Shown: piece by piece, positions 1 through 33,901 of the stretch
Position numbering within the stretch: position 1 is the stretch's first letter
How the letters are laid out: each line of letters begins with the position of its first letter
Source: Chloroflexota bacterium
GTDB taxonomy: Bacteria > Chloroflexota > Anaerolineae > Anaerolineales > Anaerolineaceae
Assembly: GCA_021779955.1 (NCBI GenBank)
Contig: JAJXZS010000002.1
Span: 1-33,901 of the forward strand
Length of the DNA: 33,901 nt
Direction of reading: 5' to 3'
Notes under the pieces: generated by a model
The model's database searches: none
What the model was told of the DNA's origin: nothing
The model's input: the letters and a program-made list of their open reading frames with translations, nothing else
Translations under genes and position numbers: made by a program

Positions 1-1
1 G

Positions 2-178
2 GGAGTCCAGGAAGTGGACTTGATCATCAAAGGCCCAGGTCCCGGCCGTGAATCGGCGATTCGTGCCGTTCAATCCACCGGGCTCAAAGTCCGCTCGATT
101 GCTGATATTACCCCAGTCCCTCACAACGGCTGCCGGCCTCCAAAGAAACGCCCAGTGGAATTAAGGAGAAGGAAGAAA
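2..178 (+). CDS. rpsK: 30S ribosomal protein S11, C-terminal part (stop codon missing)
   Basis: Only the last ~59 codons are present, because the gene begins before the window. The translation carries the S11 C-terminal hallmarks [13 protein letters not shown] and the ending [14 protein letters not shown]11 sits on the platform of the small subunit next to the mRNA exit region. The usual S11 stop is expected right after the final Val. Here that codon (158-160) is GAA, so the frame continues ELRRRKK straight into the ATG of rpsD at 179 with no stop. A TAA exists only in another frame (162-164). Identity is certain. Whether the missing stop is natural or a sequence error cannot be decided from the window. 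Confidence 0.9.
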
Positions 179-817
179 ATGGCTAGGTATACAGATTCGG
201 TATGTAAATTGTGCCGACGAGAAGGTGAAAAACTTTATTTGAAAGGCGCCCGCTGCTTCTCACCCAAGTGTGCATTTGAGAAGCGTGGCTTTGCTCCTGG
301 ACAACATGGCAAAAGCCACCAGGGACGCGCTGAGCGTGAGTCAGACTACGCCCGCCAGCTGCGTGCCAAGCAGCGCGCCCGTCGAGTTTATGGAATTATG
401 GAACGCCAGTTCCGCCGCTACTTCGGCGTCGCGCTTAGACAACGCGGCGTTACGGGTACCAACTTGCTCCAGACCCTTGAACTGCGGATGGATAACGTCG
501 TTTTTCGCATGGGATTGGCTGAAAACCGCAGCCAGGCCCGTCAGCTTGTGAATCATGGTCATTTCAAAGTCAATGGGCGGCGTGCTGATATCCCGTCCAT
601 GATCTTGCAGCCAGGCGATGTCATCAATGTCAGCGAGTCTTCGAAGAATCTCACTTTCTTCAAAGAATTGCCTGATCTTGCTGAGAAGCGCCCCTGTGCA
701 GTTTGGATGGACCGCGATCTCAAGGGATTATCCGGTCGTGTTCTACGCCTGCCTGAACGTGCTGAAATTGACGGCAGCCTGAATGAACAATTGATCGTTG
801 AATATTATTCGCGCTAA
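179..817 (+). CDS. rpsD: 30S ribosomal protein S4
   Basis: This 212-residue S4 is full length. S4 is a primary 16S rRNA-binding protein that nucleates assembly of the 30S body and lines the mRNA entry channel. Four cysteines (C9, C12, C26, C31) form the zinc-binding N-terminal knuckle of the C+ type of S4, followed by FAPGQHG and the S4 RNA-binding domain (around [10 protein letters not shown] and [11 protein letters not shown]). The start is fixed by the MARYT start typical of S4 and by the AGGAGAAGG ribosome-binding site at 163-171. The upstream rpsK frame runs into it without a stop, so S4 could be made alone from this start or as part of a read-through S11-S4 product. It belongs to the rpsK-rpsD-rpoA-rplQ cluster, where S4 is often the autogenous regulator. 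Confidence 0.95.
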
Positions 818-868
818 TGTCCATTAAGCCGACGCCTAGATACGTTTTGTATCGGAAAGGGGTGAAAT

Positions 869-1834
869 GTGTGTGCTCTAAATAACATGGTAACGCCGAA
901 AGTTGAACGCGAAGCAGAAGCGCGAAACTACGGAAAATTTGTGATCAGCCCCCTCGAGAGAGGCTTCGGAGTCACCCTGGGCAATGCATTGCGGCGAGTA
1001 TTACTCTCATCATTGGACGGTGCCGCGATATCTTCGATGCGCATTTCAGATGTTACTCATGAATTCAGTAACATCCCGGGTGTGCGCGAGGATGTCATTC
1101 AGGTAATGCTTCAGGTGAAACAGATCCGCATGATCTTGCATGAAGGTGATACTGCTCATTTGCACCTTGATGTACGCGGAGAAGGAGTCGTCACCGCTGC
1201 CGATATTCAAGCTCCGGCGGAAGTTGAGATCGTCAACCCAGACCTGTACCTGTTCACGGTCGATGATCCCAAAACTCGCCTCGATATTGACTTCGTCGTC
1301 GACCGCGGACGCGGCTACAGCCCATCGACCGATCGCAGCGGTAAGCTGCCCATCGGTGATTTACCTGTGGATGCAATCTACGGTCCGGTGAAACGGGTGA
1401 ACTATTCCGTTGGTTCTGCTCGTGTCGGTCAAAGCACAAACTACGACCGGCTTGTACTCGAGATTTGGACTGATGGAACCATCGCGCCAGAAAAGGCACT
1501 TGGTACGGCATCTAAGATTATTATCGATCATTTGCGCTTCATTTCTGGCATCAGTGAAGAGACTTTGATGTTGGGAGTCGAAAAGGAAGTTACGGGTAGC
1601 CACCTCACCAGTGAAGCCGCCGAAACCCCCATCGAGAACCTGGATCTGTCTGTGCGTGTTTTCAACTCGCTCAAACGAACCGGGATCACCACTGTGGGTG
1701 ACGTGCTCGAGCTCCTGGAAAAAGGCGACGAAGCCGTAATGTCCATCCGCAACTTTGGCGAAAAATCGCTGGACGAGCTGCGCCAAAAGATGCTGGAAAA
1801 AGGCTTCCTGCAAGACGAAAAAGATGTGGAGTGA
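869..1834 (+). CDS. rpoA: DNA-directed RNA polymerase subunit alpha
   Basis: The alpha subunit dimerises to start RNA polymerase assembly, and its C-terminal domain contacts UP elements and activators. The N-terminal dimerisation domain shows FVISPLERGFGVTLGNALRRVLLSSL. The C-terminal domain shows the helix-hairpin-helix region SVRVFNSLKRTGITTVGDVLELL and IRNFGEKSLDELRQKM. Length is about 321 residues, normal for the family. The start is uncertain. GTG at 869 lies 3 nt behind the purine-rich AAAGGGGTGA (856-865). ATG at 887 gives a protein a few residues shorter than usual at the N terminus. A third, out-of-frame ATG at 867 opens a four-codon reading frame that stops at 881. It follows rpsD by 51 nt and is 6 nt from rplQ, so co-transcription is likely. 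Confidence 0.95.
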   Translation: MCALNNMVTPKVEREAEARNYGKFVISPLERGFGVTLGNALRRVLLSSLDGAAISSMRISDVTHEFSNIPGVREDVIQVMLQVKQIRMILHEGDTAHLHLDVRGEGVVTAADIQAPAEVEIVNPDLYLFTVDDPKTRLDIDFVVDRGRGYSPSTDRSGKLPIGDLPVDAIYGPVKRVNYSVGSARVGQSTNYDRLVLEIWTDGTIAPEKALGTASKIIIDHLRFISGISEETLMLGVEKEVTGSHLTSEAAETPIENLDLSVRVFNSLKRTGITTVGDVLELLEKGDEAVMSIRNFGEKSLDELRQKMLEKGFLQDEKDVE

Positions 1835-1840
1835 GTTGAT

Positions 1841-2218
1841 ATGCGCCATCAGGTAGCAGGATCCAGATTAGGTCGAAGTAAAGATCAGCGCACTGGTTTG
1901 CGCCGGACCATGGTCAAGCAGCTTTTTGAGCATGAGCGCATCCAGACGACGCAAGCAAAGGCGTTATTTATCCGCGGTGAAGCTGAAAAACTCATTACCC
2001 TTGCGCGTCGCAGCAGCAAGGGCACTGATGCTGAAAAAGTACATGCCCGCCGTCTTGCAGCCGCCCGCCTGGGCGATGCCGCAATTGTGAAGAAACTCTT
2101 TGACGAGATCGGCCCCCGTTTCGAAAAACGTGACGGCGGCTATACCAGGATTATGAAGCTCGGACCCCGCTTGGGTGATGCTGCTGAAGTAGTCCTCATC
2201 GAGCTGGTAGAAGAGTAA
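1841..2218 (+). CDS. rplQ: 50S ribosomal protein L17
   Basis: L17 is a 125-residue large-subunit protein near the exit tunnel. The start MRHQVAGSRLGRS is the family's, followed by the typical QRTGLRRTMVKQLFEHERIQTTQAKA-like stretch at residues 17-42 and the ending GDAAEVVLIELVEE. The ATG is 6 nt after the rpoA stop, and the GGAG at 1828-1831 overlaps that stop, which suggests translational coupling. This is the standard rpoA-rplQ order at the end of the alpha operon. Confidence 0.96.
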   Translation: MRHQVAGSRLGRSKDQRTGLRRTMVKQLFEHERIQTTQAKALFIRGEAEKLITLARRSSKGTDAEKVHARRLAAARLGDAAIVKKLFDEIGPRFEKRDGGYTRIMKLGPRLGDAAEVVLIELVEE

Positions 2219-2245
2219 ATAGTCCGTCATCGAGGACGGATGAAC

Positions 2246-3031
2246 ATGGCACGTTACCAACTGAAACTTGCTTACGATGGGACCGAGTTTTTCGGATTCC
2301 AGAGGCAGGGCGCCACTCGGACAGTTCAAGGAGTATTTGAAGATACTCTGAGGTTGTTGGGGTGGCAGGAAGATACCATCCTCTTTGCAGGGCGCACCGA
2401 TACCGGTGTTCATGCTGCGGGGCAGGTGGTGGTCTTCGACCTCGACTGGAGTCACTCAAGCGAAAAACTGAAGCTGGCGCTCAACGCCAAACTCCCGGAA
2501 GACATGGCCGTAAGTGACGTAAAACTAGCGAACGCTGATTTCCACCCCCGTTATGATGCGCTCAGCCGGATTTACCGATACTCCATCTACCATCAACCGG
2601 AACGGAACCCATTGAACGATCGTTTCGCCTGGCGTATTTGGCCTGAAATGAATGGCGAGATACTGCGTGAAGCAGCATTCCACTTGCTCGGCACGCACGA
2701 TTTCTCGGCATTCGGTCGGGCCATGAAACCAGGCAGCAGCACGATCCGTACGGTTCTGAAAAGTGATTGGCAGCCCACCGAAACCGGCTGGGAATATCAG
2801 ATCGAAGCCAACGCTTTCCTCTACCACATGGTGCGGCGCAGCGTGTACCTTCAAGTTCAGGTCGCGCGCCAAAAGATGAGCATGCAATCGCTCATCGCAG
2901 GCATCACGGAGAGAGCTGCCATGAAACCGGGGTTGGCGCCTGCTAAAGGATTGAACCTGTGGCAGGTGATGTACCCCGAAGGTGAGCAAGTGAAGCTGAA
3001 AATGCAGCAAGTGAACGATGACGTTGCCTGA
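2246..3031 (+). CDS. truA: tRNA pseudouridine(38-40) synthase TruA
   Basis: TruA converts uridines 38, 39 and 40 in the tRNA anticodon stem-loop to pseudouridine. The family's catalytic aspartate lies in AGRTDTGVHA, and the substrate-binding features YDGTEFFGFQRQ, HPRYDALSRIYRY and NAFLYHMVRR are present. Length is 261 residues, normal. Two starts are possible, ATG 2240 and ATG 2246. I prefer 2246, because GAGG at 2232-2235 would be only 4 nt from the first ATG and MARYQLKLAYDG is the usual start. It lies between rplQ and rplM, a common arrangement, so it is probably co-transcribed with the ribosomal genes. Confidence 0.94.
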   Translation: MARYQLKLAYDGTEFFGFQRQGATRTVQGVFEDTLRLLGWQEDTILFAGRTDTGVHAAGQVVVFDLDWSHSSEKLKLALNAKLPEDMAVSDVKLANADFHPRYDALSRIYRYSIYHQPERNPLNDRFAWRIWPEMNGEILREAAFHLLGTHDFSAFGRAMKPGSSTIRTVLKSDWQPTETGWEYQIEANAFLYHMVRRSVYLQVQVARQKMSMQSLIAGITERAAMKPGLAPAKGLNLWQVMYPEGEQVKLKMQQVNDDVA

Positions 3032-3058
3032 AGAAAATTGATGAGTGGAGAAGAGACA

Positions 3059-3484
3059 GTGGACAAGACTTACGTCCTCAAAGGAAAACAAGAGCCGGAA
3101 TGGCTTCTGGTTGATGCAACTGGCCAGGGAATCGGCCGGTTGGCAACTCAGATCAGCAGCTACCTGCTTGGTAAGCACAAACCCACCTACACCCCGGGTG
3201 TTGATATGGGTGATGTAGTGGTTGTGATCAATGCAGAGGCACTGACGATCAACACCAAACGCCTGGAAGAGAAGTTCTATTACAAGCACTCCAACTATCC
3301 CGGCGGTTTGAAGAGTGTCGGTATCCGAGAACAGATGCGCGTTCACCCTGAGCGTGTCATCATTGCTGCAGTTTGGGGTATGATCCCTCACAATCGCATG
3401 GGACATGCATTGATCAAGCGGCTGAAAGTTTATGCCGGCAGCGAACACCCGCATGCTGCACAAAACCCGAAGCCGGTTGCTTAA
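3059..3484 (+). CDS. rplM: 50S ribosomal protein L13
   Basis: L13 is an early-assembly large-subunit protein. Motifs include KTYVLKGKQEPEWLLVDATG, GRLATQIS, the KHKPTYTPGVDMGDVVVVINA core and HPERVIIAAVWGMIPHNRMG. I place the start at GTG 3059, because GGAGAAGAG (3047-3055) is a well-spaced ribosome-binding site for it and the resulting 141 residues match the usual length. ATG 3041 in the same frame would add MSGEET without a good binding site. It is paired with rpsI 15 nt downstream, the usual L13-S9 operon. Confidence 0.94.
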   Translation: MDKTYVLKGKQEPEWLLVDATGQGIGRLATQISSYLLGKHKPTYTPGVDMGDVVVVINAEALTINTKRLEEKFYYKHSNYPGGLKSVGIREQMRVHPERVIIAAVWGMIPHNRMGHALIKRLKVYAGSEHPHAAQNPKPVA

Positions 3485-3499
3485 AGGAGCAAGAGAATT

Positions 3500-3895
3500 A
3501 TGTCGGTTCAATACTATGAAGGTGTTGGGCGCCGCAAGGAAAGTACTGCCCGCGTTCGTTTGATGAGCGGTTCCGGTAAATTCACCGTGAATGACCGGCC
3601 GGTCGAAGACTTTTTCCCCCGTACCGGCGATCTCGAGGCCATTCTTGGCCCGCTTGCCGCTGCCGGCCAGGATCGTGCCACATACGATATCACGGCAACC
3701 GTGCGCGGTGGCGGCGTTACCGGGCAGACTGATTCTGTCCAGTTGGGCCTCGCCCGCGCTCTGGTGAAGCTGAACGCTGACAATACGACTTTACTGCGTA
3801 AAGGTGGTTTCTTAACCCGCGATCCACGCATCAAGGAACGCAAGAAGCCAGGTCTCAAGCGCGCACGCAAAGCACCAACTTATACCAAGCGTTAG
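3500..3895 (+). CDS. rpsI: 30S ribosomal protein S9
   Basis: This 131-residue S9 has the YYEGVGRRKESTARV start and the basic tail KRARKAPTYTKR, whose terminal arginine reaches the P-site tRNA. The middle VRGGGVTGQTDSVQLGLARAL is the family core. The ATG is preceded by AAAGGAG (3483-3489), which overlaps the rplM stop region. It is the last gene of the ribosomal run; a long inverted repeat begins about 25 nt after its stop. Confidence 0.96.
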   Translation: MSVQYYEGVGRRKESTARVRLMSGSGKFTVNDRPVEDFFPRTGDLEAILGPLAAAGQDRATYDITATVRGGGVTGQTDSVQLGLARALVKLNADNTTLLRKGGFLTRDPRIKERKKPGLKRARKAPTYTKR

Positions 3896-3920
3896 AATTC
3901 AGGATTATTCCTGACAATTT

Positions 3921-4000
3921 GAGATGCATTCTACAGCAGATGGACTCGCGGGAGGAACTATGCTTACCTCTCTGCGCCGGTGTTCTGTAGAATGCATTTC
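3921..4000 (+). repeat. Inverted repeat downstream of rpsI
   Basis: The arms ATGCATTCTACAG (3924-3936) and CTGTAGAATGCAT (3985-3997) are perfect complements over 13 bp. Allowing one G-U pair they extend to 16 bp (3921-3936 with 3985-4000). The 48-nt interior contains a strong ribosome-binding site, GGGAGGA (3950-3956), and an ATG at 3960. There is no T-run after the right arm, so it does not look like a simple intrinsic terminator. It could be a 3'-end structure for the ribosomal operon or a leader structure for the next gene. Confidence 0.6.
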
Positions 4001-4016
4001 ATTATTTAATGAATGA
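3960..4016 (+). CDS. Possible 18-residue leader peptide upstream of mazG
   Basis: ATG 3960 lies 3 nt behind GGGAGGA, one of the best Shine-Dalgarno matches in the window. It opens MLTSLRRCSVECISLFNE and stops at TGA 4014-4016. The stop overlaps the most upstream in-frame ATG of the MazG gene (4009) and is 13 nt before its preferred start (4030). The second half of the ORF is the right arm of the inverted repeat, so translating it would melt that structure. There is no homology evidence; this is a proposal from start signal, spacing and structure only. Confidence 0.35.
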   Translation: MLTSLRRCSVECISLFNE

Positions 4017-4029
4017 AATGGAGCAATCC

Positions 4030-5433
4030 ATGGTAACGAAACTTAAAGGGGAATTGTGGATTATCGAACCAGGCGCCAATTTTGGCGCGCTGCTGACTTC
4101 CGGTACGCAATTCGCTCAAATCTATACACGCGGACCCTTGCCTCAGGCGTTGAGCATCCCTGCATGCCCGACCCTTGACGTGACTGCCGCGCTTGCCGGC
4201 GCCACTTTGGAATCACTTGTCGAACAGATCACCTCAAAGCTTGCGCATGGCGAAAACCTGATCTATGTATCCGACGTGCCTGCTGTGATCGATGTTGTGA
4301 ATATCGCTTTACGCCGCAGGACGGAATTCGATTTGCACGTACTCACAGGGCGCGAGTTTGCTCCTCAACTCCCGGGCGGCATGGAGCTTACAGGCAGCCT
4401 GGTCCTCGTGGATGGGGCTTCGCTCAAGAACAGCTACTATCCATCTTTTTCACCCTCGCAAATTGCCCTCGTTTATCCTCCATTTGTCGCCGGCGAGGAG
4501 ACGACCTTCCTCAAGATGCTGCTTCAGGCCTATGGCAAGGAACATTCCGTATATGCCAAACCTCTGGCTGCTGCAGCCAACGACTGGGAAAAGTTAACGA
4601 TCATCGAAATTGAAGCTCACAAGCCGGCGATTCTGCTCATCCCGCCTCGCTCGCCTGACTCATCCCTTGAGAGCTTTGCCGATGTGATCGCCCACCTGCG
4701 CGCGCCAAACGGTTGTCCATGGGACCGCAAACAGACCCATGCCAGCCTGCGCACTTACCTCCTCGAAGAGACGTACGAAGCCCTGGCTGCGTTAGACGAA
4801 AACGACATGCCTGGCTTGAAAGAGGAACTTGGCGACCTGATGCTTCAGATCTTGCTTCACGCTCAGATTGCCGTCGAGCAGGACGACTTCAACCTTTCGG
4901 ACATATTAGAAGCGATCAACCGCAAAATTGTGTACCGCCATCCTCATGTTTTCGGCGAGGTCACGGTCCGAGACGACAGGGATGTCTTGCAGAACTGGGA
5001 GAAGCTCAAAGAGAAGGAACGCTCCGAAAACGGTAAACAGGAGGATCAGGGCATCCTCAATGGCGTTCCGCTGGTTTTCCCCGCTCTCGCGCAGGCCCAA
5101 TCCATTCAGGATCGGGCTGCCCGGGTTGGCTTCGATTGGGCGGACATCGCGCCGGTCAAAGCCAAGGTCATGGAAGAACTGGACGAGGTCTACAGCGCGC
5201 CTGATGCTGGACACCGCGCGAAGGAACTTGGCGACCTACTCTTTGCCGTTGTCAATCTAGTGCGCTGGTACAAGGTGGATGCAGAATCCATGCTGCGTGA
5301 AACCAATCTCAAATTCCGCGACCGTTTTGCCTATATCGAAAAGAAAGCCAAAGAGAAGGGCAAAAACCTCTCAGATATGACCCTGGATGAAATGGATGTC
5401 CTTTGGGAAGAAGCCAAGCAATTCGACCGGTGA
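4030..5433 (+). CDS. mazG: MazG nucleoside triphosphate pyrophosphohydrolase with YabN-like N-terminal domain
   Basis: The C-terminal half (from about residue 215) is a two-repeat MazG protein. The first repeat carries APNGCPWDRKQTHASL, LEETYEAL and EELGDLMLQILLHA, the EExxE and ExxD metal-ligand pattern. RHPHVFG follows, and a second repeat has MEELDEVYSA and KELGDLLFAVVNLVRW. MazG proteins hydrolyse NTPs to NMP and pyrophosphate and act in house-cleaning or (p)ppGpp control. The first ~200 residues resemble in length and layout the tetrapyrrole-methylase-like domain of YabN-type fusions, but the usual glycine-rich SAM loop is not obvious, so it may be degenerate. The start ATG 4030 follows GGAG (4020-4023); ATG 4009 and 4018 are alternatives. 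It converges with the minus-strand phosphatase gene, with 8 nt between the stops. Confidence 0.88.
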   Translation: MVTKLKGELWIIEPGANFGALLTSGTQFAQIYTRGPLPQALSIPACPTLDVTAALAGATLESLVEQITSKLAHGENLIYVSDVPAVIDVVNIALRRRTEFDLHVLTGREFAPQLPGGMELTGSLVLVDGASLKNSYYPSFSPSQIALVYPPFVAGEETTFLKMLLQAYGKEHSVYAKPLAAAANDWEKLTIIEIEAHKPAILLIPPRSPDSSLESFADVIAHLRAPNGCPWDRKQTHASLRTYLLEETYEALAALDENDMPGLKEELGDLMLQILLHAQIAVEQDDFNLSDILEAINRKIVYRHPHVFGEVTVRDDRDVLQNWEKLKEKERSENGKQEDQGILNGVPLVFPALAQAQSIQDRAARVGFDWADIAPVKAKVMEELDEVYSAPDAGHRAKELGDLLFAVVNLVRWYKVDAESMLRETNLKFRDRFAYIEKKAKEKGKNLSDMTLDEMDVLWEEAKQFDR

Positions 5434-5441
5434 CCTTTGAG

Positions 5442-5957
5442 TCACTGGCCGATTGGCCAGTACCGCACGCGCTCGACCTGGTCGTCTGCTTCAGGTGAGC
5501 GCACATATGGGGGCGGGAGAGTTCTCCTCAATTCAGCGATCCTGTCTAGAGAAGCCTTGCCGTCCAGACCGTGCCGCGTGAGATAGCAGCCCACGATCGT
5601 ACCGGTGCGTCCGATTCCACCCCAGCAATGAAGATAAACCATTTGGTGCTGTGAAATGACCAGGTCGAGGTAGTCCAGAATTGCGATGACCTCGATGGCC
5701 GCGGGGGCTGTAAAGTCGCGGATCGGGAAGTTCTTATAGGCGACTTCGAGTTCATATCCTTCCGCTTCATCGAACAGAATCCTGTCATACCGGCCTGAAG
5801 AGATTTCGGTCAGGTCTACGAAGGCAGTAACCCCCGCTTGGAGGAGGGCTTGTAACCGCTTGCGGGTGAGGTGTTCACCTGCTGCAGCCGGATGTTCACC
5901 TGCGAGAAAGACCCTCGGAAAAACCCAGTAGCTATTTGGAAAGGGAACAGGCGTCAA
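5442..5957 (-). CDS. Dual-specificity/tyrosine phosphatase family protein
   Basis: The 171-residue protein has the cysteine phosphatase loop HCWGGIGRTG, with nucleophile C111 and phosphate-binding R117. IRDFTAP at 79-85 supplies the probable general acid D81. The layout (general acid about 30 residues before the P-loop) is that of small dual-specificity phosphatases; substrates could be phosphotyrosine, phosphoinositides or a nucleotide-linked phosphate. It probably starts at TTG 5957, preceded by GGAG at about 9 nt. It is the last gene of a minus-strand trio, 24 nt behind the membrane protein gene, so co-transcription is likely. The substrate is unknown. Confidence 0.85.
   Translation of the reverse strand: MTPVPFPNSYWVFPRVFLAGEHPAAAGEHLTRKRLQALLQAGVTAFVDLTEISSGRYDRILFDEAEGYELEVAYKNFPIRDFTAPAAIEVIAILDYLDLVISQHQMVYLHCWGGIGRTGTIVGCYLTRHGLDGKASLDRIAELRRTLPPPYVRSPEADDQVERVRYWPIGQ
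5444..5461. terminator. Hairpin between convergent mazG and phosphatase genes
   Basis: ACTGGCC - GATT - GGCCAGT forms a 7-bp perfect stem with a 4-nt loop, starting 10 nt after the mazG stop and lying in the last codons of the minus-strand phosphatase. It may end mazG transcription, but there is no T-run on either strand. The terminator role is an inference. Confidence 0.35.
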
Positions 5958-5981
5958 TGTCTATCACTCCGTTGGTATGGC

Positions 5982-7109
5982 TTAGATGACCCATTTTGGC
6001 TTCCGGATATATCGGCCGCGGTAGCTGATGATCAGCATCAGCAAAATGAACTGGGGGATTGCGAAAAAGATCGTCGAGAATTGATCGAAATAAAAAATGA
6101 CCAGATTAATCAGAGTCAGGACGACCAGCATATCGATATAGGCGACGGTCATCCCAGGTTTTTCCTTATTGGCAATGAGAAGGATCACCGCGATAAGAGC
6201 TGCCAGGCCTGTGACTCCCTGCATGACTACCCTGGCAGTCACCCAATCGAATCCAGTGTCGGAGGTGATGACCCTGTCAGCAAGAAAAGATTTTGTGAAT
6301 ACCTGTAATGCTTCGGGAGAACGACTGGCAAGGGTATAGCCCGTGGCAAGGAATAGCGCCCAGCCTGCCCACAGGATCATCAAGGCAATGATGAGCCATT
6401 TCAGGTTGGATTTCGGGAGCCATTTTTGTTCAAATCTTGTCCAACTTGCTTTGAGGCGCTCCCCGAGAGTAGGGACTTTGGGCACAAGGCGAGTTTCCTG
6501 GCTGGAGAGGAATTCGCTTAACGATCTTGCCAGCCGGCTGAGCTCAGGCGCATCTCGCAACTGAGAGATCGGTTGGAGACGGGCAAGGAGAGCATCCCTT
6601 TCATCTTCCGACAGGTCATAATCAAGCACCTCGCCAAGATCAGCGAGAACTGCGTACATTTCGCCCCTTGGCGTGTTTTTTCGAGAAGCGCTTAGTTCGA
6701 TCGTCACAAGGACAGTGATCAGGAAAAAGGCGTAAATGATCGGTGCAGCAGACGCGTAGAAATAGTCGTTGTTCGAGGTGATAAACTTGCCCACCTCGTC
6801 AATGAACAGGCCCATTCCCAACCCTGAGATAACGGCACTCCAGGTGAATGCCCAATTGTTGGCCAGGATTAGAGGCAGCATCGCGGCGATGAAGAGAAGT
6901 AAACCACCCCACAGCACGTGGGCAATATGCAGATTGCCCCCACCGATTTGAGGGAAACCTGCAAGGTAAAGGAAGAGTCTCGTTGCCGATACTGAGAATG
7001 CAAGACTTCCAAGGGTGATCAGCAAGTACCGGCTGGTCTGGCTGCGTTGGACCGGAGAGCGTTTGGACAACCAGTTCTGCTGTTGGCGCGGAATACTCGA
7101 ATCAGCCAT
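5982..7109 (-). CDS. Eight-helix membrane protein of unknown function
   Basis: I do not recognise a named family. The 375-residue protein has about four hydrophobic helices in residues 28-139. A soluble charged segment follows (about 140-235, with LADLGEVLDYDLSEDERDALLARL and SRLARSLSEFLSSQETRL). About four more helices come after residue 238. Polar residues stand out near the ends of helices 2 and 3: H61 and H64 (NLHIAHVLWGG), and D104-E105 with K108 (GLFIDEVGKFIT). Such residues could bind metal or lipid head groups, but this is a guess. The start ATG 7109 follows AGGCGGGA, 12 nt after the kinase-gene stop. The phosphatase gene begins 24 nt downstream. The cytosolic loop might be regulatory. 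Confidence 0.8.
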   Translation of the reverse strand: MADSSIPRQQQNWLSKRSPVQRSQTSRYLLITLGSLAFSVSATRLFLYLAGFPQIGGGNLHIAHVLWGGLLLFIAAMLPLILANNWAFTWSAVISGLGMGLFIDEVGKFITSNNDYFYASAAPIIYAFFLITVLVTIELSASRKNTPRGEMYAVLADLGEVLDYDLSEDERDALLARLQPISQLRDAPELSRLARSLSEFLSSQETRLVPKVPTLGERLKASWTRFEQKWLPKSNLKWLIIALMILWAGWALFLATGYTLASRSPEALQVFTKSFLADRVITSDTGFDWVTARVVMQGVTGLAALIAVILLIANKEKPGMTVAYIDMLVVLTLINLVIFYFDQFSTIFFAIPQFILLMLIISYRGRYIRKPKWVI

Positions 7110-7121
7110 TTTCCCGCCTTT

Positions 7122-8462
7122 CTAGTACTTCAGGCTCGACCCTCCAATGAATTCGCGGGTGACGGAATCTGATGGGATCACGCTGTCATCATCCACAGGC
7201 CGGATCGTGGAAAGTAAACGGTATATCCTGTCCGAGCGGATGAAGGCATCTTCACGCAGCGGATCGTCTTTGTATTCTTTGGACCACTTTTCGAATCTTG
7301 AGAGCATCTTCGCAGAATAGAGCGGCAGCTCGAATGGCATACCGGAGTTGACAATGACGTCGGTCTCGCCGACCTTTGGGACAATGTTGCGCATTTCGCT
7401 GGCGCGCACATAATGCCAGTGCTCGAGCGTCTGGCGGGGATCGTAGGCGCGGTGTGCCGCGTCGCGGAGCATGCGCCTGATCAGCCGGATATCCGTCCAG
7501 CGGACATACTCGCCATCTTCACCTTTCATTTGCAGCAGCGGCTCAAGATAGATCTTGAATTTCAGCTCTGGCGGTACGCTCTCGGTCATCTTGGGGAACA
7601 ATCCGTGCAGCGAATCGATGAGGATGATCTCGTTTTGGCTCAGTCTCATGGGTGTGACGTTGTCTGTCCGGTGGCCGGTCTTGAAATCATAGAAAGGCAA
7701 TTTAACCTCTTCACCCCGGATCAGATGCGAAAGGTCTTCACTGATAAGGTCCAGGTCGAGCGCTTGGGGAGTCTCGAAGTCATAATCCCCAAACTCGTCT
7801 TTGGGGTGAACGTCAAGATCGTAGAAATAATTGTCCACGTTCAGGGTGACCAGCTTTAAGCCGACTTTTTCCAATCGCTGGCCTACTTTGATGGTGGTGG
7901 TTGTTTTGCCGGATGAGGATGGCCCTGTGATGATGACTACCTTTGGCTGATCTTTGGCGGATAGCATCAGTTCGACCGCCTTTTCGACATCCACATTGTA
8001 GGCTGCTTCAGATTCGGTCACGATTTGCGGATAGTCTCCGGCGTCCACCCGGGCGTTCAAGCCTGCAACCGTGTTCACGCCATGGTCTACCGCCCAATCC
8101 AATACGTGCCAGATTTTGGCCCATGGAATGTTTTCAGAAGGACGGGATACCTGTGCTTCATGCTCCTTGCGGTGCCTCGCGCGCTCGTCTCGATAGAGGA
8201 TGTAAGCTTTGGCAACGCGTGCATGCCCGCTTTCGATGAGCACTTTTTCCACCACATCTTGAATTTCCTCAATATGAGGGATGTAGCCATCGGGGTGATT
8301 TTTTTCGAGCAGCGTGACCACCTGCATCGCCAGTTGTTCCGAGGTTTCGCGGTCTCTGCCGCCAACCTCGACGGCTGCCCTGTAAATGGCATTCGTAATT
8401 CGCTCTGGCGTGAAGGGGACTACAGCGCCTGTTCGTTTGATCACCTGCGTGATTTTTCCCAT
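7122..8462 (-). CDS. ATP-cone / uridine-kinase-like fusion protein
   Basis: Residues ~1-95 are an ATP-cone domain, the nucleotide-sensing module of ribonucleotide reductase and NrdR: VIKRTGAVVPFTPERITNA, then IEEIQDVVEKVLIESGHARV and AKAYILYRDERARHR. From about residue 170 there is a P-loop kinase of the uridine kinase/phosphoribulokinase class. It has the Walker A loop GPSSSGKTT at ~180-188, NVDNYFYDLDVHPKDEFGDYDF, the acceptor-site motif PFYDFKTGHRT and the Walker-B-like strand EIILIDSLHGL. The 446-residue length reflects the fusion. I chose ATG 8462 over TTG 8486 because GGAGG lies 6 nt before it. Natural reading: a nucleoside or sugar kinase whose activity is set by ATP/dATP binding to the cone. 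The exact substrate is unknown. Confidence 0.85.
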   Translation of the reverse strand: MGKITQVIKRTGAVVPFTPERITNAIYRAAVEVGGRDRETSEQLAMQVVTLLEKNHPDGYIPHIEEIQDVVEKVLIESGHARVAKAYILYRDERARHRKEHEAQVSRPSENIPWAKIWHVLDWAVDHGVNTVAGLNARVDAGDYPQIVTESEAAYNVDVEKAVELMLSAKDQPKVVIITGPSSSGKTTTTIKVGQRLEKVGLKLVTLNVDNYFYDLDVHPKDEFGDYDFETPQALDLDLISEDLSHLIRGEEVKLPFYDFKTGHRTDNVTPMRLSQNEIILIDSLHGLFPKMTESVPPELKFKIYLEPLLQMKGEDGEYVRWTDIRLIRRMLRDAAHRAYDPRQTLEHWHYVRASEMRNIVPKVGETDVIVNSGMPFELPLYSAKMLSRFEKWSKEYKDDPLREDAFIRSDRIYRLLSTIRPVDDDSVIPSDSVTREFIGGSSLKY

Positions 8463-8513
8463 GTAACCCTCCGGCAATGTTGTCAACGTATTAAAGATCG
8501 TGCTGCTCAGATA

Positions 8514-8519
8514 ATTATA
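8514..8519 (-). promoter_or_regulatory. Candidate -10 element of the kinase operon
   Basis: The minus strand reads TATAAT at 8519-8514, 52 nt before the kinase ATG. No good -35 hexamer is seen at 16-18 nt, so this is a weak proposal. Confidence 0.35.
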
Positions 8520-8567
8520 CTTAAGAATACCGCCGGCGTGGTTCGCAAGGGGGCAGGCAGGCTGATC

Positions 8568-9878
8568 TTAAGGGGTGGGAGTGATCGATGGAAGGATCGG
8601 CGAACTGGTGGTAGTGGGAGTAGCTGCTGTTGGATCCGATTTTGTTTTGAATAATTCCACTTTATCGGCGCTTGCCACAAAAACGTTTCCGTCCACGTTA
8701 TAGACACCGGCTGGGCATGCGTCGGTCGAGATGGCGTTCTCGATCGCCGTTTGGATCACACTAGTATTAGCTTGATCGCTTTCGGGCAGAGGTCCAAGTT
8801 GGCAGGCCTGGGCGGCGGGGAAGTTATCCTTGTTCTGCACGATCAGATCCACCATGGCATTGCTGGCCGTATCTCGCGGCAAGTTGAAGCGGTTGTAGCC
8901 CGGGGAAAATACCGAAGGGGTCCAGGTGGCTTCGGCGTAATTGTATGCTTCGAATATGGCTTGCATGGGGCGCCCCTCGGGATCTTTGTAGTTCTGCAAG
9001 ATCTGGATGCCGGACTGGGTGGCAGGCCAGATGCCAAAGGGCAGGGCGAGCATGTTGCCGAGCCGTGGCACGAGATCGGAACGTCCGACCCGCTCCAGGA
9101 AATTGCGCAGCGCATAATCGTTTTGCCTGAGCTGGTCGACGATATCGGCGTTTTTGGTGATATCCAATTCCACATGCTGGTAGGTGTGGTTGTAGGGCAT
9201 CACACCATGATCGATCCCCCAGGCGATCGTCTGGCCGAACTTGTCCATCCAGGCGTTGCCTTCGCCCAGGATGAAGCGGTCGCCGGCCTGAACATCGGCG
9301 TAATATTTATCGCCCATGATCATGAAGATGGCTGCTGAAAATCCAAAATCCGGATGCGACTGCGAGAAGGACCAAAGGACTCCCAGGCCCGAATCGGTAT
9401 TTGGAGTTCCATCGGCGTTGATATAGAGTTGATTGGCGAACAGGCCGTCGTCAAGTGTGATGACCAGCGGTTTCCTGCCCTCGGGGACCACAAAAGAACC
9501 GTCCAGCCAGCTTTGCAGCGATACCAGGCTGAACCCGGCGTCATATAACTTTTGGATCTGGTTGCCGAAATCCTCCAGGCGCGTCTTGGTAGCCGTGGAC
9601 TTTTCGACGTCGTTTGGCACGAACTCGTGGTAGAGAAGCAGCGGCGCCTGCAGATTGCCTGTCCATACCGTGGCTGTCAGATAGAACGGGATCTCTGTAG
9701 GCGTGGGGGTGGTTGTTGGCGTTGGGATCGGAGTGGTGGTTGGCGTGTCTGTAGCCGTGGCGGTGACGGTAACTTTTGGCAGCGGCGCAATGGCATTCGC
9801 CACAGAACACCCGGTCAGCGCCAGGATGAGGGTGAGAGAGGTGATCGCTGCTGAAATAGGGTGATGGTGACGATTCAT
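8568..9878 (-). CDS. Polysaccharide deacetylase (NodB-like) lipoprotein
   Basis: The true start is ATG 9878, which gives a lipoprotein signal peptide (MNRHHHPISAAITS, a hydrophobic core, lipobox LTGC with C24). The frame stays open upstream only through non-coding sequence. A Pro/Thr linker (about 40-64) separates the anchor from the catalytic domain. NodB-type motifs are VITLDDGLF (D143-D144), HTYQH (H231, H235; metal ligands) and ALPFGIWP (substrate groove). The family removes N- or O-acetyl groups from polysaccharides such as peptidoglycan or exopolysaccharide; here it would act outside the membrane. The C terminus is another Thr/Pro-rich tail. Length is 436 residues. It lies 105 nt upstream of the kinase gene on the same strand. 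Confidence 0.85.
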   Translation of the reverse strand: MNRHHHPISAAITSLTLILALTGCSVANAIAPLPKVTVTATATDTPTTTPIPTPTTTPTPTEIPFYLTATVWTGNLQAPLLLYHEFVPNDVEKSTATKTRLEDFGNQIQKLYDAGFSLVSLQSWLDGSFVVPEGRKPLVITLDDGLFANQLYINADGTPNTDSGLGVLWSFSQSHPDFGFSAAIFMIMGDKYYADVQAGDRFILGEGNAWMDKFGQTIAWGIDHGVMPYNHTYQHVELDITKNADIVDQLRQNDYALRNFLERVGRSDLVPRLGNMLALPFGIWPATQSGIQILQNYKDPEGRPMQAIFEAYNYAEATWTPSVFSPGYNRFNLPRDTASNAMVDLIVQNKDNFPAAQACQLGPLPESDQANTSVIQTAIENAISTDACPAGVYNVDGNVFVASADKVELFKTKSDPTAATPTTTSSPILPSITPTP

Positions 9879-9911
9879 AGAGGTCCCTTTTTCTCCCAAA
9901 AGATTGGCTTC

Positions 9912-9917
9912 ATTATA
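9912..9917 (-). promoter_or_regulatory. Candidate -10 element of the deacetylase gene
   Basis: TATAAT is read on the minus strand 33 nt before the ATG at 9878. A purine-rich ribosome-binding region (GGGAGAAAAAGGGA) lies between them. No clear -35 hexamer is present. Confidence 0.4.
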
Positions 9918-10046
9918 TCTGCAACTGGTCCTTTTTGACGAGGATAGAGACATGAATGTTCCCATGGATCGGGGAATTCGATGGGGTTTACTCGAGCGGA
10001 TATCTCCGGTCAATACAAAATGAGGGGGTAGAAGAGCGAAAGACGG

Positions 10047-10190
10047 TTTGTCATTCTGAACGAAGTAAAGAATCTTCACTAACTCGTGCAGGCTATGCAG
10101 TCTACGCAAGTATGAGTCATACGAGAGCAAGCTGAAGATCCTCTGCTCGGGTAGTCTGGAGGCTCCGGACGACTTGCGCGCTTGCCACGC
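10047..10190. repeat. Copy of a dispersed intergenic repeat
   Basis: This non-coding stretch contains GTCATTCTGAACGAAGTAAA followed by GAATCTTC, and later GAAGATCCTCTGCTCGGG. From memory, sequences of the form GTCATTCTGA-CGAAG-GAAGAATC are a common dispersed intergenic motif in environmental bacterial genomes, where they are often mistranslated as short proteins. Only one copy is visible in this window, so its repeat nature is from general knowledge. The rest of 9879-10195 shows no gene. Confidence 0.45.
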
Positions 10191-10195
10191 TTGGA

Positions 10196-10230
10196 TACAA
10201 AAGGTCCGAGCGCTTCGGCACTCAGACCTT
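10196..10230 (-). terminator. Intrinsic terminator of dcd
   Basis: On the minus strand AAGGTCTGAGTGC - CGAA - GCGCTCGGACCTT forms a 13-bp stem with two U-G pairs and a 4-nt loop, followed by TTTTGT. It lies 41 nt beyond the dcd stop. Confidence 0.75.
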
Positions 10231-10271
10231 AATCATGTTCATGGTTTACTCAACCAATGCTGCTGCGATTC

Positions 10272-10826
10272 TCATACTTTTGGCAGCAGGATGGTCTGCT
10301 GCTTCTGGTATTTGCCCTTCCGGTCTGCGTAAGACACCTCGCAAACCTCGTCGCCTTCGAAGAAAAGCACCTGCGAGATGCCCTCGTTGGCGTAGATTTT
10401 CGCAGGCAGCGGTGTTGTGTTCGAAATCTCGAGGGTAACGTAGCCTTCCCATTCTGGCTCGAACGGGGTGACGTTGACGATGATGCCGCAGCGGGCATAT
10501 GTGCTTTTGCCAACGCAGATCGTAAGAACCCCGCGGGGGATCCGAAAATACTCCACCGTCCGCGCCAGCGCGAAGGAATTCGGCGGGATGATGCACACAT
10601 CGCCCTTGAAATCGACCATCGAGCGCTGGTCGAAATTCTTGGGGTCAACGATGGCACTGTACACGTTGGTGAAGATCTTGAATTCGTCTGCCACGCGGAT
10701 GTCATAGCCGTAGGAAGACAGCCCGTACGAGACACACCCGTTTCGCACCTGGTTCTCGACAAATGGCTCGATCATCTTCTGTTCCTGCGCCATCCTGCGA
10801 ATCCAACTGTCTGACTTCAAGCCCAT
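10272..10826 (-). CDS. dcd: dCTP deaminase
   Basis: Dcd deaminates dCTP to dUTP, the first step from dCTP towards dTTP. The 184-residue protein has [12 protein letters not shown], the nucleotide-binding [16 protein letters not shown] at about 106-121, and VTLEISN with the probable catalytic E133. The tail ends [13 protein letters not shown], typical of the trimeric dUTPase-fold deaminases. The ATG at 10826 has AAAGGG 8-13 nt upstream. It lies 48 nt after the formiminotransferase gene on the same strand, so the two may be co-transcribed. The terminator downstream ends the unit. Confidence 0.93.
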
Positions 10827-10874
10827 GTCACTGCCCTTTCTTAGGAGTAATCGCGTGTTGATGCTATACCGATG

Positions 10875-12416
10875 CTATAGCTCGATCCCGGCTCGTTCTG
10901 CCAGGATATCGGCGATTTGTTCACTGATCTGACCGGGGATCACCTTTAGCGCGTCAATTTCATCCAGGATGTTCGCGACGCTCTCTGGATTCTTGAGGTT
11001 TTTCAGATTGATGCGGACGTTCAGCACCGCGGAGTGAAAACCGGCAATGGCGCATTCGGCTGCGCTTGCCCCATCCGAGATGGCGTTGATATTGCCATAC
11101 TTGACAGCCGTCAGCGCCAGGTTCATCACCTGCACCGCCAGTCGAGCGGTCACGGCTGGAGCTTTGATCGCTATGACGGTGGCCTTTTCGAGGGCATCCT
11201 CGCGCGCCTGCTGCTGCTCGATCGTGTCTTTGGGCATCCTGGCGGCTGCCATATATCGGTCAAAAGCTGCGGCGTCTTCCTGCACGGCGAGTTTGAGCCT
11301 TTCACCCAATTCGTCAGCCTTCATCACCATTTCGCTGATCTCGGTTTCGACATTGAGGTATTTCTTCTTGCCAAGTGTCAGCCGACCAACCATGCTCACC
11401 AGGGCAGCGCCTTCAGCAGCGGTGTATGCAGCGGCAGATCCTCCACCCGGAGTGGCGTTCGCGCTGGCAAGCTGCTCGAGGAAATCGGGCAGCAATTCTT
11501 CCTTTGTGCCCACTTCGCCCATGACTTCGTACAGGCGGCTTTCGAGAATTTGTGCCGGCTCGAACTCGTCAAGTTGGGTGTACCAGACCGCAGCATCGAC
11601 CATGGCTTCCTGCGGCACCAGGCCGACCAGTTCGCAATGGTGGATGGCTTCGCCGTAGCGGGCAGCTTCGCGGCGCACAAACTCAACGACGCGGGCGATG
11701 GGTGTGTGCCGGTAGTTGGTCAGGTTCATGGATACCTGGGCTCTGCCCTCGACCATCACGCCCATGGCTTTGACGTAGCGCAGGCCGCCTGAAGAATTGC
11801 GCACGGCCTTGGCAATCTTTTGCGCAACGCTTATGTCATTCGTCGTGAGATAGATATTGTAGGCGACCAGTGGCGCCCGGGCGCCGATTACGGTGGCACC
11901 CGCGGGGGTTACCCTGGCAGGACCGAAATCAGGCTGGCGCTCGGGTTTGACGCCGATCTCCTCTTTGAGAAGTTCGTACTGTCCTTTGCGAATATTCTCG
12001 AGATTCTGACGTTCTGGAGTGGTAGCGGCTTCTTCGTACAGGTAAACCGGTATACCGAGCTCGGAGCCCACTCGCTTGCCAAGTGTTCGGGCAAGCTCGA
12101 TGCAGTCGGCCATGGTGATTCCGCTGATCGGCACAAACGGGACAACGTCCGTGGCGCCAATGCGCGGATGCGCACCCGTATGCTCATCCAGGTTGATCAG
12201 TTCGGCAGCCTTTTTGATCGAGCGAAAGGCTGCTTCGACAACGCCTTCTGGCGATCCAACATAGGTGATTACACTCCGGTTGTGATCCATATCGGAATGG
12301 CGATCCAGGATATGCACATCGCCAACCGATTGGATAGCAGCCATGATCTGCTCGACTACTTCGAGCCGCCTTGCTTCGGAGTAATTCGGAATACATTCGA
12401 CCAACGGGACAGACAT
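10875..12416 (-). CDS. Bifunctional glutamate formimidoyltransferase / formimidoyltetrahydrofolate cyclodeaminase
   Basis: The N-terminal ~300 residues match glutamate formimidoyltransferase (VPLVECIPNYSEARR, GAHPRIGATDVVPFVP, MVEGRAQVSMNLTNY). The C-terminal ~200 residues match the cyclodeaminase domain (ASANATPGGGSAAAYTAAEGAALVSMV as its start region, and SDGASAAECAIAGFHSAVLNV). The protein moves a formimino group from formimino-glutamate to tetrahydrofolate and then releases ammonia to give 5,10-methenyl-THF, linking histidine breakdown to the one-carbon pool. The preferred start ATG 12416 follows GAGGTG at 5 nt; GTG 12422 is an alternative. No other histidine-degradation gene is in the window. 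The window's folate gene folD would use the methenyl-THF product. Confidence 0.92.
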   Translation of the reverse strand: MSVPLVECIPNYSEARRLEVVEQIMAAIQSVGDVHILDRHSDMDHNRSVITYVGSPEGVVEAAFRSIKKAAELINLDEHTGAHPRIGATDVVPFVPISGITMADCIELARTLGKRVGSELGIPVYLYEEAATTPERQNLENIRKGQYELLKEEIGVKPERQPDFGPARVTPAGATVIGARAPLVAYNIYLTTNDISVAQKIAKAVRNSSGGLRYVKAMGVMVEGRAQVSMNLTNYRHTPIARVVEFVRREAARYGEAIHHCELVGLVPQEAMVDAAVWYTQLDEFEPAQILESRLYEVMGEVGTKEELLPDFLEQLASANATPGGGSAAAYTAAEGAALVSMVGRLTLGKKKYLNVETEISEMVMKADELGERLKLAVQEDAAAFDRYMAAARMPKDTIEQQQAREDALEKATVIAIKAPAVTARLAVQVMNLALTAVKYGNINAISDGASAAECAIAGFHSAVLNVRINLKNLKNPESVANILDEIDALKVIPGQISEQIADILAERAGIEL

Positions 12417-12506
12417 GAACACCTCGATCAGGATGAGATATACTAATTATACTTGAACGGGGGCTTCTCCCGTCCTTTCTTTTTGCTCAAGGAAGGAGCA
12501 AAGACC

Positions 12507-13166
12507 ATGTGTGGAAGATATACCATTACTCTCGACCCCGGCGATTTTGAGCTGGAGCTTGGGGTGGGGGACTTTCCGAGTGATTTCGAAAAGCGCTATA
12601 ACGTTGCTCCCACGCAACAGGTGGCCGTCGTTCGGGATCCCGAGTCGCGCAAAGTGGAATGGCTGAAATGGGGACTGATCCCGTATTGGGCCAAAGATCC
12701 GGCGATCGGGGCGCGAATGATCAATGCGCGCAGCGAAACTTTGGCCGAGAAGCCATCCTTCAAGCAGTCGTTTCTGAAACGCCGCTGCCTGATCCTGGCA
12801 GACGGTTTTTTCGAATGGCAGAAGAATGAGGGCAAAGCTTCGACGCCTTATTACGTCAAACTCCGCAGCAGCAAACCGTTTGCGTTCGCCGGCTTGTGGG
12901 ACCGCTGGCATCCCTCAGACGACATCGACGTGGTCAGCTGCACCATCATTACCTGCCCGCCAAATGAACTGATTGCTCCCATCCATGACCGCATGCCGGT
13001 GATGTTTGGCAAGGACACGCTCTGGAATTGGCTCCAGCCCGCTCCCGTGGAGGAACTTGAAAAGCAGCTCCAGCCTTATCCCTCCGAACTCATGCAGGCT
13101 TACCCGATCTCCAAGATGATCAATAACGCTCAATTTGACTCTCCTGAAGTCCTGCGCCCGGCGTAG
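12507..13166 (+). CDS. SRAP domain protein (abasic-site crosslinking, YedK/HMCES family)
   Basis: The protein starts MCGRYT, which puts the catalytic cysteine at position 2; after Met removal it forms a thiazolidine link with abasic sites in single-stranded DNA. The other family residues are present: N73 (INARSE), E103 (GFFEWQ) and H160 (IHDRMPV). Length is 219 residues, normal for the family. The start is fixed by the required C2 and by GGAAGGAG at 12491-12498; the frame is open further upstream but that part is not coding. It is divergent from the formimidoyltransferase gene and followed by rplI. Confidence 0.94.
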   Translation: MCGRYTITLDPGDFELELGVGDFPSDFEKRYNVAPTQQVAVVRDPESRKVEWLKWGLIPYWAKDPAIGARMINARSETLAEKPSFKQSFLKRRCLILADGFFEWQKNEGKASTPYYVKLRSSKPFAFAGLWDRWHPSDDIDVVSCTIITCPPNELIAPIHDRMPVMFGKDTLWNWLQPAPVEELEKQLQPYPSELMQAYPISKMINNAQFDSPEVLRPA

Positions 13167-13181
13167 TCTGCCGGCTTTGGA

Positions 13182-13210
13182 TTGACCATCCGCCCATCCT
13201 AAGGTAAAAT
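13182..13210 (+). promoter_or_regulatory. Sigma-70-type promoter of rplI
   Basis: TTGACC (13182-13187), a 17-nt spacer and TAAAAT (13205-13210) sit 64 nt before the rplI start. The same two hexamers with the same spacing precede the tRNA-Glu gene. Confidence 0.75.
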
Positions 13211-13217
13211 CCAACCT

Positions 13218-13241
13218 GCATGCGTTGTACCCTTCGCATGC
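13218..13241 (+). promoter_or_regulatory. Inverted repeat in the rplI 5' leader
   Basis: GCATGCG - N10 - CGCATGC lies just downstream of the predicted transcription start. It could be an RNA hairpin or a DNA operator; each arm is itself partly palindromic (GCATGC). The function is unknown. Confidence 0.4.
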
Positions 13242-13273
13242 CTAATCAAATTCTCGAAAGGGCTTGAAAAAAA

Positions 13274-13837
13274 ATGAAAGTTTTGTTGCTGAAAGACGTG
13301 TACAAGCTTGGCCACGCCGGTGAAGTCAAGAAGGTTGCCGATGGTTATGGGCGCAATTACCTCATGATGCAAGGGTTGGCGGTACTGGCGACCCCCGGCG
13401 CATTGAAGACCGTGGACCGCATCAAAACCAAGGCGGCAGTCACTCGCGCTGCCCTGAATCAGGAAATGGGCGGACTTGCCGGACAGATCGAAGGACTCGA
13501 ATTGGTCTTTACGAGCAAGGCGGGTGAAACCGGAAAGCTTTACGGTTCAATCACTGCGCAGATGATCATCGATGCCGTCAACCAGAAACTTGGCACCAAG
13601 CTCGAGCGTCACCAGGTGGAAGCCGAACCGATCCGCACCCTGGGTGAACACCCGGCTCATATACAACTGACCGTTGACCTGACCCCCAAGGTCAAAGTGC
13701 AGGTTTATCGCGAAGGCGAAGTGCCGGTAACCGAAGCCCCCAAAGCTGAGGCTGCCAAACCCGCAGCTGCGGCTGAAGCTCCAGTTGCAGCCGAAGAAGC
13801 TCCTTCCGAACCGGAAGCGCCTGCCGAGATCGCCTGA
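13274..13837 (+). CDS. rplI: 50S ribosomal protein L9 with Ala/Pro/Glu tail
   Basis: The start MKVLLLKDVYKLGHAGEVKKV, residues 1-20, is the L9 N-terminal domain, which binds 23S rRNA at the L1 stalk base. The C-terminal domain includes KLYGSITAQMI and IRTLGEHPAHIQLTVDLTPKVKVQV. The protein is 187 residues, about 40 longer than usual, because of an Ala/Pro/Glu-rich tail after residue ~150. The ATG follows AAAGGG with an A-rich spacer. It stands alone here, without the rpsF-ssb-rpsR neighbours that usually accompany it, and has its own promoter and a terminator-like hairpin 24 nt after the stop. Confidence 0.94.
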   Translation: MKVLLLKDVYKLGHAGEVKKVADGYGRNYLMMQGLAVLATPGALKTVDRIKTKAAVTRAALNQEMGGLAGQIEGLELVFTSKAGETGKLYGSITAQMIIDAVNQKLGTKLERHQVEAEPIRTLGEHPAHIQLTVDLTPKVKVQVYREGEVPVTEAPKAEAAKPAAAAEAPVAAEEAPSEPEAPAEIA

Positions 13838-13860
13838 GAACCAACAATTGGCTACTAAAC

Positions 13861-13903
13861 AAAGACCGGCCATTCAGCCTTGGGGGCTGGCTGACCGGTC
13901 TTT
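13861..13903 (+). terminator. Terminator-like hairpin after rplI, abutting the next gene
   Basis: AAAGACCGG (13861-13869) pairs perfectly with CCGGTCTTT (13895-13903). An inner stem CAGCC/GGCTG (13875-13879 with 13885-13889) strengthens it. The terminal TTT runs directly into ATG 13904, 15 nt before the preferred start of the RodZ-like gene. It may act as a terminator or as an attenuator for read-through. Confidence 0.65.
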
Positions 13904-13918
13904 ATGCACAAATTTAGA

Positions 13919-15304
13919 ATGAAACCTACACCAGGTGAAACCTTACGGGCAGCTCGTGAAGAAAAGCAGCTAACTTTATTGCAGGCTGCTCAAAGCACGA
14001 ACATCAAGGTCGACTTCCTTCGTGCTCTCGAAGAAGACCATATGGATGCGATTCCCTCAACAGCTCAATACCGGGGTTTCGTGCGCCTGTATGCGGGCTA
14101 TCTCGGACTCGATCCACAAAGTGTGCTGCCTGTCGAGAAGCATGAACCTGCTCCGCAAGACACTGGAGCTCCCGAACCGATCGAACCGACGCTTGACAGC
14201 GCGTTTCATCCGGTCAAGCCCGTGCGTGCAATCGAAGCCTTGACAGGACTGACCTCGAAGCTTGCCGAAAAACTACCCGCCAGGTTCAAAAAACCTGTAG
14301 GTGTTGAGGTCGAACAGGGCTCATCTGCCGGACTCGGGGAAGGCAAGGGTTCGAACGCATCGACGTTGATCCTGGAAGATATTGGCAGGACGCTCGAACA
14401 GCAGCGTGAAGCCCTTGGCCTTTCGCGCGCCGATGTTGAACGCCAGACGCGGATTCGCGAGTTTTATATCTATGCCCTTGAAAGGGGCAAGCTGCAGGAT
14501 CTGCCTTCGACGGTTCAGGGTCGCGGGATGCTCGGTAATTACGCTGAATTCATGAATCTCGATTCTGATGCGCTCCAGCTTCGCTTCGCTGAAGCCCTGC
14601 AACAGCGAAGGCTCGAATTGATGGCCGCAGAAAACCTGAATACCACGCTGGCCGGCCCCAATTCACGGGTGGTCAAGAAGGTACCTGCCTGGCGCAAGTT
14701 TGTCACGCCCGATATGCTCCTCAGCGGCGGGTTATTCATTGGCATGTTCGTGATCATCTTTTGGGGCGCCATGCAGGTGATCAAATCTGGCAACGTTCAA
14801 CCCACCCAGGACATCGCTTCGATTTCCGATATCCTGAGTCAGTCGACGACGCCTGGCGAAGTTACAGGAGGTATCGTAGAAGCTACAGCCACCCCGACAG
14901 GTACAGTTGCCCCAAACACCGAACAAGCCTCTACCTCGGTGGGTAGCGGTCCTGTGCAGGTGGTTGTGATCGCCCGTTCACGCGCATACCTGCGCATCAC
15001 TGCCGATAATGTGGTTGCTTTCGATGGGCGCATCACACCTGGAAATGTGTATACTTTTTCGGCAAATCGCTCCATCCTGCTTCTTTCCGGTGATGCTGCC
15101 GCAATTCAGGTCATTTACAATCAGGAAGACCAGGGCGTGCTGGGCAGCACTGGTCAGGTCGTTTCCATCGATTACACTCTGGACGGGATCATCACCCCGA
15201 CTCCGCAATTTACGGCTACACCTTCTTTGACGCCCGTACCAACTTACACCCCCGAGCCTTCTGCGACGCCGACAGTCACGTTTACTCCTTCGCCTACTCC
15301 TTGA
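13919..15304 (+). CDS. RodZ-like membrane protein with two helix-turn-helix domains
   Basis: Two HTH_25-type domains lie in tandem: ~5-70 (GETLRAAREEKQLTLLQAAQ and RALEEDHMDAIPSTAQYRGF) and ~155-220 (GRTLEQQREALGLSRADVERQ and LERGKLQDLPSTVQGRGMLG). RodZ normally has one. One transmembrane helix follows (about 265-287, MLLSGGLFIGMFVIIFWGAM). Outside the membrane is a beta domain of the RodZ C-terminal type (VQVVVIARSRAYLRITADNV, GRITPGNVYTFSANRSI). A Thr/Pro-rich tail ends the protein. RodZ links MreB filaments to the wall-building complex; here the role is inferred from domains. No good ribosome-binding site is seen before ATG 13919 or ATG 13904. rimO starts 1 nt after the stop, so the two are probably coupled. 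Confidence 0.85.
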   Translation: MKPTPGETLRAAREEKQLTLLQAAQSTNIKVDFLRALEEDHMDAIPSTAQYRGFVRLYAGYLGLDPQSVLPVEKHEPAPQDTGAPEPIEPTLDSAFHPVKPVRAIEALTGLTSKLAEKLPARFKKPVGVEVEQGSSAGLGEGKGSNASTLILEDIGRTLEQQREALGLSRADVERQTRIREFYIYALERGKLQDLPSTVQGRGMLGNYAEFMNLDSDALQLRFAEALQQRRLELMAAENLNTTLAGPNSRVVKKVPAWRKFVTPDMLLSGGLFIGMFVIIFWGAMQVIKSGNVQPTQDIASISDILSQSTTPGEVTGGIVEATATPTGTVAPNTEQASTSVGSGPVQVVVIARSRAYLRITADNVVAFDGRITPGNVYTFSANRSILLLSGDAAAIQVIYNQEDQGVLGSTGQVVSIDYTLDGIITPTPQFTATPSLTPVPTYTPEPSATPTVTFTPSPTP

Positions 15305-15305
15305 T

Positions 15306-16637
15306 ATGAAAATTAGAGAGAATTCTTTTTACCTGATATCCCTGGGTTGCGCCAAGAACACAGTGGATTCTGAATCGATGGGCAGCTTGCTGCAACAGGG
15401 AGGTTATCGCGCTGTTGGTAAGCCCGAAGCGGCCGAAGTGCTCATTGTCAACACCTGCGGATTCATTCAGCAAGCACGCGACGAGTCGATCGAAGTGTTA
15501 CGCGAGCTAGCTGGGACGAAGAAGAAAGGCCAGATGCTTATCGCTGCCGGCTGCCTGCCTGAGCGATATCGTGAGTATATTTCGTCCAGGGTCGAAGGCA
15601 TCGACGGATTCATCGGCACACGGCGCTGGATGGATATTCTTGACCTGGTGGGCGAGTTGCATGGCAACAACCAGGGTCCGCGCTACCATCTGCCCGAAGC
15701 AACAACAGTGGGCAGGGATGAAAAAGGCGTACTGCGGGCTGCAGTGCAGGGAACCAGCGCGTATCTAAAGATCGCTGACGGTTGCCGCCATCTTTGCGCC
15801 TTTTGCTCGATTCCACTGATCAAAGGCACTACTGTCAGCCGTCCCATGGAGACGATAGTCAAAGAGGCAGTCCAACTCCAGGAGATGGGCGTCAAGGAGC
15901 TGATCCTGCTGGCCCAGGATACCACCGATTACGGCTACGACCTGGGGGTGAAGGATGGCCTCTCCCTGCTCTTGGATCAGATGCTCCCACAAATCCCAAA
16001 AATTCCCTGGCTGCGGATCCTTTATGCGTATCCCGGGTTGGTGAGCGACCGCCTGATCGATACCATGGCCAGCCATGCCCAGATGCTGCATTACCTGGAT
16101 ATTCCGCTCCAGCATGCCTCTCCACGCTTGCTCAAATCGATGAAACGGCCTGCGAACATGGAATGGGTCTATGCGACGATCGGCAGAATGCGTAAAGCCA
16201 TGCCCGACCTTGCACTGCGAACGACATTTATTGTTGGCTACCCAGGAGAATCGGAAGCTGATTTTCAGATGCTGCTCGACTTCGTCAAAGAGATCGAGTT
16301 CGATCACTTTGGGGTATTTCCTTTCTCGTTCGAGGCGGGAGCTGCCAGTGAGCCGTTGGGCGACCCGATCCCTGATAGGGTTAAGCAGGAGCGTGTCGAA
16401 CGCCTGATGCAGGCACAGGAGGCCATTTCACTGCGCAAAAATCAGGCGTGGATTGGAAAACGTTTGCAGGTGCTGATCGAAGGGGAGAACGATGGGATTT
16501 CAGTGGGTAGATCTTATCGCGATGCTCCAGAGATCGATGGGTTGGTCGTTGTCGAAGATAAGATCGCTATCGGAGAACTGGCGAACGTACAGGTCACTGG
16601 CGCGCTTGTGCACGATCTGATGGCAAAGGCAATATAA
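15306..16637 (+). CDS. rimO: Ribosomal protein S12 methylthiotransferase RimO
   Basis: This radical-SAM enzyme adds a methylthio group to the conserved aspartate of ribosomal protein S12. The N-terminal domain holds the auxiliary cluster cysteines C15 (SLGCAKNTVDSE), C51 (NTCGFI) and C83 (AAGCLPE). The radical-SAM cluster is C160, C164, C167 (DGCRHLCAFCSIP). IVGYPGESEADF and the C-terminal TRAM-like region (LIEGENDGISVGRSYRDAPEIDG) complete the family. The sequence TVDSE near the start favours RimO over MiaB. Length is 443 residues, normal. ATG 15306 is 1 nt after the RodZ-like stop and lacks its own clear ribosome-binding site. Placement next to a RodZ-like gene is common in several phyla. 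Confidence 0.93.
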   Translation: MKIRENSFYLISLGCAKNTVDSESMGSLLQQGGYRAVGKPEAAEVLIVNTCGFIQQARDESIEVLRELAGTKKKGQMLIAAGCLPERYREYISSRVEGIDGFIGTRRWMDILDLVGELHGNNQGPRYHLPEATTVGRDEKGVLRAAVQGTSAYLKIADGCRHLCAFCSIPLIKGTTVSRPMETIVKEAVQLQEMGVKELILLAQDTTDYGYDLGVKDGLSLLLDQMLPQIPKIPWLRILYAYPGLVSDRLIDTMASHAQMLHYLDIPLQHASPRLLKSMKRPANMEWVYATIGRMRKAMPDLALRTTFIVGYPGESEADFQMLLDFVKEIEFDHFGVFPFSFEAGAASEPLGDPIPDRVKQERVERLMQAQEAISLRKNQAWIGKRLQVLIEGENDGISVGRSYRDAPEIDGLVVVEDKIAIGELANVQVTGALVHDLMAKAI

Positions 16638-16640
16638 GGA

Positions 16641-16663
16641 AACAGGTCCTTTTTGGACCTGTT
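16641..16663. terminator. Hairpin between convergent rimO and TPR-like gene
   Basis: AACAGGTCC - TTTTT - GGACCTGTT forms a perfect 9-bp stem 3 nt after the rimO stop and 7 nt from the stop of the opposite gene. It is probably bidirectional. It has no long T-run after either arm, so efficiency is uncertain. Confidence 0.6.
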
Positions 16664-16670
16664 CCATCGA

Positions 16671-17693
16671 TTAAGGGTTTGGTGTCGGGGTAGTGGGGTT
16701 GTTCTCGCAATCGCTGCGGGCTTGATTCAGTTTATCGATGATTGACTGCGAATTCGTGACCTGGTTACTCGCCTCGTACTTCTGGACAGCGCCGCAGAAA
16801 TCACCCGTGGCGACCAGTTGATCTCCCCAGTTCGTCAATGCATCTGCGTAGCGCATTCTAACTGACATGCCTGAATAATCGATCATATCAGGCACCATGT
16901 TGTTGAGCTGTGAGAAATAGATGATGACCTTTTCCCAGTTGAGACCCCACCAGCTTGCGCCGGTGATGTACATGGTTGCCCAGGTTCGATAAGATTCTGC
17001 GTCCTGATCGATGGGGCCCATTTGTTCAGCTTGTGAAAAATCATACAGGCCAACTTCGAGATTACCTTGCTTGATCTGGTTGATACCCGCATTCCGCAAT
17101 GCGGCGTAGAACATGTCGTCGACTTTCATTGCTTCATAGGTCGGGTCAACATCGCGAATTGCGTGCACGGTTACAATCAAATTGTCCCATTCCTGGTTGG
17201 CGTATTGTGCCTGTGCGTTTTTGAAGAGATCTTCAACTGCTCCAGTATCCACTATTGGCACAGGGGTGATCGGTACGGGGGTAGGGGTAACAACCACAGG
17301 TTGCGAACTCGTCGCAATCGCAGTAAGGATCTCAGCCAGCTTTTGATCAGCACCCGGGAACTCGGGGTAGATGGTGAGCACATATTCGAGCCGGTTGCGG
17401 GCAGTTGCAAGCTTGCCATTCTTTTGATCGACGAGAGCAAGCTCGTACTGCGTCGTTGCAGCTACATACCGTTCCTCTTCCTGGGCGGCAATCCGTTTTT
17501 GGATCGCCAAACCGTAACCTATGGCAGACCCGGCGATTGTCAGGAGCAGGACCCCCAAAATTCCGAGAAGGATCCAGCGTGTACGTCTGGGTTTGACTTT
17601 TAATGGCAAATTCTCCGATTCAGGCTGCGAAGAATCGGTCTGACCGGCATCAGCCGGAACAGGCGCGGTAGTATCAACGTTTTTATTGCTCAT
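16671..17693 (-). CDS. Membrane-anchored TPR-like repeat protein
   Basis: A charged N-terminal stretch of ~38 residues (ending KVKPRRTR) is followed by one transmembrane helix (about 40-62, WILLGILGVLLLTIAG). A short coiled segment (IQKRIAAQEEERYVAA) and helical repeats come next, with TPR-like spacing: YELALVDQKNGKLATARNRLEYVL, then AQAQYANQEWDNLIVTVHAI, then INQIKQGNLEVGLYDFSQAEQM. A Pro/Thr linker divides the repeats at about 133-150. Most of the 340 residues would lie outside the membrane. I do not recognise a specific family. The start is ATG 17693: a perfect TATAAT ends 6 nt before it, so the mRNA may be leaderless. ATG 17699 is an alternative. murJ is upstream on the same strand. Confidence 0.75.
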   Translation of the reverse strand: MSNKNVDTTAPVPADAGQTDSSQPESENLPLKVKPRRTRWILLGILGVLLLTIAGSAIGYGLAIQKRIAAQEEERYVAATTQYELALVDQKNGKLATARNRLEYVLTIYPEFPGADQKLAEILTAIATSSQPVVVTPTPVPITPVPIVDTGAVEDLFKNAQAQYANQEWDNLIVTVHAIRDVDPTYEAMKVDDMFYAALRNAGINQIKQGNLEVGLYDFSQAEQMGPIDQDAESYRTWATMYITGASWWGLNWEKVIIYFSQLNNMVPDMIDYSGMSVRMRYADALTNWGDQLVATGDFCGAVQKYEASNQVTNSQSIIDKLNQARSDCENNPTTPTPNP

Positions 17694-17699
17694 CCGCAT

Positions 17700-17705
17700 A
17701 TTATA
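17700..17705 (-). promoter_or_regulatory. TATAAT -10 element immediately before the start codon
   Basis: On the minus strand TATAAT (17705-17700) is followed by 6 nt and then ATG 17693. The normal start point for this -10 element would be at or next to the A of that ATG, which predicts a leaderless transcript. No ribosome-binding site lies between. Confidence 0.5.
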
Positions 17706-17742
17706 CCGTAGTTGTTTCTCGTTTTGACGGTGGAGGAGAAGA

Positions 17743-19281
17743 TCAAAGGTGAAGCAAGAGCTTCATTTCTTTCCACACAAGAGGGATGCTGACGACAAAT
17801 CCGATGATCATCGGGAGTGTTGCTGCAACGATGGTGGGAGTTCGCGGCTCAAGACCAGTCAAAAGCCCCCAGGTAACTAAACCGGAAACGACAGCAGCGG
17901 CCAGTGCGCGCAAAAGTGTCGAATCGGGGTGAATTTGTATTTTCATTCTTTTGCGCAGCAAAATCAAGAGCAAGACGGCTTCACCCGTGAATACAAGCGA
18001 ATCGGTGATGGCGATACCCGTTGCGCCAAGAGGTCTGTAAAGCAAGCTGCCGAGAATGGCGTAGAAGCACGCATTGAGTGCGGCTGTGATTAGCGGGATG
18101 ACGGCATTCTGGCGAGCGAGGAAAGCCCTGGCACTGACTTCTTTTAGCGAATGGCCGAGCAGCCCGCCAAGGAATGCAGCCGTGACATAGGTGAGCAGCC
18201 GTGTGCCATCAGCGCCAAAATTGAATGCCATGCCGAGCAGCGGACTCAGTCCGACGGCGAGCGCAGCAGCAATGGGCAGACAGAGAGCGATCAGTACCCT
18301 GGCTGCTTTCTCGATGGTCACCCTGAATTCTTCTGTCCTTTCGGTGGCAAATTGCTCGGATAGCGTTGGCAACAAGGCGGTGCCAATGGCTGTGCCAATC
18401 AACGTCTCGGGGACTTGCTGGACCATCCAACCGTAGGTTAGCGCAGTAACCGAGCCCGCCGCGAGCCTGGATGCCAGGTTATCGCGGATGAGAAAGATCA
18501 ACTGGATGAAAAAGATTGTGACCAGGCGGGGACCCATCAGGCGAAGGACTTTACGAACTTCAGGTGTTCTCAGGCCAAGGCTGAGCGTCCAGTGGAACTG
18601 GAATTTTATCAGGCCGGGAACCTGGATCAGCAAGTGTAAAAGAGCGCCAATGATGACGCCATAGACCAATCCGGATACGCCCAGATTGTATGCTGGTAAA
18701 GTAAGCGGCCCGAAGGTGTAGCCCTGGGCGGGGGAAAGGATCGTCACGCCAAAAATCTGGCCGAAATTGTAGAAGATAGGCGCGAGGGCGGGGAGCAGGA
18801 AATGCTGATTCGCCTGCAATCCTGCCATGACCAGACCGCTGATGGAGAAGATCAGCGTGGCGATCAGGTTGAGGCGCATGAGCCAGATGACCAGGTCTTG
18901 CTGGCTGGGGGTGAAGCCGGGTGCAATGCCGATCTCCGCTTTGACCATGGGTGTGGCAAAGATTGCCACGAGGACTGAAAGGCCGGCAGTCACCAGGAAG
19001 GCAAGGTTGGCGATTCTGCTGAACAAAGTCCAGGCAGGTCTGCGTCCGGAAAGAGTCAGCACCTCGGAGAGGACAGGGATGAAGGCGATCGCCAGCGCCC
19101 CGCCTGAAATGAGGGCAAAGAGGAGATCGGGGACGTTATTGGCCACATTGAAGGCGTCCAATTGGGGGGAGAGACCGAACTGACGTGCGATCAGAACCTG
19201 GCGCAAAATCGCTGCCAGCTTGTCGACCAGGAAAAGAGAGCTAAGGAGTAATGCAATCCGTGTGAGCCGTGTAGTTTTCAA
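17743..19281 (-). CDS. murJ: Lipid II flippase MurJ
   Basis: MurJ (MviN family, MOP superfamily) flips the peptidoglycan precursor lipid II across the membrane. The 512-residue protein has about 14 hydrophobic helices. It shows family stretches KLAAILRQVLIARQFGLSPQLDAFNVA, spanning residues ~21-47, and SGGALAIAFIPVLSE, QVPETLIGTAIGTALLPTLSE and LKEVSARAFLARQNAVIPL. The start is TTG 19281, with AAGG about 7 nt upstream; no ATG fits better. With the RodZ-like protein nearby, this region has two cell-wall genes. It is divergent from rsmI and followed by the TPR-like gene 50 nt downstream. Confidence 0.92.
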   Translation of the reverse strand: MKTTRLTRIALLLSSLFLVDKLAAILRQVLIARQFGLSPQLDAFNVANNVPDLLFALISGGALAIAFIPVLSEVLTLSGRRPAWTLFSRIANLAFLVTAGLSVLVAIFATPMVKAEIGIAPGFTPSQQDLVIWLMRLNLIATLIFSISGLVMAGLQANQHFLLPALAPIFYNFGQIFGVTILSPAQGYTFGPLTLPAYNLGVSGLVYGVIIGALLHLLIQVPGLIKFQFHWTLSLGLRTPEVRKVLRLMGPRLVTIFFIQLIFLIRDNLASRLAAGSVTALTYGWMVQQVPETLIGTAIGTALLPTLSEQFATERTEEFRVTIEKAARVLIALCLPIAAALAVGLSPLLGMAFNFGADGTRLLTYVTAAFLGGLLGHSLKEVSARAFLARQNAVIPLITAALNACFYAILGSLLYRPLGATGIAITDSLVFTGEAVLLLILLRKRMKIQIHPDSTLLRALAAAVVSGLVTWGLLTGLEPRTPTIVAATLPMIIGFVVSIPLVWKEMKLLLHL

Positions 19282-19393
19282 GTCAGCCTTGATGCTTGCA
19301 TGAATTTGATGACTTTGGTCGTTTGCTCAAGATAGACTCGTGAAAAGGCTGCCCATCTAGTACAATTCTAACAGAGATACGAAAGGAAATCGG

Positions 19394-20071
19394 ATGACCG
19401 GTAAAGGCACATTATACATTGTTGCAATTCCCATAGGCAATTGGGGGGATATCACTTACAGGGCAGTGGAGACGATCAATGCCTGCGATGCGCTTGTGTG
19501 TGAAGAGTTTAAGCCGGGGAGCACTCTGCTCAAAAAGCTTGACATCGAGAAGAAAGAAATCGTGCTGCTCAACGAGCATAACGAGCCTGAGCAGGCGGCC
19601 GATCTGTTGGTGAGGCTGCTGAACGGCCAGTCGCTGGCGCTCGTCTCTGATGCGGGTACACCTGTGTTTTCAGATCCTGGGCATTATCTTATTCAACTGG
19701 CTGCCAGCTCTGGGATCACGGTCTCGCCCATCCCCGGGGCGAGCTCGCTGATGGCAGCTCTGTCTGTGCTTGATTTTCACCTTGAGAAGTTTGTCTTTGG
19801 CGGATTTCTACCGCGCGACCCCGATGCGCGCAAGCGTGACCTGGCGCGTTACAGGTCGATGCGCATGCCGCTGGTATTGATGGATACCCCCTATCGGCTT
19901 GGCGCTTTGCTCGATGACGTGGTCAAGGTGTTTGGCAAGGAAGTGCCCGTAACGGTGGCGTATGATCTGACGCTGCCCACCGAAACCATCTACCGTGGCG
20001 GCGCGGCAGAGGTGCGCAAGCAGGTCGGCCCGCGAAAGGGAGAGTTCATCATGATTGTGGGGAATATGTAA
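19394..20071 (+). CDS. rsmI: 16S rRNA 2'-O-ribose methyltransferase RsmI (short form)
   Basis: RsmI methylates the ribose of C1402 in 16S rRNA using SAM. Family motifs are GTLYIVAIPIGNWGDITYRA, EEFKPGSTLLKKL, LVSDAGTPVFSDPG and PIPGASSLMAALSVL, which form the tetrapyrrole-methylase fold. At 225 residues it is shorter than the usual ~280 and lacks the C-terminal helical extension, so it may be a short RsmI or a related methylase. In place of the usual FxGFLP is VFGGFLPRDPDARKRDL, which is close to it. ATG 19394 follows AAAGGAAA. Confidence 0.82.
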   Translation: MTGKGTLYIVAIPIGNWGDITYRAVETINACDALVCEEFKPGSTLLKKLDIEKKEIVLLNEHNEPEQAADLLVRLLNGQSLALVSDAGTPVFSDPGHYLIQLAASSGITVSPIPGASSLMAALSVLDFHLEKFVFGGFLPRDPDARKRDLARYRSMRMPLVLMDTPYRLGALLDDVVKVFGKEVPVTVAYDLTLPTETIYRGGAAEVRKQVGPRKGEFIMIVGNM

Positions 20072-20157
20072 GAGCAGGGAGACGAACTGAATCGAACATG
20101 TGCAAGGGGGTGCTTCCAGCTGTAAGCGGCGATAATTCCAACTGCAATAGCCCGCGT

Positions 20158-20178
20158 AAAGGACTAGACAAGTCCTTT
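20158..20178. repeat. Hairpin in the rsmI-lipoprotein gap
   Basis: AAAGGACT - AGACA - AGTCCTTT is a perfect 8-bp stem with a 5-nt loop, 86 nt after the rsmI stop. It may be a terminator, but its tail (ATAATTAAAG) is not T-rich. The rest of 20072-20419 has no ORF I can support. It does contain AGAAGGAGGTGA (20358-20368 region), a near-perfect Shine-Dalgarno sequence with no start codon at normal spacing. Confidence 0.5.
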
Positions 20179-20419
20179 ATAATTAAAGCAAGGGAACGCT
20201 GATTTAGAGGGTGTCTGCCGGTCTCCTTTACTCAATTTCCATTGGACTCTGATTATTTGTAGACATATTCGGGGAGGCAAAAGGCAGAGCCGGCCTGTTT
20301 GCCAGATATTGATGCTTGAGGGTTCAAAGCTTTAACCGCAGGACCTGTGTAATAAAAGAAGGAGGTGAATCCCAAACAATTTCAGCCAACCCTTGTTTTC
20401 ATTCGAAAGGGGAACAAAA

Positions 20420-20728
20420 ATGAAAAAGATATTGATCGTCTTGATCGTCTTCATTGTTGCCATATTGCTTGCGGCATGCGTGCCGACTGAACCCAGGGGT
20501 ATGCTTCCATATTGCCAGGATCAATACGAGTTGCTTCTGCTACAAGACCCTAATTTCCCCAAAGCTTTCATAGGATACTGCGTGTCTTCCATGCAAACAG
20601 GAAAGTACACTGCTTACCAGCCATTGTGCAATTATGAACCCTTGTGGGGGATGATCGAGGAGTCCATCCCAGGAGTCACCATTACGTCGAAGAGCGAATG
20701 TCTCCAATACTTTGCGGGCTTGGAGTGA
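20420..20728 (+). CDS. Small cysteine-containing lipoprotein
   Basis: The 102-residue product has a lipoprotein signal peptide: MKK, a hydrophobic stretch (ILIVLIVFIVAILL) and the lipobox LAAC with C20. The mature part of ~83 residues has four more cysteines (YCQDQ, GYCVSS, LCNYEP, SECLQY), which suggests disulfides outside the membrane. Aromatic and acidic residues are frequent. I do not recognise the family. ATG 20420 follows AAAGGGGA at about 7 nt; the TTG upstream at 20393 is rejected. The gene is bounded by a long leader upstream and the tRNA-derived repeats downstream. Confidence 0.75.
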   Translation: MKKILIVLIVFIVAILLAACVPTEPRGMLPYCQDQYELLLLQDPNFPKAFIGYCVSSMQTGKYTAYQPLCNYEPLWGMIEESIPGVTITSKSECLQYFAGLE

Positions 20729-20875
20729 TCAAGCCGCAATGACAAAGCGGTCGGCAGCAGAAATTGAGACGCTCTGCCACCTCTTCGATAAAGATTGATA
20801 TTCGAGGTTCTACCCTTGAAATTCCTATTGAGAAGCGATGATTAAGCCTCAATGGGCACTTAGTTTTAACCGAAT

Positions 20876-21125
20876 ACACCGCATTTAGCGGTGTTGTGTC
20901 TGGTGCCTCTTGCGCAGCACCCTGTAAAGGGCACAGAGATTCGAACGCAGTACCCTCAGCGGGTACTCGGGTTTTAAGCAAAAACACCGCATTTAGCGGT
21001 GTTGTGTCTGGTGCCTCTTGCGCAGCACCCTGTAAAGGGCACAGAGATTCGAACGCAGTACGCTCAACGGGTACTCGGGTTTTAAGCAAAAACACCGCAT
21101 TTAGCGGTGTTGTGTCTGGTGCCTC
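20876..21125 (-). repeat. Tandem 108-bp units derived from the tRNA-Glu 3' end and terminator
   Basis: Two full units, 20876-20983 and 20984-21091, differ at only 2 of 108 positions. A third, partial unit (21092-21125) runs into the real tRNA-Glu gene. On the minus strand each unit reads: a T-loop-like GTTCGAATC, then CTCTGTG, then a 22-nt insert, then GAGGCACCA (acceptor end with CCA), then GACAC, then the hairpin ACACCGC-TAAAT-GCGGTGT. In the real tRNA the 22-nt insert is absent. A more decayed copy may lie at about 20855-20875. The units are probably tRNA pseudogene fragments made by tandem duplication. A 36-residue repeat ORF can be read through them but looks spurious. Confidence 0.85.
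21086..21111 (-). terminator. Intrinsic terminator of tRNA-Glu
   Basis: The minus strand reads AACACCGC - TAAAT - GCGGTGTT followed by TTTGC, a perfect stem with a U-rich tail starting 5 nt after the tRNA CCA end. The same hairpin is repeated in the two 108-bp units downstream. Confidence 0.85.
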
Positions 21126-21192
21126 CACAGAGATTCGAACTCTGGTTTTAGCCTTGAAAGGGCTGCGTCCTGGTCCCCTAGACGATGGAGGC
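21117..21192 (-). tRNA. tRNA-Glu (anticodon UUC)
   Basis: The minus strand begins GCCTCCATCGTCTAGGGGA and folds as a cloverleaf. The acceptor arm is GCCTCCA with TGGAGGC. The anticodon loop CTTTCAA carries UUC at its centre. The T arm AGAG-TTCGAAT-CTCT is complete, the discriminator is A, and CCA is encoded. One C-A mismatch closes the anticodon stem. A promoter (TTGACC-N17-TAAAAT) lies upstream and a terminator lies 5 nt downstream, so this is an active single tRNA gene. Confidence 0.95.
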
Positions 21193-21206
21193 GGGTAACG
21201 AAAGAA

Positions 21207-21235
21207 ATTTTATCAGAGGTATGGGTATCGGTCAA
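21207..21235 (-). promoter_or_regulatory. Sigma-70-type promoter of tRNA-Glu
   Basis: On the minus strand TTGACC (21235-21230), a 17-nt spacer and TAAAAT (21212-21207) end 14 nt before the tRNA 5' end. The hexamers and spacing are identical to those before rplI. Confidence 0.8.
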
Positions 21236-21265
21236 GCAATTCTATGAAATTCGTAAAATGCAAAA

Positions 21266-22411
21266 CTAATTCACTTCCCAGGGCGCGAGTTTGGTCTCTG
21301 AGCCGTTGTTCAAGCCAGCGTGGATGGGGCTGGAAAGATGTGGGATTTTGTCTGCCGTTGCCGCAAGCAGACCGATACAGCCGGTGATCATCATATCGCC
21401 GAAGGGGACGGCGAGGTAGGGGTTCAGCCGGGAGCTGGCAAGCTTGTTCCTGCGCGGGCCGGTAACAACCAGGTTGAGATTATCAGATTCAAGGTTTGCT
21501 GAATCAGAAGCATAGACCAATGCGCCATGTCCATGCTGCTCGAAGATTTCAGCGTTCGTGAGTGTACCCTCAGCCAGTTTGATCAGCAGGCGTTCGAGCT
21601 GCTCCTGGCTCAGCATGCCCGTATGGTGCTCGAACATGCCTGTGATTCGCGTTTCATCGAGCCTGAAAGCCAGGGTATGCAAATTGCCAATATTGACAAC
21701 GATTTTATGGGTGAGCATCTGCACTTTTGCATCGTAAGTGGCGCCCAGTATGGCAGCTGCGGCGGTATCCATGACCACAAGAGGCGCAGGGATGTTGCGG
21801 GCGCTTGCCGCCACGGCTTGAAGGCGGGTCATGATTGCGGGGATCTGGTTTGCCGGGTAAGCAAAGGCGGAAAGGCGGTTCTCTGCCCGGATACGCATAT
21901 CCAGATAGTCGAAACGGAATTTACGATCCGAGACGCCGGCAGGTGCATTACCATGATCGAACACACCCACGGCTATGGCGGCCAGGTCGTTCAAATCGGC
22001 GCCAAAGTCGACGAAGACCCTGGAGATCTCCTCATAATCGAAGTCGCACATGTGAATGCGGCGCACCTGGGCAGGAAGGCTTGTCAACTCATCCTCGCTA
22101 ATGACTATTACCCCCATTCCGCGAACCATTTCGGGGTCATCATCGAAGGTGCAGCCTGCCGAGAGCGTTGCGTACACCTTGAGCCCGGCGCGAATATGGT
22201 CTTTAACTGCCCAGGTGGAAGGACCTCCACCCATCAGGTAACCAGAAAGAAGAATATCGACGCGATCATGCGTGGCTTGCTTGATCTTGCGGAAGATGCG
22301 CATTGTTGGCGAAGGCAGGATCAACTTGAAGCTGTTCTCGATATCCAATTGGGTATCGAAGAGGACAATATCCTGGGTGCCTGTGCCGATATCGACCGCA
22401 AGAAGTTTCAT
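21266..22411 (-). CDS. DUF1786 family protein
   Basis: The 381-residue protein begins MKLLAVDIGTGTQDIVLFD, which resembles the first phosphate-binding loop of actin/sugar-kinase-fold proteins. LPSPTMRIFRKIKQAT, LLSGYLMGGGPSTWAVKDHI and YATLSAGCTFDDDPE are stretches I associate with DUF1786, whose function is unknown. Later loops (VVMDTAAAAILGA, VVNIGNLHTLAFRL, MFEHHTGMLS) would fit an ATP-binding second half. I chose ATG 22411 over ATG 22438 because homologues start at the loop. The TGA of a truncated upstream frame ends 1 nt before this ATG, so translation may be coupled. Confidence 0.8.
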   Translation of the reverse strand: MKLLAVDIGTGTQDIVLFDTQLDIENSFKLILPSPTMRIFRKIKQATHDRVDILLSGYLMGGGPSTWAVKDHIRAGLKVYATLSAGCTFDDDPEMVRGMGVIVISEDELTSLPAQVRRIHMCDFDYEEISRVFVDFGADLNDLAAIAVGVFDHGNAPAGVSDRKFRFDYLDMRIRAENRLSAFAYPANQIPAIMTRLQAVAASARNIPAPLVVMDTAAAAILGATYDAKVQMLTHKIVVNIGNLHTLAFRLDETRITGMFEHHTGMLSQEQLERLLIKLAEGTLTNAEIFEQHGHGALVYASDSANLESDNLNLVVTGPRRNKLASSRLNPYLAVPFGDMMITGCIGLLAATADKIPHLSSPIHAGLNNGSETKLAPWEVN

Positions 22412-22412
22412 C

Positions 22413-22598
22413 TCAATCGAAAACCCGGTCCATGCCATAAGCGCGGGCGACAGGGATCACGGTCAAAATACCCGTATTTGGCTGATTCAGCTCGCCGAAA
22501 ACCACAGGCCGTCCAATGCGCGTAGACAAATATCCAGCCGCTTTTGCAAAGAGGATGATGATGACGAGTTCAATGGCTAATTGGAGGAATGGAGTCAT
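22413..22598 (-). pseudogene. Truncated cation/proton antiporter N terminus
   Basis: The 61-codon frame starts at ATG 22598 behind GAGG. Its first ~38 residues, including LAIELVIIILFAKAAGYLS and then TRIGRPVVFGEL, look like the first helix and the RxGQPxVLGEL loop of CPA2-type (KefB/NapA-like) antiporters. After GEL the similarity stops and QPNTGILTVIPVARAYGMDRVFD follows to the stop. The remaining ~350 residues expected of an antiporter are missing. It is either a deletion remnant kept in front of the DUF1786 gene or a real small one-helix protein. Confidence 0.55.
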
Positions 22599-22672
22599 AT
22601 TTGAGGCCTCTGACAGTAAATCGTCCTAGAAATTATAATAGATACTGCAAATTAGCGCTTCGAAGGTTAGGG

Positions 22673-22678
22673 TATACT
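22673..22678 (+). promoter_or_regulatory. Candidate -10 element of the methylmalonyl-CoA mutase gene
   Basis: TATACT lies 61 nt before the start codon and about 25 nt before the leader hairpin. No strong -35 hexamer is seen. A second AT-rich element, TATAAT, lies at 22634-22639. Confidence 0.35.
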
Positions 22679-22703
22679 CAAGAAGGTAAAGATTCCCATT
22701 TCT

Positions 22704-22728
22704 TCTTCCGCACCACGGAAGATTTTTT
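22704..22728 (+). terminator. Hairpin plus U6 tract in the mutase leader
   Basis: TCTTCCG - CACCA - CGGAAGA followed by TTTTTT is a textbook intrinsic-terminator shape, but it lies 11 nt upstream of the mutase ATG, between its likely promoter and its ribosome-binding site GAGG (22731-22734). It therefore looks like an attenuator, or it could stop transcription arriving from upstream. Confidence 0.65.
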
Positions 22729-22739
22729 GCGAGGTTCGT

Positions 22740-24389
22740 ATGGCTCTGGAAGATGAACAAAAGCGTTGGGAAGAACAGGTTGTCAATCCTGTATTGAATA
22801 AATTCAAGGAAAGAAAAGCTGATTTTCGGACCCCTTCAGGTATACCCCTGCCCAGGGCTGCCGTTCCGGGTGATTTCGACTACATGTCTGAACTGGGTTT
22901 TCCGGGGGAATATCCCTTTACGCGTGGCGTGCAACCGACCATGTACCGGAGCCGGTTCTGGACAATGCGGCAATATGCGGGTTTTGCGAGCGCTCAAGAA
23001 TCGAACAAACGCTACCGCTACCTGCTCGACCAGGGACAGACAGGGCTTTCCGTGGCGTTCGACCTGCCCACGCAAATAGGCTACGATGCCGACGACCCTA
23101 TGGCGCTTGGAGAAGTGGGCAAGGTGGGAGTTTCGATCTCATCTTTGCGCGACATGGAGGTCCTTTTCGACCAAATTCCACTCGACAAGGTTTCCACAAG
23201 TATGACGATCAACGCGCCTGCTGCGGTATTGCTTGCCATGTATGTTGCGGTGGGCAAACGGCAGGGAGTCGATTCTTCAAAGCTGCGCGGGACGATTCAG
23301 AACGACATCCTTAAAGAATATGTTGCTCGCGGTACCTACATTTTTCCTCCGCAACCCTCACTTCGCCTGATCACCGACATTTTCCAATTCTGCGAAGAGA
23401 AGGTGCCACAGTGGAATACAATCAGCATCTCGGGATATCATATTCGCGAGGCCGGCTCGACCGCTGTGCAGGAAGTTGCCTTCACGCTGGCTGATGCGAT
23501 CGAGTACGTCAAGGCTGCCATCAGCGCGGGGCTCGAAGTTGACCATTTCGCCTCGCAATTATCCTTCTTCTTTGCCGCGCACAACGATTTCCTCGAAGAA
23601 ATTGCCAAGTTCAGAGCGGCGCGCCGGCTATGGGCGCATATCATGCGCGAGCGCTTTGGTGCAAAAGATCCCAAGAGCTGGATGCTGCGCTTCCACACTC
23701 AAACCGGCGGCGTGACACTCACCGCTCAGCAGCCTGAAAATAACATCGTCCGCGTGGCAATCCAGGCGCTTGCGGCGGTGATGGGTGGAACCCAGTCGCT
23801 GCATACGAACTCGATGGATGAAGCTCTATGGCTTCCGACTGAAAAGTCTGTGCGCACCGCGCTGCGAACCCAGCAAATCATCGCTTACGAATCGGGCGTA
23901 GCTGACACGATCGACCCGATGGCCGGATCTTACGTCGTCGAGTACTTAACGAATGAAATTGAGCAGCAGGCGAAAGCATACATTCAGAAGATTGACGATC
24001 TGGGCGGAGCTCTGGCTTCGATCGAAAAGGGTTACATGCAGAACGAAATTCAGGATGCAGCCTTTCGCTATCAGATGGAAATCGAGAAGAAAGATCGGGT
24101 TGTGGTCGGGGTCAATGCTTTCCAGAGTGAAGAGCAAATGGATCTCGAACGGCTGAAGGTTGATCCGGCGATCGAGCAGGGCCAATGTGCAAGGTTGAAG
24201 GAATTGCGCGAGAGCCGTGATGCTGCAAAAGCGAGCGAGCTAATGAGTACGCTGGACAGCGCTGCCCGAAGCTCAGAGAATTTGCTACCGCTGCTCGTTA
24301 CATGCGTCGAGAATGACCTCACACTGGGCGAGATCTGCGGTGTGCTGCGCAAAGCCTGGGGCGAATATCAGCCGCCTGTATGGGGATAA
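22740..24389 (+). CDS. Methylmalonyl-CoA mutase, catalytic (large) subunit
   Basis: This 549-residue protein is the TIM-barrel substrate-binding part of a two-subunit methylmalonyl-CoA mutase, which interconverts succinyl-CoA and (R)-methylmalonyl-CoA with adenosylcobalamin. Motifs include [22 protein letters not shown], positioned around residues 75-96, and [41 protein letters not shown] and [18 protein letters not shown]. The histidine in SGYHIREAG is the family's cobalamin/substrate-radical histidine. The B12-binding domain is absent, as expected for the separate-subunit form. ATG 22740 follows GAGG at 5 nt. The epimerase gene starts 20 nt downstream, so the pair should work in propionate/methylmalonyl metabolism. 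Confidence 0.93.
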
Positions 24390-24409
24390 TCGAATAAGAG
24401 GAGATCGTT

Positions 24410-24820
24410 ATGGCCAGGATCAAAAAGATCAATCATGTTGCTGTGGTGGTGTCTGACGTGGATGCGGCGCTGAAGTTTTGGCAGGATGCGATGGGGATTC
24501 AGTTGAGCCACATTGAGGAGGTGCCTTCACAAAAAGCGACCGTGGCTTTTCTGCCCGTTGGCGAGAGCGAGGTGGAACTGGTAAAACCTGCATCGCCCGA
24601 TACGGGAGCGGGCAAGTTTTTGGCCGAGCGGGGCGGGGGAATGCATCACCTATGCTTCGAAGTGGACGATATCGTTGGCATGATGGCCGATCTCAAAGCC
24701 AAAGGCGTGCGTTTGATCAGTGATGAACCCGATGAATTGCCGGGCAGAAAAATGGCATTCATCCACCCCAAGAGCACCGGCGGTGTGCTGGTCGAGCTTT
24801 ATGAGATCACGGAGCAGTAA
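24410..24820 (+). CDS. mce: Methylmalonyl-CoA epimerase
   Basis: This 136-residue protein of the glyoxalase/VOC fold converts (S)- and (R)-methylmalonyl-CoA. Metal ligands are visible: H9 (KINHVAVVV), the histidine of GGGMHHLCFEVDD, and the glutamate of GVLVELYEIT. The family's FLPVGESEVELV and GVRLISDEPDELPGRKMAFIHPK (about 100-122) are present. The start is ATG 24410 with GGAG before it. It completes a two-gene unit with the mutase subunit; a strong terminator follows 22 nt after the stop. Confidence 0.93.
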   Translation: MARIKKINHVAVVVSDVDAALKFWQDAMGIQLSHIEEVPSQKATVAFLPVGESEVELVKPASPDTGAGKFLAERGGGMHHLCFEVDDIVGMMADLKAKGVRLISDEPDELPGRKMAFIHPKSTGGVLVELYEITEQ

Positions 24821-24842
24821 AGTCTTGCGCGATCCATAATTC

Positions 24843-24875
24843 AGCGGAAGGGATTTTCCCTTCCGCTGTTGTTTG
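24843..24875. terminator. Bidirectional terminator between mce and the MFS gene
   Basis: CAGCGGAAGGGA - TTT - TCCCTTCCGCTG is a perfect 12-bp stem followed by TTGTTTGTTG on the plus strand. It lies between two convergent genes and probably ends both. Confidence 0.85.
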
Positions 24876-24886
24876 TTGCCTGTTGT

Positions 24887-26215
24887 TCAGCCGACCATTG
24901 CCTGCTCTTCAGCTTGGGCGACTGCCACGCCTCGTTCGACGTTCACGCGCGTAAGCAAGACGATGCCGACTACGAAGAAAATGATAAGCGAGACGATGCT
25001 CAGGCGGGAATTGCCCATAATCGTCGAAACCACGCCGAAGAGGAAGGGTCCGAGGATCGATGCGAATTTCTCAAAGACGCTGAAGAAGCCGTAAAACTCC
25101 GCAGACTTGCTCTTGGGCATCATTTTACCGATCAGAGAGCGGCTCAACGCCTGGCTGCCGCCTTGAACCGTGGCGACTGCTGCGCCAAGAGCCCAGAACT
25201 GCCATTCCTTATAGAGGAAATACCCCGCGATTGCTATCAGGGTGTAGACAAGTAGGGTGATATAGATGGACTTCTTCGTGCCCAATCTCTTGGCCAGGTG
25301 CCCGAAGAGAATGGCAAAGGGAGCTGCCAGGAACTGCACCATCAGAAGCGTTCCGATGAGCGTGCTTTGCGAGAAACCAAGCTCGTGACCGTAGGCAGTT
25401 GCCATTACAATGATCGTGCCGATGCCATTGGCGTATACCCAGAAGGAAAGCAGAGCCATCGAGAGATCGCGGTAATGGCGGATCTCGCTGAAAGTCTTTC
25501 CCAATCGGCGCAGGCTCGCTACGACCGGGCGGCTTGTATCTTCGCCGACTTCAAAGCGGCGCGGCGGTTCTTTGACTCGCAGAAGCAGCGGGAATGTGAA
25601 GACCAACCACCAGATACCCACGGTGACGAACGAGAGCCGCGTCATCAGGATCGTATCCAGGCCCGGAACAAGGCTCGGGAGAAATTGGATCATGAACAGG
25701 TTGACTGCAAGGAGTATTCCACCACCGATGTAACCCATGGCGTATCCGCGAGAAGAAACCTGATCGATTTCATCCTGCCGCGCCACATGCGGCAACAGCG
25801 AGTCGTAGTAAACCAGGCTGCCAGCGAAACCGACGTTGGCAAAGACAAAGAAAATGGATGCAAGAAGCCAATCGCCCGACTGGACGAAGTAGAGCAGGGA
25901 AGTAGCCGTGACTCCCAGGATCATAAAGATAGTGAGAAACCGCTTTTTCGAACCTCGGATATCTGCGATTGCACCGAGGACGGGGCTGAGCAGCGCAGCC
26001 AGCAATGCTGAGGCCGATGAAGTGAACCCCCAGTATGCTGTGGCGATGTTTGGCGCGAGATTTCCCGCTGCCACCGAAGTGTAATAGACAGGCAGGACAG
26101 CAGCCGTGATCGAGGTTGCAAAGGCGGAATTTGCCCAATCATACATCGTCCACGCACGGATCGCCTGCTTGTGTGTCTTTTCTTCCGCAACCGGTATTGC
26201 TCCCGCATTTTCCAT
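24887..26215 (-). CDS. MFS transporter, UMF1/Atg22-like
   Basis: The 442-residue protein has about 12 hydrophobic helices. The N-terminal signature WTMYDWANSAFATSI is the hallmark of UMF1-type (Atg22-like) transporters. SPVLGAIADIRGSKKRFL and GHLAKRLGTKKSIY are the two conserved loops after helices 2 and 8. LSRSLIGKMMPKSKSAEFYGFF is the loop before the last helices and is also typical of this group. The substrate is unknown; relatives have been linked to amino acid efflux. ATG 26215 is preceded by AGGTGA. Neither neighbour suggests a substrate. Confidence 0.88.
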   Translation of the reverse strand: MENAGAIPVAEEKTHKQAIRAWTMYDWANSAFATSITAAVLPVYYTSVAAGNLAPNIATAYWGFTSSASALLAALLSPVLGAIADIRGSKKRFLTIFMILGVTATSLLYFVQSGDWLLASIFFVFANVGFAGSLVYYDSLLPHVARQDEIDQVSSRGYAMGYIGGGILLAVNLFMIQFLPSLVPGLDTILMTRLSFVTVGIWWLVFTFPLLLRVKEPPRRFEVGEDTSRPVVASLRRLGKTFSEIRHYRDLSMALLSFWVYANGIGTIIVMATAYGHELGFSQSTLIGTLLMVQFLAAPFAILFGHLAKRLGTKKSIYITLLVYTLIAIAGYFLYKEWQFWALGAAVATVQGGSQALSRSLIGKMMPKSKSAEFYGFFSVFEKFASILGPFLFGVVSTIMGNSRLSIVSLIIFFVVGIVLLTRVNVERGVAVAQAEEQAMVG

Positions 26216-26390
26216 GTTTTCACCTGAGAATCTGGATTTCGTTCATTATATAAGAACTTAACCCTGGCGTCTTCAAAAAGGGGTGACAGAACGAAAGCTT
26301 AATTGATAAAATAACCACGGCATTTTTACGCCCGGAGTCTCTTGATTCAAAACTGCTCCCGGTTATTGAAAGCTTGGAAGCTAATTGAAT

Positions 26391-27344
26391 TTATAGACCG
26401 ATTGCCTTGATATTCTCTGTCATGACCTGAGCGGAGCGTACGAATCCATCAGTTTCCTTCTCGTTCAAGGGTATCTTGAGCACCTGCTTGATGCCATTGC
26501 GGCCGAGAATGCAAGGGAGACTCAGGAACACGTTGTTGACGCCATGAAAATCCTCGATAAGCGTCGAAACGGAAAGGACCGTATCTTGATCGCGGAGAAT
26601 GGCTTCGACCATACGCTGAAGCCCGCTGGCAATTGCATAGTACGTCGAACCCTTGCGCTGGATGATTTGATAAGCAGCATCTCGAGTGGCTTCGAAAATG
26701 TGATCGAAGACATCCTTCTCGCAGTCGCGGCAGTTCATGGCGAAATAGTCTTCAAGCGCCATGCCCGCTATGTTGGCCAGCGACCATACGGGCACTTCGC
26801 TATCGCCATGCTCGCCGATGATGTAGGCGTGCACGCTTCGAGAATCGACTCTGGCGTATTGGCTTAGTAGATAGCGGAAGCGGGCTGTATCGAGGATGGT
26901 GCCCGAGCCGATCACACGGGAAGCAGGCAATCCGGATAACTTCCATGCGCTGTAGGAGAGAATGTCCACCGGGTTGGAGGCAATCAGGATCAGACCATCG
27001 GGGTTGTGACGCACAATCTCGGGGATGATGGACTTAAAGATGCTTGCGTTGCGTTGGACGAGATCGAGTCGGCTTTCACCCGGTTTTTGCGCTGAACCTG
27101 CAGTCACCACGGTGATGGCTGCCCCTGCCGTGTCTTCGTAATGACCTGCCCAGATGCGAGTCGATTGGGTGAAAGGCACTGAATGGTTCAGGTCCATCGC
27201 CTCGCCTGATGCTTTGGTCTGATTGGCATCGATGAGAACAATCTCGCCAGCGAGTCCGCTGATCAGTAACGAATAAGCAAATGTGGCGCCGACGTTCCCA
27301 GCGCCGATTATGGCAATTCGGATTGGATGAGATGGATTAATCAT
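26391..27344 (-). CDS. ldh: L-lactate dehydrogenase
   Basis: The enzyme interconverts pyruvate and L-lactate with NAD(H). The Rossmann motif GAGNVG is at 14-19, with D39 to hold NAD. Q86 in AGSAQKPGE marks lactate rather than malate dehydrogenase, where an arginine is usual. R92, R155 (LDTARFR) and H179 (IGEHGDSEVPVWS) are the catalytic residues. The 317-residue length is normal. ATG 27344 has AGGAG at about 9 nt. The ribosome-binding site lies in the loop of a palindrome (27348-27363). The gene suits a fermentative lifestyle. Confidence 0.95.
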   Translation of the reverse strand: MINPSHPIRIAIIGAGNVGATFAYSLLISGLAGEIVLIDANQTKASGEAMDLNHSVPFTQSTRIWAGHYEDTAGAAITVVTAGSAQKPGESRLDLVQRNASIFKSIIPEIVRHNPDGLILIASNPVDILSYSAWKLSGLPASRVIGSGTILDTARFRYLLSQYARVDSRSVHAYIIGEHGDSEVPVWSLANIAGMALEDYFAMNCRDCEKDVFDHIFEATRDAAYQIIQRKGSTYYAIASGLQRMVEAILRDQDTVLSVSTLIEDFHGVNNVFLSLPCILGRNGIKQVLKIPLNEKETDGFVRSAQVMTENIKAIGL

Positions 27345-27347
27345 TTG

Positions 27348-27363
27348 CAGTTCTCCTGAACTG
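27348..27363 (-). promoter_or_regulatory. Palindrome enclosing the ldh ribosome-binding site
   Basis: On the minus strand CAGTTC - AGGA - GAACTG is a 6-bp inverted repeat whose loop is the core of the Shine-Dalgarno sequence, 3 nt from the start codon. It may be a small mRNA hairpin or a repressor site. Confidence 0.45.
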
Positions 27364-27455
27364 ATTGTAACAAAACAAGATGCGCGTGAATCAAGTATTT
27401 TGGGAAATGAATAGAAAACGCTTATTACTGTCTAATCTATCTCAAATAACTGTTT

Positions 27456-27464
27456 TGGTATAAT
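27456..27464 (+). promoter_or_regulatory. Extended -10 promoter element upstream of uvrA
   Basis: TGG-TATAAT at 27456-27464 is an extended -10 element 60 nt before the ATG. A second similar element, TGG-TAAAAT, lies at 27480-27488. No -35 match or obvious SOS palindrome is seen. Confidence 0.5.
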
Positions 27465-27524
27465 TACCGGTTGCTTTTGTGGTAAAATATTGGTAGTAGA
27501 ATTTGTGTTCTGAAAGGATGTTCC

Positions 27525-30431
27525 ATGACGCAAAACGTAATCAGGGTGGTTGGCGCGCGCGCTCATAACCTTAAAAATATCAACGTGGATATACCACGAG
27601 ACAAATTAGTTGTTATCACAGGATTGTCAGGTTCCGGTAAGAGCTCGCTCGCATTTGATACGATCTTTGCAGAAGGCCAAAGGCGCTATGTCGAGTCGCT
27701 TTCGGCATATGCACGCCAGTTTCTGGGCCAGATGGACAAGCCTGATGTCGATTATATCGACGGTTTGTCGCCGGCAGTTTCGATAGATCAAAAGGCAACT
27801 TCTCACAACCCGCGCTCGACTGTGGGCACTGTAACCGAAATTTATGACTATTTGCGTTTGTTGTATGCGCGAGTCGGTGTGCCGCATTGTCCCATTTGTG
27901 GACGTTTGGTAGAAAAACAGTCTGCCCAGGAGATCGTGGATAAGATCGAAGGGTTGCCCGATGGTTCAAAGTTGCTCATCCTCGCGCCTGTGGTCAGAGC
28001 GCGTAAGGGCACTTACCAGGTCGTATTCGAAGAAATACGTAAAGGCGGGTTTGTACGCGTCCGTGTGGATGGCACTGTTTATAACCTGGATGAAGAGATT
28101 GAGTTGGACCGCTACAAAATCCACACAATCGAAGCGGTAGTCGATAGATTGGTGATCACTGACTCAGACGATGCCGAAGAAACGAAGACCTTCGTTTCGC
28201 GGTTGACCGATTCTGTCGAGACAGCCTTGAAGGTGGGCGAAGGTTATGTTACGGTGGTGAACCTTTCCGTAGAGCCTGTCCAGGACATTTACTTTTCGGA
28301 GCATTTATCCTGTCCGGTCCACGGAATCAGCCTCCCAGAGATCGAGCCGCGTACCTTTTCATTCAACACGCCCCACGGTGCCTGCCCAGATTGCCAGGGC
28401 CTTGGAAACAAGCTGGAGATAGACCCCGATCTGCTGATCCCAGATCCCGAACGACCTTTAGACGAGGGCGCCATCGTAGCGCTCGAGTGGAATGGCCCGC
28501 GAGAGCAAGGCGGATATTACTGGCACATGATCGAAGCAGTGGCGAAGGCAAATCATACCGACCTTTCGGCACCTGTGAATACGATTCCGCAGGAAAAATT
28601 GAACCTCATCCTTTACGGAACCCAGGGGCAGCAGGTTTCGGTCTCTGTGGAAGGGCGAAATGAGCGTAAGACCACCTTTCAAGCGCCATTCGAGGGAGTG
28701 ATCCCGAACATGATGCGCCGTTACCGCGAAAGCTCATCGGAGTTTATTCGCGCGAGGATCAGCGAGTTTATGACCGATAAGCCCTGCCCAACCTGCCACG
28801 GCACCCGTCTGCGTCCTGAAGCTCTGGCAGTGACGATCGACGACTTCAATATCGTGGACGTCACGCGTTGGCCGGTCAACAAGACGCTCGAGTTCGCCAA
28901 ACACCTTTGTTCGGATAACACTCCCTTAACGCCGAAGCAGATCACGATTTCGGACAGGATCTTGAAGGAAATTCGGGCCCGGCTGGGATTCCTGGTGGAT
29001 GTAGGACTGGATTACCTGACCCTGAGCCGCTCGGCAGGTTCGCTTTCAGGGGGGGAGGCTCAGCGCATTCGTCTGGCCACTCAAATCGGCTCGCGGTTGA
29101 TGGGTGTACTCTATGTATTGGATGAACCCTCGATCGGCCTTCACGCGAGGGATAATGAACGGCTGCTGGAAATGCTCAAGAACCTGCGCGATATCGGTAA
29201 CACCGTTTTGGTCGTCGAACATGACGAAGAGACAATTCGTTCCGCGGATTGGGTGGTCGACCTGGGACCTGGCGCGGGCGAGCACGGTGGCGAGGTTGTA
29301 GCGGAAGGAACCGTGGACAAGATCATTGATTCGCCGAACTCGTTGACAGGCGATTACTTATCGGGCCGGAAAGAAGTTCCACTTCCCGAGAAGCTGCATC
29401 CGCGCAACGGAAAGGCGCTGGAGATCATCGGAGCCAGGGCGAACAATCTCAAGAATCTGGATGTTCAAATTCCACTGGGGCAGTTCGTATGCATCACAGG
29501 CGTTTCCGGATCGGGCAAATCGACTTTGATGGTGGATATTTTGTATAATCTGCTGGCGCGCGAACTGAACCGGGCGCATACCCAACCTGGAGAGTATGAC
29601 GAGATCAAAGGGTTGAAGTACCTGGATAAGGTGATCAACATTGACCAATCACCCATCGGACGAACGCCACGATCGAACCCAGGTACTTATACGGGAATGT
29701 TCGATGATATTCGGGTACTATTTGCAGGTTTACCCGAAAGCAAGATGCGAGGCTACAAGCCGGGAAGGTTCTCCTTTAATGTGCATGGAGGACGATGCGA
29801 AGCCTGCCAGGGACAGGGACAACTGAGGATCGAAATGCAATTCCTGCCGGATGTCTATGTCCCGTGCGATGTTTGCCACGGAACGCGTTTCAACCGTGAA
29901 ACCTTGCAGGTAAAGTTCAAGGGCCTGTCGATAGCCGATGTGTTGGACTCGACCGTCGAGACCGGACTCGAGCTGTTTGCCAATATCCCGCAGATTGCCA
30001 ACAAATTAAAAACATTACAGGATGTAGGGCTGGGATATATCAAGATCGGACAGCCAGGCACAACGCTTTCAGGGGGCGAAGCTCAACGGGTGAAACTGGC
30101 CCGCGAGTTGAGCCGCCGAGCGACCGGCCGCACTCTGTACGTGCTTGACGAGCCGTCTGTTGGGCTGCATGCCGCTGATGTGCACATGTTGATCGATGTG
30201 CTGCAGAAGCTGGTCGATACCGGCAACTCGGTCATCATCATCGAGCACAACATGGATATCATCAAGGTTGCAGATTATGTCATCGACCTGGGGCCTGAAG
30301 GCGGAGATCGCGGTGGCGAACTTATCGCGTATGGAACGCCTCGGGAGATTTGCGACAACGAGAAATCGTATACGGGTAAATATCTGAAGGAATATCTTCA
30401 ACTGCATCACCAATGGAGGGAATTTGCTTGA
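27525..30431 (+). CDS. uvrA: Excinuclease ABC subunit A
   Basis: UvrA is the damage-sensing ATPase of nucleotide excision repair. The 968-residue protein has two ABC modules. Walker A loops are GLSGSGKSS (33-41) and GVSGSGKST in the second half. Two LSGGEAQR signatures and two DEPS Walker B motifs are visible. The zinc sites are CPVHG...CPDC in the first half and CEACQGQG...CDVCHG in the second. The start is ATG 27525 behind AAAGGA. It is a single gene with its own promoter region and terminator. The divergent ldh gene shares the upstream region. Confidence 0.97.
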
Positions 30432-30473
30432 GCTTTTACAGGCGAAGAACCGATGACTTTTTGATAGAAATCG

Positions 30474-30504
30474 AAACGGGCGTCTGGCTTTCAGACGCCC
30501 GTTT
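30474..30504. terminator. Terminator between uvrA and the UDP-glucose dehydrogenase gene
   Basis: AAACGGGCGTCTG - GCTTT - CAGACGCCCGTTT is a perfect 13-bp stem 42 nt after the uvrA stop, followed by GTATTC. Convergent genes flank it, so it may serve both strands. Confidence 0.85.
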
Positions 30505-30568
30505 GTATTCAGTAAGAAGGATTGTCGCAAATGCGACCATTTCTATTTAGCTAATTTAATCGAGAAGT

Positions 30569-31891
30569 TCACTCGAAATCTTTCAAGCCGCCATTCCCCC
30601 GGCCGATGCCCATGTAGGTGAAGCCAAAACCGCGGATAGTTTCGGGATCCCACAAATTGCGCCCATCGAGGATGACGGGTCTTTTCATGATCTCTTTCAA
30701 ATGCGTAAAATCGAGCTGCTTGAACTCGTTCCACTCAGTCACCAGGATCAGCGCATCTGCGCCTTCGGCAACTTCGTATGGATTTTCGCAAAGAACGGTC
30801 TGGTGCATCACTTTTGACGCATTCTCCATGGCTTGAGGATCGTACGCACGGACGTGCGCACCCTCATTCTGAAGCAGATGGATGATCTCGATGGCTGCCG
30901 CTTCGCGGATGTCATCTGTGTTGGGCTTGAATGAGAGACCCAGCACACCGATGGTGGTTTCATTGAGATTACCCAGAGCTTTGCGCAACTTCATCACAGC
31001 GCGGCGACGCTGGTTGCGGTTGATCTCCATAACGGCCTGCAGCAGTTGAGGCTGTGTTCCGTGCAGCACCGCCATATGTTCAAGAGCTTTGACATCCTTG
31101 GGAAAGCAGCTTCCGCCCCAACCCAGGCCGGCATCCAGAAAAGCGTGACCAATGCGCTTGTCGTAGCCCATTCCGAGTGCAACCTCTCGTACGTCTGCGC
31201 CCAGTTCTTCGCACATGTTGGCGATCTCATTGATGAAGGATATGCGCGTGGCGAGGAAAGCGTTCGAAGCATATTTGATCATCTCAGCGGTACGTAGATC
31301 AGTGATCATCACTGTACAGCGCAGGGGGCGATACAATTCAGCCACTTTTTCGGCGGCTTCGCGCTCTAGCGATCCGAGGACAACGCGGTCTGGAGACATG
31401 AAATCGCTGACAGCCGAACCTTCCCGGAGGAACTCAGGATTCGAGACGACGCTGAACTCCAGTGGTTTGCCATTGCGCCTTCGCTGGATCACATCTGCCA
31501 CCCAGTCGCCTGTTCCTACGGGTACTGTCGACTTGTTGATGACGATAATGGGATGGTCGACGATATCTGCGATCGCTTCCGCGGCGGCGCGGACGTATTG
31601 CAGATCCGCTTCGCCGTCGTTGCCCGAAGGCGTGCCCACAGCAATAAAAGCAAACTCCGCTTCAGCCAATGCGGCGGCATAATCTGTTGTAAAGAACAAA
31701 CGGCCTGCGCGTACATTCTGGTTGACAGTCTGTTCGAGACCTGGCTCGTAAATGGGCATTTTACCCTGGTTGAGATGGTCGATCCGCACCGGATCCACGT
31801 CAAGGCAGGTAACGTGATTCCCCATGTCGGCAAAGCAAGTTCCAGTAACCAGGCCGACATAGCCTGTGCCGACCACGCATATTTTCTTCAT
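30569..31891 (-). CDS. ugd: UDP-glucose 6-dehydrogenase
   Basis: The enzyme oxidises UDP-glucose to UDP-glucuronate with two NAD+, providing precursors for surface polysaccharides. The 440-residue protein has the NAD motif GTGYVG at 8-13, [21 protein letters not shown]-like early region (33-52), K206 and N210, and the catalytic C262 in [10 protein letters not shown]. The C-terminal domain shows [15 protein letters not shown]. The start ATG 31891 follows GGAGG at about 8 nt. The frame stays open for over 150 codons upstream, but that part is antisense to folD and is rejected. It is divergent from folD, with 121 nt between the starts. Confidence 0.95.
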
Positions 31892-31971
31892 TGATTTCCT
31901 CCAATGAGGGTAAGAGATCCCCCAATGCATTTTACCATGAGCCTTGATGACTTGTTTCAAAATTGGGGATG

Positions 31972-31977
31972 TATAAT
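31972..31977 (+). promoter_or_regulatory. Candidate -10 element of folD
   Basis: A perfect TATAAT lies 35 nt before the folD ATG. TTGTTT (31952-31957) upstream is only 14 nt away, shorter than the usual 16-18, so the -35 is uncertain. Confidence 0.5.
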
Positions 31978-32012
31978 TTAAGCACATCATTGGAACTTGA
32001 AAGGGACAGGCG

Positions 32013-32891
32013 ATGACAGCTAAAGTGATCGATGGCAAGGTGATTGGCGAACAAATCCGGGCAGAAGTCGCTGCGGAAATCGAAGAGCGTGTACGAGCGG
32101 GCAAGCCGCACCCAGGCCTGGCAACAGTTCTCGTGGGCGAAAATCCGGCTTCCCAGGTGTACGTGCGTTCGAAGCAAAAAGCTTGCGCCGAGGTAGGGAT
32201 CGAGTCATTTGGATACAATCTTCCTGCAACGACGAGCCAGGCAGATCTCGAGAAACTGGTTGCAGATCTCAATGCTGACCCAAAGGTCAATGGCATCCTG
32301 GTACAGCTCCCGCTCCCTCCCGGCTTCGATGAGGAGAGGGTATTGAGCACCATCTCGGTGGAAAAAGATGTCGACGGCTTTCATCCGATCAATATCGGTC
32401 GCCTGGCACAGAAGGGCCGCGACCCGTTGTTCATTCCGTGCACACCTGCAGGTGTGATGTATCTGCTCGAGCATGAGCTGCACAGCCTGGAAGGGTTGGA
32501 AGCGGTAGTGCTCGGAAGGTCAAATATCGTCGGCATGCCTGTGGCATTGCTGTTGGTGCGCGCAAATGCTACCGTAACCATCTGCCATTCGCGTTCGAAA
32601 GACCTGAAGGAAATTGTCAGGAGGGCAGATTTGCTAGTCGCTGCTGTCGGCAAGGCGGAAATGGTCAAGGGCGACTGGGTGAAACCTGGATGTGTGGTCA
32701 TTGATGTGGGCATCAACCGGGTGGAAGATGCATCGAAGCCAAGGGGTTACCGGCTCACCGGTGATGTCGCCTATGACGAAGTAGCCGAAGTTGCTCGAGC
32801 AATTACCCCTGTACCTGGCGGCGTAGGCCCATTGACCATTGCCATGCTTCTGAAGAATACGCTGCGCGCAGCAAACCTGGCAGAAAAGTGA
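32013..32891 (+). CDS. folD: Bifunctional methylene-THF dehydrogenase/cyclohydrolase
   Basis: FolD interconverts 5,10-methylene-THF, 5,10-methenyl-THF and 10-formyl-THF. Family motifs include [19 protein letters not shown] with Y50 and catalytic K54, [24 protein letters not shown] and [12 protein letters not shown]. The NADP-binding motif [14 protein letters not shown] and the ending [16 protein letters not shown] follow. The 292-residue length is normal. The start ATG 32013 follows AAAGGGA. The product pool links to the formimidoyltransferase-cyclodeaminase in this window. The downstream region begins a new promoter. Confidence 0.96.
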
Positions 32892-32901
32892 CATTTATCC
32901 T

Positions 32902-32912
32902 TTGTCTGACAA
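32902..32912. promoter_or_regulatory. FadR/GntR-type operator candidate 1
   Basis: TTGTCTGACAA is an 11-bp palindrome fitting TNGTNNNACNA, the general half-site layout of FadR-subfamily GntR regulators. It abuts the -35 hexamer of the next gene's promoter. Confidence 0.55.
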
Positions 32913-32941
32913 TTGACTTAATGACAAAAAAGTTATAAACT
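32913..32941 (+). promoter_or_regulatory. Promoter of the amidohydrolase gene
   Basis: TTGACT (32913-32918), a 17-nt spacer and TAAACT (32936-32941) predict a transcription start near 32948, about 64 nt before the ATG. It is flanked on both sides by similar palindromes. Confidence 0.65.
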
Positions 32942-32976
32942 AGAGCAGGTAGGTTGTCAGACAACCTCCTGCTCTA
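32941..32976 (+). repeat. Strong hairpin containing operator candidate 2
   Basis: Outer arms TAGAGCAGG / CCTGCTCTA and inner arms AGGTTGT / ACAACCT form a 16-bp stem with a 1-nt bulge and loop CAG. The centre, TTGTCAGACAA (32954-32964), is a second TNGTNNNACNA palindrome, centred 52 bp from the first. It could be a DNA operator just downstream of the transcription start, a 5'-leader RNA hairpin, or the folD terminator; no T-run follows directly. Confidence 0.6.
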
Positions 32977-33011
32977 TTCGAACCAGCATTTTTTAGAGGA
33001 TTGAAACGACC

Positions 33012-33689
33012 ATGACCACGCTTTTGGTTCGGCACGCCCAACTCTTGGCAACCATGGATGACCACCGCCACGAAATAATGGATGGTGGTTTTTTTGTACG
33101 CGATGGGTTCATCGAGCAGGTGGGAGCGACCTCTGAACTGCCCCAGACTGCTGACGAAGTTGTCGACATGACAGGCCATTTGGTATTGCCTGGGATGGTG
33201 AACACTCACCATCACTTTTATCAGACCCTTACGCGCGCAGTTCCTGCGGCTCAAAATGCCAATCTCTTCAACTGGTTGAAAACGCTCTATCCGATTTGGG
33301 CGCGCATGACCCCGGAAGACATCCGCATCTCGACGCAGACCGCGTTGGCTGAATTGGCGCTCTCAGGTTGTACCACCGCATCGGATCATCTCTATCTCTT
33401 CCCCAACGGCTCGAAACTGGATGATGAGATCGAGGCGGCGGCACCTGTGGGCATTCGCTTGCATGCAAGCCGCGGTTCGATGAGCCTTGGCGAGAGCAAG
33501 GGTGGCCTTCCGCCTGACAGCGTCGTCGATTCTGAGGACAAGATCCTGGAGGACAGCGAACGTCTAATCAAGAAGTATCACGACCCGAAACCCGGGGCGA
33601 TGGTGCAGATCGTCCTGGCGCCATGCTCGCCATTCAGTGTCACAGGTGAGTTAATGAAGCAAGCCGCTGTTCTGGCGCGCGAGCTGGGA
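33012..33689 (+). CDS. 8-oxoguanine deaminase-like amidohydrolase, N-terminal part
   Basis: The frame begins MTTLLVRHAQLLATMDD and has the metal-site motif GMVNTHHHFYQTLTR (H66, H68). GCTTASDHLYLFPNG, SRGSMSLGESKGGLPPDSVV and MVQIVLAPCSPFSV follow, all typical of the 8-oxoguanine deaminase/chlorohydrolase group. This group deaminates 8-oxoguanine or related heterocycles, mostly in purine salvage. Only about 226 of ~450 residues are present. The alignment to the family breaks after LARELG at ~33689, where composition and frame change. The remaining metal ligands and C terminus are missing, so the fragment as given would be inactive. The gene is controlled by the promoter and paired palindromes upstream. 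Confidence 0.85.
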
Positions 33690-33901
33690 CGACCTTCAGG
33701 ACTTCTACGACGTCACCACCGACGCGATCCTCCGCGCCTTCGAGGACCGCGGCCTCGACTCGCGCCAGGTCTTCATCGGCGGCCTGGAACTGGGCGCGAT
33801 CTTCGGGACCAACCTCCGGCTCCGCGAGTTCCTCGCCCACTGCTCGCCGACCGCGACCGCGACCGCGAAGGGAGCCCGCCCGCTCAACGCCGCCTTCGCC
33901 G
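33676..33901 (+). CDS. Partial coding frame from a high-GC source
   Basis: From about 33676 a frame different from the amidohydrolase's reads WDDLQDFYDVTTDAILRAF, then EDRGLDSRQVFIGGLELGAI and more, open to the window end. 72 of 75 codons end in G or C, and the last 211 bases are about 71% GC by my count. Two stops (33652-33657) lie just upstream in this frame. I do not recognise the protein. The sequence is clearly coding in style but foreign to the rest of the contig, so it most likely comes from another genome joined here. Confidence 0.6.

Follow-up and report, generated by a model that had tools for sequence, protein, structure and literature searches.

The right end of the window, by which we mean the whole stretch of DNA analysed here (33,901 nucleotides, the entire contig G000:C14:1-33901), raises the question of why an amidohydrolase gene changes its base composition, its reading frame and its relatives within a few bases, just before the contig ends. 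The contig belongs to a binned genome, G000, of 2,828,368 bases in 56 contigs, with completeness 100 and contamination 3.19. On the basis of sequence comparisons, we consider that the last 221 bases of C14 are, with a probability of about 97%, an artefactual extension, in which planctomycete DNA was placed on a broken native gene. The features discussed below are collected in Table 1.

Table 1. Features at the right end of contig C14, with positions given in the window.
Feature	Position	Strand	Basis
Native 5ʹ portion (223 codons) of the gene for an 8-oxoguanine-deaminase-like amidohydrolase	33012..33680	+	family matches and relatives
Tract TTCTGGCGCGC, common to both parents, site of the join	33670..33680 (11 bases)	+	planctomycete homologues and start of C19
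Foreign tail, interior of a planctomycete glycoside-hydrolase-39-like gene	33681..33901 (221 bases)	+	read in frame 33676..33900

The gene starting at 33012 matched the Amidohydro_1 family (E 3.1e-17) and the 8-oxoguanine deaminase model NF006055 (E 3.5e-106). Close matches, with 69-85% amino acid identity, were present in 19 of 20 relative genomes, the twentieth (G013) giving only a weak match. In all 19 close relatives the best alignment ended at residue 224-226, and the relatives' own frame remained open for 461-627 residues in 18 of them and for 245 residues in G011. Within the terminal 1000 bases of C14, the first 700 had a GC content of 52.9% and the last 220 one of 70.9%, in agreement with the rise to about 71% reported in the initial annotation; among the 112 contig ends of G000 this rise ranks second, behind the right end of C31 (C31R). 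The same annotation described the amidohydrolase similarity as stopping at about 33676-33690, after LARELG. The stop itself is real, as indicated by the 19 relatives, but the join lies about ten bases further upstream, within 33670-33680, and the ELG of this motif is already planctomycete, the native reading being KYG (Lys-Tyr-Gly), as in relative L030.

Beyond the join, the coding signal had been described as shifting to another frame, with G or C at the third position in 72 of 75 codons, and we reproduced this count (70 of the 73 codons from 33682, plus CGC and GCG). When the 76-residue translation of the tail was compared with bacterial and archaeal genome contigs, at least 27 loci were found. 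Eighteen of the 27 listed, including the 15 best, bear planctomycete names, and the other nine belong to Hydrogenedentota (five), Bacteroidales, Kiritimatiellae, Opitutales and an entry named only 'bacterium'. The best protein match among those listed, 95% identical, was locus L002 from a Planctomycetales MAG. At the DNA level, the tail was 94.4% identical to L002 over 232 bases from 33670, with 155 of 160 bases identical at 33681-33840. L002 differs from C14 at 33681 and 33683, adjoining the join, which indicates that the true planctomycete parent is not among the loci found.

The tail match falls within an 857-aa ORF of L002, at residues 472-548, and this ORF carries a Glyco_hydro_39 domain (PF01229, E 9.6e-11, 41.6 bits, residues 430-798); the 76-residue translation of the tail itself had no Pfam match. 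The likeness to a planctomycete form of glycosyl hydrolase family 39 is that of the L002 ORF, of which the window carries only about 77 residues. Searching G000 with the 857-aa protein returned the C14 tail as the sole match and no other piece of the planctomycete gene. The 221-base tail had no match in eight genomes of the same genus, and among four genomes of the same order a single 34-base match was found, in one of the four.

If the amidohydrolase gene was broken at this point, its second half could be sought elsewhere in the bin, and a search of G000, using as query the corresponding half of the protein from a relative, located it at G000:C19:14-721 (E 7.5e-128, 80% identity, all 236 residues). 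The start of C19 reads TCTGGCGCGC AAGTACGGA, whereas C14 reads TCTGGCGCGC GAGCTGGGA. C19 thus begins 10 bases before the two contigs diverge, so that their overlap comprises 10 bases (33671-33680), and bases 2-724 of C19 form an open frame. When C14, cut after 33680, was continued with C19 from its base 11 onwards, a single open frame of 460 aa resulted. The whole joined protein scored 694.1 bits against the 8-oxoguanine deaminase model NF006055, above the cut-off of 532 bits, whereas the unjoined, chimeric frame of the window scored 357.3 bits and falls below the cut-off. The next ORF on C19 (MGMDSFWLQ...) corresponds, as judged by eye, to the next ORF in relative L030. At 33681-33840, C19 was identical to eight relatives at 109-121 of 160 bases, compared with 36-47 of 160 for C14, which is about the level of chance. 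In the organism, the amidohydrolase gene continues from 33680 into the start of C19, as supported by the open frame across the two contigs, by the score against the family model and by the order of the genes. A frameshift within one gene can be dismissed, as the new frame encodes a different protein with planctomycete relatives and the native continuation lies on C19.

The position of the join was then defined by comparing C14 with 13 correctly registered planctomycete homologues. At 33681-33840, C14 agreed with them at 106-155 of 160 bases, and at 33570-33669 at 15-24 of 100, no more than expected by chance. Within 33670-33680, four of the 13 loci were identical to C14 at all 11 positions, five at 10 and four at 9. 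Since four loci carry the complete tract and C19 starts with 33671-33680, TTCTGGCGCGC was present in both parents. One planctomycete locus, L005, is identical to C14 back to 33664, and with a planctomycete parent resembling L005 the two parents could have up to 17 bases in common here. The shared tract at the join is TTCTGGCGCGC and not GCGCGCGAGCTGGGA, which had been proposed as the microhomology: after GCGCGC, C19 has AAGTACGGA, so that GAGCTGGGA belongs to the planctomycete side only. For the same reason we dropped a shared tract of 20 bases (33670-33689), and likewise the idea that a de Bruijn graph had linked the two sides by a common word of 20-21 bases.

The two sides of the join therefore match different organisms (19 of the 20 relatives on the left; planctomycetes, among the matches listed, on the right), and the native continuation is found elsewhere in the same assembly, on C19 from its first base. 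The chimera of two organisms at a contig end, put forward in the initial annotation as the simplest explanation, is supported by these observations: the tail is planctomycete, the native 3ʹ half is on C19, and joining the two contigs restores a full-length gene. Under this explanation, a gap would have been left unclosed at 33680, where the true left end has only 10 bases in common with C19, fewer than the apparent smallest word of the assembler. A planctomycete fragment containing TTCTGGCGCGC would then have been attached at the gap instead of C19, whether because the assembler used a short overlap between ends or because a chimeric library molecule had formed at TTCTGGCGCGC, two routes that the present observations do not separate. 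C14 stops 221 bases past the join.

To characterise the assembly, we compared the contig ends of G000 (L047-L158) in all 6216 pairings and recorded exact overlaps. Three overlaps of 127 bases, one of 66 and eleven of 6-20 bases (6, 7, 8, 9, 11, 12, 14, 14, 16, 18 and 20) were found, and none of 21-65 bases. Inexact overlaps included further pairs of about 126-158 bases with one or two mismatches and a few of 67-79 bases with mismatches. A control in which one partner was reversed without being complemented gave two overlaps, of 6 and 7 bases. A second control, with 50 bases trimmed off both ends, was less clean: four overlaps had 6 bases, a single one had 11, and ten had 27-58, these ten being probably remnants of the long overlaps. 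All nine pairs overlapping by 8-20 bases (for example C17R-C23L, C15R-C20R and C53L-C56L) had a frame of 158-297 residues running across the join, and these pairs look like direct neighbours. According to Chen et al. 2020 (PMC7111523), a paper on metagenome curation, perfect overlaps between contig ends often equal the largest word size or one base less, depending on the assembler. The overlap lengths suggest a de Bruijn assembly with k of about 21-127 and unclosed gaps, in which true neighbours would have been left apart wherever their overlap did not reach the smallest word size. C14 and C19 resemble an unclosed pair of this kind, except that C14 was extended by 221 foreign bases. The 10-base match between them is no evidence by itself, because the scan contains 11 rows in which exactly 10 bases match, C14R-C19L being one of them; what counts as evidence is that the gene continues from one contig to the other.

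Between the two routes to the chimera, we give roughly an even chance to the possibility that, where coverage had a gap, the assembler used a short overlap to connect two dead ends and preferred the false neighbour. This route presumes that an assembler accepts an end overlap as short as about 11 bases. The false neighbour overlaps by 11 or more bases, compared with 10 for the true one, C19, and such gaps seem common in this assembly, as eleven pairs of contig ends stop at overlaps of 6-20 bases; the route requires, however, a planctomycete fragment that happened to start near 33670. The other possibility, to which we assign somewhat less than even odds, is a chimeric library molecule, formed by template switching at the shared tract, which extended C14 where no competing coverage existed. 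Template switching is able to use short shared tracts, and short reads are of the order of 221 bases, so that the length of the tail would be close to that of a read. Taken alone, however, this route does not predict that C19 should start within 10 bases of the junction. Among the papers listed on chimeric contigs and microhomology, none used the word microhomology in its title or in the opening of its abstract, and a search on gap closing by assemblers returned no matching paper.

Alternatively, the tail might be real, with planctomycete DNA having recently entered the amidohydrolase gene by horizontal insertion, in the whole population or in part of it. Such an event would account for the tail being clean coding DNA from one donor gene and for the interruption of the amidohydrolase gene. 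The initial annotation had kept it as an alternative; we regard it as very improbable, because an uninterrupted continuation of the gene exists in the same bin, starting at the junction. An insertion would be expected to leave foreign DNA bordering both flanks of the gene, whereas C19 starts with native sequence and the planctomycete protein is matched in G000 by C14 only. Nor would a target duplication at the border account for the 10 bases present on both contigs, as they are homologous to the planctomycete gene itself. In addition, the tail lies inside an enzyme gene and is without a Pfam match. A minority of cells carrying a real fusion of the gene with planctomycete DNA, arisen through microhomology at TTCTGGCGCGC, beside a majority in which the C14-C19 gene is intact, would be just as hard to credit.

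Three further GC-shifted contig ends of G000 (C31R, C49L and C7L) were searched against 12 relatives and against the genome itself, and the remaining ends were screened by GC content and overlap. C31R had no match in the 12 relatives; its last 342 bases (L133 659-1000) are 95% identical to G000:C18:88347-88690, and because of this match we interpreted this end as a repeat and rejected it as a foreign tail. For C49L, one genome of the same genus matched bases 62-370 at 70%, the outermost 61 bases being unmatched, and most of this GC-shifted end looks native in sequence. The outermost 82 bases of the GC-rich C7L (L053 1-82) aligned in none of the 12 relatives and the bases next to them aligned in several; these 82 bases may represent a further false tail or a variable region. 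At the opposite end of the window, we also noticed that a segment with uS11, uS4 and the start of rpoA (names assigned from reading the ORFs) is doubled in G000, at positions 1-996 of the window and at G000:C46:13331-14329 (L159), with 84.0% DNA identity between the two copies. This doubling suggests that a related strain or species was co-binned.

The C14 end is thus a matter of data quality only. Left as it is, it would introduce into databases a spurious 'horizontal transfer' and a truncated gene that is equally false. The case also illustrates an inexpensive check that works without reads, in which one searches the same bin for a contig that starts with the missing part of a broken gene, and for overlaps between contig ends that are shorter than the smallest word of the assembler.

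Chimeras of two organisms are described as rare and typically without paired-read support in Chen et al. 2020 (PMC7111523). The C14 end resembles the chimeric scaffold from a metagenome assembly presented in that paper in that two organisms flank one join and differ in composition and in relatives. It differs from that scaffold in that here the native continuation could be located on another contig.
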